Origin: a bacterium M00.F.Ca.ET.205.01.1.1
GTDB lineage: Bacteria; Pseudomonadota; Alphaproteobacteria; Rhizobiales; Rhizobiaceae
Reading direction: 5' to 3'
NCBI GenBank assembly: GCA_004791255.1
Contig: SRUQ01000002.1
Coordinates: forward strand, 62,001 to 126,000
Length of the DNA stretch: 64,000 bases
Below, in pieces: positions 1 through 64,000 of this stretch. Under the pieces are notes generated by a model. The model saw nothing but the letters and a program-made list of their open reading frames with translations. It ran no database searches and had not been told where the DNA came from. Within the stretch, counting starts at the first letter, position 1. Each line of letters starts with the position of its first letter. A program made the position numbers and the translations under genes.

Positions 1-1
1 C

Positions 2-523
2 TGCGCGCTGTTCATCAGCGAGATGCTGACGGCCAACGCCATGCAGAGCTATGAGGGCGAGTTGGAAAAGGCGATCGTGCTGACGCTGTTCATCCCGCTG
101 ATCATGAGTTCCGGCGGCAATTCCGGCTCACAGGCAACCTCGCTTGTCATTCGGGCGCTCGCGTTGCGCGAGATCGGCCTTGGTGATTGGTGGCGGGTAG
201 CGCTGCGCGAACTGCCCACCGGCCTGGTGCTGGGAGCCATGCTTGGCGTGGTCGGCATCTGCCGCATCGCGCTCTGGCAATATATGGGCTTCTACGACTA
301 TGGGCCGCACTGGCCGCTGATCGCGACGACGGTCGGCGCAGCATTGGTCGGCATCGTCACCTTCGGCTCGCTGTCGGGCTCGATGTTGCCGTTTGCCCTG
401 AAACGGATCGGCTTCGATCCGGCCAGCGCATCGGCGCCGTTCGTGGCGACGCTGGTCGATGTCACCGGGCTGGTCATCTATTTCTCGGTGGCGCTGCTTA
501 TCCTGCGCGGCACGCTGCTCTGA
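2..523 (+). CDS. mgtE: Magnesium transporter MgtE, C-terminal part
   Basis: The frame is open from the window edge, so only the 3' part of the gene is present, about 173 residues. It corresponds to the membrane domain of the MgtE Mg2+ channel/transporter. The family signature is visible as [13 protein letters not shown] near window residues 30-45, followed by three or four hydrophobic segments and a short LLILRGTLL tail. MgtE moves Mg2+ (sometimes Co2+) across the inner membrane, gated by an N-terminal cytoplasmic CBS domain that lies outside the window. It converges on gor, with a strong GC hairpin between them. Family assignment is confident; the missing N-terminus means integrity cannot be judged. 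Confidence 0.9.
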
Positions 524-532
524 CTGGTTGGG

Positions 533-565
533 CACCCTCCGCCGCGGAGCGCGCGGCGGAGGGTG
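533..565. terminator. GC-rich hairpin between convergent mgtE and gor
   Basis: A perfect 13-bp inverted repeat (caccctccgccgc / gcggcggagggtg) with a 7-nt loop lies 10 nt after the mgtE stop and 9 nt before the gor stop. It has no clear T-run on either side, so it could work as a bidirectional terminator or an mRNA 3' stabiliser. The stem is directly visible; the role is inferred from its position between convergent genes. Confidence 0.6.
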
Positions 566-573
566 TGCCGGTG

Positions 574-1965
574 TCAGTCGACGCGCTGGCCGTCCCTCAC
601 GCGGTAGGTCGGCTTGTACATGGTGACGAGTTCTTCTGCCGCGGTCGGATGTACCGCCATGGTGCGGTCGAAATCGTCCTTGGTCAGTCCGGCCTTCAGC
701 GGAATGCCCAGAAGTTGCGCCATCTCGCCGGCATCCGGCCCGAGGATGTGAGCGCCGAGCACTTTTCGCGACGCGCCGTTTACCACCAGCTTTATCAGCA
801 TCTTCTCGTCGCGGCCGGACAAGGTATGCCGCATCGGCCGGAAGCTGGCGCGGTAGATTTCGATGTCGGCAAAGCGCTTGACGGCCTCGTCTTCCGACAG
901 GCCGACCGTGCCGATTTCCGGCTGTGAGAACACAGCGGTCGCGATCGTATCGTGATCCGGCACGGTCGGGTTGTTCCTGAAAGCCGTCTCGACGAAACAC
1001 ATCGCCTCGTGGATTGCCACCGGCGTCAGTTGCACGCGGTTGGTGACGTCGCCGATCGCCCAGACGTTTTCTACGCTGGTGCGGGAGTAGTTGTCGACCT
1101 TGACCGCGCCGGTCGCGGTCATCTCGATGCCGATACCCTCCAGCCCCATATTCTCGGTGTTGGGGACGCGGCCAATAGCGAGCATGACCTGGTCGACCGT
1201 CAGCACCTTGCCGCTGGTCAGCAGTGCGTCGAGCCGGCCGTCCGGCCGCTTGCGCACCCATTCGGTCACGGAATGGCAGAGGATCTTTATCCCTTTCTTC
1301 TCCATCGTCTCATGCAGCGTGCGCCGCAGGTCCATGTCGAAACGGCTGAGAATCTCCTTGCCGCGATAGACCAGCGTGGTGTCGACGCCGAGGCCATGGA
1401 AGATGTTGGCGAACTCGACGGCGATGTAGCCGCCGCCTTCGATCATGATCGCCTTGGGCAGTTGCTTGAGGTCGAAGGCCTCATTGGAAAAGATGCAATG
1501 CTCGTGGCCGGGCAATGCCGGATGCGCCGCCGGGCGGCCGCCGGTGGCGATCAGGATCTGGTCGGCGGTGACGGTGCGATCCTCGCCCAGCAGATGCACT
1601 ACATGCGGATCGACAACCATTGCGCGTGAATGGAACGTCTCGCCACCCGAGCCCAAGACATTCCGCTTGTAGATCGCCTCCAGCCGGGCGATCTCCTTGT
1701 CCTTGTTGGCGACCAGCGTCTGCCAGTCGAAACTGGCCTCCGGCACCGTCCAACCGTAGCCGGCTGCATCGGCGAAGTGCTCGGGAAACTGCGAGGCATA
1801 GACATAGAGCTTCTTCGGCACGCAGCCGCGGATGACGCAGGTGCCGCCGAATCGGTATTCCTCGGCGATGCCAACCCGCTTGCCGAGCGCGGCGGCGACA
1901 CGCGCCGCCCTCACCCCCCCGGAACCGCCGCCGATGACGAAGAGATCGTAGTCGTAACCAGCCAT
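574..1965 (-). CDS. gor: Glutathione-disulfide reductase
   Basis: A 463-residue cytoplasmic flavoprotein that reduces glutathione disulfide with NADPH. It shows the N-terminal FAD dinucleotide fold (VIGGGSGGVRAAR), the redox-active disulfide GTCVIRGCVPKK, the second nucleotide fold (GGGYIAVEFA) followed by an arginine-containing loop typical of NADPH binding (YRGKEILSRFD), and the C-terminal HPTAAEE segment carrying the catalytic His. The ATG at 1965 was chosen because MAGYDYDLFVIGGG matches the normal family start; an upstream in-frame ATG would add 16 unlikely residues. It lies downstream of rpiA and the DUF2059 gene on the same strand but is separated from them by a terminator-like hairpin. 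Confidence 0.95.
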   Translation of the reverse strand: MAGYDYDLFVIGGGSGGVRAARVAAALGKRVGIAEEYRFGGTCVIRGCVPKKLYVYASQFPEHFADAAGYGWTVPEASFDWQTLVANKDKEIARLEAIYKRNVLGSGGETFHSRAMVVDPHVVHLLGEDRTVTADQILIATGGRPAAHPALPGHEHCIFSNEAFDLKQLPKAIMIEGGGYIAVEFANIFHGLGVDTTLVYRGKEILSRFDMDLRRTLHETMEKKGIKILCHSVTEWVRKRPDGRLDALLTSGKVLTVDQVMLAIGRVPNTENMGLEGIGIEMTATGAVKVDNYSRTSVENVWAIGDVTNRVQLTPVAIHEAMCFVETAFRNNPTVPDHDTIATAVFSQPEIGTVGLSEDEAVKRFADIEIYRASFRPMRHTLSGRDEKMLIKLVVNGASRKVLGAHILGPDAGEMAQLLGIPLKAGLTKDDFDRTMAVHPTAAEELVTMYKPTYRVRDGQRVD

Positions 1966-2020
1966 GCCGCGGCTCCGTGAACTTCTGAAATGTGAGTGAC
2001 AGGTAGGCTGCAAACCATCA

Positions 2021-2047
2021 AAAGAAAAGCCCGGACGAGCCGGGCTT
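2021..2047 (-). terminator. Rho-independent terminator after the DUF2059 gene
   Basis: Read on the minus strand, an 8-bp stem aagcccgg/ccgggctt with a 5-nt loop is followed by a T-rich run (ttcttttg). It lies between the DUF2059 stop and the gor start, so it should end the rpiA-DUF2059 transcript and leave gor with its own promoter. Confidence 0.75.
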
Positions 2048-2084
2048 CATGGGATGGCCGCAAGGCCGTTTGGAAAAGGCGGGA

Positions 2085-2699
2085 TCAGTTCGCCGAACCG
2101 TCGGCCGGCGCCGCGCCATCCGCAGGTGCCGCGCCATCCGAGGGAGCCGCTCCATCGGCAGGCGCGGTGGCATCGGCCGGTGCCGCGGGCGCCTTGGCCT
2201 TGGCGGCCGCGGCGAGCGTCTCGCCGACCTGCTGGGCCAGATCGCGGCCGACGCCGTTCTGCCAGATGTCGGCGGCCTTGACCAGGTCACGCGTCACGGC
2301 CGGTCCGCTTTCGAGAAGCTTCTTGCCGGAGTCCGAATTGTAGAAGGCCGCGATGTCGGTGAGTTCCTTTTCGGAAAACACTTTCGCGTAGGCAAGAGCC
2401 GCTTCCTTCTCCAGGTCGGCGCGGCGCGAGGCCAGCGCCAGCGCCTTCTCGTTGATGGTCTTGCCGATCAGCTCCTGCATGTCGGGGTTCTTCTGGATGA
2501 GCTGCGATTCGAGCGCGGCGGCGGCCTGCGGCAGGATGCTGTCGAACGGGTCGGTCGCGTGGATGGCGGCGACGGCGGCGCGTGCGGCCTTCAGATGCGA
2601 TTCCGTGACATCCTGCGAAAAGGCCGGCGACGAAAACGCCAAAACGGCCGAAGCCGCCAGAAGGACGGACAGTTGGCGAACCCGGTTGTGCAACATCAT
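2085..2699 (-). CDS. DUF2059 exported protein with Ala/Pro/Asp repeat tail
   Basis: A 204-residue protein with a clear signal peptide (VLLAASAVLAFSSPAFSQ) and a central DUF2059 domain, about residues 30-150, recognisable from FSEKELTDIAAFYNSDSGKKLLE. The last 35 or so residues are a low-complexity tail of APADGAAP-like repeats, probably extended and disordered. DUF2059 proteins are periplasmic and their function is not established. The start is the first of two adjacent ATGs at 2699/2696, just downstream of rpiA (23-nt gap), which suggests co-transcription. Longer upstream starts lie inside rpiA in another frame and were not used. Confidence 0.85.
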   Translation of the reverse strand: MMLHNRVRQLSVLLAASAVLAFSSPAFSQDVTESHLKAARAAVAAIHATDPFDSILPQAAAALESQLIQKNPDMQELIGKTINEKALALASRRADLEKEAALAYAKVFSEKELTDIAAFYNSDSGKKLLESGPAVTRDLVKAADIWQNGVGRDLAQQVGETLAAAAKAKAPAAPADATAPADGAAPSDGAAPADGAAPADGSAN

Positions 2700-2721
2700 G
2701 ATTGGTAGAACTCCCTGTTTT

Positions 2722-3417
2722 TCAGGCGGCAAGGACGGTTTGGATGCCATCGCCCCCGGCGATGATGGCCGCTGACGCCAGCCCGATGAAAAGACCATGC
2801 TCGACCACACCCGGTATGGCGTGGAGAGCATTCGAAAGCGCTCTTGTATCCGGAATGCGGCCAAAAGATGCATCGAGGATAAAATGGCCGCCGTCTGTAA
2901 CAAAAGCCTGGCCGCCCGTCATCCTCAATGTAACCGGACCGGAAAGGCCGAGATTCTGAGCCGCCGTGGCCACCGCGATTTCGGTGGCGCGCAGGCCGAA
3001 CTGGTTGACTTCGATGGGCAGCGGAAAACGGCCCAGCGTCTCGACCATCTTCGAACGATCGGCAATGACGATCATGCGCCGGGAGGCCGCCGCGACGATC
3101 TTCTCGCGCAGCAGCGCGCCGCCGCCGCCCTTGATCAGCGTCAGCGCCGGGTCGACTTCATCGGCGCCGTCGATGGTGAGGTCCAGTTCGGGCGTTTCCT
3201 CCAGCGTCGACAGCGGCACGCCAAGCTCGCGGCACAGCGAGGCGGTGCGCTCCGAGGTCGGCACGCCGATGACCCTCATGCCGGTGGCGACCTTGTCGGC
3301 GAGCAGCCGCACGAACTCTTCCGCCGTGGTGCCGGTGCCGATGCCGAGCCGCATGCCATCCGTGACATGCGCAAGCGCCGCGCGCGCGGCCTCGACCTTC
3401 AACTGTCTTGCATCCAT
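2722..3417 (-). CDS. rpiA: Ribose-5-phosphate isomerase A
   Basis: A 231-residue cytoplasmic enzyme of the pentose phosphate pathway interconverting ribose-5-phosphate and ribulose-5-phosphate. Signature segments are the phosphate-binding [15 protein letters not shown] near residue 26, the catalytic DGADEVDP and the [12 protein letters not shown] stretch. The length matches the family. The ATG at 3417 ([15 protein letters not shown]) was chosen over an upstream in-frame start that would run into the promoter region. It is the first gene of the rpiA-DUF2059 unit and diverges from gph across 182 nt containing a 17-nt palindrome. Confidence 0.95.
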
Positions 3418-3474
3418 GCCGCTGCTGCCCTGGGAAAACCTGATGTTTGGGGCTCCTAGCATTTTTGCCGGTCG

Positions 3475-3491
3475 GGTCAAAGCCTTTGACC
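3475..3491. promoter_or_regulatory. Palindrome in the rpiA/gph divergent promoter region
   Basis: GGTCAAAGCCTTTGACC is a perfect 7-bp inverted repeat with a 3-nt spacer. A third copy of the half-site, GGTCAAAG, follows at 3494-3501. The position, 58 nt upstream of the rpiA start and 109 nt upstream of gph, fits a transcription-factor operator controlling one or both genes. No regulator is encoded next to it. Confidence 0.45.
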
Positions 3492-3599
3492 GGGGTCAAA
3501 GCCCTTGAGCGCGCCTTGATCATGCGCCTTCCAATGCTTGCCTAGACCGCTCGCAGACGCTATCGCGTGCCGATGGCAAAATCTCTGCAGGAACCGACC

Positions 3600-4283
3600 A
3601 TGGCCCGCCCGATCATCGTGTTCGACCTCGACGGAACGCTGATCGACACGGCGCCGGACTTGCTCGACAGCCTCAACCACAGCCTGGCCGCCAGCGCGCT
3701 CGCGGCCGTCGACGAAGCCGGGTTCAGGCGCTTCGTCGGCCATGGCGGCCGCGTCATGATCGAACGGGCGCACGCCGCCCAGCAACGATCCCTCGATGTC
3801 ACGGAGCACGACCGGCTGCTGCAGCTGTTCCTCGACCACTACACCCTCAACATTCCCGGCAAGTCGCGCCCCTACCCCGGCGTTATCGAGGCGATCGCCC
3901 GCTTCGAGAAGGCCGGCTATCTCCTGGCCATCTGCACCAACAAATACGAAGCCAACTCGCTGGCGCTGATCGATGCGCTCGGCCTGACCAGACATTTCGC
4001 GGCGATCGCCGGACAGGACACCTTTGCATTCCGCAAACCCGACCCGCGCCACCTGACCGAGACCATCAAGCTGGCCGGCGGCGACCCGCACCGCGCCGTG
4101 ATGGTCGGCGATTCGCAGACCGATATCGACACCGCGAAGGCCGCCGGCATTCCTGTCGTGGCAGTCGATTTCGGCTACACCGACCGCCATGTGCGCGAAT
4201 TCGAGCCTTCCGCCGTGATCTCGCATTTCGACTCGTTGACGCTGGATCTGGCGGAGCGGCTGATCAGCGCTGCCGGACACTGA
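3600..4283 (+). CDS. gph: Phosphoglycolate phosphatase, HAD family
   Basis: A 227-residue HAD-superfamily hydrolase that dephosphorylates 2-phosphoglycolate, a by-product of DNA repair and oxygenase activity. Motif I, VFDLDGTLIDTAPDL, gives the nucleophile Asp9 and the acid Asp11; motif II is ICTNKYE; motif III/IV is FRKPDPRHL and MVGDSQTDIDTAKAAGI. The alpha-helical cap between motifs I and II is present. The ATG at 3600 gives the standard family N-terminus; an in-frame ATG at 3567 lacks family similarity. Related HAD phosphatases are hard to separate, so substrate specificity is by family resemblance. Confidence 0.88.
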   Translation: MARPIIVFDLDGTLIDTAPDLLDSLNHSLAASALAAVDEAGFRRFVGHGGRVMIERAHAAQQRSLDVTEHDRLLQLFLDHYTLNIPGKSRPYPGVIEAIARFEKAGYLLAICTNKYEANSLALIDALGLTRHFAAIAGQDTFAFRKPDPRHLTETIKLAGGDPHRAVMVGDSQTDIDTAKAAGIPVVAVDFGYTDRHVREFEPSAVISHFDSLTLDLAERLISAAGH

Positions 4284-4362
4284 CGGGAAGCGCCCGGCAT
4301 CCGGTCGGGACAAGCCCGAAAGAGTGAAGAATCCGATCGCTGCAAGAACGCCAGACAGCGCC

Positions 4363-4392
4363 TTGACTTAACCGGCCTGCCTCCCTTATATC
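4363..4392 (+). promoter_or_regulatory. Sigma-70-type promoter of the tRNA-Val gene
   Basis: TTGACT (4363-4368) and TTATAT (4386-4391) are separated by 17 nt, about 30 nt upstream of the mature tRNA, and are followed by a GC-rich discriminator. This is a close match to a housekeeping promoter and fits a stably expressed RNA. Confidence 0.7.
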
Positions 4393-4421
4393 GCGGCTCG
4401 CTTGGCCTTCGGGCAACGAGC

Positions 4422-4496
4422 GGGCGATTAGCTCAGCGGGAGAGCACACCCTTCACACGGGTGGGGTCGCAGGTTCAATCCCTGCATCGCCCACCA
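4422..4496 (+). tRNA. tRNA-Val(CAC)
   Basis: A full cloverleaf can be folded: acceptor stem gggcgat/atcgccc, D-arm with gctcagcgggagagc, anticodon stem caccc/gggtg with loop ttcacac giving anticodon CAC, a variable loop, T-arm gcagg-ttcaatc-cctgc, and an encoded CCA end (acca). CAC reads GUG valine codons. Confidence 0.95.
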
Positions 4497-4532
4497 TCTA
4501 CCTTGCTGAAATTGCGCTACCGGCCAGCACGG

Positions 4533-4805
4533 CTAACAGCTGCAGTCTGCCCCTTCCCCACCAAAATTCTTCTGGGCGAAATTCAGCGCGCTTGAGTAGC
4601 TCGTATAGCTCTGGAATTGACAGACGTCCGAGCCGTTTCGCACCTTCATCTGCTCGATATCCCAGAACGAAACCTCGATGCGATCGTTGGCGCAGTAGAC
4701 GGTATAGCGTTCCGGCTCCAGCGCCCTGGCTTTTTGCAGGGGCACGGAAACGGCCGGGATTGCAAGCACCGATACTGCAAGCAAGACGAGATGACGTGCG
4801 CGCAT
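4533..4805 (-). CDS. Small exported hypothetical protein
   Basis: A 90-residue protein starting MRARHLVLLAVSVLA with a signal peptide cut near VSVPLQKARA. The mature part, about 65 residues, has Cys at YTVYCANDR, SDVCQF and a C-terminal CSC, consistent with disulfides in the periplasm. I do not recognise a family. The start at 4805 was chosen because it gives a clean signal peptide; the longer in-frame extension is basic and non-hydrophobic. It stands alone between the tRNA and a divergent PepSY-like gene. Confidence 0.65.
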   Translation of the reverse strand: MRARHLVLLAVSVLAIPAVSVPLQKARALEPERYTVYCANDRIEVSFWDIEQMKVRNGSDVCQFQSYTSYSSALNFAQKNFGGEGADCSC

Positions 4806-4994
4806 TTGGATCCCCAATGAACCGCCAGCATTATATGGCCACGAATAGTGAAGTGGCGCATCGTGGTTTTTTTCGCGCAAGGTTTTTTTCTTGCGAACAC
4901 TTCGATGCGATAGATCCCATGGCCATGCATTCCAGCTGCGGAACAAACCGCCATAGCAGCGAGTTTCTATTCAACGAAACTTGAGGGAAAAACC

Positions 4995-5252
4995 ATGTCC
5001 AGATTTCTGTTGGCGACTAGCATCGCCGTTCTTCTCGCCGCCGGGCCGGCGCTGGCCGCGGACGACAGGCCGTTGCCGCCGCCCAATGCCAAGAAGCTGT
5101 CGGAGATCATCGCCAAGGTCGAACGGCGCGACGGCTTCCTTTATATCAAGGACGTCGAGTGGGACAGCAACGCCTACACCGTCACCTATTACACGTCCGA
5201 CAAGGCGAAAGTCGAGATCACCTACGATCCCGTGACGGCCGAACCCAGATAG
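4995..5252 (+). CDS. Small exported PepSY-like protein
   Basis: An 85-residue protein with a signal peptide (MSRFLLATSIAVLLAAGPALAA) and one PepSY-like unit: KKLSEIIAKVERRDGFLYIKDVEWDSNAYTV continuing to a typical EITYDPVTAEPR end. PepSY domains of this size are exported and are thought to inhibit or bind proteases or ligands; no exact function is known. The ATG at 4995 is preceded by a gagggaaaaacc ribosome-binding region. Confidence 0.75.
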   Translation: MSRFLLATSIAVLLAAGPALAADDRPLPPPNAKKLSEIIAKVERRDGFLYIKDVEWDSNAYTVTYYTSDKAKVEITYDPVTAEPR

Positions 5253-5396
5253 GTTTCACCGGAAGATATCGCATCGGCGAGATTTGTCCGGGGCATCCCG
5301 ACGGCCAATGGCCTCACCCAAAAATGTCCATGCCTGGTGTATGATGTCGACGACAGGACGCGGGTCGCGCCCTGGGCAGTCGATGGGGGGGCGCTT

Positions 5397-6137
5397 ATGC
5401 AATCTTGCGCGGGAACTACCGTCTCGCTTGTGCTCGGCGCCGTCCTGGCCGGCGTCGTCTTCGGGGCTGCTCCGGCGCGGGCCGATGGGCCATCCTTCGA
5501 CTGCGGCAAGGCAAGCCTGCCGGCGGAAAAGGCGATCTGCGCCGATCCGCAGCTGTCGGCCATCGATCTGCTGGTCGCCAAGGCTTTCAAGGATTTCGAG
5601 CCGGCGTTCGGCGGCGACAAGCACAAAATCGCCCGTGGTCTGATTGCCGACCGCAACGCCTGCAAGGGCGACGCCGCCTGTATCGTCAGCGCACTGAACA
5701 ACGCCTTGCAGACCTATGGCAATGCGCCGTCATGGGTGCAGGATTACAATATCGCGCTGATCGGCAAGAAGGCGCTGGAAGTCGCCGCGCGCAACCCCGG
5801 CAGCAACGATCAGCCCCTGCCCTCGGCGATCGGTCAGTGCGCCTCCACGCATATCGACACGCTCACCACGCGGCTTGGCGATGATCCCCTGGAAACAGCC
5901 AGTCCCGACGCGGGAAGTGCTGTGACCTTCACCAATGGCGGCGGCGCTGTCTCCTATGATCGCGAGCCGGGCTTGGCCGCCTCGAAGGTCGGCGAACCCG
6001 TCGTGATGTGCCTCATTTCGATTCCCAGGGACTGTCCCAAGGACGATGACCGGGGCCGGGTCTACTACGGCATCGATCTCGCCGCGAAGGGCTCCTGGGC
6101 CTTGCCGGATTCGCAGCACATGTGCGGCGGCGCCTGA
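5397..6137 (+). CDS. Exported protein with LprI/DUF1311-like Cys-rich domain
   Basis: A 246-residue protein with a signal peptide (MQSCAGTTVSLVLGAVLAGVVF...ARA). After cleavage comes a DUF1311/LprI-like module: FDCGKASLPAEKAICADPQLSAIDLLVAKAF and then ACKGDAACIVSAL, with the paired cysteines of this family. The C-terminal half is not recognised and contains further Cys (CASTH, MCLISIPRDCP, HMCGG). LprI-type domains occur in lysozyme inhibitors and other envelope proteins. The ATG at 5397 fits the signal peptide; an earlier in-frame start would bury it. It is probably periplasmic and monocistronic. Confidence 0.7.
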   Translation: MQSCAGTTVSLVLGAVLAGVVFGAAPARADGPSFDCGKASLPAEKAICADPQLSAIDLLVAKAFKDFEPAFGGDKHKIARGLIADRNACKGDAACIVSALNNALQTYGNAPSWVQDYNIALIGKKALEVAARNPGSNDQPLPSAIGQCASTHIDTLTTRLGDDPLETASPDAGSAVTFTNGGGAVSYDREPGLAASKVGEPVVMCLISIPRDCPKDDDRGRVYYGIDLAAKGSWALPDSQHMCGGA

Positions 6138-6218
6138 GCCGGCGCGCCTCGATCCCCTTGCCCAAATTCGACTTTGATGGCTGACTAAGGCCTTGTAACG
6201 GGCTTCACGGGGGTGGGC

Positions 6219-6695
6219 ATGGCAACGGCAAAGCACTTGATCAAGCGCATCCTGATGATGCTGGCCGGCTATCTCGTGGCCATCCTGGTCGGGCTGGTCG
6301 CCGTAGCGGCAATCTACGCCGCACTCAGTTCGCTGCCCAACGCTCCGGCGTATTTCGATGCCATGGGCGTCAGCCCGATCGCGGTCCTGCTGGTGCCACC
6401 GCTCGGCATGTTCGTCTATTTCCTGACGATTGTCGTGACCTGGCTGCAGACGCTGATCTTCGCGCTGATCGCCGAGTTGTTCTCGTTGCGCAATGTCCTG
6501 ATGCACATGTTCTTCGGCGCCGCTGCCGCCTCTGGCGGCTTCTTCCTGATCTGGCCGAGTTCGGCGGAGGATCTCGATCCACAGCGATGGGCCGACATCG
6601 GCATCATCGCCGCCGCCGGCCTTGTCGCGGGATTGGTCTACTGGCTGATCGCCGGGCGGGAGGCGGGTTTCCGCCGCCCGCTTTCGGAGCGTTGA
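6219..6695 (+). CDS. Hypothetical inner-membrane protein
   Basis: A 158-residue protein with about four membrane helices: residues 10-35 (LMMLAGYLVAILVGLVAVAA), 50-75 (around MGVSPIAVLLVPPLGMF and YFLTIVV), 95-120 (HMFFGAAAASGGFFLIW) and 128-148 (IGIIAAAGLVAGLVYWLIAG). There is no recognised domain. The ATG at 6219 is preferred to the GTG at 6213. It converges on the L,D-transpeptidase gene with only 3 nt between stop codons. Confidence 0.6.
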   Translation: MATAKHLIKRILMMLAGYLVAILVGLVAVAAIYAALSSLPNAPAYFDAMGVSPIAVLLVPPLGMFVYFLTIVVTWLQTLIFALIAELFSLRNVLMHMFFGAAAASGGFFLIWPSSAEDLDPQRWADIGIIAAAGLVAGLVYWLIAGREAGFRRPLSER

Positions 6696-6698
6696 ATA

Positions 6699-8579
6699 TC
6701 AGATCGACGGCGTACGCACCGCCTCGGTGGCATCCAGTGCCTGCTTCAGCCTGGTGTCGCGGTCGTAGACGTCGTTGAAATACTCGACCTTGCCGGACAT
6801 GTCGGGCCAGGCGGTGAAATAGGCGACATAGACCGGAATCTTGCGCGTCACGTCCTCGGTCGAATGTCCGTGCCTCAGCTTCTCGGCGACATAATCGACC
6901 GATGTGCCGAGCACGGCGGCGGCCATGCCGCGCGGATCCTGCAGCCGCACGCAGCCATGGCTGAGCGCACGCATGTCCTGCTTGAAGAACGACTTCTGCG
7001 GCGTGTCGTGCATGTAGATCGCGTGCTTGTTGGGGAACAGGATCTTCAATTCACCCAGCGCATTGGCCTCGCTCGGCTGCTGGCGCACGCTGTAGGGAAT
7101 GTTCGATCCGTAGGCACCCCAGTCGACCGCCGACGACGGGATGCGATTGCCGCGCGAATCGGTGACCTCGTAGCCAGCCCGGTCGAGATAACCGGGGTCG
7201 TTGCGCAATCTGGGCAGCATCTCGTTGACGATGATCGACTGCGGCACGCCCCAGTAGGGATGGAAATCGACCTGCTTGATCTGGTTGTAGAAGAAAGCGG
7301 TCTGGTTCGTCACGCGGCCGACGACGACGCGCGTCTTCAGCTTCTCCTCGCCATTGTCGATGTAACTGGCGGTGAAGGCCGGCTGGTTGATGAAGACGCG
7401 TGGACTGCCGAGATCGGATGGCAGCCAGCGCAGTTCTTCCAAAGCCACCTGCACCTTGAGCAGCCGGTCGGCTTTCGATGTCCCGGCGAGCAAGGCGACG
7501 GTGCGCGGTCCGATCACGCCGTCGCCCTTCATGCCTTCCTTTACCTGCACCGCCTTGATGAGCGGGACGAGCTCAGGGACATAGACTTCGCTGGTGGCGA
7601 GCCTCGACAGCATCTCGCCATAGGTGCCGCCCATCTCGTCATCGAGATTGCGTGAGATCAAGGTCAAGAGCTTGGGCAGTTCGGGGCTCGTCTCGCCGGG
7701 CTTCAGCAACAGCTTGGGGTCGACGACGATCTCGTTTTCGGCGCTAGCCTGCAGTGCTTCGAGTTCGACGCGCAGCGCCTGATATTCAGCGTTCTGCGGG
7801 TGCCGCGATTCGAGATAGGTGCGCACTTCCTGGGTATGTGCCAGGGTCTTGAGTACACCCGCCATGTCGAGCGGTTTGGCCGGAAAATCATAGTAGCCGG
7901 TCATGCGGTTGGGCTCGACCCGGCCGTTCTGGGCATCGTGGGCGTAGCGCAGCACGCGCGCCGACAGCGCCATTTCGAAGCGGACGAGTTCCTTCACCTT
8001 GGCTGCGTCGTCTGTCGCGGACGAGGTGGCTGCAGGCACATCGACCGTATAGTCAGCCGGCGTCAGGCCGTAGCTCGCGGCTTCGCCCAGCACCCGCACG
8101 GCGTCTTGCGCACGGCTGTTGGGGCTGGTTCCGGTCACCCAGATGAAGTCCGGATTGGCCGAATAGTACGCGATCAGCGCCTTGGCGATGTCGGGCTCGG
8201 CATAGAGTTCGTAATCACCGAGCCCGGCAATGGCATCACGGAATGCAGCGCCCGTGACCGACGGAACGAAGGCGGCGTCCTGCGCCGTCGCCGGCTGCGG
8301 TGTTGCCGCCAGCGTCGAGAAGTCGACACGCACCAGCTTGTCGGCCTTGTAGGTGTAATAGGACGGGCTGCTGATCTTTGCGCCGCCGCCGGCCGGCACC
8401 TTGGGCTTTGGCTTGTTCTTGGGTGGAGGCGGGAACTCACCTTGCGGATCGTGCCTGATGCCGCCACCGAAGAGCATGTCGAAAAGACCTTGCGCGCCAG
8501 CCTGCGGCGCACCGAACGCCAGCGTTGCCGCGAGCGCAGCAAGTGGCAACGCGGTAACTCTGTTTCCGAGGAATTTCAT
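6699..8579 (-). CDS. L,D-transpeptidase, large YcbB-like form
   Basis: A 626-residue exported murein enzyme. It has a signal peptide ending APQAGAQ, a proline-rich linker (PPPPKNKPKPKVPAGGG), a helical scaffold domain, a peptidoglycan-binding segment (VKEGMKGDGVIGPRTVALL, about residue 350) and a YkuD catalytic domain with MHDTPQKSFF and SHGCVRLQDP, giving nucleophile Cys543. This architecture matches the YcbB/LdtD class, which forms 3-3 crosslinks between diaminopimelate residues; such crosslinks are abundant in rhizobial cell walls. It is monocistronic, with an upstream region holding two tandem ATACCGATT copies. A second, different L,D-transpeptidase lies at 49718. Confidence 0.92.
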   Translation of the reverse strand: MKFLGNRVTALPLAALAATLAFGAPQAGAQGLFDMLFGGGIRHDPQGEFPPPPKNKPKPKVPAGGGAKISSPSYYTYKADKLVRVDFSTLAATPQPATAQDAAFVPSVTGAAFRDAIAGLGDYELYAEPDIAKALIAYYSANPDFIWVTGTSPNSRAQDAVRVLGEAASYGLTPADYTVDVPAATSSATDDAAKVKELVRFEMALSARVLRYAHDAQNGRVEPNRMTGYYDFPAKPLDMAGVLKTLAHTQEVRTYLESRHPQNAEYQALRVELEALQASAENEIVVDPKLLLKPGETSPELPKLLTLISRNLDDEMGGTYGEMLSRLATSEVYVPELVPLIKAVQVKEGMKGDGVIGPRTVALLAGTSKADRLLKVQVALEELRWLPSDLGSPRVFINQPAFTASYIDNGEEKLKTRVVVGRVTNQTAFFYNQIKQVDFHPYWGVPQSIIVNEMLPRLRNDPGYLDRAGYEVTDSRGNRIPSSAVDWGAYGSNIPYSVRQQPSEANALGELKILFPNKHAIYMHDTPQKSFFKQDMRALSHGCVRLQDPRGMAAAVLGTSVDYVAEKLRHGHSTEDVTRKIPVYVAYFTAWPDMSGKVEYFNDVYDRDTRLKQALDATEAVRTPSI

Positions 8580-8905
8580 GGATCACCCGCTCCGGCCGCA
8601 ACCGGCTCCCGTTCCGCACTGCAAATCGTCTCGCTCACCGCATGGCGGATGTAAGGCGCGACTATACCGATTCATACCGATTTCGTTAAGCTTTCATAAA
8701 TTTTGGAACGGCTGTTGCAGAACAGTTTCACAACATAGTGACGGCCGGAGGGGACGCGGTTCCACTCCGGCCATCTGATATAGCCGGCGAAGTCAGGCGT
8801 TGGCGCCGCCATCGAATGGTCAGCGCCGAGCCCGCGTGACAAACGCCGGGCTTTGTGCTCGAAATCCGCAGATATGGCCAGCCTACGGCCGGGAGGGACG
8901 CGCTT
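8580..8905. other. Divergent intergenic region, L,D-transpeptidase / rhodanese
   Basis: This 326-nt gap holds a direct repeat of ATACCGATT (8664-8672 and 8674-8682), next to an AT-rich stretch around 8683-8705 (cgttaagctttcataaattt). No open reading frame with a ribosome-binding site is supported. It presumably carries the promoters of both divergent genes; the repeat could be a regulator site but nothing identifies the regulator. Confidence 0.5.
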
Positions 8906-9301
8906 GTGAAAAAAGGATACCGCCAACTGCTCGACGAGGCTAACGCCGAGATCGAAGTGGTGTCGCCGGAGGAAGCGGCAGGGCTGCTCGAGGATGAAGG
9001 CACGATCTTCGTCGACCTGCGCGATCCGCGCGAGGTGGAGCGCGACGGCAGGATTCCCGGCGCCCAGCACGTCACCCGCGGCATGCTGGAATTCTGGATC
9101 GATCCCGAAAGCCCCTACCACAAGCCGTTCTTCGCCTCGGGCAAGAGCTTTGTCTTCTTCTGCGCCGGCGGCTGGCGCTCGGCGCTGGCCACCAAGACGG
9201 CGCAGGATATGGGACTCTCGCCGGTCAAGCACATTCTTGGCGGCTACACCGCCTGGAAGGCGGCTGGGTTACCGGTCGAGCCCGGAGGGAAGAAGAAATA
9301 G
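8906..9301 (+). CDS. Rhodanese-like domain protein
   Basis: A 131-residue single rhodanese domain. It starts VKKGYRQLLDEANAEIEVVSPEEA, continues with FVDLRDPREVERDGRIPGAQHV and has the active loop FCAGGWRSALAT with catalytic Cys, then GYTAWKAAGLPVE. Such proteins transfer sulfane sulfur to thiol acceptors; the physiological partner is unknown. I chose the GTG at 8906 because gggaggga sits about 8 nt upstream; the longer frame from a GTG at 8855 has no such site. It converges on an alpha/beta hydrolase gene. Confidence 0.88.
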   Translation: MKKGYRQLLDEANAEIEVVSPEEAAGLLEDEGTIFVDLRDPREVERDGRIPGAQHVTRGMLEFWIDPESPYHKPFFASGKSFVFFCAGGWRSALATKTAQDMGLSPVKHILGGYTAWKAAGLPVEPGGKKK

Positions 9302-9314
9302 GCATCCTTGCCGC

Positions 9315-10226
9315 TCAATGGAGCAACGACGGTTCCCGGGGCGCGGCCACGAAACCGACGGCGCGTAGGACCACACCCTTGTCCGCCAGAATGCGGCGAT
9401 GACCGAGCCCTTCGGCCCAGTGGAGCCGCACATGGTCGCCGGCGCCGGCATAGCGCCGGGCGTGGTCGGCGGAGACCTCGCGATCGTCGGGCGCATGGAT
9501 GACCAGCGTCGGCAGCGGCGCGTGGGCAAGCTGCCGGTCACCGGTGAATTCGTGCAGCGGCCGGCCGGAAAGGTGCTTGACCCGATCCGCCATTGCTTGC
9601 TGTGAGCGCGGGCCGACATTGAGCATGCGGCTGAAGTCGGCGAAGATTGCCGGCAACGAACTCGGCGCCGCGATCAGGACCAGCCGCCCGGCCGCCAGCG
9701 GCGGGACGTTCTTGACCGAGCCGGCGATGGCATTGGCGGCGACCGCGCCGCCGAAGGAATGGCCGACGGCGGCCGCAAAGGGGCCGAACCATTCGCCCGC
9801 GACCCGAACCGCATCGACGGCATTCACCATGTTCAAGCGCCGGCCCTGCGATTGGCCGTGGCCCGGCAGATCGAGCGAGACGACCTTGTAGCCGGCCGCA
9901 CGATAGCCTTCGATCAGTGCGCGCATGTATTCGGTGCGCGAGCGCCAGCCATGGACGACAAGCACTGTGCCCGCAGATGCCCTGCCCGGCTCCGGGCGGA
10001 ACTCATGCACCATCACGCAGCCGGTCGCGGTCTTCAGCCGATGATGCCGTGCTTCGGCCATGAAATCGGCGGCCCGGTCGACGGCGCGGCGTTCGCCATC
10101 GGTCAGCGTCTTCACGTTCGGCGTGCGGCAGAACAGCTCGAAGGCGGCGCGCCCGGTGAGGCGCGGCGCCACGTGTTCGGCGGCCCCAAACACCCCCCGG
10201 ATGACCTTCAGTCCGAATGATGCCAT
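9315..10226 (-). CDS. Alpha/beta hydrolase, probable MarR-controlled
   Basis: A 303-residue serine hydrolase. It shows an oxyanion segment (VLVVHGWRSRTEYM), a nucleophile elbow GHSFGGAVAANA giving Ser, an acid in VIHAPDDREV and a His near EGLGHRRIL. The substrate cannot be told from sequence; lipid-like or aromatic esters are common for this group. It diverges from a MarR gene and the two 14-bp operators lie between them, so it is very likely the target of that regulator. The ATG at 10226 is the only good start. Confidence 0.85.
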   Translation of the reverse strand: MASFGLKVIRGVFGAAEHVAPRLTGRAAFELFCRTPNVKTLTDGERRAVDRAADFMAEARHHRLKTATGCVMVHEFRPEPGRASAGTVLVVHGWRSRTEYMRALIEGYRAAGYKVVSLDLPGHGQSQGRRLNMVNAVDAVRVAGEWFGPFAAAVGHSFGGAVAANAIAGSVKNVPPLAAGRLVLIAAPSSLPAIFADFSRMLNVGPRSQQAMADRVKHLSGRPLHEFTGDRQLAHAPLPTLVIHAPDDREVSADHARRYAGAGDHVRLHWAEGLGHRRILADKGVVLRAVGFVAAPREPSLLH

Positions 10227-10245
10227 AGTGAGATTCCATCCATAC

Positions 10246-10279
10246 GTTCAAGCATGAACATAATAGTTCAAAGATGAAC
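10246..10279. promoter_or_regulatory. Double MarR operator between hydrolase and marR
   Basis: Two perfect palindromes, GTTCAAGCATGAAC (10246-10259) and GTTCAAAGATGAAC (10266-10279), share 5-bp arms GTTCA/TGAAC around different 4-nt centres and are spaced exactly 20 bp centre to centre, about two helical turns. The second one contains the MarR start codon. This arrangement is typical of cooperative binding by dimeric MarR proteins and would repress both divergent genes. Confidence 0.8.
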
Positions 10280-10726
10280 AATAAACAAGAGCTACCCTGG
10301 GATAACCCGCGTTTTCGCAACTGGGTCGCGGTGGCGCGCGCCTGCCATGTGCTGGAGCGCACGCTGGCGGTGAAGCTTGCACCGCTCGATCTCAAGCCGG
10401 CGCAGCTCGACGTGCTGATGAACCTCTACCGCCACCCCGGCATGTCGCAGCATGATCTTGCTCGCAAGCTGCTGGTCGGCCGCTCCAACATCACCATGCT
10501 GTTGCCGCAACTCGAGGCGCGCGGGCTTTTGCGCCGCGAAGGCGACGAGAAGGACAAGCGCATCCTGCGGCTGGCGCTTACCGAAGCCGGCGAGGCGCTG
10601 CTGATGCAGGCACTGAAAGTCCACATGGCGCTGATCGAGAAAGCGATGAGCCAGTCGACGCCGGAGCAATGCGACCTGATCGGCGACCAGATGCGCAAGA
10701 TCTATGAGGTGCTGAAGGAGGCGTGA
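10274..10726 (+). CDS. MarR-family transcriptional regulator
   Basis: A 150-residue winged-helix regulator. Segment LKPAQLDVLMNLYRHPGMSQHDLARKLLVGRSNITMLLPQLEARGLLRREGDEKDKRIL covers helices 2-4 and the wing, with the family R-x-x-x-D-x-R-type wing (RREGDEKDKRI). It is divergent from an alpha/beta hydrolase and probably represses it and itself until an aromatic or lipidic ligand binds. The start codon at 10274 lies inside operator 2 and has no evident Shine-Dalgarno sequence, so translation may be from a leaderless or very short-leader message. Confidence 0.88.
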   Translation: MNNKQELPWDNPRFRNWVAVARACHVLERTLAVKLAPLDLKPAQLDVLMNLYRHPGMSQHDLARKLLVGRSNITMLLPQLEARGLLRREGDEKDKRILRLALTEAGEALLMQALKVHMALIEKAMSQSTPEQCDLIGDQMRKIYEVLKEA

Positions 10727-10783
10727 GCTCGGCTCGGTTGAGATCAGGTCGGCCGGCTATGCCCGGTCATCGGGCGCACCTGC

Positions 10784-11395
10784 CTACCACATCGTCTTCT
10801 TGGCCCGCTCTGGCCATTCCTTGTCGTAGGCCTCACCGTCGATATTCTTGCGGCTGGTGATTTCGAGGATTTGACCAGGTGTCGGCAGCGACTTCGGGTC
10901 GACGTACCTGGCCGGGTTCCACAGGTCCGAACGCACGATCGCGCGGGCACACTGGAAGTAGACCGAATCGACAGCGACGACCGTCACCGAGCGCGCCGCC
11001 TTGCCGTCGATGGTGAAAGAGCCACACAGCTCGGAATCGGTGGTGATATGAGCGCGGCCGTTGATGCGCAGCGTCGTGCCGGAGCCCGGCACCAGGAACA
11101 GCAGGCCGACACGTGGATCCCTGATGATGTTCTTCAGCGAATCGGCACGGTTGTTGCCGCGCCGGTCCGGCATCATCACGGTTTTCGCATCGACGATGCG
11201 CACGAAGCCGGCCAGGTCGCCGCGCGGCGAGCAATCGAGCCCCTCGGGGCCGCAGGTCGCTAGGGCGACGAATGGCGAGGCCTCGATGAAGGCGGCATAT
11301 TCGGGGATGATGTGGTCGAGTTCCTTGACCAGCGAAGCTTCGCCGGGCAGGCCATAGAGGGCTTCGAGTTCTTCGACCGTGGTGATGACCGGCAT
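10784..11395 (-). CDS. Pyridoxamine 5'-phosphate oxidase-family flavoprotein
   Basis: A 203-residue split-barrel protein with the FMN-binding pattern of this family: FVALATCGPEGLDCSPRGDLAGF, then DRRGNNRADSLKNIIRDPRVGLLFLVPG and INGRAHITTD. It resembles the MSMEG_1061-type general-stress or F420/FMN-dependent subfamily rather than true PdxH, which would act on pyridoxamine phosphate. The start at 11395 (MPVITTVEELEALYG) was preferred over an upstream in-frame ATG. The substrate is unknown. It is followed upstream by a DUF971 gene on the same strand. Confidence 0.8.
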   Translation of the reverse strand: MPVITTVEELEALYGLPGEASLVKELDHIIPEYAAFIEASPFVALATCGPEGLDCSPRGDLAGFVRIVDAKTVMMPDRRGNNRADSLKNIIRDPRVGLLFLVPGSGTTLRINGRAHITTDSELCGSFTIDGKAARSVTVVAVDSVYFQCARAIVRSDLWNPARYVDPKSLPTPGQILEITSRKNIDGEAYDKEWPERAKKTMW

Positions 11396-11459
11396 GGCGT
11401 TGTCTCCCGATCCGCTGGCCCTACTCCCGGCCAATGACATTTTCACGACGCCCCGCCGG

Positions 11460-11819
11460 CTAACGGTCGCGGCTCAAGCCCTTTTCCGCCAACTCGGCCA
11501 GATAAGCGCTCCAGCGCTCGTCCTTTTCGTGGCCGAGCGTGTGCAGGTAATTCCAGGTGAAGATGCCGGTGTCGTGAAAATCGTCGAAGGTGATGCGAAC
11601 GGCGTAATTGCCGACCGGTTCGATCTTGAGGATGGCTACGTTGCGCTTGCCCGGCACGGTCACTCGCTGGTCAGGCGCATGGCCCTGCACCTCGGCCGAA
11701 GGTGAGGCGACACGCAGCAGTTCGGCCGGCAGTTCGAAGGGGTGATGGTTGGGAAAGGTGACGGACAGCAGTTTTCTGTCCTTCGAGACCCTGAGTTCCT
11801 TCGGCGCCGTCATCGTCAT
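11460..11819 (-). CDS. DUF971 domain protein
   Basis: A 119-residue protein that is almost entirely a DUF971 / GBBH-like N-terminal domain: LRVSKDRKLLSVTFPNHHPFELPAELLRV...EPVGNYAVRITFDDFHDTGIFTWNYLHTLG. In larger proteins this domain precedes gamma-butyrobetaine hydroxylase; free-standing forms are linked to iron-sulfur or Mrp-type contexts, but no function is established for this one. Two in-frame ATGs (11819 and 11813) are possible. Confidence 0.85.
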   Translation of the reverse strand: MTMTAPKELRVSKDRKLLSVTFPNHHPFELPAELLRVASPSAEVQGHAPDQRVTVPGKRNVAILKIEPVGNYAVRITFDDFHDTGIFTWNYLHTLGHEKDERWSAYLAELAEKGLSRDR

Positions 11820-11953
11820 CCATCCCGTATCGATCCGCCCTTCCCTACGCTGCTTCGTTCGGCTGGAAAAGCCATTTGAAACTGTCCGACACGCGATGTC
11901 GGCTTGGGAATGTTACCAAAGATCGAGAGCCGCTATCTTGAATGGCGGGCTGG

Positions 11954-11981
11954 ATCGTATCACATAGCCGTATATAACGAC
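11954..11981 (+). promoter_or_regulatory. Possible ModE-type box upstream of moaA
   Basis: ATCGTATCACA and TATATAACGAC are separated by 6 nt and form an imperfect inverted repeat with the spacing of ModE molybdate-responsive sites. The right half fits the TATATAACGAT half-site well; the left half fits poorly. It ends 30 nt before the moaA start. ModE regulates moa genes in enterobacteria, so the idea is plausible, but no modE gene is visible here. Confidence 0.35.
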
Positions 11982-12011
11982 GCTGCGCGCAGCCACGGGA
12001 ATGCTTGACGC

Positions 12012-13007
12012 ATGGACATGATCGACCCATTCGGTCGCACGATCAGCTATCTCAGGGTGTCGGTTACCGACCGCTGCGATTTTCGCTGCACCTATTGCAT
12101 GGCCGAGGACATGGCCTTCCTGCCCAAGAAGGACCTGCTGTCGCTGGAGGAACTCGACCGGCTGTGCAGCGTCTTCATCGAAAAGGGTGTGAAGAAACTG
12201 CGCCTGACCGGCGGTGAACCGCTGGTGCGCAAGAACATCATGCACCTGGTGCGGCAGCTGTCTCGTCATCTGGAAAGCGGCGCACTGGAAGAGCTGACGC
12301 TGACCACCAACGGCTCGCAGCTTTCGCGCTTCGCCGCCGAGCTCGCCGATTGCGGCGTCAAGCGCATCAATGTCTCGCTGGACACGCTCGATGCCGACAA
12401 ATTCCACGCCATCACCCGCTGGGGCCACCTCGCAAAGGTCCTTGAAGGCATCGATGCCGCGCAGGCCGCCGGGCTGAAGGTTAAGCTCAACGCGGTGGCG
12501 CTGAAGGATTTCAACGACTCCGAACTGCCCGAGATGATGCGTTGGGCGCATGGCCGCGGCATGGACCTGACGGTCATCGAGACCATGCCGATGGGCGAGA
12601 TCGACGCCGATCGCACCGACCAATACCTGCCGCTGTCACTGCTGCGCGCCTCGCTGGAGCGCCAGTTCACGCTGAGCGACATCCCCTACAAGACCGGCGG
12701 TCCCGCTCGTTATGTCCATGTCGCCGAGACCGGTGGCCGGCTCGGCTTCATCACCCCGATGACGCATAATTTCTGCGAGAGCTGCAACCGTGTCCGGCTG
12801 ACCTGCACCGGCACGCTCTATATGTGCCTTGGCCAGGAAGACGCCGCCGACCTGCGCGCGCCGCTGCGGGCTTCGGAAGGCAACGAACTGGTGGCCGACG
12901 CCATCGACGAGGCCATCGGCCGCAAGCCGAAGGGCCATGACTTCGTCATCGACCGCCGCACCAGCCGCCCTTCGGTGTCGCGGCATATGAGCGTCACCGG
13001 CGGCTGA
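12012..13007 (+). CDS. moaA: GTP 3',8-cyclase MoaA
   Basis: A 331-residue radical-SAM enzyme that converts GTP to 3',8-cyclo-GTP, the first step of molybdenum cofactor synthesis. The N-terminal 4Fe-4S motif is [27 protein letters not shown] is the SAM-binding segment; the second cluster ligands lie in [22 protein letters not shown]. The length is normal. The partner moaC is far away at 56321 in this genome. It is monocistronic, and a candidate ModE site precedes it. Confidence 0.96.
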
Positions 13008-13062
13008 TTTCTTCTCCAATCTGGTGCAGGATCGCTTCCGTCCAACAGCATGGGGGCATGGG

Positions 13063-13536
13063 ATGAAGCGCCATCGTTCGATCTTCATTTTCTTCGCGGC
13101 GTTCGTAGCGACGTCCGCGGTGGCCGCCCCTTTCACCTATGTGAACGCGCGCTTCGGCACCGTCTGCACTTTTCCCGACGAGATTTTCAACGACCGCCAG
13201 CCAGAGCCGGACAATGGCGACGGCCAGCAATGGCTGAGTGCCGATGGCGCCAGCCTGACCTGCTCCGGCATCCTCAACGTCGACAATGATACGCCGAAGG
13301 GCTTCGTCGCGGCCGAGAAAGCCAGCACCGAGCCGAATTACACGGTCACCTACAGCAAAACAGGCAAGAACTGGGCGGTGGTTTCGGGGCTCAAGGGCGG
13401 GAATATTTTCTATGAGCGCCGACTGTTCGGCAAAGACGGCGTCATCCGCACCGTCTGGATCGAATACCCGCCAACCGTGAAATCGAAATATGATCCACTG
13501 GTAGGAGCAATCGCCAGCAGCCTCAAGGGACCATGA
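13063..13536 (+). CDS. Exported hypothetical protein
   Basis: A 157-residue protein with a signal peptide (MKRHRSIFIFFAAFVATSAVAA) followed by a mature domain starting FTYVNARFGTVCTFPDEIF. Two Cys (TVCTF and LTCSG) may form a disulfide. The C-terminal half, FYERRLFGKDGVIRTVWIEYPPTVKSKYDPLVGAIASSL, looks like a small compact domain seen in other rhizobial exported proteins, but I cannot name a family. The start at 13063 follows the signal peptide. It lies downstream of moaA without obvious functional link. Confidence 0.65.
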   Translation: MKRHRSIFIFFAAFVATSAVAAPFTYVNARFGTVCTFPDEIFNDRQPEPDNGDGQQWLSADGASLTCSGILNVDNDTPKGFVAAEKASTEPNYTVTYSKTGKNWAVVSGLKGGNIFYERRLFGKDGVIRTVWIEYPPTVKSKYDPLVGAIASSLKGP

Positions 13537-13670
13537 GCATTTCGGAGCCATGAGCATTTCGGCCACATCGCCAACAAATCTTCGTGCCCAGACGCTCTCC
13601 TGATTTACCCGCCGGTGTTTCCCGCCTAGCCTCCCCCTCGTAGCGGCGATCGCTCGTGGGGGATTCCATC

Positions 13671-14030
13671 ATGCGCAAAATCATTCTTTCTCTCGCCTTG
13701 CTTGGGCTGACGGCTCTGCCGGCCGCGGCACAATCGATCGGCGGCACCTACAAGGTTGCCGGCACCAATTTCGATGGTTCCTCCTATGGCGGCGAAGCCA
13801 CCATCACCCTGACCAGCGAGACGACCTGCACGATCCACTGGGAAACTGGCGGCTCGTCGTCGGACGGCATCTGCATGCGCAACGACAATGCTTTCTCGGC
13901 CGGTTATGTGATGGGACAGGATATCGGCCTTGTCGTCTACAAGGTGGAGGATGACGGGTCGCTGCACGGCCTGTGGACGATCGCCGGCAAGAACGGCAGC
14001 GGCACCGAGGTGCTGACGCCGAAGAAGTAG
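13671..14030 (+). CDS. Small exported hypothetical protein
   Basis: A 119-residue protein with a signal peptide (MRKIILSLALLGLTALPAAAQ). The mature chain begins SIGGTYKVAGTNFDGSSYGGEATITLTSETTCTI and looks like a small beta-rich domain with one Cys pair (TTCTI, DGICM). I do not recognise a named family. The ATG at 13671 is directly preceded by gggggattccatc. Confidence 0.6.
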   Translation: MRKIILSLALLGLTALPAAAQSIGGTYKVAGTNFDGSSYGGEATITLTSETTCTIHWETGGSSSDGICMRNDNAFSAGYVMGQDIGLVVYKVEDDGSLHGLWTIAGKNGSGTEVLTPKK

Positions 14031-14092
14031 TTCCGACGACGCCAGCGTAGATAGTCTGGGCCACATCAAGGCTGTGGCGCAGCCCTTTATCG

Positions 14093-15070
14093 TTGCTGTT
14101 TCGCGCCCGGCTGCTACAGGCTTGTTGCAAAGCAGAACCGGTAGATACCTTGCCTCTTTCGCCAAATCTTCGCGGCGCGTTGTTCATGGTGGTGGCGATG
14201 GCCGGCTTCACCCTCAACGACGCCATCACCAAATACTCCTCGCAGTCGATGAACATGGCCCAGGTCATGCTGATCCGGGGCGCGTTTGCCTCGCTCTTCG
14301 TCGGCCTCCTTGCCTGGCAGCGCGGCGCGCTTGCCGAGCCCCGCTCGATGCTGCAGCCGCTGGTGGCGCTGCGCGTCCTTGGCGAAGCCGGCGCGACGGT
14401 GACATTCCTCGTCGCGCTCGCCCATCTGCCGATCGCCAGCGTCTCGGCGGTTCTGCAGGCCTTGCCGCTGGCGGTGACCATGGGGGCTGCACTCGTCTTC
14501 GGCGACACGGTCGGCTGGCGGCGCTGGCTGGCGATCGCCACCGGTTTTGCCGGCGTGCTCATCGTCGTGCGGCCAGGCTTCGATGGCTCCAGCGTGTTCT
14601 CGCTCGTGTGCCTGGCCAGCGTCGCCTGCTGCGCGGTACGCGATCTCGCCACCAAGCGGATACCTCAGGCCATCCCCACGCTGCTGGTTTCGACCGCCAC
14701 GGCACTTGCCATGACCATCGTTGGCGCTGCGCTGCTATCGCCGATGGGTGGCTGGACGCCGATGACGGCGGGAAGCACGGCATTGTTGGCGCTGGCCGCG
14801 GTGCTCGTCCTGATCGGCTATCAATTCATCATCATGGCGATGCGGTCCGGCGAAATCTCCTTCGTCGCGCCGTTCCGCTACACGGCGCTGCTTTGGTCGA
14901 TCCTGCTCGGCCTTGTCGTCTTCGGCGACATCCCCGACATGCCGATGATCGTCGGCGCCACCATCATCGTCGGCTCAGGGCTCTACACGCTCTACCGCGA
15001 GCGCGTGGTCGGCCGGCGCCGGATCGTTGCCGAAAGCACTGGGCCGGCTATGGCGCCGGACGGCATATAG
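14093..15070 (+). CDS. EamA/DMT-family transporter
   Basis: A membrane protein of about 300-325 residues with ten predicted helices in two EamA repeats. Typical stretches are GALFMVVAMAGFTLNDAITKYSS, TFLVALAHLPIASVSAVLQALPLAVTMGAALVFGDTVGWRRWLAI, and ISFVAPFRYTALLWSILLGLVVFGDIPD in the second half. DMT exporters move small metabolites or amino acids; the substrate is unknown. No ATG fits well: TTG codons at 14093 or 14150 are the candidates, the latter giving LPLSPNLRGALF. A four-copy 11-bp repeat follows the stop, before mobA. Confidence 0.82.
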   Translation: MLFRARLLQACCKAEPVDTLPLSPNLRGALFMVVAMAGFTLNDAITKYSSQSMNMAQVMLIRGAFASLFVGLLAWQRGALAEPRSMLQPLVALRVLGEAGATVTFLVALAHLPIASVSAVLQALPLAVTMGAALVFGDTVGWRRWLAIATGFAGVLIVVRPGFDGSSVFSLVCLASVACCAVRDLATKRIPQAIPTLLVSTATALAMTIVGAALLSPMGGWTPMTAGSTALLALAAVLVLIGYQFIIMAMRSGEISFVAPFRYTALLWSILLGLVVFGDIPDMPMIVGATIIVGSGLYTLYRERVVGRRRIVAESTGPAMAPDGI

Positions 15071-15082
15071 GCCGCCGCGCCC

Positions 15083-15126
15083 AGGTGCTCCCAAGGTGCT
15101 CCCAAGGTGCTCCCAAGGTGCTCCCA
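15083..15126. repeat. Four tandem 11-bp repeats upstream of mobA
   Basis: Four exact head-to-tail copies of AGGTGCTCCCA fill 15083-15126, just after the EamA stop and 48 nt before the mobA start. The period is not a multiple of three and no reading frame uses them. Copy-number change by slippage would alter the mobA leader length. Confidence 0.9.
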
Positions 15127-15174
15127 AGGGCATTGGCTCTTGAGATTTCCGGCGACAAGCGTACAGGCTCGACG

Positions 15175-15807
15175 ATGACGGATGAGATTGCAGGGTTGAT
15201 CCTGGCCGGCGGCCAGTCGAGGCGCATGGGCGGCGGCGACAAGGCCTTGTTGCCGCTGGGCGATGGCTGTCTGCTCGATCAAGTCGTCTCGCGGCTTGCT
15301 CCTCAGCTTGTGTCGCTTGCGCTCAACGCCAATGGCAATCCGGCGCGCTTCTCGCGCCTCGGATTGCCGGTGCTTGCCGACACGGTCACCGGATACGCCG
15401 GACCGCTTGCAGGGATTCTGACCGGCCTCGAATGGGCCGAAGCCAAGACGGCTTGCGCGGCGGTTGTCACAGCGGCCGGCGACTCACCATTCCTGCCTGC
15501 GGATCTTGTCGAACGGCTGGCGGCCGCCGTTGGTTCACACCCCGGTTCGATCGCCGTCGCCTGCTCGGCCGGCAAGCGGCATCCGACCTTCGCCCTTTGG
15601 CCGACGGAATGCCGTGATGCCATGCGCCGCTTCCTGGTCGATGAGGACAACAGGCGGGTTTCGGCTTTCATTGAACGGTACGGCTTCGTCGACGTGGACT
15701 TTCCTCTCGTCGAGGCTTCAGGACAAACGATCGATCCTTTCTTCAACATCAACCTGCCCGACGATCTTGCCGAGGCGGCGCGGTTGTTGCAGAGCATGGT
15801 GCCATGA
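15175..15807 (+). CDS. mobA: Molybdenum cofactor guanylyltransferase
   Basis: A 210-residue enzyme that attaches GMP to molybdopterin to make the guanine dinucleotide cofactor used by DMSO-reductase-type enzymes. The N-terminal nucleotidyltransferase signature is AGLILAGGQSRRMGGGDKALLPLG; AGDSPFLPADLV is the metal-binding site and FNINLPDDLAEA the family C-terminal motif. The ATG at 15175 gives the usual N-terminus; the same frame runs open upstream through the EamA gene, which is a reading artefact. It overlaps mobB by 4 nt (ATGA). Confidence 0.95.
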   Translation: MTDEIAGLILAGGQSRRMGGGDKALLPLGDGCLLDQVVSRLAPQLVSLALNANGNPARFSRLGLPVLADTVTGYAGPLAGILTGLEWAEAKTACAAVVTAAGDSPFLPADLVERLAAAVGSHPGSIAVACSAGKRHPTFALWPTECRDAMRRFLVDEDNRRVSAFIERYGFVDVDFPLVEASGQTIDPFFNINLPDDLAEAARLLQSMVP

Positions 15808-16313
15808 ACAGACGCGTCTTCGGCATCACCGGCTGGAAAAACTCCGGCAAGACGACATTGACCGAAAAGCTGGTCGCCGAGCTTGTCCAGCGCGGCTGGA
15901 AGGTCTCGACGGTAAAGCACGCCCATCATGATTTCGACATCGACAAGCCGGGTGCGGACAGCTTTCGCCACCGGCAGGCGGGCGCCACCGAAGTCGCCAT
16001 CGTTTCGGGCAATCGCTGGGCGCTGATGCACGAGCTGCGCGGCGAGGATGAGCCGCCGCTGGAGGAAGTCCTGTCGCGGCTCGCCGCTTGCGATATCGTG
16101 CTGGTCGAAGGCTACAAGCGCGAGGCTCACCGCAAAATCGAAACGCGGCGGCTGGAGGCAAGGGATCGGACGCCGCTTTCGGCAAGTGACCCCAACATCG
16201 TCGCTGTCGCCGCCGATTTCGCGATCGAGGATGAAAGCTTGCCGGCCTTCGATCTAGACGACGTCAAATCGATAGCCGACTTCATCGAGCGGGCGACCGG
16301 CCTCGTTGCTTGA
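15804..16313 (+). CDS. mobB: Molybdopterin-guanine dinucleotide biosynthesis protein MobB
   Basis: A 169-residue GTP-binding adapter for MobA. The P-loop GITGWKNSGKTTLTEKLV is at residues 5-22, followed by VSTVKHAHHDFDIDKPGADSFRHRQAGA, the MobB signature, and LVEGYKREAHRKIE near residue 100. It overlaps mobA by 4 nt, so the two are translationally coupled. It is dispensable in enterobacteria but raises MobA efficiency. Confidence 0.95.
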   Translation: MNRRVFGITGWKNSGKTTLTEKLVAELVQRGWKVSTVKHAHHDFDIDKPGADSFRHRQAGATEVAIVSGNRWALMHELRGEDEPPLEEVLSRLAACDIVLVEGYKREAHRKIETRRLEARDRTPLSASDPNIVAVAADFAIEDESLPAFDLDDVKSIADFIERATGLVA

Positions 16314-16471
16314 AACGTAACGCAAGGGCAGAACGCCACGACCGATTTTCGTGGTTTTGCAGTTGCTTTTTTCTTGGAAAGAGTGGGAGTATCGTGCCAG
16401 CGGGCGGTCAAAAGCACCGCCCCACAGAGCCGTTTCGGAACGACGGCCGGGACCATCAAGAGAGGACCATC

Positions 16472-17257
16472 ATGCGTATTTCACTGCGTATCGCGCTCGC
16501 CGCATCGGCCGCGCTGCTGACGCTCGGCGTAGCCCAGGCCCAGGAAAAGACCCTGCGGATCGGCACCGAAGGCGCCTACCCCCCTTTCAACAACCTCACC
16601 TCCGACGGCAAGCTGGTCGGCTTCGACATCGACATCGCCCAGGCGCTTTGCGACCAGATGAAGGTGAAGTGCACCTTCGTCGCACAGGATTGGGACGGCA
16701 TCATCCCGGCTCTTCAGGCCGGCAAGTTCGACGCCATCGTCGCCTCGATGTCGATCACGCCCGAGCGCGCTGAAAAGGTTGATTTCACCCATAAATACTA
16801 CAACACGCCATCGGCACTTGCCGCACCCAAGGACACCACGCTGAAGGGCGTGACCAAGGAAGACCTGGCCGGCAAGACGGTCGGCGTCGCCACCACCACG
16901 ACGCACTTCAACTATGCGTCGAAGACCTACACCGACAGCACCATCAAGGGCTATCCGAGCAGCCCTGAAGAGCAGGCCGATCTCGCCAATGGCCGTCTCG
17001 ACGCCATCGAGGACGACATCGTCGTGCTCAGCCAGTGGCTGGACACGCCGGACGGCGCTTGCTGCAAGATTCTCGGCAACCCCTCGCCGCAGCCGGTCGA
17101 GATCTTCGGGCCTGGCGCCGGCATCGCCGTGCGCAAGGGCGAGACCGATCTGGTCAACCAGTTCAACGCCGCGATCGATGCCATCCGCGCCAACGGAAAA
17201 TACAAGGAAATCAACGACAAGTACTTCAAGTTCGACGTCTACGGCGGCGATTCCTGA
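16472..17257 (+). CDS. Polar amino-acid ABC transporter, substrate-binding protein
   Basis: A 261-residue periplasmic binding protein of the HisJ/ArgT family. It has a signal peptide ending VAQAQ and a mature start EKTLRIGTEGAYPPFNNLTSDGKLVGFDIDIAQALCDQMKVKC, the classic family-3 solute-binding signature, then FDAIVASMSITPERAEKVDFT. Lysine, arginine, ornithine or histidine are likely ligands. The ATG at 16472 is preceded by agagagg. It is separated from the permease genes by an 11-bp perfect hairpin. No ATPase gene is present in the set. Confidence 0.92.
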   Translation: MRISLRIALAASAALLTLGVAQAQEKTLRIGTEGAYPPFNNLTSDGKLVGFDIDIAQALCDQMKVKCTFVAQDWDGIIPALQAGKFDAIVASMSITPERAEKVDFTHKYYNTPSALAAPKDTTLKGVTKEDLAGKTVGVATTTTHFNYASKTYTDSTIKGYPSSPEEQADLANGRLDAIEDDIVVLSQWLDTPDGACCKILGNPSPQPVEIFGPGAGIAVRKGETDLVNQFNAAIDAIRANGKYKEINDKYFKFDVYGGDS

Positions 17258-17266
17258 TAATCGCAG

Positions 17267-17293
17267 AGGCGGCGGGACGCTTTCCCGCCGCCT
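17267..17293 (+). terminator. Intercistronic hairpin between binding protein and permease
   Basis: A perfect 11-bp stem aggcggcggga/tcccgccgcct with a 5-nt loop is followed by ttatcc. It lies 10 nt after the binding-protein stop and 41 nt before the first permease start. Such elements commonly attenuate read-through and protect the upstream message, giving more binding protein than permease. Confidence 0.65.
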
Positions 17294-17333
17294 TTATCCA
17301 TCTTGAGGATTGCCGCGGAGACAAGACCCCTCA

Positions 17334-18050
17334 ATGCCAGCCCAAAGCATATGGACACTTCTCAGTTGGGGACCCGAAGGCTGGAGTGACGATATTGCAT
17401 ATGGCGCGCTGGTTACGGTTGCGCTGGCGCTCGCGACACTGCCGATCGGCCTGACGCTCGGCTTCTTCATCGCCTGGGCCAAGCAGTCCGAAGAGCCCTC
17501 GCTGCGGCTGGCCGCCAATATCTACACCACCATGTTTCGCGGCCTGCCGGAACTGGTGACGCTGTTCTTGTTCTTCTTCGGCATGCCCATCCTGCTGCAA
17601 TACATCATCCGGCTGTTCAAGCCCGAGGCGACGATCGACGTGGACAGCTTCATCGCCGGCATGATCGTGCTGTCGCTGATCTTCTCGTCCTACGCCAGCG
17701 AGGTTTTCCTCTCGGCCTTTCGCGCCATCCCAAAGGGCCAATATGAAGGCGGCTACGCGGTCGGTCTGTCGAAATGGCAGACGATGCGCAAGGTAATCCT
17801 GCCGCAACTGTTGCGCATCGCCTTCCCCGGTCTTGAAAATTGCTGGCTGAGCCTGCTCAAGGACACCGCCCTGGTCTCCGTCGTCAACCTCGCGGAAACC
17901 TTGCGCAACGCAGGCGTGGCGGCGCGCGTCACCAAGCACTCGTTCCTGTTCTATAGCGTGGCCGCACTGGTCTTCCTTGTGCTTGCCATCCTGTCATCGA
18001 TCGCCACCGGCTTCATCCTGCGTTCGCTTGGACGGAGGGAGGCACGATGA
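17334..18050 (+). CDS. Polar amino-acid ABC transporter permease, HisQ type
   Basis: A 238-residue inner-membrane subunit with about five helices. The EAA loop that contacts the ATPase is visible as EGGYAVGLSKWQTMRKVILPQLLRIAFPG, and FRGLPELVTLFLFFFG is the family N-terminal signature. It overlaps the next permease by 4 nt (ATGA), so the two are made in equal amounts and form the translocation pore. The start at 17334 (MPAQSIWTLLSWG) gives the expected N-terminus. Confidence 0.9.
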   Translation: MPAQSIWTLLSWGPEGWSDDIAYGALVTVALALATLPIGLTLGFFIAWAKQSEEPSLRLAANIYTTMFRGLPELVTLFLFFFGMPILLQYIIRLFKPEATIDVDSFIAGMIVLSLIFSSYASEVFLSAFRAIPKGQYEGGYAVGLSKWQTMRKVILPQLLRIAFPGLENCWLSLLKDTALVSVVNLAETLRNAGVAARVTKHSFLFYSVAALVFLVLAILSSIATGFILRSLGRREAR

Positions 18051-18871
18051 GCGCCGCCGAGACCATCGCCGTCGAACGGCCGCCGCCGCGGGCGCGCGGC
18101 TGGCCGCGTGCCCGTATCGCCGGATACGCACTTGTCGGCTTCTGGATACTCTTCGGGCTGGGGATCGTCGCCTATCTGATCTTCGCCTGGAATGGCGAGT
18201 TCTTCGCGCGCTACGCGCCGGCCTATCTGCAGGGCTTGCGGACGACTCTGTCGCTGGTGGCCGTTTCGATGATGCTCGGCGCGCTTATGTCGTTGCCCGT
18301 TACCTATGGCCGCATGTCGAAGAGCCGGTGGTTGTCCGGGCTCGCCTACTGCTATGTCTATTTCTTCCGCGGCACGCCGCTGCTGGTGCAGGTCTATCTG
18401 GTCTACTACGGCGTGGGATCTTTCCGGGTGCAGCTCGAATCCGTTGGGCTGTGGTGGTTCTTCCGTGACGCCTTCAATTGCGGCGTGTTCGCCTTTGCCC
18501 TCAACACCGCCGCCTACCAGGCCGAGATCCTGCGCGGCGCCATTGAGAGCGTTCCGCGTGGCCAATGGGAAGGCGCCGCCTCGCTTGGCCTGCACAAACT
18601 GCAAACCCTGCGCAAGATCATCCTGCCGCAGGCGATCATCGTGGCCTTACGGCCCTATGGCAACGAGCTCGTGCTGATGATCAAGGCCTCGGCGATCGTC
18701 GCCATCATCACCGTCTACGACCTGATGGGCAACGCCAAGCTCGCCTACGCCAAGTCGTTCGACTTCCAGGCCTATGTCTGGGTGGCGATCGTCTATCTGG
18801 TGATGGTCGAAATCCTGCGCCACGGCGTCGAGTGGATCGAACGACGGATCACCATTCACCTGAAGCGATAG
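18047..18871 (+). CDS. Polar amino-acid ABC transporter permease, HisM type
   Basis: A 274-residue inner-membrane subunit and partner of the preceding permease. It has YFFRGTPLLVQVYLVYYG (HisM signature) and an EAA loop at GQWEGAASLGLHKLQTLRKIILPQAIIVALRPYGNEL. The N-terminal 20 residues are charged and Pro/Arg rich. The operon ends here: the next gene is an unrelated dehydrogenase 114 nt away, so the HisP-like ATPase must be encoded elsewhere. Confidence 0.9.
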   Translation: MSAAETIAVERPPPRARGWPRARIAGYALVGFWILFGLGIVAYLIFAWNGEFFARYAPAYLQGLRTTLSLVAVSMMLGALMSLPVTYGRMSKSRWLSGLAYCYVYFFRGTPLLVQVYLVYYGVGSFRVQLESVGLWWFFRDAFNCGVFAFALNTAAYQAEILRGAIESVPRGQWEGAASLGLHKLQTLRKIILPQAIIVALRPYGNELVLMIKASAIVAIITVYDLMGNAKLAYAKSFDFQAYVWVAIVYLVMVEILRHGVEWIERRITIHLKR

Positions 18872-18985
18872 GCAACGCCGGATTGGTCTGTGCCAGTCGA
18901 TGGGCAAGCGCGCGCCTTGACGAATTCGCCACAGGGCCTAGACGTTCGCCAACTGAAATCCAATTTCCCCCCGGAAGGATGAGCA

Positions 18986-19855
18986 ATGGCATCGGTGGCA
19001 TTTCTTGGTCTTGGCGTCATGGGCTATCCCATGGCCGCCCATCTGAAGAACAAGGGCGGCCACGATGTCACCGTCTACAACCGCACCACCGCCAAGGCCG
19101 AGCAATGGGTTGCCCAGCACGGCGGCAGCCTAGCCATCACGCCGGCGCAAGCTGCCGAGAGCAAGGATTTCGTCTTCTCCTGCGTCGGCAATGACAACGA
19201 CCTGCGTTCGGTGACGACGGGCGCCGATGGTGCCTTCAGCTCGATGAAGAAGGGCGCGATCTTTATCGACAACACCACGGCATCGGCCGAAGTCGCGCGC
19301 GAATTGGCGCAGGCGGCACAGACGCGCGGCTTCTCGTTTCTTGATGCGCCGGTCTCCGGCGGCCAGGCGGGCGCCGAGAACGGCGTGCTGACCGTCATGG
19401 TCGGCGGCGACCAGGCCGCGTTCGACCGGGCCAGGCCTGTCATCGACGCCTATGCCCGCATGGTCGGGCTGATGGGGCCGGCGGGCGCTGGCCAGCTCAC
19501 CAAGATGATCAACCAGATCTGCATTGCCGGGCTGGTGCAGGGGCTGTCCGAAGGCATCCATTTCGGCAAGAAGGCCGGACTCGACATCGAGAAGGTGATC
19601 GAGGTGCTTTCCAAGGGAGCGGCCGGCTCCTGGCAGATGGAGAACCGGCACAAGACAATGAATGCCGGCAAATACGATTTTGGTTTCGCCGTCGACTGGA
19701 TGCGCAAGGACCTCGGCATCTGCCTCGAAGAGGCCGACCGCAACGGCGCCAGGCTGCCGGTGACAGCACTTGTCGACCAGTTCTACAAGGATGTGCAAGC
19801 GATGGGCGGCAAGCGCTGGGACACGTCCTCGCTGCTGGCGCGGCTAGAGAAGTAG
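18986..19855 (+). CDS. NAD(P)-dependent beta-hydroxyacid dehydrogenase
   Basis: A 289-residue member of the 3-hydroxyisobutyrate / tartronate-semialdehyde reductase family. It shows the Rossmann motif FLGLGVMGYPMAAHL, the substrate-binding DAPVSGGQAGAENGVLTVMVGG and the catalytic lysine in GAGQLTKMINQI. The exact substrate cannot be assigned; 3-hydroxyisobutyrate, tartronate semialdehyde and succinic semialdehyde enzymes look alike. The start at 18986 has ggaagga upstream. A DNA-alkylation-repair-like gene follows 6 nt later and is probably co-transcribed. Confidence 0.85.
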   Translation: MASVAFLGLGVMGYPMAAHLKNKGGHDVTVYNRTTAKAEQWVAQHGGSLAITPAQAAESKDFVFSCVGNDNDLRSVTTGADGAFSSMKKGAIFIDNTTASAEVARELAQAAQTRGFSFLDAPVSGGQAGAENGVLTVMVGGDQAAFDRARPVIDAYARMVGLMGPAGAGQLTKMINQICIAGLVQGLSEGIHFGKKAGLDIEKVIEVLSKGAAGSWQMENRHKTMNAGKYDFGFAVDWMRKDLGICLEEADRNGARLPVTALVDQFYKDVQAMGGKRWDTSSLLARLEK

Positions 19856-19861
19856 GCGGCG

Positions 19862-20566
19862 ATGTCCCTGCCCGTTCCAGGCTGGACCACGCAGGACATC
19901 CTGGCTCATCTGCGCTCGATCGGCACTGAGGAAAATCGCGCCGGGATGGCGCGGTTCGGCATCAATACCGCGACCGCACTCGGCGTCGGCAATTCCGATC
20001 TGCGGCCCCTGGCGCGCAAGGTGAAGCGCAACCACGAGCGATCGCTGACGCTGTGGGACAGCGGTATTCGCGAGGCGCGGCTGATGGCGGCCTTCACCGG
20101 CGAGCCGAAGAAAATCGCTATCGAAGAGTGCCGCCGCTGGGCCGGCGATTTCGATAGCTGGGAAATCGTCGATACCGTCTCGGACCTGTTCGTCGATACG
20201 CCGTTCTGGCGCTATTTGGTCGATGAGTTCGCCAGTGACGAGCGCGAATTCGTGCGCCGCACCGCCTTTGCCATGCTGGCATGGGCAGCCGTGCACATGA
20301 AGAAGGAGCCAGACGCGACCTTCTTGTCCTATCTGCCCCTGATCGAGGCCCATGCCGGCGATGCGCGCAATTTTGTCAGGAAAGCAGTCAACTGGGCGCT
20401 GCGGCAGATCGGCAAGCGCTCAGCGGAGCTGCATGCCCCTGCCCTTGCCCTGGCGCAGAAGCTTGCGACCTCTCCGGACAAGACCGCGCGCTGGATCGGC
20501 AAGGACGCGGTCAGGGAATTGTCGGATGCCAAGACACTCGGACGCCTCGCCGCCAAAGAGGTTTGA
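19862..20566 (+). CDS. DNA alkylation repair protein, AlkD-like
   Basis: A 234-residue all-helical HEAT-like repeat protein. It begins TTQDILAHLRSIGTEENRAGMARFGINTATALGVGNSDLRPLARKV and ends with FVRKAVNWALRQIGKRSAELHAPA, the pattern of AlkD/AlkC-type glycosylases that excise alkylated purines without base flipping. Substrate activity is not tested by sequence. It is 6 nt downstream of the dehydrogenase and overlaps the following GNAT gene by about 41 nt. Confidence 0.85.
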   Translation: MSLPVPGWTTQDILAHLRSIGTEENRAGMARFGINTATALGVGNSDLRPLARKVKRNHERSLTLWDSGIREARLMAAFTGEPKKIAIEECRRWAGDFDSWEIVDTVSDLFVDTPFWRYLVDEFASDEREFVRRTAFAMLAWAAVHMKKEPDATFLSYLPLIEAHAGDARNFVRKAVNWALRQIGKRSAELHAPALALAQKLATSPDKTARWIGKDAVRELSDAKTLGRLAAKEV

Positions 20567-21104
20567 CGGCGCCAATATCCGTTTTACCGCGGTCACGCGG
20601 GCGACACGCGGCAGCTTCGAAACTTTATTCGAGCAGCCGGGGGCGCCGAAATATTGCTGGTGCATGGCCTGGCGGCGCTCCGACCGCGAGCACATCGCCA
20701 GTCATGAGAAGAAAGACCGGATGATGGCGCTCATCGATGGCGGGACCCCGGTCGGCATCCTCGCCGACATCGACGGCAAGACCGTCGCCTGGTGCTCTGT
20801 TGCGCCGCGCGAGACCTATCGCAGCCTTTCAAAACAGCAGGACGACAGCGAGACAGGCGTATGGTCGATCGTCTGCTTCTATGTGCCGAAGGTGTTGCGC
20901 GGCGGCGGCCTTGCCTCGGCCTTGCTCGATGCGGCCATTGATCATGCCTTCGCCAACGGCGCCCGCGTCATTGAAGCCTATCCGGTGGACGAGGCGTCGC
21001 CGAGCTACCGCTTCATGGGCTTTCGCGACATGTTTGTCGGTCGCGGTTTCCACGAGACCGGCATGGCCGGTTCTCGCCGACATGTGATGCGGCTCGAGCA
21101 TTGA
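20526..21104 (+). CDS. GNAT-family N-acetyltransferase
   Basis: A protein of about 192 residues whose C-terminal half has the acetyl-CoA-binding GNAT motif A: SIVCFYVPKVLRGGGLASALLDAAIDHAFANGA, followed by IEAYPVDEASPSYRFMGFRDMFVGRGF. The start is uncertain: the ATG at 20526 has aggga about 9 nt upstream and overlaps the AlkD-like gene; no other ATG fits before residue 50. The substrate is unknown. The family call is firm. Confidence 0.75.
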   Translation: MPRHSDASPPKRFDGANIRFTAVTRATRGSFETLFEQPGAPKYCWCMAWRRSDREHIASHEKKDRMMALIDGGTPVGILADIDGKTVAWCSVAPRETYRSLSKQQDDSETGVWSIVCFYVPKVLRGGGLASALLDAAIDHAFANGARVIEAYPVDEASPSYRFMGFRDMFVGRGFHETGMAGSRRHVMRLEH

Positions 21105-21150
21105 CCTCATTGGCCTTGGCGTCTTTACTCTCCGTCAAAGGAAAGCGGCC

Positions 21151-21717
21151 ATGCGCAACCATCTCAGATCAATCCTGGCGCTTGCGGCCGCGCTGACTGC
21201 GTCCGCCGCAGGCGCTTCGGCCGAGACCATGCACATCTTCTGGAAGGATCTGCGCCCGGTGGCCCAGGCGGTCGCGCAAGACGCCGAACTGCCGATGATC
21301 GCGGCAAAATTGCCCGATCACGGCGAGACGCTGTCAGTCAGCCTGCAGGACAAGACAGTACAATTAGCCGGCTATGCATTGCCGGTCGATCGTGACGGCG
21401 ACCTCGTCTACCAGTTCCTGCTGGTGCCATGGACAGGCGCCTGCAGCCACATGCCGACGCCGCCGCCCAACCAGATCGTGCTGGTTACGCCGGTTCACCC
21501 TTACAAAATGTCGGAGGCGTACCAGCCGGTGGCTGTCACCGGCACGCTGCAGCCAGGCATGGAAAAGAGCCAGCTCTTCATCCTCGACGGCGTCAGCGTC
21601 ATCCAGTCCGGCTATGCGGTGCGCAAGGCGGAGGTGGCGGGCGTCGACACGGTGCCGGATGCGGTCACGCTGCCAGTCAATTCGCCCTGGAGTTTCCTCA
21701 ACAAGAAGAAGAACTGA
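21151..21717 (+). CDS. DUF3299 exported protein
   Basis: A 188-residue protein with a signal peptide (LRSILALAAALTASAAGASAE) and a DUF3299 domain. The domain is marked by VQLAGYALPVDRDGDLVYQFLLVPWTGACSHMPTPPPNQIVLV, with a single Cys in GACSHMPTPPPNQ that is the family hallmark, and PVAVTGTLQPGMEKS. DUF3299 proteins are periplasmic and their role is unknown; the OB-fold-like pattern has been noted. It is followed by a convergent Lrp gene. Confidence 0.85.
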   Translation: MRNHLRSILALAAALTASAAGASAETMHIFWKDLRPVAQAVAQDAELPMIAAKLPDHGETLSVSLQDKTVQLAGYALPVDRDGDLVYQFLLVPWTGACSHMPTPPPNQIVLVTPVHPYKMSEAYQPVAVTGTLQPGMEKSQLFILDGVSVIQSGYAVRKAEVAGVDTVPDAVTLPVNSPWSFLNKKKN

Positions 21718-21726
21718 GCGGCGGGC

Positions 21727-22218
21727 TCAGGCCGCGTTCGCGCCGGATTCCTTATCCAGCACCATGTAATCCAGCGGAATCTCGGTCGTGTACTTGATCT
21801 GCTCCATGGCGAAGGAGGACGAGACGTCGCGGATCTCGATCTTGGCGATCAGCCGCTTGTAGAAAGCGTCATAGGCGGCGATGTCGGGCACCACGACGCG
21901 CAGGAGATAGTCGACGTCGCCGCTCATGCGGTAGAATTCGACAACTTCCGGGAATTCCTGGATCACTTCGGAAAAGCGCCGTAGCCATTCATGGCTGTGC
22001 GAATTGGTGCGGATCGACACGAAGACGGTGACCCGCACATTGACCTTCTCGTGGTCGAGGATAGCGACGCGCCGCTTGATGACGCCCTCTTCTTCAAGCT
22101 TCTGAATCCGCCGCCAGCAAGGCGTCGTCGACAGCCCCACTTTCTTGGCGACATCGGCGACCGCGAGCGTCGCGTCCTCCTGCAGGAGGCGGAGAATTTT
22201 TCGGTCGAGGCGGTCCAT
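21727..22218 (-). CDS. Lrp/AsnC-family transcriptional regulator
   Basis: A 163-residue regulator. The N-terminal HTH is DRLDRKILRLLQEDATLAVADVAKKVGLSTTPCWRRIQKLEEEGVIKRRVAIL and the C-terminal RAM ligand domain includes VEFYRMSGDVDYLLRVVVPDIAAYDAF. It is a typical amino-acid-responsive global or local regulator. The 108 nt upstream are AT-rich (ttggctatattcccttatattttggg) and contain its promoter. Its target is not evident from the neighbours. Confidence 0.93.
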   Translation of the reverse strand: MDRLDRKILRLLQEDATLAVADVAKKVGLSTTPCWRRIQKLEEEGVIKRRVAILDHEKVNVRVTVFVSIRTNSHSHEWLRRFSEVIQEFPEVVEFYRMSGDVDYLLRVVVPDIAAYDAFYKRLIAKIEIRDVSSSFAMEQIKYTTEIPLDYMVLDKESGANAA

Positions 22219-22326
22219 GGCTGACTCCCAGAGGAATAGTTTGGCTATATTCCCTTATATTTTGGGCGCTAACAAGAAAAAATTTCTGCCAATGGGCTAA
22301 AAGCGCGGTGATTTCTTGCTGAATGC

Positions 22327-22944
22327 CTAACCAATGCGATAGCGGATTTCCGACCTGAGGAAGGGCAGCAAATCCATTTCAAACCAAGGATTCTTCTTCA
22401 GCCAGCCGGTGTTGCGCCAGGATGGATGCGGCAGCGGCAGCACTTTGGGGCCGACAGAATCGTCCCAGATGGCGCGCCAGCCCATCACCGTTTCGGTCAG
22501 CGACGGCCGGCGGGTAGTGCCCATGTGCCAGGACTGCGCATAGATGCCGATGGTCAGCACGAGATCGATGCGCGGCATCAATGCCATCAACGGCGCACGC
22601 CAGGCCGGCGCGCATTCGCGCCTTGGCGGCAGGTCGCCGCCCTTGGCGTCCTGGCCCGGAAAGCAGAAACCCATCGGCACGATGGCGAATTTGTCGACAT
22701 CGTAGAATTCTTCCGTGGTCACACCGAGCCAGTTTCGCAGGCGGTCGCCGGAGGCGTCGGTGAACGGCATGCCCGACAGATGCACCTTGGTTCCCGGCGC
22801 CTGGCCGGCGATCAGGATGCGGGCGCTCGCCGAAGGCAGCAGCACCGGGCGCGGCTCGTGCGGCAGCGGGCGACCGGTCGGATGTTCGACGCAGATGCGG
22901 CAGGCGCGAACCGTCGCCGTCAAGCTTTCAAGTTCTGAGGTCAC
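22327..22944 (-). CDS. Uracil-DNA glycosylase superfamily protein
   Basis: A 205-residue protein. The glycosylase fold is seen in ILIAGQAPGTKVHLSGMPFTDASGDRLRNWLGV and in the C-terminal LPLPHPSWRN, a His-containing motif 2 like that of the small UDG families. The first residues hold Cys (RACRICVEH), possibly an iron-sulfur ligand as in family 4/5 enzymes, but too few Cys are visible to confirm. The GTG at 22944 was chosen because it lies 2 nt after the GST stop codon; the longer frame extends into GST. It is cotranscribed with GST. Confidence 0.8.
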   Translation of the reverse strand: MTSELESLTATVRACRICVEHPTGRPLPHEPRPVLLPSASARILIAGQAPGTKVHLSGMPFTDASGDRLRNWLGVTTEEFYDVDKFAIVPMGFCFPGQDAKGGDLPPRRECAPAWRAPLMALMPRIDLVLTIGIYAQSWHMGTTRRPSLTETVMGWRAIWDDSVGPKVLPLPHPSWRNTGWLKKNPWFEMDLLPFLRSEIRYRIG

Positions 22945-22946
22945 GC

Positions 22947-23558
22947 TCAGGCCGCTGCGCTCGGGCGGCTCGAAACCGCCTGGTACCAACGCAACACATT
23001 GGTGCAGTCCTCAGGCACCTTGATGCGCGCCGGCTTCATGAAGTCGATGGCGATCAGGCCAGTGATGTCGGCGATCGAATAGGCGTCGCCAGCGGCGAAT
23101 TCACGATCTGCCAACTCGGCGTCGAGCAGTTTCAGGAATTCGACCGCCTTCAGCTTGTTGGCCTCGCCCCATTCGGGCACCTGGGGGATTTCCCATTCCT
23201 TCATCGCCGGATGGATGTGACGGAAAGCCTGCGCGACGCAGTTCAACAGGTTGAACTCCATCCGCCTCTGCCACATCTCGACCTGTGCCTTGCCGAGCGC
23301 CCCGCGCCCGAACAGAGCGGGCTCCGGATGCAACTCCTCGAAATAGCGGCAGATGGCGACGGATTCAGTCAGGATGGTGCCGTCGTCGAGTTCCAGCACC
23401 GGCAGGCGTTGCAAAGGGTTGCGCGAACTGACCGCCTGTTGCCGATGCTCCAGTGCACCCATATCGACCGACACCAGCGGAACCGCGATGCCTTTCTCGG
23501 CCAGGAACACGCGAACTCGCCTTGGGTTGGGCGCCCGGCCGCCGTCGAAGAGCTTCAT
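22947..23558 (-). CDS. Glutathione S-transferase
   Basis: A 203-residue cytosolic GST. The N-terminal thioredoxin-like domain shows MKLFDGGRAPNPRRVRVFLAEKGIAVPLV, the conserved proline VLELDDGTILTESVAICRYF, and a helical C-terminal domain. The catalytic residue is probably an N-terminal Ser or Asn rather than Tyr, as in many bacterial types. A strong agggagg precedes the ATG at 23558. The substrate is unknown. It forms a two-gene unit with the downstream glycosylase. Confidence 0.9.
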   Translation of the reverse strand: MKLFDGGRAPNPRRVRVFLAEKGIAVPLVSVDMGALEHRQQAVSSRNPLQRLPVLELDDGTILTESVAICRYFEELHPEPALFGRGALGKAQVEMWQRRMEFNLLNCVAQAFRHIHPAMKEWEIPQVPEWGEANKLKAVEFLKLLDAELADREFAAGDAYSIADITGLIAIDFMKPARIKVPEDCTNVLRWYQAVSSRPSAAA

Positions 23559-23600
23559 GCGATCCTCCCTGGTATCCAACAATTATCCACTTCGGCGATG

Positions 23601-24227
23601 TCACCAGAAGCGAAAAAACTCCCGCGCGGCATCGCCGATCGACGCCAGCGTGCCATGTTTTTTTCGCTCGACGACTTCGCCGTGGTGGCTGTCGCGCCAG
23701 TCCTGCGGGCGGTCGAACGTGCCTGCCCAGATACCGGCCTTCGCCGCTCGCGCAACGGCTTCCTCGCTTTCGTAGTCCCCATAGGCGACCGCCCAGCCAG
23801 CCTTGATCTGGGCGCTGTTGAGATCGACGTCGCCTGCCTTGCAGTCGCCGAGCAGCCGGCCGTAGCGGTCATGCTGCCAGCCGCTGCAGGAGACAGGTCT
23901 GCCGGCAACCAGTCGCACCAGCGACTGGCGCGCGAGCGTGCCGCAGGCATAGTCGGCGCCGTTCCTGCGGCAGGTCTGCAAATATTCCGGAGCGTCGATG
24001 CCGCGCATGCGGATGCGCTGCGCGCCGAGCGTGATCGAATCGCCATCGTTGATGAATGCAACGCCCTCGGCCTTGCGCGTTTCCACCCGGTCGAGGCGCG
24101 CCGCCAGCAGGATCAGCAGCCCCAGAAGAATGACGGCCAGACCGTAGTCCATCAGCTTGCGCCATAAGCTTCTCGGGCGGGGTGCCGCGTATCGCTGCCG
24201 CGGCCTTGGCGACCAGGAACGCCTCAT
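23601..24227 (-). CDS. Membrane-anchored thermonuclease family protein
   Basis: A 208-residue protein with an N-terminal basic stretch, one membrane helix (YGLAVILLGLLILLAARLD, residues 28-46) and a staphylococcal-nuclease-like fold: VAFINDGDSITLGAQRIRMRGIDAPEYLQTC, then RYGRLLGDC and AGWAVAYGDYESEEAVARAAKAGIW. SNase-like proteins cleave DNA or RNA using Ca2+; several Cys pairs here suggest a periplasmic, disulfide-containing domain. The start at 24227 gives the basic plus hydrophobic anchor. Confidence 0.88.
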   Translation of the reverse strand: MRRSWSPRPRQRYAAPRPRSLWRKLMDYGLAVILLGLLILLAARLDRVETRKAEGVAFINDGDSITLGAQRIRMRGIDAPEYLQTCRRNGADYACGTLARQSLVRLVAGRPVSCSGWQHDRYGRLLGDCKAGDVDLNSAQIKAGWAVAYGDYESEEAVARAAKAGIWAGTFDRPQDWRDSHHGEVVERKKHGTLASIGDAAREFFRFW

Positions 24228-24302
24228 ATGGCAAACGGTTGGTTAATCATTCGAACGTAGCTTAACACCTTGAAACCGCTGCCTGCATAAACCGAAGTTT
24301 TC

Positions 24303-25823
24303 ATGCCTTTGCAACGCTCGAACACAGCGGACAAGTTCATTGTGGACCGCAGGAAACCGCATCGCAACAGCGATGTCGCGCGCGCGGTCCGCAAGACGCG
24401 CGACCGTCTTTCGCAGCAGGCCGGCAATCCCGATTTCGATCGTGAACTCCTGAAACTCCACTCCAGCGCGATGACGAGCGGCGCAATCGCCATTCCCCTG
24501 CTCGTCCTGGCGATCGCCGCCATCGGCCGGCTTGCCGGCGTCGGCAACGAGATCATCGCGTGGGCGCTGTTCACACTAACCTGCTACACCATCGTCGCCT
24601 TCATGGCGCGGCGGATCGAAAGCACGGAAGCATCCGCACTTAACCCGTTGCAAACGCGACGGGAATTCCTCGTCAGCCATTTTCTGTGCGGCGTCGGCTG
24701 GAGCTGGTTTGTCTGGCTCGGCTGCGGCACCTGCCAGGCCGACCAGTTTCAGGTGGTTAAGGCAGTGGTGCTGCTGTTTGCCATGGCCGCAACCGCGATC
24801 ATGACCTCATCCCTGCGCGGAGCGCTGTTGGCGACCTTTGCCGTTCCGGTGACGCTCTATGTGTATTCCGCATTGCAGCTGGGAATGCCTGTCGCGGTCA
24901 TCATGGCCGGATTGCTGGTCTTGTCGCTGCCCTTCTTCACCTTTGTCGCCCGCCATCTCAATCGCTCGTCGGTGATGCTGCTGTCGTTCCGCTCGGAAAA
25001 GGACGCGTTGATCGCAGAACTGGATACGGCGAAATCGATGTCGGACGAGGCGCGGCGGCGGGCCGAGGACGCCAATCTGGCGAAGTCGCGTTTTCTCGCC
25101 TCGATGAGCCACGAACTGCGCACGCCGCTCAACGCCATTCTCGGCTTTTCCGAGGTGATGGCGAATGAGGTGCTGGGGCCGATGAGCAATCCCACCTATC
25201 GTGATTATGCAAATGATGTGCACGATTCCGGACAGCATCTGCTCGACCTGATCAATGAGATACTCGACCTGTCGCGCATCGAGGCCGGCCGCTACCAGCT
25301 CAACGAGGAGCCGGTGATGTTGCTCAACATCGTCGAAGACTGTTGCCACATGATGGAACTGAAGGCGCGCAACAAGGATATCCGGGTCATCCAGGATTTC
25401 GAACACGAGCTGCCGCGCCTGCTCGCCGACGAGCGCGCGGTGCGCCAGATCACGCTCAACCTTCTGTCGAACGCCATCAAGTTCACCGCCACGGGGGGCG
25501 AGATCCGCGTGCGCGTCGGCTGGACGGCCGGCGGCGGGCAGTACATCTCGGTCAGGGACAATGGACCGGGCATACCGGAAGACGAGATTCCCGTGGTGCT
25601 TTCGGCCTTCGGCCAGGGCTCGATCGCCATCAAGAGCGCCGAACAGGGCACCGGCCTAGGCTTGCCGATCGTGCAAGGCTTGCTCGCCATGCATGGCGGC
25701 GAATTCGAGCTTCATTCCAAGCTGCGCGAAGGCACGGAGGCAATCGCCATCTTCCCGCTCAGCCGGGTGATGGAGGAACTGCCTGCCCTGCCCACCGCGG
25801 CCGTCGCGGCGCGCCGGCGTTAG
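24303..25823 (+). CDS. Membrane sensor histidine kinase (DivJ/PleC-like core)
   Basis: A 506-residue kinase. About 55 charged N-terminal residues are followed by five or six membrane helices (residues 58-220), a short coiled linker (DALIAELDTAKSMSDEARRRAEDANLAKSRFLAS), a HisKA domain with the phospho-acceptor His270 in MSHELRTPLNAILGFSEVM, and an HATPase domain: NLLSNAIKFT, SVRDNGPGIP and GTGLGLPIVQGLLAMHGG. The HisKA sequence is of the alphaproteobacterial PleC/DivJ/PdhS kind; there is no PAS domain or response regulator next door, so the partner is unknown. It converges on cobT with stop codons overlapping. Confidence 0.9.
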   Translation: MPLQRSNTADKFIVDRRKPHRNSDVARAVRKTRDRLSQQAGNPDFDRELLKLHSSAMTSGAIAIPLLVLAIAAIGRLAGVGNEIIAWALFTLTCYTIVAFMARRIESTEASALNPLQTRREFLVSHFLCGVGWSWFVWLGCGTCQADQFQVVKAVVLLFAMAATAIMTSSLRGALLATFAVPVTLYVYSALQLGMPVAVIMAGLLVLSLPFFTFVARHLNRSSVMLLSFRSEKDALIAELDTAKSMSDEARRRAEDANLAKSRFLASMSHELRTPLNAILGFSEVMANEVLGPMSNPTYRDYANDVHDSGQHLLDLINEILDLSRIEAGRYQLNEEPVMLLNIVEDCCHMMELKARNKDIRVIQDFEHELPRLLADERAVRQITLNLLSNAIKFTATGGEIRVRVGWTAGGGQYISVRDNGPGIPEDEIPVVLSAFGQGSIAIKSAEQGTGLGLPIVQGLLAMHGGEFELHSKLREGTEAIAIFPLSRVMEELPALPTAAVAARRR

Positions 25824-26818
25824 CCGCGAACAGCCGCCGCCATGCCCGAGTTGGTCAGCGCCGCCGCCTTGACCAGACCAGCGGCAAGGGCTGCTCCCAC
25901 TCCCTCGCCGTGGCCAATGCCGAGATCGAGCAATGGCCGAAAGCCAAGGTACTCGGCAACCCGGGCATGCGCCGGTTCGCTGGAGAGGCTGGCGAGCAGG
26001 CAATGGTCAAGGGCGGCCGGATTGGCGGCGTAGAGCACAGCGGCAGCCGCGGTCGCGGCGAAGCCGTCAATCAGCACGGGGATCTTCTGCATCCGCGCCG
26101 CGAGGATAGCGCCGGCGATCGCCGCGAACTCGCGGCCGCCAAGCCGGCGCAGCACTTCGAGCGGGTCGCTCAGATGAGCGTCGTGGAAGGCAAGCGCTGC
26201 AGCGACTACATCGGCCTTGCGCGCCTGCATGGCCGCATCCGCACCGGAGCCCGGACCGACCCAGTCGGCGCCCGTGCCTCCGAACAGGGCCGCGAACAGC
26301 GCGGCGGCAACGGTGGAATTGCCGACGCCGAGGTCGCCGAGGCAAAGCAGATCGGTGCCGCCGGCGATCGCTTCCATACCGAAGGCCATGGTGGCGGCGC
26401 AGCCGCGTTCGTCGAGCGCGGCATCCTGCGTGATATCGGCGGTCGGGATGTGCAAAGCGAGATCGAAGACCTTCAACCCCAGATCATTGGCGACGCAGAT
26501 CTGGTTGACCGCAGCACCACCGGCCGCGCACAGTTCGACCGCGTTGGCGGTCGCCGCCACCGGACGCGGCGAAATACCGTACCTGACGATGCCATGATTG
26601 CCGGCGAAGACGGCGACCAGGGGCCGCGTCACCGCAGGCGGGGCGCGACCGCTCGAGGCCGCCAGCCAGGCGGCGATATCCTCGACGCGGCCAAGCGAAT
26701 TGGCGGACTTTTCAGCCTTGGAAAACAGTGTCCGCACACGGGAGGCTGCCGCCATGTCGGCCGCCGGCAACGCTGCCAGAAGGTTGCGGAAATCGTCGAA
26801 GGGCAGAGCGCTGGTCAT
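25820..26818 (-). CDS. cobT: Nicotinate-nucleotide-dimethylbenzimidazole phosphoribosyltransferase
   Basis: A 332-residue enzyme of cobalamin lower-loop assembly, making alpha-ribazole phosphate from nicotinate mononucleotide and dimethylbenzimidazole. The family pattern is AVFAGNHGIVRYGISPRP, GGAAVNQICVANDLGLKVFDL, LGDLGVGNSTVAAAL, and the C-terminal YLGFRPLLDLGIGHGEGVGAALA with the catalytic Glu. Its 3' end overlaps the histidine-kinase stop by 4 nt. No other cob genes are in the window. Confidence 0.93.
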   Translation of the reverse strand: MTSALPFDDFRNLLAALPAADMAAASRVRTLFSKAEKSANSLGRVEDIAAWLAASSGRAPPAVTRPLVAVFAGNHGIVRYGISPRPVAATANAVELCAAGGAAVNQICVANDLGLKVFDLALHIPTADITQDAALDERGCAATMAFGMEAIAGGTDLLCLGDLGVGNSTVAAALFAALFGGTGADWVGPGSGADAAMQARKADVVAAALAFHDAHLSDPLEVLRRLGGREFAAIAGAILAARMQKIPVLIDGFAATAAAAVLYAANPAALDHCLLASLSSEPAHARVAEYLGFRPLLDLGIGHGEGVGAALAAGLVKAAALTNSGMAAAVRG

Positions 26819-26990
26819 ATCGTGGGATTCGTCCTTGCAGATCGGGAGCGGCATAGCCGCGTTGGTGCTTCGGCACAACTGCCATCCCCGGTGCCATCCT
26901 TGGCGCGAAAGCGGTCGTGGGTGCCGCATTCCCAAGGGCTTGCAAAGGTTCTGCCGTTGCACCATGTGGAGGTCTGCCAAGGAAATCCCT

Positions 26991-27224
26991 ATGACGGCCA
27001 TTGAATCCCCGTGCATCCTGGTCTGTTCGATCGATATGAAAACCGGCTTCTGCTTCGGCTGCGGCCGCACGCGCGACGAGATCAGCGCCTGGATCGGGAT
27101 GACGTCGCAGGCGCGCCGCGATGTGATGGCGAAATTGCCGGCAAGGCTGGAGACGGTCGAGCGTCGCCCGCGCCGCGAAACCCGCCGCACGCGCATGGCG
27201 CGCGAGCGCGACGCGTTCTCGTGA
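26991..27224 (+). CDS. DUF1289 small Cys-rich protein
   Basis: A 77-residue protein. DUF1289 is marked by SPCILVCSIDMKTGFCFGCGRTRDEISAW, with four cysteines spaced for a metal or iron-sulfur site, followed by a basic tail (RRPRRETRRTRMARER). DUF1289 proteins are small, of unknown function, and occur beside cob or aspartic-protease genes in rhizobia. The ATG at 26991 is preceded by aaggaaatccct. Confidence 0.85.
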   Translation: MTAIESPCILVCSIDMKTGFCFGCGRTRDEISAWIGMTSQARRDVMAKLPARLETVERRPRRETRRTRMARERDAFS

Positions 27225-27237
27225 TAGGATCGCCTGG

Positions 27238-27942
27238 ATGAACCGCTTGTTCTGGATCGTGATGCTCGCCATCGGCGTCGGCGTGATGCTTTTGATGTTC
27301 AATGATTCCGCCGGCAGCACGTTCGGCATCGAGAATTACGATTTCAGCCGGCTGATCTGGCTTGGCGCCTTCGGCGCCCTCATCGGCGCCGGCCTGCTCC
27401 GCTCGGGCCGCCCCCTCGGCGCCATGGCCCGCAATCTCGGCGCCTGGGCGGCGATCACCCTGGCGCTGATTGCCGGATATCAGTACCGCTACGAATTGCA
27501 GGACATCGCCAGCCGGGTGACCGCGGGCCTTGTCCCCGGCAGTCCGCTCGCCCTTGGCGTCGAGGACGGTCACGCCACAGTGACCCTCGACAAATCAGAC
27601 AACGGCCATTTCGAAGCGCGCATCCTGGTCAACGGCAACCAAGTGCGGGCGGTTGTCGACACCGGCGCGACCAGCACCGTGCTGACATCGGAGGACGCGC
27701 AGGCCGCCGGCTTCAATCCGGCCGTGCTCAACTACACAATCCCGGTTTCGACCGCCAACGGCATGGCGCGCGCCGCGGCCGTGAAAACCGACGAGGTGGC
27801 GATCGGCGGCATCGTGCGCAAGAATATGCCGGTGATGGTCGCGGCCCCCGGGATGCTCGGCCAGAGCCTGCTCGGCATGAACTTCATCGGTTCGCTGTCA
27901 GGCTTCGACGTGCGTGGCGACCGGATGATCCTCAGGGATTAA
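27238..27942 (+). CDS. Membrane-anchored clan AA aspartic protease (TIGR02281 type)
   Basis: A 234-residue protein. Three N-terminal membrane helices (NRLFWIVMLAIGVGVMLLMF; IWLGAFGALIGAGLL; NLGAWAAITLALIAGYQYR) precede a retropepsin-like domain with the catalytic VVDTGATSTVLTSEDA and GMNFIGSLSGFDV. Retropepsin-like clan AA proteins act as dimers, one Asp per chain. Natural substrates are not known. It is 13 nt downstream of the DUF1289 gene and likely cotranscribed. Confidence 0.88.
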   Translation: MNRLFWIVMLAIGVGVMLLMFNDSAGSTFGIENYDFSRLIWLGAFGALIGAGLLRSGRPLGAMARNLGAWAAITLALIAGYQYRYELQDIASRVTAGLVPGSPLALGVEDGHATVTLDKSDNGHFEARILVNGNQVRAVVDTGATSTVLTSEDAQAAGFNPAVLNYTIPVSTANGMARAAAVKTDEVAIGGIVRKNMPVMVAAPGMLGQSLLGMNFIGSLSGFDVRGDRMILRD

Positions 27943-27959
27943 AGTCTATCACAGCGAAG

Positions 27960-28958
27960 TCAGGCCGCCTCGCCGACCTCGGCGCCGCGGTCGACCATGG
28001 CAAGCGCCTTCTTCAGGACCTCGGGTCCGGCACCAGGCCGCGTGGCGTCGGTGGACAGGATCTGCCGATAGCGGCGCGCGCCGGGCAGGCCATGGAACAG
28101 CCCGACCATATGGCGCGTGACATGGCCAAGCCGCCCGCCCTCTTCGATATGGCGTGCGGCATAGCCGGCCATGACATCAATCAGCGCGGCGAAATCGAAG
28201 GCTCTGGCCTGATCGCCGTAGAGAACGGCATCAACATCAGCCAGAATGCCCGGCGTATGATAGGCGGCGCGGCCAAGCATGGCGCCGTCGACATGGTCGA
28301 GATGCGCGCGCGCCTCTTCAATCGACTGAATGCCGCCATTGATGCCGATGAATTGGTTCGGTTTTCTGGCCTTCAGGCGATAGACCCTGGAATAGTCGAG
28401 CGGCGGGATATCGCGGTTTTCCTTGGGACTCAGCCCCTCCAGCCACGCCTTGCGCGCATGCACCCAAAGCGCGTCGGCGCCGGCCGCGAACACCCCCTCC
28501 GCCAGCGCATCGAGCGCCGGTTCAGGATCCTGGTCGTCGACGCCGATGCGGCATTTGACGGTTACGGGAATTTTCACCGCCGCTTTCATCGCTGCGACGC
28601 AGTCGGCGACCAGATCAGGCACTTTCATCAGGCAGGCGCCGAACGTGCCGGACTGGACGCGGTCGGAGGGGCAGCCGACATTGAGGTTGATTTCATCATA
28701 ACCGAAGGCTTCGCCAATGCGTGCCGCCTCGGCGAGTTTTCCCGGATCGGAGCCGCCAAGCTGCAATGCGACGGGATGTTCCGTGGCATCGAACCCCAGC
28801 AGCCGCTCACGCGCGCCATGGATGACCGCGTCGGCCACCACCATCTCGGTGTAGAGCAGCGCACGGCGCGTCAACTGGCGATGAAAGAACCGGCAGTGGC
28901 GGTCCGTCCAGTCCATCATCGGCGCCACGGCCACTCTATGCTCTTGATTTTTCAGCAT
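27960..28958 (-). CDS. dusA: tRNA-dihydrouridine synthase A
   Basis: A 332-residue FMN enzyme reducing U20/U20a in tRNA. The signature is VAVAPMMDWTDRHCRFFHRQLTRRALLYTEMV at the N-terminus, NLNVGCPSDRVQSGTFGACLM with the catalytic Cys, VTVKCRIGVDDQDP, and IGINGGIQSIEEA. Its 5' end is the left boundary of an accessory region and is followed on the other strand by a broken integrase. dusA is a documented attachment gene for a family of integrases that act at its 5' end. The start region has only a weak ribosome-binding site, which fits reconstruction after integration. Confidence 0.95.
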   Translation of the reverse strand: MLKNQEHRVAVAPMMDWTDRHCRFFHRQLTRRALLYTEMVVADAVIHGARERLLGFDATEHPVALQLGGSDPGKLAEAARIGEAFGYDEINLNVGCPSDRVQSGTFGACLMKVPDLVADCVAAMKAAVKIPVTVKCRIGVDDQDPEPALDALAEGVFAAGADALWVHARKAWLEGLSPKENRDIPPLDYSRVYRLKARKPNQFIGINGGIQSIEEARAHLDHVDGAMLGRAAYHTPGILADVDAVLYGDQARAFDFAALIDVMAGYAARHIEEGGRLGHVTRHMVGLFHGLPGARRYRQILSTDATRPGAGPEVLKKALAMVDRGAEVGEAA

Positions 28959-29073
28959 TTTTTCTTTAACATCAATTCGTTAGTCGCAATCGCAGCTACG
29001 CCACTTTACGCCAAAATACGACCCTTTTCGCCACGTTTCGATCTCTCAGTGCACACGGAGCGCACAGGAAAAA

Positions 29074-29520
29074 ATGGCCACCTACACAAAACTCTCGTCC
29101 GGCTCCTGGCGCGTCCAAGTCCGTCGCAAAGGTCGCTATGTCAGCGAGACCTTCCTGCGCCGAGACGACGCACGGCGCTGGGCAACCGAAACCGAGCGCC
29201 AAGTCGATCGCGGTGAGATGCCGACCAAGTCCCGCATAGCGCGCCTAAAAACTTTCGGCGACCTCATCGACCTTCATATCGACGACATGTGCGATGTAGG
29301 CAAGTCCCCTCGCCGCCCCAAGGCCGCGGCCCTCGATATGCTCCAAAGGCATCTGGGGAAGTGCGGCATCGCCGCCCTCGCGGCCCGAGGCAGCCTACGA
29401 TGGCGCATTGATTGCGACCTACGCGCCTTGGGGGTGGCCTTAAGTCGCAAACTATTGGCTTCAGAAGTAGGACCTCGGGCTTCATTGACGCTGCGACCAA
29501 CACCATATGCTGGTCTATAG
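29074..29520 (+). pseudogene. Truncated integrase of the dusA-targeting type
   Basis: An open frame of 148 residues whose first 100 look like the Arm-binding N-terminus of a tyrosine integrase: MATYTKLSSGSWRVQVRRKGRYVSETFLRRDDARRWATETERQVDRGEMPTKSRIARLKTFGDLIDLHIDDMCDVG. After about residue 100 the similarity stops and no catalytic domain (R...H-x-x-R...Y) follows. It sits divergently 115 nt from the 5' end of dusA, the position expected for this integrase family. It can no longer excise the element. Family membership is by pattern memory, not by search. Confidence 0.7.
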
Positions 29521-29580
29521 CCCTCCAAAACGAGAGAAGCTTGCCCCGGCGGGTCGCACTGCCGTCGGCCGGCAAAGGCT

Positions 29581-29811
29581 ATGACTAGGAACCTGGAAGC
29601 CATCATGCGTGAAAAAATCAGATTAACTTCGAGAGACGTCCCCCTCATTCAGCTGGGGGTCTATCAGTGCCGCTTCCCGGTGAGCGAAGACCCGTCAGTA
29701 CCCGGCGGTTACCGTTTTTGTGCTGGGCCAACTTCGCCGGATCGCGTCTACTGCGATCACCACCACCACATTGTGACCGCCGTGGACCCTCGTCGACGAC
29801 GCGCCGCTTAG
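29581..29811 (+). CDS. GcrA C-terminal-domain-like mini-protein
   Basis: A 76-residue ORF (or 68 residues from an ATG at 29605). The segment YQCRFPVSEDPSVPGGYRFC followed by DRVYCDHHHH resembles the C-terminal sigma70-interacting domain of the cell-cycle regulator GcrA, with the C-x...-FC...-YC-x-HH pattern. The N-terminal DNA-binding part of GcrA is absent. It could be an independent sigma-binding protein, or a decayed fragment, as it lies among mobile-element remnants. No strong ribosome-binding site is seen. Confidence 0.5.
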   Translation: MTRNLEAIMREKIRLTSRDVPLIQLGVYQCRFPVSEDPSVPGGYRFCAGPTSPDRVYCDHHHHIVTAVDPRRRRAA

Positions 29812-30224
29812 GCTACGTTCTGGTGGGATGAGTCCTCCGCGCCATGGCAGCGGGCGTTGCTCCGTAGTCGATCATGTCGGCCCAAAAACTCTTTTGCAAT
29901 TCGGCGACCCAATTTCAGCCAACGATGCGCGGCCTGTCAGACTTGACGACAGCTTCAGCGAAGTCGGGCACTTCCAGACCTTGGCGCATCTGGGGTATCA
30001 AGGGCCTGCTCGGCTCGTGGGGGCCATCTAGTAAAAGCGTTGCCCTCCGTAAGAACTAGCGTCCGCCCTCTCCGTGCTATAAATTGACTATCGACGCCGT
30101 CGACGCCGTCGACGCCCTAAGGCCGACCGCCATTTCAGCATGCCCAAGGACGTATGTGCCGCACATGGGCTCAAGCCACCCGCCCGCACATCCGTTGTGG
30201 ATTGACCCGCGAGGAGGGATCAGC
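29812..30224. other. Non-coding stretch in the accessory region
   Basis: These 413 nt contain no frame with family likeness. Three tandem 9-bp units (tcgacgccg, tcgacgccg, tcgacgccc) lie at 30091-30117. The strong gaggaggg just before 30225 marks the start of the next gene. It may hold the peroxiredoxin promoter and decayed island DNA. Confidence 0.4.
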
Positions 30225-30899
30225 ATGTCAGAAGAACGTCTCAACATAGGCCCCCTGCAACTTGGCGAAACGGCGCCCAATGTCGTGCTCGACGCGATTA
30301 CCCGCGAAGGCAAGATCGCCATCGACGATTTCCGAGGCGAGAAACCAGTGCTGGTTGGGCTGTATCGAGGTCTCCATTGTCCTTTTTGCAGGCGCCAAAT
30401 CGCCATGCTTTCGCAACTCGCCCCAGCCCTCAACGAGAAGGGCATCGAAAGTCTGACAGTGGTCAACACGCCCATCGAGCGTGCGCGCCTCTATCTGCGG
30501 TACCACCCGATGCTCGGCCTCGCGGCATCGGATCCTGAGCGGACTTCACACCGCGCCTTTGGATTGCCGAATATGCAGATCACCGAAGAAGAGAGCGCAT
30601 GGCCTCAAAAGGTTTCGATGAGCGATGTGAAGTCGATGCGGGTCGATTTGCCGGGCGAGATGCCGGAGCCGATGGACCCGTTTGCGGCGCTCGAATATCT
30701 GAACAAGAAGGACGGCTACGATATCACGGAAGTGGATCAACAGATGATGGCCACCGGCGTTGGGCAGCTCGTCGGCCAGTTCTTGCTGGACCGCGATGGC
30801 GTCGTTCGCTGGACTTCCAACGAGGTACTCGATGGCGGCCTATTCGGCGCCCCGAACACTCGGGAACTGATGTCGGCAGCATCACGAATCGGAAGGTAA
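30225..30899 (+). CDS. Peroxiredoxin-like AhpC/TSA-family protein
   Basis: A 224-residue thioredoxin-fold protein. The N-terminal LGETAPNVVLDAITREGKIAIDDFRGEKPVLVGLYRGLHCPFCRRQIAML gives an active CPFC pair, Cys52 and Cys55, where classical peroxiredoxins have a single peroxidatic Cys (PxxxTxxC). This belongs to the peroxiredoxin-like group with a CxxC. It probably reduces peroxides or disulfides in the cytosol; there is no signal peptide. The ATG at 30225 has gaggaggg upstream; an in-frame extension of 47 residues is not supported. It is an intact gene in an otherwise decayed segment. Confidence 0.82.
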   Translation: MSEERLNIGPLQLGETAPNVVLDAITREGKIAIDDFRGEKPVLVGLYRGLHCPFCRRQIAMLSQLAPALNEKGIESLTVVNTPIERARLYLRYHPMLGLAASDPERTSHRAFGLPNMQITEEESAWPQKVSMSDVKSMRVDLPGEMPEPMDPFAALEYLNKKDGYDITEVDQQMMATGVGQLVGQFLLDRDGVVRWTSNEVLDGGLFGAPNTRELMSAASRIGR

Positions 30900-31084
30900 G
30901 GCGCAGCTTCGGTAGTGGGCTTGGCGCAGGACTGCGCGACGTTGCCGGCCGTCGCCTGATCGAGGAAGAAGCGGAGGCCCACACCTGACGTGGCTTCAAC
31001 GCTCGTTTGGCAGGCGCCGCCGGTACTTCCATGGGTTCTTGCTTCCGGCGCCCTTGAGGGGTCTGCTTTGGGCAGCGCTAACGC

Positions 31085-31470
31085 ACTCGCGGGTCATGCC
31101 GGTAATGCGCTTGTCGCGCGCTGGCTGCCAAGGCACGAGCTGGAAGCCGACACCGTCGTCAATCATGGCAAACCGCTCAGAGGCGAGATTAGCCGCTTCG
31201 ACCCAGCCGGTCGCTGACATGCTCCCCAGTCTAAGCCCTCTCAAAGCTCAGCCTGCGCTCGGCCGCCATCATACGCCCGACGCGCGCGACTTCGGCCTGC
31301 TCGAACCGTTGAAGCAGGTCCTTTGACGCCCGGATACGTCCGTCGTCCAGGCGTGTGGCATGGCCCATGTCGGCGAGACTTTTGGCGACGTCTGTCCCTT
31401 GCGTCGCTGACTTCTCGACCCTGATTATCAGCGCAATTTGGCCCTCTGCGAAAGGATGGAGAAATGGACT
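31085..31470 (-). pseudogene. Remnant of a conjugative relaxase (DUF3363-like C-terminus)
   Basis: On the minus strand one open frame (31470-31231) reads LADMGHATRLDDGRIRASKD and RFEQAEVARVGRMMAAERRL before a stop; a second frame from 31220 reads NLASERFAMIDDGVGFQLVP. Both halves resemble adjoining parts of the DUF3363 tail found in integrative-element relaxases. The frames differ, so a frameshift and stop codon break the gene, and the catalytic N-terminus is missing. This marks a past conjugative or mobilisable element. Not verified by a search. Confidence 0.55.
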
Positions 31471-31511
31471 TCAAGCCAGCGGTTGCTTCGCTTAGCCTGC
31501 CTCGACCTTCG

Positions 31512-31796
31512 CTATGACGCCATGTCCGACCGGCTCGACAGCCTGAACTTTTGAGACGAATGCACCTCGAATAATCGCTTATGACCTTCGAAAGAGTTTA
31601 GATGGTTCTGTCGGAGATTGTAACCACGCGTGTATTCCAACAGTTCTTTGAACTGTTCGTCGGTCCCGCCACCCGTTTGCCCTCGCTGTAGGAGATTTGA
31701 CACGCACTCCTCGACAGGGAAATCGAGCCAGATGAGGGCTGTCACACGCGGCCTATTCGCTTGAACGAGTTCTTTCTCGGAGAATCGTAGAAATTC
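31512..31796 (-). pseudogene. C-terminal fragment of a P-loop small-molecule kinase-like protein
   Basis: The minus strand is open from 31796 to 31512 and reads RPRVTALIWLDFPVEECVSN and then LEYTRGYNLRQNHLNSFEGH. This pattern resembles the end of AAA/adenylate-kinase-like (FlaR/topology-modulation type) proteins. The P-loop half is absent and a stop codon lies directly upstream at 31799, so the gene is truncated. A methionine start inside the fragment is possible but would make only 77 residues. Confidence 0.45.
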
Positions 31797-31801
31797 CTAC
31801 G
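31786..31801. promoter_or_regulatory. Inverted repeat upstream of the permease-GGDEF-EAL gene
   Basis: CGTAGAAATTCCTACG has perfect 5-bp arms (CGTAG/CTACG) around a 6-nt AT-rich centre, 76 nt before the fusion gene start. It is a possible operator for that gene. No regulator is nearby. Confidence 0.3.
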
Positions 31802-31876
31802 ATGGCTGTCGCTAACAACTTCGAAAGGTTTTGCTCGCATCGTTAACTAGCATTCACGAATGGTTTGGCGGCTGGA

Positions 31877-34800
31877 ATGCAAAGGGATCATTCCTTGCGA
31901 CCGCATCCTCGATCGTTGGGTTGGATCGGCACCACTGCGCTGGCGATGGGTGGCAGCAACCAAAGCCTATTTCTTATCGCGGCGCTGTTCATCGGCCAAG
32001 GCGAGATTCCGGGGCAAGGAAGCGCCGCTGTCCCTTTGCTGATCCTAGGCGTGATCCTTAGCTGGGCGGCCGCACCAGCATGGACAGAGCTGGTGTTACT
32101 ATGGCCCGACCGCGTGGGCGGCATCGCGGCGGCATGTTCAGAGGCATTCCGACCTTATAGCCCGGTTCTCTCTGGTTTGGCTGGGACATGCTACTGGTGG
32201 GGTTGGGTTCCAACCTGCGGCTTGACGGCACTGCTTTCGGCATCGGCAATACAACAATGGTATCTGCCGGATATTCCCGTCGAGTTCGTAGCATGCGCTT
32301 TGGTCGTGTCCTTCACCGCGGTCAATCTGTGCGGAATAAGGTGGGTTTCGCGGCTCGTCATTCCGATTGCAACGGCATCAGCGTTCCTCGCATTCGCGGC
32401 CTCACTCATTCCGATCCTTTCGGGCAACGTCGATTGGCGGCAGGCGACGACCTTCACCTTGACCTCGCCGTTTTCAGGCTGGTTCGGTGATTTGACATCG
32501 ATAATGGCCGGCCTTTATTTGGTCGGATTTGCTGCCCCAGCGTTTGAAGCGGCGACATGCCATGTCGGCGAAACAGTTGATCCGAACCGCAACGTTCCTC
32601 GGGCCGTGTTGGCGAGCGCTGCCATGGCGGGCCTTTATTTCATAGTTCTCCCGGTGGTTTGGTTGGGTGCCTTGGGGCCTCAACGGCTGGGCGCAGACCT
32701 AGCTGTCGCTCTCGGGCCTGCCTTTGCCCCTCTACTGGGCAGTTTTGGCAAGGCAGCGGCAATCTGGTTCATGATGCTGAACATGTTCCATGGAACAATG
32801 CAGCCGCTGGCGGGAGCTTCTCGAACCTTGGCGCAGCTTAGCGAGGATGGGCTGCTGCCGCGATTTCTCGGCCGGCGTTCGGCGACGGACTGTCCATGGG
32901 CGGCGACCTTGCTGACTGCCTCAATGGCAATTCTGTTCCTTGTGATAGGCGATCCAATCTGGCTCATCGCGGCTGCAAATTTTACCTATTTGATCGGGAT
33001 CTGCCTGCCGAATGTTGCGGCTTGGCTTTTGCGCCGCGACCATCCCGGGATCGACCGACCGTATCGAGCCCCGAGGGGAGCCATCGGGCTTGGTGTGATT
33101 GCCTCGGGGATATGGATGTTGGCCGCGCTGTTGGGTTTTCAGCAGTTCGGACTTCCTACGGTCATTGTCGGTCTCGTTATGGCCTATTCGGGGGCCGCCC
33201 TGTACGCATGGCGGGTGGTTGAAGATCGGCGCCACTTGGGCTTGCCGGCCTTCGGCCAGTCTCTGCATCTTAAGCTGACGGGCGCTATGCTGCTGGTTTT
33301 GGCCTTGGACGCCGCCGGCTACGTGATCGCTGTAAGCACCGTTTCCGGGGAACACCATGCACTGATAGCGGCGCTTGAGGACATCTTCGTGGCCGTGGCC
33401 ATGTTGACCATCAGCGTCGGCTTGGTTCTACCAGGGATAATTGCACACTCGGCAACCGAGATCAGCGAAGCTGCCAGGCGCCTTACCTCGGGTACGCTAC
33501 GCGACTTCACTCGCGCCATGGTCGCTCTTGGTCGGGGTGATCTTGGTGCGGCCCACGCCTCCGTCAACATCACGCCCGTCTCGGTTCATTCGAGAGACGA
33601 AATCGGTGAGATGGCGGAGAGCTTCAATCTAATGCAGCAAGAAGTTCTCCAAGCCGCACTGAGTCTCGATGACGCCAGAGACAACCTTTCCCTGGCGCGA
33701 AGCGAACTTGACGCTTCATATCAGAGCATTGTTCATCTCGCCCACCACGATGCGTTGACCGACCTGCCGAACCGGGTTGCATTTGCGCAACATCTAGCCT
33801 TGACCTTTGAACAGGCGGTTGCCAAGGGCGAGACCTTCGCGGTGTTTTGTATTGACCTGGACAATTTCAAAGAGGCCAACGACGTTTTCGGACATGCACT
33901 TGGGGACAAGCTTCTGCGGGAAGTGTCTGTGCGTTTCGCGGCGGCCGCAACCGGCTGCTTCCTGGCAAGAATCGGCGGCGACGAATTCACTTTGATTGCG
34001 ACGGAATCCAATTCGGTACGTGGGCTTGATGGACTCGCTGGCAAGTTATTGGCCACGACCGACGATGTCTTTGACATTGAAGGCCAAAAGTTGCGCATCG
34101 GACTAAGTATCGGGATCGCTGTGTTCCCTAAAGACGGAAGCGATACTGGGACCCTTTTGTCCAATGCCGACGCCGCCCTTTACCGGGCCAAGGCGGATGG
34201 CCGTCTGACTGTCCGCTTTTTCGAACCGGAGATGGATCGCCATTTGCGCGAACGGCTAGCGCTGCAGCTTGATCTCCGCTCCGCGCTCGAACGCAACGAA
34301 TTGACACTACACTATCAGCCGCAAGCCACCATCGATGGCGAGGTGTTCGGTTTTGAAGTTCTTCTGCGCTGGCATCACGAAACACTGGGCTTTATTCCTC
34401 CCAACGAGTTTATTCCGTTGGCTGAGAAAAATGGCTTGATCGTTTCGATCGGCGAATGGGTGCTGCGATGCGCGTGTCGCGAAGCTGCTGGGTGGTCCGC
34501 TCCCCTAAAGATTGCCGTCAACCTATCCCCCGTGCAATTCCAGCATGGGGATCTGGTCAGCCTTATTCACTCAATCCTCTTTGAAACTGGGCTCGCTCCT
34601 GCACGGCTGGAGCTTGAAATCACCGAAGGAGTCCTGATAAACGACCCGCCACGGGCCCAGTCGATCCTGCGTCGGCTGAAGAACCTCGGCGTCAGAATTG
34701 CCATGGACGACTTTGGGACCGGCTACGCTTCTCTATCTTCACTGCGGTCGTTTCCGTTCGACAAGATCAAGATAGATCGGAGTTTTATTGTTGATGCGAA

Positions 34801-35089
34801 CGTCAACGGCCAGTCAGCGGCGATCGTTCGGGCGGTTATTGGGTTGGGGTCTGCGCTCAGCATGCCCGTTATAGCCGAAGGCGTCGAAACTGAAGCTCAG
34901 CGGTCGTTTCTTGCGCAAGAAGGATGTACCGAAATTCAGGGCTACCTGATTGGCTGGCCCGCACCGGTCGAGACCTTTTTCGACGTGACGGCGGGCGCCA
35001 AGCCCGCGCTTGTCCAGCGGGTTCCAAACCCCAAGCTCCATTCTGGAAAACTTGTAGAGATTCCCACTCGGTCTCAGAGCAAACGCTGA
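31877..35089 (+). CDS. Amino-acid permease fused to HAMP-GGDEF-EAL
   Basis: A 1070-residue fusion. Residues 1-455 form an APC-superfamily permease with about 12 helices: IGTTALAMGGSNQSLFLIAAL, SIMAGLYLVGFAAPAFEAA, and WLLRRDHPGIDRPYRAPRGA, the family motif before helix 11. Two further helices (about 465-520) lead to a HAMP-like segment ending DEIGEMAESFNLMQQEV. GGDEF (about 605-760) keeps RIGGDEF at residues 700-704 but no RxxD inhibitory site. EAL (about 780-1050) has EVLLRW instead of EALLRW, with NLSPVQF, ELEITEGV, DDFGTGYASL, KIDRSFI and IAEGVETEAQ conserved. It may sense or move an amino acid and set cyclic-di-GMP. I prefer the ATG at 31877 over a TTG at 31865. It is intact despite decayed flanks. 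Confidence 0.9.
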   Translation: MQRDHSLRPHPRSLGWIGTTALAMGGSNQSLFLIAALFIGQGEIPGQGSAAVPLLILGVILSWAAAPAWTELVLLWPDRVGGIAAACSEAFRPYSPVLSGLAGTCYWWGWVPTCGLTALLSASAIQQWYLPDIPVEFVACALVVSFTAVNLCGIRWVSRLVIPIATASAFLAFAASLIPILSGNVDWRQATTFTLTSPFSGWFGDLTSIMAGLYLVGFAAPAFEAATCHVGETVDPNRNVPRAVLASAAMAGLYFIVLPVVWLGALGPQRLGADLAVALGPAFAPLLGSFGKAAAIWFMMLNMFHGTMQPLAGASRTLAQLSEDGLLPRFLGRRSATDCPWAATLLTASMAILFLVIGDPIWLIAAANFTYLIGICLPNVAAWLLRRDHPGIDRPYRAPRGAIGLGVIASGIWMLAALLGFQQFGLPTVIVGLVMAYSGAALYAWRVVEDRRHLGLPAFGQSLHLKLTGAMLLVLALDAAGYVIAVSTVSGEHHALIAALEDIFVAVAMLTISVGLVLPGIIAHSATEISEAARRLTSGTLRDFTRAMVALGRGDLGAAHASVNITPVSVHSRDEIGEMAESFNLMQQEVLQAALSLDDARDNLSLARSELDASYQSIVHLAHHDALTDLPNRVAFAQHLALTFEQAVAKGETFAVFCIDLDNFKEANDVFGHALGDKLLREVSVRFAAAATGCFLARIGGDEFTLIATESNSVRGLDGLAGKLLATTDDVFDIEGQKLRIGLSIGIAVFPKDGSDTGTLLSNADAALYRAKADGRLTVRFFEPEMDRHLRERLALQLDLRSALERNELTLHYQPQATIDGEVFGFEVLLRWHHETLGFIPPNEFIPLAEKNGLIVSIGEWVLRCACREAAGWSAPLKIAVNLSPVQFQHGDLVSLIHSILFETGLAPARLELEITEGVLINDPPRAQSILRRLKNLGVRIAMDDFGTGYASLSSLRSFPFDKIKIDRSFIVDANVNGQSAAIVRAVIGLGSALSMPVIAEGVETEAQRSFLAQEGCTEIQGYLIGWPAPVETFFDVTAGAKPALVQRVPNPKLHSGKLVEIPTRSQSKR

Positions 35090-35514
35090 AGTCCGCAACG
35101 CGGGTAGGCCACGGCGCCGTTGTGGACCATTTACGCGCGACACGCGATGCGATAAGGCCGGGATCGATTGCAACCTGCAGAAAAATCCCGATAGGCTGGG
35201 TCGATGAACGGCGCGCGCATTCGCACTTTCGATCCAAGGCGAAGCTTGTAGCATGATGCTGGCAATCAAACTGAATCCCTAAACAGCGCACTCACCGCTG
35301 GCAATTACTTGCGCAATGTAAGCGCAGGAAGACGCCGGTCTCGACCTGGCGGGCCAGGAAACTGGCGGTTGGCACGACGACGTCGCAGCCGGAGCCGCCG
35401 AGGTGCTAACCGGCGTGCAATTCTGGCCAGGCAAGGGCTGTAACCGGCGTCGAAAATTGATCACCCCGTACCCTGCGCAGCCATTGAAGGCGGCGCGGGG
35501 AGAATCTGGGGTGT
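35090..35514. other. Non-coding stretch after the fusion gene
   Basis: No supported gene is present. Several open frames on both strands have no ribosome-binding site or family likeness. The sequence probably holds degraded island DNA adjoining the IS21 remnant. Confidence 0.4.
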
Positions 35515-35725
35515 TGTGCGTGGAGACGATCGGAAGATACGGCGGCGGCGCCTGGTGCAGGGCGAGACGATCAGCGCGATCGCTGTCGTTCGGGGAATGG
35601 AGCGGTGTGTTCGGCGACGCCAAGATGACCACCGCACTGCTCGACCGGCTCACCCATCGCTGCGAGATCTTCGAATCCGGCAACGACAGCTATCGGTTCA
35701 AGAAGCGAAGCTCCTCCGGGTGGCT
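35515..35725 (+). mobile_element. Collapsed IS21-family remnant (istA start joined to istB end)
   Basis: Reading across one frameshift, 35520-35583 gives VETIG then KIRRRRLVQGETISAIA, the start of an IS21 transposase (IstA). Directly after, 35586-35710 reads GEWSGVFGDAKMTTALLDRL and HRCEIFESGNDSYRFKKRS, the C-terminus of the helper ATPase IstB. About 2 kb of a full IS21 are missing, so an internal deletion fused the two ends. No terminal repeats were identified. Confidence 0.65.
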
Positions 35726-35830
35726 TAGGACCTGCAGAACTATTTCTACACGTGCGCGAACCGAAATCGTTGCCGCAGCCCTCTTACCCTGTAGGCGCGT
35801 CACCTCGCTCGCGACCTGGGAGAATTTTCC

Positions 35831-36040
35831 ATGCTCTACGTCAAAAATATACCTGCCTGGGAACGCGCAGTACGCGTTGTCGCCGGCTTGGCTATGATCG
35901 CCTGCGGCCTATTCGGCCTCAAGGGGTTAGCGATCGGCTACCTGATCGCCGCCGTTGGCACCTCCACATTGCTAACGGGATTCGTCGGCTTCTGTCCCAT
36001 GTGCGCCATGGTCGGCCGCCGCCTCGGCACCAAGAAGTAG
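35831..36040 (+). CDS. DUF2892 / YgaP-like small membrane protein
   Basis: A 69-residue protein with two short membrane helices: WERAVRVVAGLAMIACGLFGLKG and GYLIAAVGTSTLLTGFVGFCPMCAMVG. The second ends in a GFCPMC motif at the membrane face. This is the DUF2892 fold, also the membrane half of the rhodanese YgaP. It lies 8 nt before an ECF sigma factor and is probably cotranscribed. A CPxC recurs in the third gene of the set. Confidence 0.82.
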   Translation: MLYVKNIPAWERAVRVVAGLAMIACGLFGLKGLAIGYLIAAVGTSTLLTGFVGFCPMCAMVGRRLGTKK

Positions 36041-36048
36041 GTGATCGC

Positions 36049-36585
36049 ATGTATGCGTCGAAGTATGACCTCGCACTGATCGAGGCGGCTCGCGGTGGCG
36101 ACAGGCAAGCCATTGTGAGTTTGTTAGCCGTTGCTCAGCCCAACATTCGACGCTATGCGCGGCGCAGCTGCAACGCGGCCGATGATGTCGATGACGTGGT
36201 GCAGGAAACATTGTGGCTGCTTCACCGCCGCGTCGGAACGCTGCGTGCATTGAGCTCAATATCCGGCTGGTTGGTCGCGGTGGTACGCCGCGAATGCCTG
36301 CGCATGGCCGCGCGCGTGATGGGGAAGCCGGTCAATCTGGATGAAGCATTGCTGGATGCGGCCAATGACGACCGGCTGACACATTTGCCACAGCACGAAC
36401 TCCGACTCGACCTCTCGCGGGCAATTCAGTCGCTGCCCGAAAACTATCGCGAGGTGGTGCTGCTGCGCGATATCGAGGAAATGACGATCGATGACATCGC
36501 CGCCACGCTCAATCTCACTCGCGAGAGCGTCAAGGGCCGGCTGCGCCGCGCCCGGGCGCTGCTGCGCGAATACCTCTTGAATTAG
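36049..36585 (+). CDS. ECF-type RNA polymerase sigma factor
   Basis: A 178-residue sigma factor lacking regions 1 and 3. Region 2 is DVDDVVQETLWLLHRRVGTLRALSSISGWLVAVVRRECLRMAARV, and region 4 is LPENYREVVLLRDIEEMTIDDIAATLNLTRESVKGRLRRARALLREYLL. No anti-sigma gene of a classical type (zinc-finger or ChrR-like) follows; instead both neighbours are tiny membrane proteins with CPxC motifs. The ATG at 36049 is the most likely start; a GTG at 36041 is less so. Its role is unknown. Confidence 0.88.
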   Translation: MYASKYDLALIEAARGGDRQAIVSLLAVAQPNIRRYARRSCNAADDVDDVVQETLWLLHRRVGTLRALSSISGWLVAVVRRECLRMAARVMGKPVNLDEALLDAANDDRLTHLPQHELRLDLSRAIQSLPENYREVVLLRDIEEMTIDDIAATLNLTRESVKGRLRRARALLREYLLN

Positions 36586-36595
36586 GAGAAATCCG

Positions 36596-36841
36596 GTGAG
36601 CCTATCGTCCAAACCCTTGGCCAGGACGATGTTTGCAAGCAGTGGCCTTGTCGAACATCTGGGCCGCGGTGTCGTCGGCATCTGCGCCTTGAGTTACGCG
36701 ATATCGATCTCGGCGCAACACCCAGTCTATTCGTTGGCCTTGGCTGGTGTGTCGCTGCTGGCTTTTCGCGGCTGCCCCATATGCTGGACCATCGGCTTTG
36801 TTGAGACAACGTACCGACAATTCAAGCGCCACAATTCGTAG
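36596..36841 (+). CDS. Small membrane protein with GCPICW motif
   Basis: An 81-residue protein starting with GTG at 36596, preceded by taggagaa. It has one or two hydrophobic segments (GRGVVGICALSYAISISAQ and VYSLALAGVSLLAF) ending in RGCPICWTIGFVETTYRQF. The CPIC pair parallels the CPMC pair of the DUF2892 protein two genes upstream. It is related to small membrane proteins found beside YgaP-like genes, but I know no function. It lies 10 nt downstream of the sigma gene, so the three form a unit. Confidence 0.7.
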   Translation: MSLSSKPLARTMFASSGLVEHLGRGVVGICALSYAISISAQHPVYSLALAGVSLLAFRGCPICWTIGFVETTYRQFKRHNS

Positions 36842-37092
36842 AAAAGTTCCATACGTGAGTCGCGACAGGATCGCGTTGGAGCGAGCTACGCTGGACTCGC
36901 ATCGTCGAGCCAACGTTCGCGCTCGCGATCCAGAACCTCGCCTGTCAACCGTTCTCCGGTCGGATTAGCTTGAGCAATCGGTGCCGTCGAGGTCTTGGCC
37001 TGTGCAAAATTAGGCAGTTTCCTAGTAACTTGTTGAGCATCCTCGGCACTAGCGCTACGATGTGAATCGTAGTCTGCGGGGATCGTTACTTG

Positions 37093-38223
37093 ATGAATAG
37101 TACAATCCTGCCGAGTATATGCGGCGAAGCTAACGTCGAGCACACTCCCGTCTATCAGCCATATCTGGCCGGGAATGTATCAAGGTACGTCAACGATTGC
37201 CTGGATTCCGGATGGATCTCATCTCGCGGCGAATTCGTTCCAAGGTTTGAAGTTGCGTTCGCTGAATTTATCGGAGCGAACGAAGCCACAAGTGTCGCCA
37301 ATGGAACCGTTGCAATTCACCTAGTCCTTGATGCCTTGGGAATAGGACCGGGCGATGAAGTGATTGTTCCTACATTGACTTACATCGCGACCGTGAACAC
37401 GATTCTGCAGATCGGGGCAACGCCGGTCTTCGTGGATTCCGTCGGGAGCACGCTGCAGATGGACCCTGTGGCTGTCGAACTGGCCGTGACTTCGCGGACC
37501 AGGGCGATTATGGCCGTCCATCTCTACGGCCATCCTTGCGACCTGACGTCAATCGTCGCCACTTGCCGAAAACACGACCTTTTGCTGATTGAAGACTGCG
37601 CAGAGGCATTCGGTTCGAAATGGGAGGGGCGACATGTCGGGACGTTCGGCGACGCTGCGACCTTCAGCTTTTTCGGCAATAAAACGATCACTACCGGCGA
37701 GGGCGGCATGGTTGTGACGCGTGATCCAGAGATCATGAAACGGTGCCGCCGACTCAAAAATCAAGGGGTCTCATCCAACCGCGAGTATTGGCACGACATC
37801 CTGGCTTACAATTACCGGATGACGAACATCCAGGCAGCGATCGGGCTCGCCCAACTCGAAATGGCTGCCGATATCCTCACCATGAAGGCCAAGGTTGCGA
37901 ATGCCTATCGTGTTGGATTGACTCGCCTCCCCCTACGCATGCACGACCCAGTGGGGAAAGTGACCCACTCCCATTGGATGTGCTCTGTGATTGTCGATCG
38001 GCCTCAAGATCGTGATCCGCTAAGGGCGTATCTGGCACAACAAGGGATAGAAACCCGCCCCTTTTTTACGCAAGCTCACACTATGCCTCATTGCCGAGTA
38101 GAGGGAGACTTCCCGGTTTCTGCGAGTTTGAGCGCCCGCGGCATCAACCTGCCAAGTTATCCCGGGTTGAGCCAGGAGCAGATCAGCAGGATTTGCGCTA
38201 CGATCTGCTCTTTTTGGAGATAG
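37093..38223 (+). CDS. DegT/DnrJ/EryC1/StrS aminotransferase, perosamine-synthase-like
   Basis: A 376-residue PLP enzyme that aminates a 4-keto (or 3-keto) deoxy-sugar nucleotide. The PLP lysine is Lys197 in FSFFGNKTITTGEGG. Other landmarks are SVANGTVAIHLVLDALGIGPGDEVIVPTLTYIAT, LIEDCAEAFGS and YRMTNIQAAIGLAQLE. The sequence is of the GDP-perosamine synthase or PglE/WbpE-like class, making a 4-amino-4,6-dideoxy sugar. With the acetyltransferase at 43110, it would give a 4-acetamido sugar. It starts with ATG at 37093 after a TTG. It heads the surface-glycan block. Confidence 0.88.
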   Translation: MNSTILPSICGEANVEHTPVYQPYLAGNVSRYVNDCLDSGWISSRGEFVPRFEVAFAEFIGANEATSVANGTVAIHLVLDALGIGPGDEVIVPTLTYIATVNTILQIGATPVFVDSVGSTLQMDPVAVELAVTSRTRAIMAVHLYGHPCDLTSIVATCRKHDLLLIEDCAEAFGSKWEGRHVGTFGDAATFSFFGNKTITTGEGGMVVTRDPEIMKRCRRLKNQGVSSNREYWHDILAYNYRMTNIQAAIGLAQLEMAADILTMKAKVANAYRVGLTRLPLRMHDPVGKVTHSHWMCSVIVDRPQDRDPLRAYLAQQGIETRPFFTQAHTMPHCRVEGDFPVSASLSARGINLPSYPGLSQEQISRICATICSFWR

Positions 38224-38228
38224 CCTCT

Positions 38229-38245
38229 CCCGGATTCGATCCGGG
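38229..38245. repeat. Perfect 7-bp inverted repeat after the aminotransferase gene
   Basis: CCCGGAT-TCG-ATCCGGG has 7-bp arms and a 3-nt loop, 5 nt after the stop codon. There is no T-run on the plus side. It may limit transcription into the following sulfotransferase gene or protect the upstream message. Confidence 0.4.
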
Positions 38246-38405
38246 CGCGGGTCCTCAAGGAATGAAGTGTGGATTATCCTATTAATGTACGGCAATTGTG
38301 CCAGAGCGGGCTCATGCTGGCGGACGGGCGCATCCTGTTGGACGCACCTGTAGAGCAGGCATTCGAATTCTCCGAAGAGAATTTTTTTACAATGGAGGGG
38401 GTCTT

Positions 38406-39179
38406 TTGAACCTCGCGCGCAGGCCGTTTGTAGAGGACTTCCAGAACCCAAGGAATCCTATTGCCTTCGTGCACATTCCCAAGACGGCAGGGTCAGCCTT
38501 CATCGAATACCTTGTTGCCAATATTGGCGATCAGTCGAAAGTGGCGCCGCCGTTTATGGGCGATATGACGGTCACACGAGACGAACGGAGTCCTTACCAA
38601 TTGTACTGGGGGCATTACGACTACTTCCTGCTGAAGGGAACCGGCAGAAAATTCACTTTCATCACGTTCCTGCGGGACCCCTTGGCAAGGGCGATCTCCC
38701 AATGGAAGTCATGGTCAAACCCTGACAACCTCACAGAGGCTTGGTTGAACGTCATGGAGCCCTATCAGATCGAGGCGCTCCGTTTCGCTCAGACGGCAAC
38801 GCTTGATGAGTTTGTCATGTCGCCGAATCTTTATATCGAGGGGCATATTAGAGACGTTCAGACCAGATATCTGGCGGACGCACCTGACAGGCCAGACATG
38901 CTCGATAGCGCAAAGCGCAACCTCGAGGCTGTCTTCCAATATTTCGGTATCGTTGAGCGATTTCAGGAGTCGATCGAGCTATTCCAGGCTAACTTCAGGA
39001 ATAACGCTCTGCCATATTCTGTTCCTCCAGCTCGCGAAAACAGATCGAGGGAGGTCGACGCCAACCTTTCAGCCGCAGCGCTGGCCCGCCTCCGTTCGTT
39101 AAATTCGAATGATTTCGAGCTGTATGTCTTCGCCTGCAGGCTATTCGAAGAGCGGTATCGTAAGGTATTCGGCAATTGA
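38406..39179 (+). CDS. Sulfotransferase family 2-like protein
   Basis: A 257-residue protein. The PAPS-binding 5'-loop is seen in IAFVHIPKTAGSAFIEYLV and the 3'-phosphate loop in FITFLRDPLARAISQWKSW. It transfers a sulfuryl group from PAPS, probably to a glycan or lipid-linked sugar given the neighbours. The TTG at 38406 is preceded by ggaggggg about 6 nt upstream, which decides the start; the earlier open frame has no ribosome-binding site. Its stop overlaps the next gene (TTGA). Sulfated carbohydrates are important in rhizobial Nod factors and capsules, but the acceptor is unknown. Confidence 0.82.
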   Translation: MNLARRPFVEDFQNPRNPIAFVHIPKTAGSAFIEYLVANIGDQSKVAPPFMGDMTVTRDERSPYQLYWGHYDYFLLKGTGRKFTFITFLRDPLARAISQWKSWSNPDNLTEAWLNVMEPYQIEALRFAQTATLDEFVMSPNLYIEGHIRDVQTRYLADAPDRPDMLDSAKRNLEAVFQYFGIVERFQESIELFQANFRNNALPYSVPPARENRSREVDANLSAAALARLRSLNSNDFELYVFACRLFEERYRKVFGN

Positions 39180-41497
39180 TCAAATCACCGCAAGAGCCGC
39201 ATTGGACGTCAGGTCCGGGCCAGCAGTCAATGCCTCGCGTAATGTGGCTCTTGAACCACGGCGCAGCCCGCCGTTTCGAGATCCCGATGCTCAAGGCATG
39301 CGGCTTCAACGAGATCTTTCTTCCGAAAATCTATCCGGTGGACCCTAGTTTTCGAAGCGCCTCCGTTGACCGCTCCGAAGATCAAAACTTATCCATACCA
39401 GCCAGCGATCTTGCCGTTCTAAACGCTGCGGATTGGTATCGGAATCCGGGCCGCGATGCCTGGGCTGTGGCCAACCGTCATTTCTCCTTGCTGTTTTTCA
39501 TTGTTCACACTGCGGAGGCGCTGGGTAGCATATCGGCTCACTTCGCCGGGGCAGCCATATGGCGCGCCTATGGGCTCGAGCAAACGAACAGCTACTCGAA
39601 CATTCGAAAGCATTTCACCCAAGGGCTGAAAACCATAGAGAAGTTGGGGGACCGTTTCTGGTTCGGAGAAGCTTACAAAGGTCTGCATGCGGTGGAGGAT
39701 GAACTCATCCAGAGGAAGGCCGTTTTTCTCCCGCTGGGCTTATCTTCGACCGACAGAAAGGAGGGGTGGACAGGTGCCGATCGTCGCATCTTGTTTGTTT
39801 GCCCGGACATCGGCTTCAACCCCTACTACCGATCGATCTACGAACAATTCAAACGCGATTTTGCCAGTTTCCCCCATGCGATCGGCGGGAGTCAGCCGAT
39901 CGCTATTGAGGATCCGAGTGTACTGGGATTTGTCCCTGACGAGGTGCATGATCGCAACATGCGGGAAATGCGCGTTATGTTTTATCATTCGCGCGAACCA
40001 CGTCACATTCACTATCACCCGTTTGAGGCGGTACGCTCCGGTATGCCATTGGTGTTCATGGCAGATGGTATGCTTGACAAATTTGGGGGCATTGGCCTTC
40101 CCGGCAGAGCTCGAACAGTGGATGAGGCAAAGGCCAAGATCCGCAAGGTGCTGCAGGGAGACGCTCGATTCATCGATGAAATTCGGGCGAGCCAGCATGT
40201 CCTTCTCCACGCTATGAGTCCGAATAACCTGGAGGAAACTTGGCGAGCAAATCTGACGCAGGTCGTCGAGCGCTTGAAGGCGACCAAAATGGAGCCGGTC
40301 AGGGTGCCGTCACGGAAAAAGCGAATAGCGATCATCCTGCCCATCGTCTATCGCGGAGGTACGCTTCGTGCCGCCAAGTTGCTCGCCGAAGCGATGGCGA
40401 ATGGATCGGAGCAGGCTGGAGAGGCTGCAGAGGTCGTTTTGCTTCACCTCGATCTGCCCTCCGAATACTCACCGAAGGATTGGTCCGATTTATCGCCGTC
40501 GGTGAAGATCCGAACTTTCAATTGGATCATTTTGGACAAGGCCGAGGCAAGAACGGCGATGATGTTCGATGGTCACGCCGATTGGCAGCCAATCTACGAG
40601 AAATATCTGGTCGTCGACGACGGAGTGAATCAGCTCGGTGACTGTGATGTGTGGATAGTGATGTCCGACAGGTTGTCATTGCCACTGCTGCCTATGAGGC
40701 CGGTGATCCTGGTCGTCTTCGACTATTTGCAGCGTCACTATCAGATATCGGATCTTGAGGGACAGATTCTGTTGGCCAATCGGTTAGCAGACCATGTGAT
40801 GGTGACGACGGATGTCACCCTGCAGGACGCTCTCCAATACGCAGGTGTCGATCCTCTGCGTGTCACCAAGGTGCCGATGCTCGTGCCCGAAAAGGGCACC
40901 GCCGCGCGGAATGACCACAGTGCTGAACCCACCCATTTCATTTGGACGACGAATTTGGCGGCACACAAGAACCATCGCCGCGCTCTTGCTGCACTGCAGC
41001 TTTATTACGAGGCCTACGACGGCAAGCTGAGTTGTCACGTGACAGGATTTGGCTCGAGTGAAATCCTCAAAAGCCAGTTGCCGCATCTTGATGGCCTGGG
41101 TCGTGTCGTTGCAGGCAGTCGCGCGCTTCGACAGCAAGTGAAATTTCTGGGTGAATTGTCGGACGAAGCATATCGGCGAGAACTCGCCTCATCCGCTTTC
41201 CTTTGGCACCCGACAGAACAAGACAACGGCACGTTCGCCGTTGTCGAGGCTGCTCACTACGGCGTTCCGGCTCTCTCCAGTGATTATCCCGCAATGCGCG
41301 AAATGGACCGTCAATTCCATCTCGGTCTAAGTTTCATGGACCGAGAAAATCCCGAGGACATGGCATTTCAGCTGCATGCGATGGAGCTCAGTGTAGCGGA
41401 GCGCAGGCATGCCGTGGCCTCCGAGGAGAAGCTCGCGAGTCAGAGCGTCGCACGCCTGGCGCCCAGCTACTGGCACGTTGTGCGCGAGTTTGTATGA
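39176..41497 (+). CDS. Two-part glycosyltransferase with C-terminal GT-B domain
   Basis: A 773-residue protein. The C-terminal half (about 385-773) is a GT4-like GT-B fold: IWTTNLAAHKNHRRALAALQLYYEAYDGKLSCHVTGFGS, LGELSDEAYRRELASSAFLWHPTEQDNGTFAVVEAAHYGVPALSSDYPAM with the family E-x7-E. The N-terminal half (about 1-370) is not a known domain by eye; its FRFVCPD-like stretch ILFVCPDIGFNPYYRS and SGMPLVFMADGMLDKFG suggest a second, diverged GT. The TTG at 39176 overlaps the previous stop, which fits the ATGA/GTGA coupling of the next two genes; an ATG at 39230 is an alternative. It probably assembles a surface glycan. Confidence 0.75.
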   Translation: MIKSPQEPHWTSGPGQQSMPRVMWLLNHGAARRFEIPMLKACGFNEIFLPKIYPVDPSFRSASVDRSEDQNLSIPASDLAVLNAADWYRNPGRDAWAVANRHFSLLFFIVHTAEALGSISAHFAGAAIWRAYGLEQTNSYSNIRKHFTQGLKTIEKLGDRFWFGEAYKGLHAVEDELIQRKAVFLPLGLSSTDRKEGWTGADRRILFVCPDIGFNPYYRSIYEQFKRDFASFPHAIGGSQPIAIEDPSVLGFVPDEVHDRNMREMRVMFYHSREPRHIHYHPFEAVRSGMPLVFMADGMLDKFGGIGLPGRARTVDEAKAKIRKVLQGDARFIDEIRASQHVLLHAMSPNNLEETWRANLTQVVERLKATKMEPVRVPSRKKRIAIILPIVYRGGTLRAAKLLAEAMANGSEQAGEAAEVVLLHLDLPSEYSPKDWSDLSPSVKIRTFNWIILDKAEARTAMMFDGHADWQPIYEKYLVVDDGVNQLGDCDVWIVMSDRLSLPLLPMRPVILVVFDYLQRHYQISDLEGQILLANRLADHVMVTTDVTLQDALQYAGVDPLRVTKVPMLVPEKGTAARNDHSAEPTHFIWTTNLAAHKNHRRALAALQLYYEAYDGKLSCHVTGFGSSEILKSQLPHLDGLGRVVAGSRALRQQVKFLGELSDEAYRRELASSAFLWHPTEQDNGTFAVVEAAHYGVPALSSDYPAMREMDRQFHLGLSFMDRENPEDMAFQLHAMELSVAERRHAVASEEKLASQSVARLAPSYWHVVREFV

Positions 41498-43113
41498 AGA
41501 CGTACGGCATATTCATTGCATACGCTCCCTCCATCGACATGAGGGCTGAGGGGCTGGGGCGTTATCTGGCTTCCTTTTTGAAGGCGGCTACAGATCGGGG
41601 CGATGCTCATTTCGCGATCCTTTGCCCGAGCTGGTCCCGGGACGCCGTGGTGGCACTTTGCGTGGAAGCCGGGATACGCCCTCAGACCTACAGCCTCGTG
41701 GGCCCCGACCAGACGCCGTTCCTGTATCGGGTCTATCGACTGCTGCAGCGCCGTCGCGAGACCAAGCCGCCGCGCAAGCGCTCTCGAGCGCTTCGCGACA
41801 GACTATATCCAGTGGCAGCCTCGCATGGCGAATGGCTGAAGGGCCGAATTGCGAGCACGCGAAGCTTCACCGCTTTTCTATCCTTTGTCGCGTATGGCGC
41901 GACCTTGGCAATTCCTATTGGCGCCGCTGTTTTCGGGATGCGACTGGTAAAGAGGCTCCGTGCCACCGCCAGCCAGGCGGTCAGACGGGCCTTGAGAACA
42001 GCTAATCGAGCTGTTGGTTCGATGGGCTCACTGTCGCTATCCACACTTCGCTTCAGGCTGTACGAAGGAATGCTGGAGCGTGAGTCTGCTCTAATGGTTC
42101 AAAACGGCAACAGACGGGGTGACATAAGCGCTTGGTATACACCAGCCGCCTTCTGGCCCCGAGTAGGCGATTTGAAGGCGCCAGTGCTAACCTGCGTACC
42201 TGATGTTGTTCTTGCGGAATTTCCTATAGGGTTTGCCAAGCTTGGCGGCGTTCCGATGCAGCATGCCTTCCGAACTGTGGCCAACACAATCCGTCGCAGC
42301 AAGAATTTCGTCACCTACAGTGACCATATCAAGCGCGGAATCCTCGTAGAGAAATTCGGAATCGATCCGAGTGCGATCCGGACCATACCTCACGCTCCGA
42401 ACGACTTAAGTCGCCCGGTCTCAATTCGCGGCTTTCCTGACAACGAGGCGACGGGGCGGGCTTATGCCGAGATGCTTTTGCTCGCAGCCATTCGAAAAGC
42501 CAGCAACAAACGGTATGCAACCACCTTCAGCAATCCGAAGGTTCGGTTTCTATTCTATGCCAGTCAATTTCGTCCATCCAAGAACGTGATAACGCTCTTG
42601 CGGGCGTATGAATGGCTTCTCCGAAAGAGAGGCCTCGGACATAAACTTATTCTCACGGGCTTCAGTCACTACGAAAGCGTCAGCACTTTCATCGACCAGC
42701 ATAATTTGCGATCGGATGTATTGTGCATCCACGGGCTGACAGAACCGGAACTGGCAGCCTGCTACAAGCTCGCGGATTTGGCCGTGAGTCCTAGCCTTTC
42801 CGAAGGCGGAATGCCCTTTACCTTCACAGAAGCAATGTCCGTGGGAACACCTGCGGTTCTGGCAGATATCGAAGTGACCCGCGAGGTGATAAAGGATCCA
42901 GCGCTACGAGAAGCGTCTCTTTTCGATCCTTATGACTGGCAGGCCTTGGGCCACAAGATAGAATGGGCCATTGAAAACCGCGCCAGTCTCTATCAACAAC
43001 AGCGGAAATTCTACGACGATGTGCTGGCAAAGCGATCGTGGGCGAATGTCGTGGAAGAGCATCTGGATGTTCTCGACCGGTTGGCGGCCCGACAAATGGT
43101 GGCTGAAAAGTGA
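41494..43113 (+). CDS. Glycosyltransferase family 4-like protein
   Basis: A 539-residue protein. The last 300 residues form a GT-B catalytic domain: FLFYASQFRPSKNVITLLRAYEWLLRKRGLGHKLILTGF, CIHGLTEPELAACYKLADLAVSPSLSEGGMPFTFTEAMSVGTPAVLADI, with a GT4 E-x7-E. A helical basic insert with one possible membrane-associated stretch (FTAFLSFVAYGATLAIPIGAAVFGM, about residues 125-150) may tether it to the inner membrane. It overlaps both neighbours by 4 nt. Donor and acceptor unknown. Confidence 0.82.
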   Translation: MKTYGIFIAYAPSIDMRAEGLGRYLASFLKAATDRGDAHFAILCPSWSRDAVVALCVEAGIRPQTYSLVGPDQTPFLYRVYRLLQRRRETKPPRKRSRALRDRLYPVAASHGEWLKGRIASTRSFTAFLSFVAYGATLAIPIGAAVFGMRLVKRLRATASQAVRRALRTANRAVGSMGSLSLSTLRFRLYEGMLERESALMVQNGNRRGDISAWYTPAAFWPRVGDLKAPVLTCVPDVVLAEFPIGFAKLGGVPMQHAFRTVANTIRRSKNFVTYSDHIKRGILVEKFGIDPSAIRTIPHAPNDLSRPVSIRGFPDNEATGRAYAEMLLLAAIRKASNKRYATTFSNPKVRFLFYASQFRPSKNVITLLRAYEWLLRKRGLGHKLILTGFSHYESVSTFIDQHNLRSDVLCIHGLTEPELAACYKLADLAVSPSLSEGGMPFTFTEAMSVGTPAVLADIEVTREVIKDPALREASLFDPYDWQALGHKIEWAIENRASLYQQQRKFYDDVLAKRSWANVVEEHLDVLDRLAARQMVAEK

Positions 43114-43736
43114 TACCATCCCAAGAAGCCGGCATCTATTTTCTGGGCTTTGGCGGGCATGCGCGAAGTGTAGCCGACATTGCACTGGCCGCCGGCGTCA
43201 AAGACATGATCTTTGTGGATGCTCAAGCTCGACAGGGTGAGACCTTCGCCGGGTTTCCAACGCTTAATCTTTTGCCTGCCCCGCTGGCCGTTGGATGGAG
43301 CGTTTTCCCTGCAATGGGCGACAATCTCGGCCGGAGGGCGGCGTTCGAACTGCAAGATATATCGGTGAAACTGATATCGCCAACCGCCACCATCGGCATC
43401 TTGGCCCAGGTGGGAGTAGGAACGATGGTTGGTCACCATGCTCACCTGGGGCCAGCGGCTGTGGTGGGCTGCGGCGTCATCATAAACACTGGCGCAATAG
43501 TCGAGCATGAATGCCAGGTAGGCGACTTTTCTCACATATCCGTCAATGCAACGGTTGCTGGCCGCGCGCGCATCGGTTCGAACGTTTTCTTGGGGGCCGG
43601 AGCCACGGTCATCGATAAAGTATCAATCTGCGATAACGTAGTCGTCGGTGCTGGAGCAACGGTGGTCGATCACATCCTTGCGCCAGGCACATACGTCGGC
43701 ACGCCTGCTCGTCCTGTCAGAAATCGGAGCAGCTAA
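43110..43736 (+). CDS. NeuD/PglD-type sugar O- or N-acetyltransferase
   Basis: A 208-residue protein. The N-terminal part (IYFLGFGGHARSVADIALAAG) is a Rossmann-like sugar-nucleotide domain and the C-terminal part is a left-handed beta-helix of hexapeptide repeats (VGVGTMVGHHAHLGPAAVVGCGVIINTGAIVEHECQVGDFSHISVNATVAG). The His in VEHECQVGDF is the expected catalytic base. Family members acetylate amino sugars such as UDP-4-amino (PglD) or sialic acid (NeuD). With the aminotransferase upstream a 4-acetamido sugar is likely. The GTG start at 43110 overlaps the previous stop. Confidence 0.87.
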   Translation: MIPSQEAGIYFLGFGGHARSVADIALAAGVKDMIFVDAQARQGETFAGFPTLNLLPAPLAVGWSVFPAMGDNLGRRAAFELQDISVKLISPTATIGILAQVGVGTMVGHHAHLGPAAVVGCGVIINTGAIVEHECQVGDFSHISVNATVAGRARIGSNVFLGAGATVIDKVSICDNVVVGAGATVVDHILAPGTYVGTPARPVRNRSS

Positions 43737-43772
43737 GCGTTTGCGCGCGAGCCGCCTGAAGGTGTGAACTGC

Positions 43773-44924
43773 ATGTCAAACCGCAATCTTCAGTTGGATA
43801 GCCTGCGCGGGATTGCGGCGGTTTGCGTGGTATTTCACCATTGCATTCATATAGCCGACGCCCATCTGGTGCCTCGCGTTTTGAACGTTCCGTTGACGGC
43901 GCTTTCGGGTGTCGACCTGGCTGGCAGAGCACTCCTCTCCGTCTTCGCCGGCGGGATGGCCGTGAACCTCTTTTTTATCTTGAGCGGGGCCGTTCTCATG
44001 GCGTCTCTGGACAGGGAAGCCACGTTTAGCGTCTGGACCGCGATCAGCTTCACGTTCCGCCGGATACTCAGAATCTATCCCGCCCTGATCGCGATGATTG
44101 CCGGGTTCGGGTTGCTAAGCTGGCTGTATCCACCAAGTCATTCTTCAGTGCCTTTCACCATTCGACAACTCATTGAAAACAGCTTTCTCATTACGAACCA
44201 TGTGAATGGCGCGACGTGGACCTTGCAGTCCGAAATGCTGATGGTTCCGTTCATCCTGTTGACCGCGTTCGGCCGCGTGGTGTTCGGCAACATCGCCCCA
44301 GTATTATTTCTGTTTTGGGCGACAAGCTGTTTATTTCTCGGCGCGCCTTTTGCGCCGGAGCTCATGAACGTCGCCCTTCCATCTTTTGCATTGGGAATGC
44401 TCATTCCCGCTGTCACCATCACGCGCGGAAGGCTTCCGAACTGGGTCGTCTACGCCGCGCTTTTGGCGATGATCTGCATCCGATTTTTGTTTCCGGTTTC
44501 AGACATCAGGGCCCTGATGGCCGAATTGGGCCTTTCGTTTCTGGCTGTCGCGTTTCTGTTCCATGACGGGGAAAGAGATCACATTTTCAGCAAACCGGCG
44601 CTGACGGGCTTAGGGCGCATCAGCTATGGGATCTACCTCATCCACCCGGTTGTGTTGTCGGCGCTGCTGCCGCTTTTTGTTGCGGTGTCTGGCTGGGCGT
44701 GGATCGCCAAGAACTACGGCGTGTTCGGACTAATTTTTGGAACTGTCGTCACGGCGATAACGATGCCGTTGGCAGGACTCTCTGAGCGCTATGTGGAGCG
44801 CCCATTCATACGATTCGGCGAACTGATGTTCGGCAAGAAGAACAAAAACGCTGCTGTCGCGGCAGGCGTGCCCGAGCAGGCAGGCTCCGAGTTCCGAAAC
44901 GCCGCGATGACACCGGGCGAATGA
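43773..44924 (+). CDS. OafA/YrhL-like acyltransferase 3 family protein
   Basis: A 383-residue integral membrane acyltransferase with ten helices. The N-terminal signature LDSLRGIAAVCVVFHHCIHIADAH carries the conserved His pair-type motif of the family, then FFILSGAVLMASL and FTFRRILRIYPALI. It moves an acyl group, often acetyl, from the cytoplasmic to the outer face and O-acylates polysaccharides. The ATG at 43773 has gaagg about 10 nt upstream. It ends the glycan block, followed by a short weak ORF. Confidence 0.88.
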   Translation: MSNRNLQLDSLRGIAAVCVVFHHCIHIADAHLVPRVLNVPLTALSGVDLAGRALLSVFAGGMAVNLFFILSGAVLMASLDREATFSVWTAISFTFRRILRIYPALIAMIAGFGLLSWLYPPSHSSVPFTIRQLIENSFLITNHVNGATWTLQSEMLMVPFILLTAFGRVVFGNIAPVLFLFWATSCLFLGAPFAPELMNVALPSFALGMLIPAVTITRGRLPNWVVYAALLAMICIRFLFPVSDIRALMAELGLSFLAVAFLFHDGERDHIFSKPALTGLGRISYGIYLIHPVVLSALLPLFVAVSGWAWIAKNYGVFGLIFGTVVTAITMPLAGLSERYVERPFIRFGELMFGKKNKNAAVAAGVPEQAGSEFRNAAMTPGE

Positions 44925-44946
44925 TCCCATTCATTCCGCCCTCTCA

Positions 44947-45130
44947 ATGAACTTGCACAAGGCGCCGTTAGCTGATCGGTTGCGCCTGCTCGCCAGTCGG
45001 GCGGAAAATCTGCGCGCACAAGCACGCACCATGCGCGAAGATCCGCAACACGGGGAGCGTTCCGCGGGCACGACCGCCAACCGCCCGTGCGCCAGGGCAC
45101 GAACCTCCAACTCAAGCCGGGAACAGGTGG
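44947..45130 (+). pseudogene. Possible remnant of a small rhizobial protein gene
   Basis: MNLHKAPLADRLRLLASRAE followed by RTMREDPQH resembles the start of small helical proteins common in rhizobia (ADRLRLLASRAEE..). The similarity ends after about 35 residues. The rest of the frame overlaps the 3' end of the convergent DUF982 gene and is low-complexity, suggesting a frameshift. Weak evidence. Confidence 0.25.
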
Positions 45131-45433
45131 CTAACGCCGCAGCGCGTATATTTTCGCCATGCTTTCGCCGCCGATCGGCAAGGCCATGTCGTCGTCCAGA
45201 AGCCGCGTGATCCGGGCAAAGCCGGTGAATGCTTTTCTTGCTTCTTCCGCCGACATCTGGCCCGACAGGGCTGCCGAACAGCAGTTCAACGCGCATTGGT
45301 AAACCGGTCCGCGCCGACCCGTCGGCCATTTGCGCAGAAACACCATCGCCTCGGCGACGCTGTCTACTTCTTCCACAGGCTGACCTTGCCCGGGCAGAAT
45401 CCGCACGGGCGTAAAGAAATGCAAGCGATCCAT
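45131..45433 (-). CDS. DUF982 domain protein
   Basis: A 100-residue protein. DUF982 is seen in VRILPGQGQPVEEVDSVAEAMVFLRKWPTGRRGPVYQCALNCCSAALSGQMSAEEARKAFTGFARI. These proteins are multicopy in Mesorhizobium and relatives, with no established function. The ATG at 45433 is preceded by gggaggaag; a longer frame to 45475 is not needed. It ends the accessory region and converges on the 44947 remnant. Confidence 0.82.
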   Translation of the reverse strand: MDRLHFFTPVRILPGQGQPVEEVDSVAEAMVFLRKWPTGRRGPVYQCALNCCSAALSGQMSAEEARKAFTGFARITRLLDDDMALPIGGESMAKIYALRR

Positions 45434-45755
45434 CGTCTTCCTCCCGAACGATCGCGGTGCAACCGAATCTTCCAAAACTCACAGCGGACGATTTGGTTCC
45501 CAAAAAAGTTGGATGTTTTAGAAAATGCAGAGGCTTGGCACAGTCGCCCTGTCAGGCGACCGACCGAGCACGAACTTAGCACGACTCAGAACGAATTCCG
45601 AGCAAATCCCGATGTCCATAGCCGATAGGCTCGATCCTCGTTGAATATCTTTAAGGCCAAAGCCGGCAAATCAGTCGGTTGCCCGTTCCCTTGCGGCAGG
45701 CGTAACCTCCGCGGTCAACGCGTGAGGGCGCGTTCTGCAAGAAGGGGACATTGCA
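45434..45755. other. Intergenic region between DUF982 and the NCS1 permease
   Basis: These 322 nt between divergent genes hold no supported reading frame. They should contain both promoters; an AT-rich part lies at about 45465-45530. It is also the likely zone where the accessory region ends, but no duplicate of the dusA start was spotted here by eye. Confidence 0.4.
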
Positions 45756-47213
45756 ATGACGATACAAGGCGCATCGCCTGACCTGTATAATGAAGACCTC
45801 GCCCCGGCCAAGGTTCGAAACTGGGGGCCATTCTCGATCTTCAACGTCTGGACATCGGACGTTCATAGCCTGTGGGGTTATTACCTCGCCGCCAGTCTCT
45901 TCCTGTTCTGCGGCGGCTTCGTCAATTTCATCATCGCCATCGGCATCGGTTCGCTGATCATCTATGCGCTGATGAACATGGTCGGCTACGCCGGGGTCAA
46001 GACCGGCGTGCCCTACCCCGTGCTCGCCCGCGCGTCCTTCGGCATATGGGGCGCCAACATACCGGCGCTGGTGCGCGCCATCGTCGCCTGCTTCTGGTAC
46101 GGCGCACAGACCGCCGCTGCTTCCGGCGCCATCGTGGCGCTGCTGATCCGCTCGCAATGGTTCGCCGATTTCAACGCCAACACGCATTTCCTCGGCCATT
46201 CCGGACTCGAGGTGATCTGCTTCGTCGTCATCTGGGCGCTGCAGCTCCTGATCATCCAGAAAGGCATGGAGACGGTACGCCGCTTCCAGGATTGGGCCGG
46301 GCCAGCGGTGTGGGTGATGATGCTGCTGCTCGCCGTCTATCTCTGCGTCAAATCCGGAACCTTTGCCTTCACCAGCGACATCCCGATGGATGTGCTCCTG
46401 GAAAAGACCAAGGATGCCGGCGTGCCGGGAACGCCGGGCTCGTGGACCTCGCTGTTCGCGGTGGCTGCGATCTGGGTGACCTATTTCTCGGCGCTTTATC
46501 TCAATTTCTGCGATTTTGCCCGCTATGCACCGGACCAGGCGGCGCTGCGGAAAGGCAACATCTGGGGCCTGCCGGTCAACCTCATCCTGTTCTCGCTGGT
46601 CGCAGGCGTCACCACCATTGCCGCCTATGATGTCTACCACGAGGTGCTGCTGCACCCCGACCAGATCTCGGCCAAGTTCGACAGCTGGTTCCTGGCTGCC
46701 CTTGCCGCCCTGACCTTTGCGGTTGCGACGCTTGGCATCAACGTGGTGGCCAATTTCGTCTCGCCGGCCTTCGACTTCTCCAACGTCTTCCCGCGCCAGA
46801 TCGACTTCAAGAAGGGCGGCTACATCGCGGCATTGATCGCGCTGGTGCTCTACCCCTTCGCGCCGTGGGAAGGCAGTGCGGCCTCCTTCGTCAACGTCAT
46901 CGGCGCGACGATGGGGCCGATCTTCGGCGTCATGATGGTCGACTATTATCTGATCCGCAAAGGCGAGGTAGACGTCGAGGCGCTTTACCGCGAAGACGGC
47001 GAATTCCGTTTCCAGGGCGGCTGGCATGTCAACGCCTTCATCGCCGCCGGTATCGGCGCCATCTTCTCGTCGATCCTGCCGAACTTCACCAACTGGCTGC
47101 CGTCCTGGTGGGGCGTTTATGGCTGGTTCTTCGGCGTGGCGATTGCCGGCGTCATCTACTACGTGCTGCGTACGGCGGCCGTCGGCGCGGGGGCGAAGAC
47201 GGCAAAGGCATAA
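45756..47213 (+). CDS. NCS1-family nucleobase/allantoin:cation symporter
   Basis: A 485-residue inner-membrane carrier with 12 helices. Family landmarks are NWGPFSIFNVWTSDVHSLWGYYLAASLF near the N-terminus, PYPVLARASFGIWGANIPALVRAIVACFWYG, and GVNVVANF-like GINVVANFVSPAFDFSNVFPRQIDFKKGGYIA in the second half. NCS1 carriers take up cytosine, uracil, hydantoins, thiamine or allantoin. No catabolic gene adjoins, so the substrate is open. The gene is followed by an inverted and tandem-repeat region. Confidence 0.9.
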   Translation: MTIQGASPDLYNEDLAPAKVRNWGPFSIFNVWTSDVHSLWGYYLAASLFLFCGGFVNFIIAIGIGSLIIYALMNMVGYAGVKTGVPYPVLARASFGIWGANIPALVRAIVACFWYGAQTAAASGAIVALLIRSQWFADFNANTHFLGHSGLEVICFVVIWALQLLIIQKGMETVRRFQDWAGPAVWVMMLLLAVYLCVKSGTFAFTSDIPMDVLLEKTKDAGVPGTPGSWTSLFAVAAIWVTYFSALYLNFCDFARYAPDQAALRKGNIWGLPVNLILFSLVAGVTTIAAYDVYHEVLLHPDQISAKFDSWFLAALAALTFAVATLGINVVANFVSPAFDFSNVFPRQIDFKKGGYIAALIALVLYPFAPWEGSAASFVNVIGATMGPIFGVMMVDYYLIRKGEVDVEALYREDGEFRFQGGWHVNAFIAAGIGAIFSSILPNFTNWLPSWWGVYGWFFGVAIAGVIYYVLRTAAVGAGAKTAKA

Positions 47214-47223
47214 AAGGGAATAA

Positions 47224-47388
47224 GGCAGTAGGGCAGTAAGGGAGTAGGGAAATAGGAGCCCTACTGCCCTACTGCCCTACTGCCCTACTGCCCTACTGCC
47301 CTACTGCCCTACTGCCCTACTGCCCTACTGCCCTACTGCCCTACTGCCCTACTGCCCTACTGCCCTACTGCCCTACTGCCCTACTGCC
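47224..47388. repeat. Array of 16 exact 8-bp repeats with opposing degenerate copies
   Basis: From 47261 to 47388 the 8-mer CTACTGCC is repeated 16 times without a change. Just before it (47224-47256) are two or more imperfect reverse complements (ggcagtag, ggcagta, ggagtag), so the region can form a long hairpin between the convergent permease and DUF1697 genes. The end of the DUF1697 coding region lies inside the array. Its purity suggests recent slippage expansion and likely copy-number variation among strains. Confidence 0.92.
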
Positions 47389-47919
47389 TACCATCTCGGC
47401 CAGCTTGCGCACCGTGTTCCAGTTGCGCGACGTGCCGATGCCCAGGCGCTTGTGACTGGCGGCCGCAAGCAGCCGCGAACCTGGCCTCTCGCGCGAGAAG
47501 ACCAGCCATATGTCGCCGCCGACCAACTGCACCTTCTCGTCCTCGGCGGCGCAGGCTTGAAGCGCCGATAAGGCGTCTTCGGCGACCGGCTTGCGCATCA
47601 CCCGCACGGCGACCTGGTCGCCGGTTTCCGCCGATTCGGCTGCGAATGGATTATGGCCCGCGAGGCTCACCCAATCTGCGGCGTCACGCACGATGATGTC
47701 GACGTGGCGGCCAAAGGCCTTTTCGAAGGCTGTTTCCAGCCGCTTTTCAAGCGCGCCAATCGAGGTCTTCCGGCACTCGAAGACCAGATTTCCTGTCGCC
47801 ACCAGCGTGCGCGGATTCTGCAGACCGAGACCTTCAGCCATCACCTTGAGGTCGGACATGACGACCCGCCGCCCCTCTCCCAGGATGATGCTGTAGAGAA
47901 GGGCGACATAGGTCTGCAT
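47365..47919 (-). CDS. DUF1697 domain protein
   Basis: A 184-residue protein with the family pattern YVALLYSIILGEGRRVVMSDLKVMAEGLGLQNPRTLVATGNLVFE and later VARVM-like QVAVRVMRKPVAEDALSAL. The function of DUF1697 is unknown. The last seven residues, GSRAVGQ, and the stop codon are encoded by the 8-bp tandem array, so gain or loss of a repeat changes the C-terminus: the original stop must have been elsewhere. It is 23 nt after pyrG and on the same strand. Confidence 0.85.
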   Translation of the reverse strand: MQTYVALLYSIILGEGRRVVMSDLKVMAEGLGLQNPRTLVATGNLVFECRKTSIGALEKRLETAFEKAFGRHVDIIVRDAADWVSLAGHNPFAAESAETGDQVAVRVMRKPVAEDALSALQACAAEDEKVQLVGGDIWLVFSRERPGSRLLAAASHKRLGIGTSRNWNTVRKLAEMVGSRAVGQ

Positions 47920-47942
47920 GGGTGCGGCCCGTGTGGCGGCGC

Positions 47943-49583
<1,641 letters not shown>

Positions 49584-49673
49584 TTAACGCGGCCAGATTG
49601 ATTCCGCCAGAGAAAAAACCACCGCGAAGGCTTTTTCCCAAGAAGGCGTCGAGGTCAGGAACAAGGCAAAACA

Positions 49674-49698
49674 AAAGGGCCGGCTGAGCCGGCCCTTT
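49674..49698 (-). terminator. Terminator downstream of the L,D-transpeptidase
   Basis: Read on the minus strand, aaagggccggc/gccggcccttt forms an 11-bp stem with a 3-nt loop and is followed by tgttttg. It lies 20 nt past the L,D-transpeptidase stop and should end that transcript before pyrG. Confidence 0.75.
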
Positions 49699-49717
49699 CG
49701 GCAGGATGCTGAAAACG

Positions 49718-50854
49718 TCAGATGATGACGACTTTGGTGCCGACTCTGACGCGGCTGTAGAGGTCCATGACGTGCTCGTTGATCATGCGGAAGCAGCCAT
49801 TCGAAGCGCTGGTTCCAATCGACTGCGGCGCGATGGTGCCGTGGATGCGCAGATGCGTGTCCTTCTTGCCGTCATAGAGGTAGATGGCGCGGGCGCCGAG
49901 CGGGTTCTGACCGCCGCCGGCCATGCCGTCCTTGTACTGGCCATAGTGCTTCGGCTCGCGCTTCTGCATGTCGAGCGTCGGGATCCAACGAGGCCATTCC
50001 TGCTTGTCGCCGACAGCAACCGTGCCCTTGAACTGCAGTCCTTCACGGCCAACCGCAATGGCATAGCGGCGGGCGGTGGACGAGGATTCCACCAGATAGA
50101 GCCGGCGCGCGCTGGTGTCGATGACGATCGTCCCGGCATCGTAACCGCTGAACTCCACCTCTTGCGGGACGAATTCCGGCTTGACCTTGAAGGGTTTCTT
50201 GGCGTCCCGCTTGGCGAGCGTGGCGTCGAGCGCGCGGGTCTCCGGCAAATAGCTGATCGAGGATCCGGACGACGTGCCGCCAAACAGGCCGGCGAACAAA
50301 CCACCGCTGCTGGTGTTTTGCTTCTGGCCAGCTGGAGCCTCGCTGCGCAACTCACCGGTGTTGCCGGTCAGCGCGACGTTCATCGCCTCGGCGGGAATCG
50401 GCTCGGCCGACTGGATGGGCTCGATCGGCGTCACCGGTTCGATGATCTTGGTGGTTTTCTTGCCCGGCTTGGCGTCAGCCACGTCGGTTGCGGGCGCGCT
50501 CTTGCCCTTCTTGGCCAGGAAGGCCTGGCGATCCGCGTCGGCCCTGGCTTTCGCCGCCTCGCGCATCGCCATCTTCCTGGCTTCGAGCGCCTTGGCCTTG
50601 GCGTCTTCCTTGTCGGCGACAATCTTGGCCTCGATCTTCTTGATCTGGGCGAGGTCGTCCGGCGTCGGGTTTTTCTTTTTCTTGAGAAGCTTCAACTGCG
50701 CCGCATCGCTCTTGACTGCGACGTTGATGGCGTCGGTTTTCTCTAACGACACCGATTGTTGAGCGGCCATAGTAGCCGGCATACCGGCAAAGGCCGGGGA
50801 ACTCAGGCCGATTGCGGCGCAAAATCCCACGAAAATGAAGCTGCGAAGCTGCAT
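49718..50854 (-). CDS. L,D-transpeptidase with Lys/Ala-rich coiled region
   Basis: A 378-residue exported protein. A signal peptide (RSFIFVGFCAAIGLSSPAFA) is followed by a charged helical stretch (KLLKKKKNPTPDDLAQIKKIEAKIVADKEDAKAKALEARK), a low-complexity linker, and a C-terminal YkuD domain with IHGTIAPQSIGTSASNGCFRM, nucleophile Cys354. It attaches or crosslinks murein stem peptides and is smaller than the 6699 enzyme. The start at 50854 gives the signal peptide. It has its own terminator and a 212-nt upstream gap to secG. Confidence 0.9.
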   Translation of the reverse strand: MQLRSFIFVGFCAAIGLSSPAFAGMPATMAAQQSVSLEKTDAINVAVKSDAAQLKLLKKKKNPTPDDLAQIKKIEAKIVADKEDAKAKALEARKMAMREAAKARADADRQAFLAKKGKSAPATDVADAKPGKKTTKIIEPVTPIEPIQSAEPIPAEAMNVALTGNTGELRSEAPAGQKQNTSSGGLFAGLFGGTSSGSSISYLPETRALDATLAKRDAKKPFKVKPEFVPQEVEFSGYDAGTIVIDTSARRLYLVESSSTARRYAIAVGREGLQFKGTVAVGDKQEWPRWIPTLDMQKREPKHYGQYKDGMAGGGQNPLGARAIYLYDGKKDTHLRIHGTIAPQSIGTSASNGCFRMINEHVMDLYSRVRVGTKVVII

Positions 50855-51066
50855 GGCGAAGATCCGATCGTTCAATGCTTGTTGCCCACGGCGTCGCCCG
50901 GCGTCCCCCAAGGACACCGAAAATGCCGCGTGCAATCTATAGTCGAATAAGCGTGGTTGCCTCAAGCGCGGGGCCGCAACAGCCCCCGTCGAATCTTGGT
51001 GATTACGCCGCATTTGCCGCGACTGTTGTCAAACGACAACAGATCGCCCCTCAGGACAAGCCAGGA

Positions 51067-51519
51067 CTACTGGTTCGGAACCTGCGGAGCCGCCGGGGCG
51101 GTCGTGGTGCCGTTGGTCGCCGGCGGCGTCGCGCCGGAGGCAGGCGCCGTGGCCGGGGGTGTGGTCGCGGCACCATTGCCGGACGGTGGCGTCGGCGCGG
51201 TGGTACCGGCGGGCGGTGTCGGGGCGGCCGTACCCGGCAACTGGTTGAGCACGCCCTTGCCGTCGGCGGGGACGCGGTCGAGAATGTCGATCGGCTTTTC
51301 GCCGTAGCGGGCAATGATCGACAATGTCAGCGATGTAACGAAGAAAGCCGCCGCCAGGATCGCCGTTGCCCGGGTCAACGCATTGGCCGCGCCGCGCGCG
51401 GTCATGAAGCCCGATCCGCCACCAATGCCAAGGCCGCCGCCTTCGGAGCGCTGCAACAGCACCACGCCGACAAGAGCGAGCACGACCATGAGATGAATGA
51501 CGATCAGTACGGTTTGCAT
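51067..51519 (-). CDS. secG: Preprotein translocase subunit SecG
   Basis: A 150-residue protein. The first 75 residues are a classic SecG: two helices (TVLIVIHLMVVLALVGVVLLQ and ATAILAAAFFVTSLTLSII) joined by EGGGLGIGGGSGFMTARGAANALTR. The last 75 are a Pro/Ala/Thr-rich tail absent from enterobacterial SecG (GTTAPTPPSGNGAATTPPA). SecG assists SecYE in export. The start at 51519 is the usual one. It lies upstream of tpiA in the known rhizobial order. Confidence 0.92.
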   Translation of the reverse strand: MQTVLIVIHLMVVLALVGVVLLQRSEGGGLGIGGGSGFMTARGAANALTRATAILAAAFFVTSLTLSIIARYGEKPIDILDRVPADGKGVLNQLPGTAAPTPPAGTTAPTPPSGNGAATTPPATAPASGATPPATNGTTTAPAAPQVPNQ

Positions 51520-51690
51520 AGTTAATCCTGGCAAGGCCTTGCCCGGCCGCGGAGACGGCCGGTGAATTGGAGGCGGCTCAATACAATGCTTTCGCGGCAT
51601 TTCCAAGCCCGTGGCCGGAATATGGGAAGCAACGTGTCCTTTACAACGATTCCCGGCGCGCAACGGCCGTTCCGCCGCCGCGCGAACTCA

Positions 51691-52458
51691 TCATGATATG
51701 CTGCGATAGGCTTCCGCGATGCCCAGGAAGTCGGCCGCCTTAAGGCTGGCGCCGCCGACCAGCGCGCCGTCGACATTGCTGACGCCGAGCAGTTCGACCG
51801 CGTTGGAAGGTTTCACCGAGCCGCCATAGAGAATGCGCATCTTGGCCGCGGCGGCGCCGAGCTTCTCCGAAAGCTTTTCACGGATATGCGCGTGCGCCTC
51901 GGCCACATCGGCGGCGGTCGGCGTCAGGCCGGTGCCGATCGCCCAGACCGGCTCGTAGGCAATGATGGTGTTGGACGGGGTGGCGCTGGCCGGCACCGAA
52001 CCGGCCACCTGGCGCGACAGCACGTCCAGCGTCGCGCTCGCTTCGCGCTCCTGCCGTGTCTCGCCGACGCAGACGATGGCCACCAGCCCGGCCCGCCAGG
52101 CGGCCGAGGCCTTTGCCTGGACCGTCGCATCGTCTTCGCCGGCCTGCTCGCGGCGTTCCGAATGGCCGACAATGACATGGCTGGCGCCGGCATCCTTCAG
52201 CATTTCCGCCGAGATGCAGCCGGTGTAGGCGCCGCTCTCCTTGGCGTGGCAATCCTCGCCGCCGGCATGGACCGGTGTGCGCGACAGAATTTCGGCGGCG
52301 TGGGCAAGCAGGGTCGCGGGAACGCAGACCAGCGCCTCGGTCTCCGCGTCGAGCCCGCTCATGAACCCGTTGCCGATCATCCTGAGCTCGTTAAGTGAGG
52401 CGCTGGTGCCGTTCATTTTCCAGTTGCCTGCGACGAGTGGGCGAATTCCAGGGGTCAT
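51691..52458 (-). CDS. tpiA: Triosephosphate isomerase
   Basis: A 255-residue glycolytic enzyme. Motifs are [17 protein letters not shown] with the catalytic Lys, [10 protein letters not shown] (His), [15 protein letters not shown] (Glu) and [15 protein letters not shown]. The start at 52458 ([17 protein letters not shown]) is typical. It is divergent from the PpiD-like gene across 143 nt. Confidence 0.96.
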
Positions 52459-52601
52459 GGGGCGGTTTTCTCCGGGCGACATTAAGCAGCGCCCTCACTA
52501 CCAAAATCAGGCCACAAAGCAATCGACAGTGGGCCGGAAGGGCGCTATTGCGCATGTTTCAAACTCGGCGCATGCGAAATGCGCATAAATCGGAAGTAAC
52601 C

Positions 52602-54494
52602 ATGCTTGGTACATTGAGAAGCGCGGCGGGTACCTGGGTCGCGAAGTCATTGCTTTCGCTGCTGGTGGTCAGTTTCGCCGCCTGGGGCATTTCGGGCCGC
52701 CTGATGGGCGGCTTCGCCGGCCATGACGCCGTCATCACCGCGGGCGGTACCAAGGTTTCGATCAACGAATACCGCCTCGCTTATGAGCGCCAGCTCGCCG
52801 TGATGTCGCAGCAGTTCGGCCAGCGCCTCACCCATGAACAGGCAAAGGCGCTCGGCATCGACAACCAGGTGCTGGCGCAGCTTGTTTCGGGCGCTGTGCT
52901 AGACGAACAGGCACGCAAGCTCGGGCTCGGGTTCTCCAAGGACAAACTCGCTGAACTGACGCGCGAGGAACCCGCGTTCCGGGGGCCAGACGGCCAGTTC
53001 GATCGCAGGGTCTTCGAGGGGCGGCTTCGTGATCTGGGCATGCGACCGGAAGACTATTTGAAGAATAAGGCCCAGGTGGCGGTGCGCCAGCAGATCGTCG
53101 AGGCGGTTTCGGACGGCCTCAAGGCGCCGGACACTTTCTTCAAGGCAGTCGCGCTTTACCGCGGCGAGGACCGCACCGTCGACTATCTGACCTTGCCGAA
53201 GGCGCTGGTCGAGCCAATCGAGGCGCCGAGCGACAGCGTGCTGTCGGCCTATTTCGAGGCCAACAAGAAGACTTACGCCGCGCCCGAATATCGCAAATTC
53301 TCCTATGTCCGGCTCGAGCCCGTCGACATCATGGATACGACTTCGGTCACCGACCAACAGGTGAGCGACGACTACAACAAGAACAAGGCGCGCTATACCA
53401 CGCCGGAGTTGCGCACCATCGAACAGCTCGTGTTCAAGTCGCCGGACGCGGCCAAGGCTGCATTCGATTCGCTGAAGGCCGGTGCCACCTTCGACAAGCT
53501 GGTCACGGCCGAAGGCAAGACACCGGCCGACACCCTGCTCGGCACGCTCGCCAAGGACAAGATCGCCGACAAGGCGGTCGCCGACGCCGCCTTCGCGCTT
53601 GGCGCCAATGAGGTCAGCCCTGTCGTGCAGGGCGCCTTTGGCGCGGTGCTGCTGCGCGTCACCGAGATCAAGCCGGAAGTGGTGAAGCCGCTGGCCGAAG
53701 TGTCCGACCAGATCCGCAAGGATTTGGCGCTCGGCGAGGCGAGCCGCATCCTACTGGATGTGCACGACAATTACGAGGACACCCGCGCTTCCGGCAGCTC
53801 GCTGGCCGACGCAGCGGCCAAACTCAAGCTCAAGGACATCACCGTCGACGCGATCGATCGCAGCGGCCTGCGGCCCGATGGTTCCGTCGTCAAGGACCTG
53901 CCGGAGTCACCTGCCCTGATCAAGGCCGCGTTCGATGCCGAGCCGAAAACCGAGAACGAGGCCCTGACTACGGCGGACAATGGCTTCATTTTCTACGAAG
54001 TGGCCTCCATCACGCCGGCCCGCGACCGCACGCTGGACGAAGTCCGCCAGAAAGTGGTCGCCGACTGGACCGCGGCGGAAACAGCAAAGCGGCTGACCGC
54101 CAAGGCTGAAGAGCTGGAAAAGCGGCTCAAGGCCGGCGCCACGCTCGATGTCATCGCCGGCGAACTCAAGCTGGAAAAGCAGACCAAGCGCGGCCTGAAG
54201 CGCGAGGCGGATGACGCCGATTTCGGCAAGGAAGGCGCTGCGGTGATGTTCGGCGTCGGCGAAGGCGGCTCCGGGCTGATCCCAGCCCCGACCGGTGACG
54301 CGCAGATCCTGTTCAAGGTCGCCGAAGTGTTCGAGCCGGCCGGCGCCGATGCCAGTTCGGTGGCGGACGACGCCCAGAAATCGTTCACCTCCGGCCTCTC
54401 GGACGACCTGCTCGACCAGTTGGTGGCGCAGTTGCAGACGCAGTACGACGTCCGCATCGACCAGGCCGCCGTTGCCCAAGCCTCGACACGATGA
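52602..54494 (+). CDS. PpiD-like peptidyl-prolyl isomerase/chaperone
   Basis: A 630-residue membrane-anchored periplasmic protein. One N-terminal helix ([23 protein letters not shown], residues 15-37) is followed by a SurA_N-like helical domain ([35 protein letters not shown]) and a PPIase region around [32 protein letters not shown]. PpiD helps newly exported proteins at the Sec translocon; whether the isomerase site is active cannot be told. It overlaps trpD by 4 nt (ATGA), so it is the first gene of the trpD-trpC-moaC-moeA operon. Confidence 0.9.
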
Positions 54495-55501
54495 GCGCGC
54501 TGAAAACCCATATCGCCAAGGTCGCGACCGGCACCGCGCTTTCCTTCGAGGAGGCGCGCGAGGCCTTCGACATCATCATGTCTGGCGATGCGACGCCCGG
54601 CCAGATCGGGGGCTTCCTGATGGCGCTGCGCGTGCGCGGCGAGACGGTGGACGAGATTTCAGGCGCCGTCGCCACCATGCGCGCCAAGATGCTGCGCGTA
54701 GACGCACCTGACGGCGCCATCGACATCGTCGGCACCGGCGGCGACAATTCGCACTCGGTCAACATCTCGACGGCTTCCGCCTTCGTCATTGCCGGCAGCG
54801 GCGTGCCGGTCGCCAAGCATGGCAATCGCGGCCTGTCTTCGCTGACCGGCGCGGCCGATGTGCTGCTGGCGCTCGGCGTCAAGATCGACATCCCGCCGGA
54901 GACTATCGGCCACTGCATCCACGAAGCGGGCGTCGGCTTCATGTTCGCGCCGGCGCACCATCCGGCGATGAAGCATGTCGGTCCGGTCCGGGGCGAGCTT
55001 GGCACGCGCACCATCTTCAACCTGCTCGGACCGCTTTCCAACCCGGCCAGCGTGAAGCGGCAGATGGTTGGCGTGTTCATGCCGGAATGGATCGTGCCGG
55101 TCGCCGAAACGCTGAAGGCGCTCGGCACCGAGCATGCCTGGGTCGTGCATGGCGACGGCTATGACGAGATCACCACCACCGGGGAGACGCACGTCGCCGA
55201 ACTGATCGGCGGCGAGATTCGCACCTTCACGCTGACCCCCGAGGCGGCTGGACTGGCACATCATAGCAAGGATGAGTTGCGCGGTGGCGACGCCGCCTAC
55301 AATGCGCAGGCGATGCGCAACATGCTGGGCGGCGCTGCCGGCGCTTTCCGCGACACCGTTCTGATGAATGCCGGTGCCGGTCTGGTGGTCGCGGGTAAGG
55401 CGACGACGCTGGCCGACGGCATCGCGACGGCCGCGCAGGCCATCGACAGCGGCCGGGCTCTGCAAGTGCTCGACCGGCTGGTCGAGATTTCGAACGGATA
55501 G
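54491..55501 (+). CDS. trpD: Anthranilate phosphoribosyltransferase
   Basis: A 336-residue enzyme of tryptophan biosynthesis that joins anthranilate and PRPP. The PRPP-binding [45 protein letters not shown] and the helical [39 protein letters not shown] are conserved. It overlaps the chaperone gene by 4 nt and precedes trpC by 4 nt. The trpE gene is elsewhere. Its substrate, anthranilate, is also the product of the nearby kynureninase. Confidence 0.96.
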
Positions 55502-55505
55502 GCCG

Positions 55506-56318
55506 ATGGCAGACATCCTGCGCAAGATCGAGACGTACAAGCGCGACGAGATCGCGTCGGCCAAGGCACGCGTGCCGCTGGCCGAGATCAAGGCGCGAGC
55601 CCGGGACAGCGAGGCGCCGCGCGGCTTCCTTGCGGCACTTAAGGCCAAACGCAGATCGGGGGGCTTCGCGCTGATCGCCGAGATCAAGAAGGCAAGCCCG
55701 TCGAAAGGCCTGATCCGTGCCGATTTCGATCCACCGGCCCTGGCCAAGGCCTACGCGCAAGGTGGCGCCGCCTGCCTTTCGGTGCTGACCGACGCGCCGT
55801 CCTTCCAGGGCGCGCCCGAGTTTCTCACCAAGGCGCGAGCCGCCGTGTCGCTGCCGGCGCTACGCAAGGATTTCCTGTTCGATCCCTACCAGGTCTACGA
55901 GGCGCGCGCCTGGGGTGCGGACGCCATTTTGATCATCATGGCCAGCGTCGATGACGCCATGGCCGGCGAACTCGAATCGACCGCGTTCGAGCTCGGCATG
56001 GATGCATTGATCGAAGTGCATGACGAAGCCGAGACGGAGCGCGCGCTGAAGCTGTCATCGCAATTGATCGGCATCAACAATCGCAATCTGCGGACATTCG
56101 AGACCACTCTCGAAACTTCGGAGCGACTGCGGGCGATGGTGCCGGGCGGTCATTTGCTGGTCAGCGAAAGCGGCATCTTCTCGCATGACGATTGCCTCAG
56201 GCTGCAAAAGAGCGATATCGGCACCTTCCTGGTCGGCGAGAGCCTGATGCGCCAGCAGGATGTGTCTGCGGCAACGCGCTCGCTGCTCACCGGCAAGGCG
56301 TCCGCCGAGGTGATTTGA
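55506..56318 (+). CDS. trpC: Indole-3-glycerol phosphate synthase
   Basis: A 270-residue TIM-barrel enzyme of tryptophan biosynthesis. It shows [18 protein letters not shown] with the catalytic Lys, [68 protein letters not shown], and [11 protein letters not shown]. The ATG at 55506 follows the trpD stop by 4 nt. A separate protein, not fused to TrpF. Confidence 0.96.
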
Positions 56319-56320
56319 CG

Positions 56321-56803
56321 ATGACAGGCGCCCTCACCCATCTTGGCGCGCAGGGCGAAGCCAATATGGTCGACGTCGGCGACAAGGCAGAGACGACGCG
56401 CACGGCGATCGCCGAGGGTTTTGTCTCGATGCAGCCCGAGACGCTGGCGGTGATCCTCGCAGGCAACGCCAAGAAGGGCGATGTGCTGGGCACGGCACGC
56501 ATCGCCGGCATCATGGCGGCCAAGAAGACGCATGAGCTGATCCCGCTCTGCCATCCGCTGCTTTTGACCAAGGTTTCCGTCGACATCGAAGCCGATCATG
56601 CCCTGCCCGGCCTGAAAGTCACCGCACTGGCGCGCGTCACCGGCAAGACCGGCGTCGAGATGGAAGCGCTCACCGCCGCTTCGGTGGCCTGCCTGACCAT
56701 CTATGACATGGCCAAGGCGGTGGACCGCGCCATGGTCATTTCCGGCATCCGGCTGGTCGAGAAAACCGGCGGCAAATCCGGCGATTACAAAGCGGGTGCA
56801 TAG
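56321..56803 (+). CDS. moaC: Cyclic pyranopterin monophosphate synthase
   Basis: A 160-residue enzyme that makes cyclic pyranopterin monophosphate from the MoaA product. Key segments are [71 protein letters not shown], and the C-terminal [13 protein letters not shown]. It lies 2 nt after trpC and abuts moeA with no gap. Confidence 0.96.
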
Positions 56804-58009
56804 ATGGCGCTGACCCCGGTCGCCGAGGCGCTCGAACGCCTGCTGGACGGTGCATCGCCACTGGCCAGCGAAAGCGTTCCCCTTTTCGATGCGGTGAATC
56901 GCGTACTGGCGGAGCCGGTCATCGCCCTGCGCACCCAGCCGCCCTTCAATGCCTCGGCCATGGACGGCTATGCCACGCGCGCCGTGGACATAGCTTCCGT
57001 GCCGGCGCGGCTTTCGGTGATCGGCATGGCGCCGGCCGGACGCGGCTTTGACGGCACGGTCGGCAAGGCGCAGGCGGTGCGCGTCTTCACCGGCGCGCCG
57101 CTTCCCGAGGGCGCCGACACCATCGTCATCCAGGAAAACGTCAGGGATCTCGGCAGCGGCGAAATCGAGGTGACCGAGCTCACCGCCCAGGGGCGCAACA
57201 TCCGCCGCGTCGGCCTGGATTTCTCGAAGGGCGACGTGCTGCTGGAACAAGGCCGCCTGCTTGACCCGGCGGCTCTTTCGCTCGCGGCCTCCGCCAATCA
57301 CCCGCGGGTCAGTGTCGTCAGACGGCCGCTTGTGGCCATAATCGCCACCGGCGACGAATTGCTGCCTCCGGGCAGCGAGCCCGGGCCGGACCAGATCATT
57401 TCATCGAACGCCTATGGCGTCGCGGCGGCGGCGCAGTCTGTCGGCGCCCGTGCGCTCGATCTCGGCATTGCCGCCGACCGCAAGGACGCGATCGCGGCAC
57501 TGGTCAGGAAAGCGGTCGCGGCCGGCGCCGATGTCATTGTCACCCTTGGCGGCGCCTCAGTCGGCGACCACGACCTGATCCATGACGTGCTGACCGGCGA
57601 AGGCATGATGCTCGGTTTCTGGAAGATCGCCATGCGACCCGGCAAGCCGCTGATGTTTGGACGGCTCGGCCCCATCAGATGCATAGGCCTGCCCGGCAAT
57701 CCGGTGGCAAGCCTGGTCTGTTCGCAATTGTTCCTGAAACCGTTGCTGGCGCGGCTCGGCGGCCGCGCTTTCAAGCAGGACATCCGGCAGGCCCGGCTCA
57801 GCGCCGTCATGCAGGCCAATGATTTGCGCCAGGATTATGCGCGCGCGGTGGTCAAGGAAGAAGCCGGCATGTTGGTGGCGACGCCGTTCGGCATCCAGGA
57901 TTCCTCGATGCTGAGGATGCTGGCCGACGCCAACGGGCTGATCGTGCGCGAGCCCTTCGCTTCGGCCGCCATCGCCGGAGACATCTGCAACGTGCTCATG
58001 TTGCGATGA
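56804..58009 (+). CDS. moeA: Molybdopterin molybdotransferase
   Basis: A 401-residue enzyme inserting molybdate into adenylated molybdopterin. It shows PPFNASAMDGYATRA, RVFTGAPLPEGADTIVIQENV, VAIIATGDELLPPG, the MoCF motif VTLGGASVGDHDLIHDVL, and GLPGNPVASLVCSQLFLKPLLARLGG. It is the last gene of the trpDC-moaC-moeA operon. In several rhizobia lexA comes next; here the neighbour is the kynurenine locus. Confidence 0.95.
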   Translation: MALTPVAEALERLLDGASPLASESVPLFDAVNRVLAEPVIALRTQPPFNASAMDGYATRAVDIASVPARLSVIGMAPAGRGFDGTVGKAQAVRVFTGAPLPEGADTIVIQENVRDLGSGEIEVTELTAQGRNIRRVGLDFSKGDVLLEQGRLLDPAALSLAASANHPRVSVVRRPLVAIIATGDELLPPGSEPGPDQIISSNAYGVAAAAQSVGARALDLGIAADRKDAIAALVRKAVAAGADVIVTLGGASVGDHDLIHDVLTGEGMMLGFWKIAMRPGKPLMFGRLGPIRCIGLPGNPVASLVCSQLFLKPLLARLGGRAFKQDIRQARLSAVMQANDLRQDYARAVVKEEAGMLVATPFGIQDSSMLRMLADANGLIVREPFASAAIAGDICNVLMLR

Positions 58010-58055
58010 AGATCAGGCGTCCAAACCACTAATCTTGTTAGAAAAAACGCCTTCT

Positions 58056-58886
58056 CTATTCCGCAAGCAGCGTTCGCGTCAGCGGATGTTCCGGATCGGC
58101 AAGCCCGTCGACGATGCTGAAATGATGCCGGTCCGGCTCGACCACCGTGCTGGTCATGGCGCCGAGGCCGGTCCAGATGTTGGCGAGCAGCGCATTCTGG
58201 CGCAGGAACTCCGCGCGCTCGCCGCCGCCGGCCCAGCAGGTGATGCGCGTGCGCGCCATCGGACGCAGCAGCGCAGGGCTTTCGGCCAGCGCCTCGGCTT
58301 CGTCGATCGCCAGCGTCGCGTTCATCCCGGTGCGCATGATCGGCCTGAGGTCATGCACGCCGGAGATTGAGACAACATTGCGCACGCGGCCAGCCACATC
58401 GGCCGCCAGAGGCGTCGTTGCAGTCACCATGCGGCTGGCGAGATGGCCGCCGGCGGAATGTCCGGTCAGAATCACCGGCCCGCCGACCATCGTCGCCGCC
58501 TTGCCGATCGCTGCCGCGATTTCCTGGCCAATGCCGGAAATTCTGATATCGGGACAAAGCGTGTAGGTCGGCATTGCCACGGCAAAGCCGCTGGCGACCG
58601 CGCCGTTGGCCAGATGCGACCAGAAGCTCTTGTCGAACGCCATCCAGTAGCCGCCATGGATGAACACGACGAGCCCCTTGGGCATGGCATCGGGAAGGAA
58701 CAGATCGAGCCGGTTGCGCGGGCTGTCGCCATAGGCGATGTCCAGCTTGGCCCGGCCGGCGGCCGACAGACCGTCGCGAAAGGCCTGCGCCGGCTCGACC
58801 CATGCCGCCGGCCAGCGGTCGCTGCCGGCGATGTTGTCGCCGTTGGCGTAGGCATTGTCCCAATCGGCAACGCGATGTTCGAGCAC
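58056..58886 (-). CDS. Alpha/beta hydrolase, probable kynurenine formamidase
   Basis: A 276-residue serine hydrolase. The oxyanion segment LVVFIHGGYWMAFDKSFWSHLA carries the HGGYW motif typical of eukaryotic-type kynurenine formamidases (AFMID); the nucleophile elbow is LTGHSAGGHLASRM and the acid/His region is VVEPDRHHFSIVDGL. It would cleave N-formylkynurenine from the dioxygenase (60672) to kynurenine for the kynureninase (61576). The GTG at 58886 is preferred over the ATG at 58907 because gggagg lies 6 nt upstream of it. The classical metal-dependent KynB is absent. Confidence 0.8.
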   Translation of the reverse strand: MLEHRVADWDNAYANGDNIAGSDRWPAAWVEPAQAFRDGLSAAGRAKLDIAYGDSPRNRLDLFLPDAMPKGLVVFIHGGYWMAFDKSFWSHLANGAVASGFAVAMPTYTLCPDIRISGIGQEIAAAIGKAATMVGGPVILTGHSAGGHLASRMVTATTPLAADVAGRVRNVVSISGVHDLRPIMRTGMNATLAIDEAEALAESPALLRPMARTRITCWAGGGERAEFLRQNALLANIWTGLGAMTSTVVEPDRHHFSIVDGLADPEHPLTRTLLAE

Positions 58887-59049
58887 CTGTACCCTCCCAG
58901 ATGGCATTTCAGTCGAAAGGAATGGCCGCCGGCAAGGGCGACGTCAATGCTCCAGCCAAAAAACATTTTAGGCTTGAAACAAATTTCGACTGATGCGATC
59001 CTGTAGCCCGTTCAGCCATGGGCGTGAGGCAGATAGGGGCAGCCGCAAG

Positions 59050-60675
59050 ATGCTTGGGCCATCAGCGCATATCGACACATTCACGCGTGATAACCTGCCG
59101 CCGCAGGATCAGTGGCCGGAGTTTTTGCTCGACGGCTTCGACTATCCGGAGCACATCAATGCCGGGGTCGAACTGACCGACAGGCTGGTCGAAAGAGGTT
59201 TCGGCGACCACACCGCGCTGATCGGCAATGGCCGCCGCCGCACCTACAAGGAACTGTCCGACTGGACCAATAGGCTCGCCCATGCGCTGGTCGAGAACTA
59301 TGGTGTCAAGCCAGGCAACCGCGTGCTGATCCGTTCGGCCAACAATCCGGCCATGGTCGCCTGCTGGCTCGCCGCCACCAAGGTCGGCGCGGTGGTCGTC
59401 AACACGATGCCGATGCTGCGTGCCGGCGAACTCGCCAAGATCGTCGACAAGGCGGAAATCACAATCGCGCTTTGCGACACCAGGCTGATGGACGAGATGA
59501 CCGCCTGTGCCAAAGGCAGTGCGTATCTCAAGCAGGTCATCGGCTTCGACGGCACCGCCAACCATGATGCCGAACTCGACCGCGCCGCCCTCGACAAGCC
59601 GGTCACCTTCACCGCGGTCAGCACAGGCCGCGACGATGTCGCCCTGCTCGGTTTCACCTCCGGCACCACCGGGGTGCCGAAGGCGACGATGCATTTCCAC
59701 CGCGACCTGCTGATCATCGCCGATGCCTACGCCCGCGAAATCCTTCAGGTGACGCCGGACGACATTTTCGTCGGTTCGCCGCCGCTGGCCTTCACCTTCG
59801 GCCTTGGCGGGCTCGCCATCTTCCCGCTGCGCTTCGGTGCCGCGGCGACGCTGCTTGAGCAGGCGACACCGCCCAACATGATCCACATCATCGAGACCTA
59901 CAGGGCGACCATTTCCTTCACCGCCCCCACAGCCTACCGGGCCATGCTGAAGGCGATGGATGAAGGTGCCGACCTCTCCTCGCTGCGCGTCGCGGTTTCG
60001 GCGGGCGAAACACTGCCCGCCCCGGTCTTCGCGGAATGGACCGAGAAGACCGGCAAGCCGATCCTCGACGGCATCGGCGCCACCGAAATGCTGCATATCT
60101 TCATTTCCAACCGCTTCGACGACATGAAGCCGGCCTCCACGGGCAAAGCCGTCGGCGGCTATCAGGCACGCATCGTCGATGACGAGATGCGGGAAGTGCC
60201 GCGCGGCTCCACCGGCAGGCTGGCGGTGCGCGGCCCGACCGGCTGCCGCTACATGGCCGATGCCAGGCAGAAGGAATATGTCCGCGACGGCTGGAACCTG
60301 ACCGGCGACACCTTCACCCAGGACGCGGACGGCTTCTTCCACTTCGCCGCGCGCTCCGACGACATGATCGTCAGCGCCGGCTACAACATCGCCGGTCCCG
60401 AGGTTGAAGCGGCACTGCTCTCGCATCCCGACGTCGCCGAATGCGCGGTGATCGGCGCGCAGGACAGCGAGCGCGGCCAGATCGTCGAGGCGCATGTCGT
60501 GCTGGTGCAAGGCGTGGCGCCGGACGCGCTGACCGTCAAGCGCCTGCAGGACCACGTCAAGGCGACGATCGCACCGTACAAATATCCGCGTTCGGTGAAG
60601 TTCATCGATGCCTTGCCCAAAACCCAGACCGGAAAGATCCAGCGCTTCCGGCTGCGCGCGGAGAAAAGCAATTGA
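59050..60675 (+). CDS. Benzoate-CoA-ligase-family enzyme, probable anthranilate-CoA ligase
   Basis: A 541-residue adenylate-forming enzyme. The ATP loop is [21 protein letters not shown]; the AMP site is [14 protein letters not shown]; the C-terminal hinge is [28 protein letters not shown] and the catalytic Lys is in [15 protein letters not shown]. The sequence is of the benzoate/2-aminobenzoate-CoA ligase group. Being cotranscribed with tryptophan dioxygenase, anthranilate from kynureninase is the likely substrate, leading to 2-aminobenzoyl-CoA breakdown. The ATG at 59050 is the natural start. Substrate is inferred. Confidence 0.8.
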
Positions 60676-61508
60676 GCCAGCCCTACGATCCGGCGTCCGA
60701 GGGCGCGCAAATGTCGTTCAAGGAGCGGATGTCCTACAGCGACTATCTGCACCTGGAGAAGGTGCTCGACGCGCAGACGCCGCTGTCTTCGGCGCATGAC
60801 GAGATGCTGTTCATCATCCAGCATCAGACGTCGGAACTGTGGATGAAGCTCGCTCTGCACGAGATCGGCGCCGCGATCCGCTCGATCCGCGCCGACCGCC
60901 TCGAGCCGAGCTTCAAGATGCTGTCGCGCGTCGCGCGCATCTTCGAACAGCTCAACAATGCCTGGGACGTGCTGCGCACGATGACGCCCAGCGAATACAC
61001 CGAGTTTCGCGACGCGCTCGGCCAGTCCTCGGGCTTCCAGTCCTGGCAATACCGAGCCATCGAGTTCATGGCCGGCAACCGCAACCTCGCCATGCTCGGC
61101 CCGCACAAGCACCGGCCCGATCTCACGGACAGGCTGGAAGCGATCCTGGCCACGCCATCGCTCTATGACGAGGCGCTGCTGCTGTTGGCGCGTAACGGCT
61201 TCGACATCGGCGCCGACGCAAAGCGCACCGACTGGCGCGAGACGCGCAGCGAGAACGAAGAGGTGCTGGTCGCCTGGCAAACCGTCTACCGCGACCCGCA
61301 GCGCTACTGGATGCTCTACGAGTTGGCCGAGAAGCTGGTCGACTTCGAGGATTATTTCCGCCGCTGGCGTTTCAACCATGTCACCACGGTCGAGCGCATT
61401 ATCGGCCTGAAGCGCGGCACCGGCGGCACCTCAGGCGCGTCCTACTTGAAGAAGATGCTGGAGGTCGTGCTGTTCCCCGAACTCTGGACGGTCCGGACCC
61501 GGCTCTGA
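60672..61508 (+). CDS. kynA: Tryptophan 2,3-dioxygenase
   Basis: A 278-residue heme enzyme that opens the indole ring to N-formylkynurenine. It shows [95 protein letters not shown] and the heme-ligand region [24 protein letters not shown]. The TTG at 60672 overlaps the ligase stop (TTGA) for coupling; an ATG at 60711 is an alternative. Confidence 0.94.
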
Positions 61509-61575
61509 ACTCCTTGCTCTGGCGCAAATCCGGACGCAAGACCGCGTCGCGCTTTTTCCTGGAATCGCGCCGACT

Positions 61576-62826
61576 TCAGGTAACCGCGGTCTTCACCGCG
61601 AAGCGGGCGTCCTGCCAGGCGCCGGTGCGCAGGATATCCTCCAGCACGTCGACCGCCTGCCAGACATCCGCGTAGCCGACATAGAGCGGCGTGAAGCCGA
61701 AGCGGATGGTCGACGGCGCCCGGAAATCACCGATCACACCGCGCTCGATCAGTGCGCGCATAACCTGGTAGCCATGCGGGTGGAGGAACGACACCTGGCT
61801 GCCGCGCTGGCTGCCGTCGCGCGGGCTTTCCAGTTCGAGCCCATAGGCGCCGCATCTGGCTTCGACGAGCTGGATGAACAGGTCGGTCAGCGCGATGCTC
61901 TTCTTGCGCACCGCCGCCATGTCGACTTCGTTCCAGATATCGAGCGCCCCCTTGAGCGCCCGCATCGACAGCACCGGCTGCGTGCCGCACAGGAAGCGGC
62001 GGATGCCGCTGCCGACGGCAAAGCCCTGCTCGAAGGCGAAGGGCCGCGCGTGGCCCCACCAGCCGCTGAGTGGCTGGTGCACATCGCCGTGGTGGCGCTC
62101 GGCTGCGTAGATGAAGGCCGGCGAACCCGGGCCGCCATTGAGGTATTTGTAGGTGCAGCCGACGGCGAAGTCGGCATTGGCGCGGTCGAGTTCGACCGGC
62201 AGAGCGCCGGCCGTGTGGCAGAGATCCCAGATGATCAGCGCGCCGGCGTCATGCGCCTTGCGCGTCAGCGCCGCCATGTCGCGCAACTGGCCGGATTTGT
62301 AGTTGACGTGGTTGACCAGCATGACCGCGACGCTGTCGTCGATCAAATCCTCGATGGCAGGCGCGTCGACACCTTCCAGCCGCAGCCGCGTTCCCGGCCG
62401 CGTCGAGGCAACACCTTCGGCCATGTAGAGGTCGGTCGGGAAACTATCGCCCTCGGCAACGATGACCGAACGGTCCGGCCGCATGGCAAGTGCGGCGTGC
62501 AGCAGCTTGTAGATGTTGATCGAGGTCGTGTCGCAGACCACAGTCTGCCCGGCGGCGGCGCCGATCAGACGCCCAAGCTGGTCGCCGAGTTCAACCGGTA
62601 TGTTGAACCAGCCGGCCGTGTTCCAGGCGCGGATAAGGTCCTGCGCCCATTCCTGCGTCGCGGCCTGCTGCAATTCGCTGAAGACGGCGGATGAAGCAGC
62701 GCCCAGCGAGTTGCCGTCGAGATAGATCACCCCCTGCGGCAGGACAAAGCGCTCGCGCATGGCACGCATCGGATCGGCGGCATCCATCGCTTCGATTGCC
62801 GCGAGATCGGGAATCCTGCTGCTCAT
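61576..62826 (-). CDS. kynU: Kynureninase
   Basis: A 416-residue PLP enzyme cleaving kynurenine to anthranilate and alanine. It shows VIYLDGNSLGAAS, IIWDLCHTAGALPVELDRANADFAVGCTYKYLNGGPGSPAFIYAAERH with the PLP Lys, and LSGWWGHARPFAFEQGF. It is convergent with kynA and divergent from the GntR-type regulator, with palindromes in the 183-nt gap. Confidence 0.94.
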   Translation of the reverse strand: MSSRIPDLAAIEAMDAADPMRAMRERFVLPQGVIYLDGNSLGAASSAVFSELQQAATQEWAQDLIRAWNTAGWFNIPVELGDQLGRLIGAAAGQTVVCDTTSINIYKLLHAALAMRPDRSVIVAEGDSFPTDLYMAEGVASTRPGTRLRLEGVDAPAIEDLIDDSVAVMLVNHVNYKSGQLRDMAALTRKAHDAGALIIWDLCHTAGALPVELDRANADFAVGCTYKYLNGGPGSPAFIYAAERHHGDVHQPLSGWWGHARPFAFEQGFAVGSGIRRFLCGTQPVLSMRALKGALDIWNEVDMAAVRKKSIALTDLFIQLVEARCGAYGLELESPRDGSQRGSQVSFLHPHGYQVMRALIERGVIGDFRAPSTIRFGFTPLYVGYADVWQAVDVLEDILRTGAWQDARFAVKTAVT

Positions 62827-62919
62827 GATCCGGTGGCCTTTCTTGAGACAAACGCGCTCAGCGGGGCCTGTCCCCCGAGCTGCTGGCGATCTTGAGCGGT
62901 CTTCCGGAGGCTGTCAAAC

Positions 62920-62960
62920 ATTATATATAATTTACTCGATGAAAGGCTTTGATATATAAT
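62920..62960. promoter_or_regulatory. Candidate GntR/FCD operators between kynU and its regulator
   Basis: ATTATATATAAT (62920-62931) is a perfect 12-bp palindrome; TTGATATATAAT (62949-62960) repeats its right part 29 bp downstream. The first is 94 nt upstream of kynU. This is typical of FCD-type GntR sites and implies control of kynU and autoregulation. Confidence 0.6.
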
Positions 62961-63009
62961 GGGGCGGCCAGCGCTATCTGGTGCCAAACGGTCGGGTGAA
63001 TGGATTGTG

Positions 63010-63792
63010 ATGCCGGGTGATGAGCATTCCTCGAAGACGGAAGCGGCCTATCGGCTGCTCAGGCGCGATATTCTCGCCACTCGGCTGACACCTGCCGCGC
63101 CGCTGAAGTTGAGCACGCTGCGCGACACCTACGACATCGGCTGGACGCCGCTGCGCGAAGCGCTGTCGCGGCTGGAGGCCGAACGGCTTGTCACGGCCAT
63201 CAGCAACCGTGGTTTCGCAGTCGCTCCCGTCTCGCGGGCCGAGCTTGAGGACCTAGCGCGGGCGCGGCTGGTGGTCGAACTGCCCTTGCTGGTGGAATCG
63301 ATCGAGAAAGGCGGCCATGAATGGGAGGACGCGGTCGTTACCGCTCACTATCGCCTGTCGCGGTGCAAGTCCGTTCTCGACGACCCCTCGGACGAAGCGG
63401 TCGACGCCTGGTACGAAAAGCATGACGCCTTCCACGCGGCGCTGCTCAGCGCCGCGACATCCAGCTGGCTGCTGCGCTTCAACGCGATGATCTCCGATCA
63501 ACTGTACCGCCACCACCGTTTCCTGGGCATGGCCCCGACACTGCGTGCGGCCGCCGGTCGCAAGGATGGACACCAGAAGGCCATGGAGGCGCTGCGCGAT
63601 GCGGTGGCGATCGAGCACCATACAGCGCTGATGGAGGCAGCACTCGATCGCGACAGCGAGCGCGCGAAGACGCTGATGACCGCTCATATCGGCTATACGC
63701 TGCACGTCTATGTCCATAGCGAGCCGGGCGGCGCGACGGACGGGGCGCATGTCGGCGGACCGACAAGAAAGCGGCGGCGCGGCAAGGCATGA
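63010..63792 (+). CDS. GntR-family regulator with FCD domain, probable kyn repressor
   Basis: A 260-residue regulator. N-terminal winged HTH: EAAYRLLRRDILATRLTPAAPLKLSTLRDTYDIGWTPLREALSRLEAERLVTAISNRGFAVAPVS; C-terminal FCD ligand domain with the metal-binding His/Asp pattern (KHDAFHAALLSAATSSWLLRF, HQKAMEALRDAV). By position it should regulate the kyn genes, with kynurenine or anthranilate as inducer. I prefer the ATG at 63010; an in-frame ATG at 62959 overlaps the candidate operator and adds 17 residues. Confidence 0.88.
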   Translation: MPGDEHSSKTEAAYRLLRRDILATRLTPAAPLKLSTLRDTYDIGWTPLREALSRLEAERLVTAISNRGFAVAPVSRAELEDLARARLVVELPLLVESIEKGGHEWEDAVVTAHYRLSRCKSVLDDPSDEAVDAWYEKHDAFHAALLSAATSSWLLRFNAMISDQLYRHHRFLGMAPTLRAAAGRKDGHQKAMEALRDAVAIEHHTALMEAALDRDSERAKTLMTAHIGYTLHVYVHSEPGGATDGAHVGGPTRKRRRGKA

Positions 63793-64000
63793 ATCGGGCC
63801 GATGACGCAATCGTCGTTGGCATTTTGGCTTCGTTTCGTTCACGGCCCGGCGCGGCAATGGTGAAGGCTCCTGCCGCCTCAGATATCCTTGTCGGCGAGA
63901 TGGATCAGAGGCTGATGCCAGCCTTCCCAGGGACCAATCCGCTGCCCATTTATCGAGGCAATTCAATGCGAAGGGCCACATCGTTGCCGGCAGGCTAGCG
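63793..64000. other. Window end, no supported gene
   Basis: About 208 nt follow the regulator. Several short frames exist on both strands but none shows a ribosome-binding site, family likeness or a convincing length. A minus-strand gene could enter from outside the window; this cannot be decided. Confidence 0.35.

Follow-up and report, generated by a model that had tools for sequence, protein, structure and literature searches.

The SLC5-STAC sensors (CbrA, CrbS and RpuS) consist of a solute carrier of LeuT-type fold fused to signaling outputs, including histidine kinases. Their outputs are also reported to include GGDEF domains (PMC5715377), and CbrA is described as keeping transport (PMC7096432, PMC13022988). 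The ammonium sensor histidine kinase Ks-Amt5 is likewise described as a transporter-fold domain fused to an output (PMC5764959), and the 5TMR/S-component-type receptors as a transporter-related membrane fold with GGDEF, EAL and histidine kinase outputs (PMC11109136).

The window analyzed here, the whole stretch of 64,000 nucleotides, comes from a soil bacterium and encodes a protein that is probably (at about 0.7, judged from its sequence and a predicted structure) a transporter-derived receptor of the transceptor type for a small solute. The preliminary description had placed a permease, two helices, a HAMP-like linker, a GGDEF and an EAL domain in one protein of 1070 residues. Profile matches and the structure model agree with this layout (Table 1), and the linker is a real HAMP domain, scoring above the Pfam cut-off. 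The ATG at 31877 and the codons that follow are kept in the DNA of the relatives L009 and L028. The Pfam family AA_permease_2 matches residues 14-414 with 119.1 bits (cut-off 27), covering profile positions 1-403 of 427. The end of the second extra helix is an estimate; in the model this helix runs unbroken to residue 552, into the HAMP helix. The mean top-residue fraction of the extra helix pair is 79-82% over 34 aligned rows.

Table 1. Positions in the window of the gene and of the domains of its predicted product
Feature	Residues	Coordinates	Strand	Basis
Whole gene, APC permease-2TM-HAMP-GGDEF-EAL	1070 aa	31877..35089	+	Single open frame without internal stop
APC permease domain, 12 predicted TM helices	14-455	31916..33241	+	Pfam, structure model, Foldseek
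Extra helix pair, 5-residue loop between	463-488 and 494-~525	33263..33451	+	DSSP on model
HAMP domain	535-590	33479..33646	+	Pfam HAMP, 34.6 bits (cut-off 25)
Coiled-coil-like signaling helix	591-621	33647..33739	+	Model helix 575-624
GGDEF domain, motif intact (RIGGDEF)	622-776	33740..34204	+	Pfam, 129.6 bits
EAL domain, EVL variant	799-1026	34271..34954	+	Pfam, 241.3 bits; other catalytic motifs kept

The same domain order was sought in other genomes, as had been proposed at the outset, and it was found: L009, L010, L013 and others carry it in one frame. The architecture occurs in many genomes, including a frame of 1082 residues in G1021, an assembly of three contigs. Between the window and L009, dN/dS is 0.09 for the whole protein, 0.07 for the permease, 0.07 for the EAL domain and 0.17 for the GGDEF domain; the comparisons with L028, inflated by a frameshift, and with L010, where synonymous change is saturated, were left out. 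As judged by these low values, the protein is under purifying selection. A sequencing or joining error of two genes is ruled out by this selection together with the same one-frame order in independent genomes. That the fusion arose by chance or as a chimera and has no joint function, as a mis-assembly or a decaying gene, is hardly conceivable. The low-GC surroundings, the patchy distribution of the family and two broken relatives (L028, from Mesorhizobium, frameshifted near codon 100, and L039, split near residue 187) would fit such an origin, but the recurrence of the architecture, the purifying selection and a linker of conserved phase speak against it.

The front part of the protein, residues ~1-600, is a conserved module (60-93% identity) that is joined to several kinds of output. 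The output could be read at 35 of 38 related loci (L009-L046), L011, L018 and L043 ending with the contig. It is a GGDEF or GGDEF-EAL at 16 loci (13 by full-length match, L042 and L046 by Pfam, and L035, which is cut, by motif), a PAS-GGDEF-HD-GYP at two and a histidine kinase at 17 (16 by Pfam, L024 by motif), some of the kinases also carrying REC and Hpt domains. With four output labels, the tree of the module calls for six changes of output, against a possible minimum of three. A tree of the outputs alone is weak (8 of 18 inner branches below 80, long rows), so the case for exchange leans on identities. In five relatives (L014, L033, L037, L042 and L046), identity to the window protein is 61-74% for the module and 33-43% for the GGDEF-EAL part, whereas seven further GGDEF-EALs of the host genome share 40-53% with this part. 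For L014, the values are 74% and 41%, and six of the seven other host GGDEF-EALs score higher than its output. On these sequence comparisons, outputs are exchanged between modules, GGDEF-EAL included. The joining of the same membrane part to quite different signaling enzymes suggests a transporter turned into a sensor.

Between HAMP and output, the spacing varies by multiples of seven residues only. The invariant F583 lies 42 or 35 residues from the GGDEF anchor in 16 of 16 GGDEF rows, and 51, 65, 72 or 79 residues from the HisKA histidine in all 16 kinases without an inserted domain, each of the latter distances being 2 modulo 7; the spacings were measured by alignment columns, and since the rows are related, the counts are not independent. 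Where a domain or spacer is inserted (L036, L040, L042 and L046), the phase is not kept, as expected. Coiled-coil sensors in general would be expected to vary their linkers by sevens. As in HAMP-coupled membrane sensors, the HAMP domain directly follows the last TM helix and a phased coiled coil leads to the output. The shared module, the exchanged outputs and the kept heptad phase together give good support to the earlier suggestion that the permease part is the sensor input.

In the AlphaFold2 model (pLDDT 78.8, pTM 0.76) the permease has a LeuT/APC fold, with TM1 broken at 24-26 and TM6 at 217-219. The profile match and this fold with discontinuous TM1 and TM6 place it, on sequence and model, in the APC superfamily. 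Its best matches among solved structures are AdiC, LAT1 and asc-1 (Foldseek), and y+LAT1 (8xyj; VIA Z 37.1, 430 aligned, rmsd 3.7). Conservation is highest in TM1, TM2, TM3, TM6, TM8, TM10 and IL1 and lowest in TM4, TM5 and TM11. Invariant positions make up 31 of 80 in the core stretches of TM1, 3, 6, 8 and 10 versus 82 of 366 in the remainder of residues 10-455 (Fisher p 0.002), the stretches having been picked after the alignment was seen and the L028 row dropped from the test. This row, out of frame over its first ~100 residues, was retained in the alignment (A1), the model and the tree. TM2 and IL1 are conserved as strongly as the presumed site segments, so the site cannot be picked out by conservation. 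The TM5 lysine used by some APC transporters (K158 in ApcT) has no counterpart in the permease by an ungapped reading.

These features suggest a route for the signal. An external solute would bind centrally, where TM1 and TM6 are interrupted, and switching from an outward-facing to an inward-facing (or occluded) state and back would be relayed through TM12, TM13 and TM14 to the HAMP domain. HAMP would shift a dimer's coiled coil and alter the c-di-GMP phosphodiesterase activity of the EAL domain, the GGDEF domain serving perhaps as a cyclase or as a GTP-binding regulator. Ligand binding, with or without transport, may be what drives HAMP.

Within the transceptor-type reading, it is possible, at somewhat less than even odds, that transport has been lost and that the fold only binds its ligand. 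At the 35 loci whose output could be read, no free-standing permease of the module clade was seen; the nearest free permeases found are only ~25-28% identical, and the TM1 and TM8 cores differ from those of three free permeases, a comparison that leaves out the L053 row (read on the wrong strand). Against such a loss, no feature that would block transport was seen in the permease, and the transport described for CbrA argues the same way. The wiring could also be the reverse, with a working transporter whose transport is regulated by cytosolic domains sensing c-di-GMP or GTP. Nucleotide domains do regulate some APC-superfamily transporters, as in KimA with c-di-AMP. The KimA structures with c-di-AMP (8b71 and 8b70) are indeed among the fold matches, and the permease fold is complete in the model. 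Reverse wiring nevertheless appears quite improbable: the module also sits on HD-GYP and REC/Hpt histidine kinases, domains whose usual role is output, the EAL and GGDEF catalytic motifs are kept, and HAMP with a phased coiled coil is the customary connector from input to output.

At the EAL-motif position, 17 aligned relatives, the window included, have EAL in 12, EVL in three, EGL in one and ELL in one. As far as the alignment goes, EVL looks harmless and there is no sign of a dead EAL domain; that idea is unsupported, because the remaining motifs align with MorA (4rnh) and EVL recurs in relatives. The residues counted as catalytic are those customary for GGDEF and EAL domains. Both profiles are present with their catalytic motifs, which places the output in the GGDEF-EAL enzyme class with predicted c-di-GMP turnover. 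The GGDEF domain lacks an RxxD inhibitory site at the position where PleD carries one.

The central segments hardly change between Alphaproteobacteria and Actinomycetota-labeled contigs, which leads us to expect one ligand class for the whole family. That this is a methylated or quaternary amine (of the TMAO, dimethylamine or betaine type) is unlikely. The nearest NCBIfam permease model, and the best-scoring named one, is TMAO permease NF053774, but its 130.5 bits are far under the 690-bit equivalog cut-off; the window protein falls outside this family, whose members are free-standing, whereas the window permease is fused. Of three nearest-scoring free permeases opened, one adjoins dimethylamine monooxygenase and DUF3445 genes and the others a ferredoxin-NADP reductase and a Rieske-type oxygenase gene, respectively; the YWWGW of TM3, which is invariant, also fits an amine. 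However, no more than 10 of the 34 genomes with the module carry PF11927 (HODM, N-demethylase), a count with no matched control that gives no support, and the adjoining genes (20 proteins from 15 loci, by Pfam) are varied, without a common pathway. Clustered flanking frames, with antisense frames inside the module set aside by position, are shared only between close relatives. At L032, a GAF-kinase-REC precedes the APC-kinase and a REC-EAL follows it, a suggestive neighbor set.

The preliminary description had the gene intact inside an otherwise decayed island. The gene is intact and lies in a stretch of lower GC (about 28-46 kb of the window), but a series of intact glycan-type genes at 37090-44924 does not fit general decay. 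The module is patchy, occurring in 4 of 119 genomes of the genus sample, 4 of 297 of the order sample and 1 of 398 of the phylum sample (own genome counted). The plasmid collection holds one member, on a 1.09-Mb Paraburkholderia replicon. No member was found at >60% identity in the phage collection, and viral contigs had no match to one exact codon pattern for the YWWGWVP stretch. A check for dusA-type integration, looking for 14-base direct repeats of the 5' end of dusA, found none elsewhere in the window. Overall, we lean slightly toward an APC-fold transceptor family: a portable permease-2TM-HAMP input for one solute class, spread by transfer among several phyla and repeatedly re-fused to outputs of the c-di-GMP cyclase/phosphodiesterase, HD-GYP and phosphorelay types, the signal being the alternating-access movement of an amino-acid-type carrier.

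Searches of the open-access literature yielded no description of an APC permease that HAMP links to an output. The principle is known from the SLC5-STAC sensors, including CbrA, and from the Amt histidine kinase, so the window protein is not without precedent. Many sensors of c-di-GMP networks have no known ligand, and these networks would gain an input type. Examples for the question of how a carrier's alternating-access movement could become a signal have come mainly from CbrA, its SLC5-STAC relatives and Amt sensors; the same input with GGDEF-EAL, HD-GYP and histidine kinase outputs, on linkers differing by exact heptads, offers natural chimeras for testing transporter signaling. The output half resembles the MorA/MucR-type GGDEF-EAL enzymes (best solved matches 4rnh, 384 bits, and 5m3c), whose sensor parts differ. 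The APC amino-acid transporters (AdiC, LAT1, asc-1, BasC and ApcT) share the fold of residues ~7-459 with its broken TM1 and TM6 at 14-20% identity and have no output domains, whereas the window protein adds TM13-TM14-HAMP. In contrast to the SLC5 carrier and STAC connector of SLC5-STAC sensors, it has an APC permease (AA_permease_2), two extra helices and HAMP; Pfam gave no STAC match at E 0.1, only permease, HAMP, GGDEF and EAL families, which sets it outside that group. Ks-Amt5, as described, differs in fold and family, being an Amt/Rh protein for ammonium (PMC5764959), and the 5TMR/S-component-type receptors are described with an S-component fold (PMC11109136) in place of LeuT/APC. APC seems to be a third carrier superfamily made into a general sensor cassette.

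The preliminary description had joined a permease, a HAMP-like linker, a GGDEF and an EAL in a single protein. This is indeed the case: the reading frame is uninterrupted and the four Pfam domains follow one another within it (see table).

Features of the window protein and its surroundings
Feature	Position	Strand	Remark
Permease-HAMP-GGDEF-EAL protein	window 31877-35089	+	one open frame, 1070 residues
AA_permease_2	residues 14-414		Pfam, over cut-off
HAMP	residues 535-590		Pfam, over cut-off
GGDEF	residues 622-776		Pfam, over cut-off
EAL	residues 799-1026		Pfam, over cut-off
dusA-like gene	window 27960-28958	-	
148-aa frame	window 29074-29520	+	directly upstream of dusA-like gene
Glycan-type gene run	window 37090-44924	+	DegT aminotransferase, Sulfotransfer_2, two Glycos_transf_1, PglD-like transferase, Acyl_transf_3; in low-GC stretch

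A model of residues 1-625, predicted from a 34-row alignment (pLDDT 78.8, pTM 0.76), has breaks in TM1 (24-26) and TM6 (217-219), and its helices 463-488 and 494-552 run into HAMP. In the LeuT fold, such broken helices make up the substrate site. The top Foldseek matches are AdiC (5j4i; E 1e-12, TM 0.80 by target), LAT1 (8kdg) and asc-1 (8wnt), and VIA-align matched 430 residues of the model to y+LAT1 (8xyj; Z 37.1, rmsd 3.7 A). Conservation among the helices is highest in TM3, TM6, TM10, TM8 and TM2 (84-88%) and TM1 (83%), and lowest in TM4 (63%) and TM5 (65%); IL1 reaches 86%. The motifs AFE (TM6), GASRTL (TM8) and A..N..Y (TM10) are shared by the window protein and two or more of three free permeases. 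Peculiar to the window protein in this comparison are MGGSNQ in TM1 and NMFHGT in the first part of TM8.

When residues 1-508 were compared with a species-genome collection, 39 loci were obtained: 38 close ones (L009-L046, 60-93% identical to the query) and one remote (25%). In the close loci the match covers window residues ~1-610 and then either continues through GGDEF-EAL or ends. The domain order that the preliminary description had suggested looking for does recur, with thirteen loci matching GGDEF-EAL over its full length. Pfam analysis of 20 tails revealed a histidine kinase in 16 (plain, with REC, with REC and Hpt, with two REC in L025, or with one or two PAS), PAS-GGDEF-HD-GYP in two, GAF-GGDEF-EAL in L046 and GGDEF-EAL behind a spacer in L042. 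Together with L024 (a kinase by motif only), L035 (a GGDEF start at the contig end) and the thirteen full-length matches, an output is therefore visible in 35 of the 38. The other three (L011, L018, L043) run out at contig ends, and none of the 38 showed a permease ending on its own. Metagenome bins account for many of the source records, and their taxonomic assignments may be mistaken, for example that of L045 to Klebsiella. Among the named isolates are two Mesorhizobium, Hansschlegelia quercus, Methylocapsa palsarum and Paraburkholderia kururiensis.

The outputs have been exchanged. On a tree of 34 modules, the four labels (GGDEF-EAL, kinase, HD-GYP, cut) require 6 changes, the minimum possible being 3; the window protein belongs to a starred group made up of 12 GGDEF-EAL rows. 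Identities to the window, taken separately for module and output, diverge in L014 (74% and 41%), L033 (65%, 40%), L046 (65%, 43%), L037 (64%, 33%) and L042 (61%, 43%); in nine other loci they are 70-93% and 58-82%. The window's own genome has many other GGDEF-EAL genes; seven of their proteins, encoded elsewhere in it, are 40, 45, 48, 49, 50, 50 and 53% identical to the window output. The input of L014 is thus related to that of the window protein, while its output is no more similar than those of genes at other sites. In two Paraburkholderia (L032 4079-10795; L054 6166-11528), a GAF-kinase-REC gene is overlapped or abutted by an APC-type kinase gene. A REC-EAL gene comes next in L032, which suggests that the kinase version may also feed c-di-GMP.

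Spacing was counted from F583, an invariant HAMP residue. Fifteen alignment rows lead straight to GGDEF; to the first residue of DxLTxLPNR, 12 of them have 42 residues and the other 3 have 35. L050 also has 42 (42 or 35 in 16/16). To the phosphorylated HisKA histidine the spacing is 51, 65, 72 or 79 in 12 rows, 72 in L024 and L054, 79 in L045 and 51 in L039, all 2 modulo 7 (16/16). These counts omit L026, L036, L038, L040, L042 and L046 (intervening domain or spacer) and the cut L018; the phase is not kept in L036, L040, L042 and L046 (206, 311, 201 and 206). Because there are only four length steps and the rows are related, the pattern supports a coupling of HAMP to output but is not a strict statistic. 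We propose that the window protein senses a solute and that its APC fold would move TM12-TM14 and HAMP. The analysis shows the parts, their conservation, the exchange of outputs and the phase of the spacing; ligand binding, a dimer and the direction of the effect are inferred.

The best solved relatives of the output half are MorA 4rnh (384 bits) and 5m3c (367 bits). GGDEF is kept in 16 of 17 aligned family members (GSDEF in L019). The EAL asparagine, ITE/LTE, DDFG, K.D and E motifs occur in 17/17 and the Q motif in all 16 reaching that far; judged from sequence, the EAL domain is likely an active phosphodiesterase, and the GGDEF domain may be a cyclase. The inhibitory RxxD of PleD is missing from the window protein at the expected position. 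Between the window and L009, dN/dS is 0.09 overall (permease 0.07, TM13-14 0.04, HAMP and coil 0.03, GGDEF 0.17, EAL 0.07). The copy in Mesorhizobium sp. WSM3859 (L028) is frameshifted at ~codon 100, with residues 1-102 in frame 1 and the remainder in frame 3.

A methylated or quaternary amine such as TMAO is an unlikely ligand: among named permeases the model for TMAO scores highest (130 bits), yet far below its 690-bit cut-off, and dimethylamine monooxygenase genes adjoin one nearby free permease, but PF11927, the HODM N-demethylase family, is missing from 24 of 34 module genomes. A phospholipase C-like gene adjoins the module in L017 (8918-11137), relevant if the ligand is choline-like, and a MauG/CCP-like di-haem peroxidase gene in L044 (8728-9759), a Methylobacillus-labelled bin.

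GC is 0.54-0.59 over window 30-46 kb and mostly 0.61-0.67 outside; this stretch also includes an AhpC/TSA-like protein and an ECF-type sigma factor. Several genes of the glycan-type run overlap by 4 bases, and a c-di-GMP enzyme beside them would fit surface-polysaccharide control; this neighbourhood was not found in the relatives examined. The 148-aa frame has no Pfam match at 1e-4 but looks like the beginning of a tyrosine integrase, so that an island edge probably lies at the dusA-like gene. The host genome (254 contigs, 6.89 Mb; closest named relatives Mesorhizobium) has no second permease module by profile search, which gave only 78-bit and 39-bit matches in one other frame. Host included, the module was present in 4/119 genomes of the genus, 1/199 of the family sample, 4/297 of the order and 1/398 of the phylum; a profile search of the class gave 2/240, of which the second matches only in part, in a frame of 561 residues. 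The genes flanking the copy in the window are absent beside L009 and L028 (6 kb compared). The module family is rare and patchy, and apparently transferred between genomes.

No paper on an APC permease-HAMP-output architecture was found in the open-access literature. Related papers include PMC7096432, PMC9100948 and PMC5764959; a text search of the last gave no GGDEF. CbrA is a transceptor (PMC13022988), SLC5-STAC proteins carry kinases or GGDEF (PMC5715377), and PMC11109136 describes S-component receptors and presents an NRAMP-5TMR protein as the only one of these assemblies whose fused domain is a transporter.
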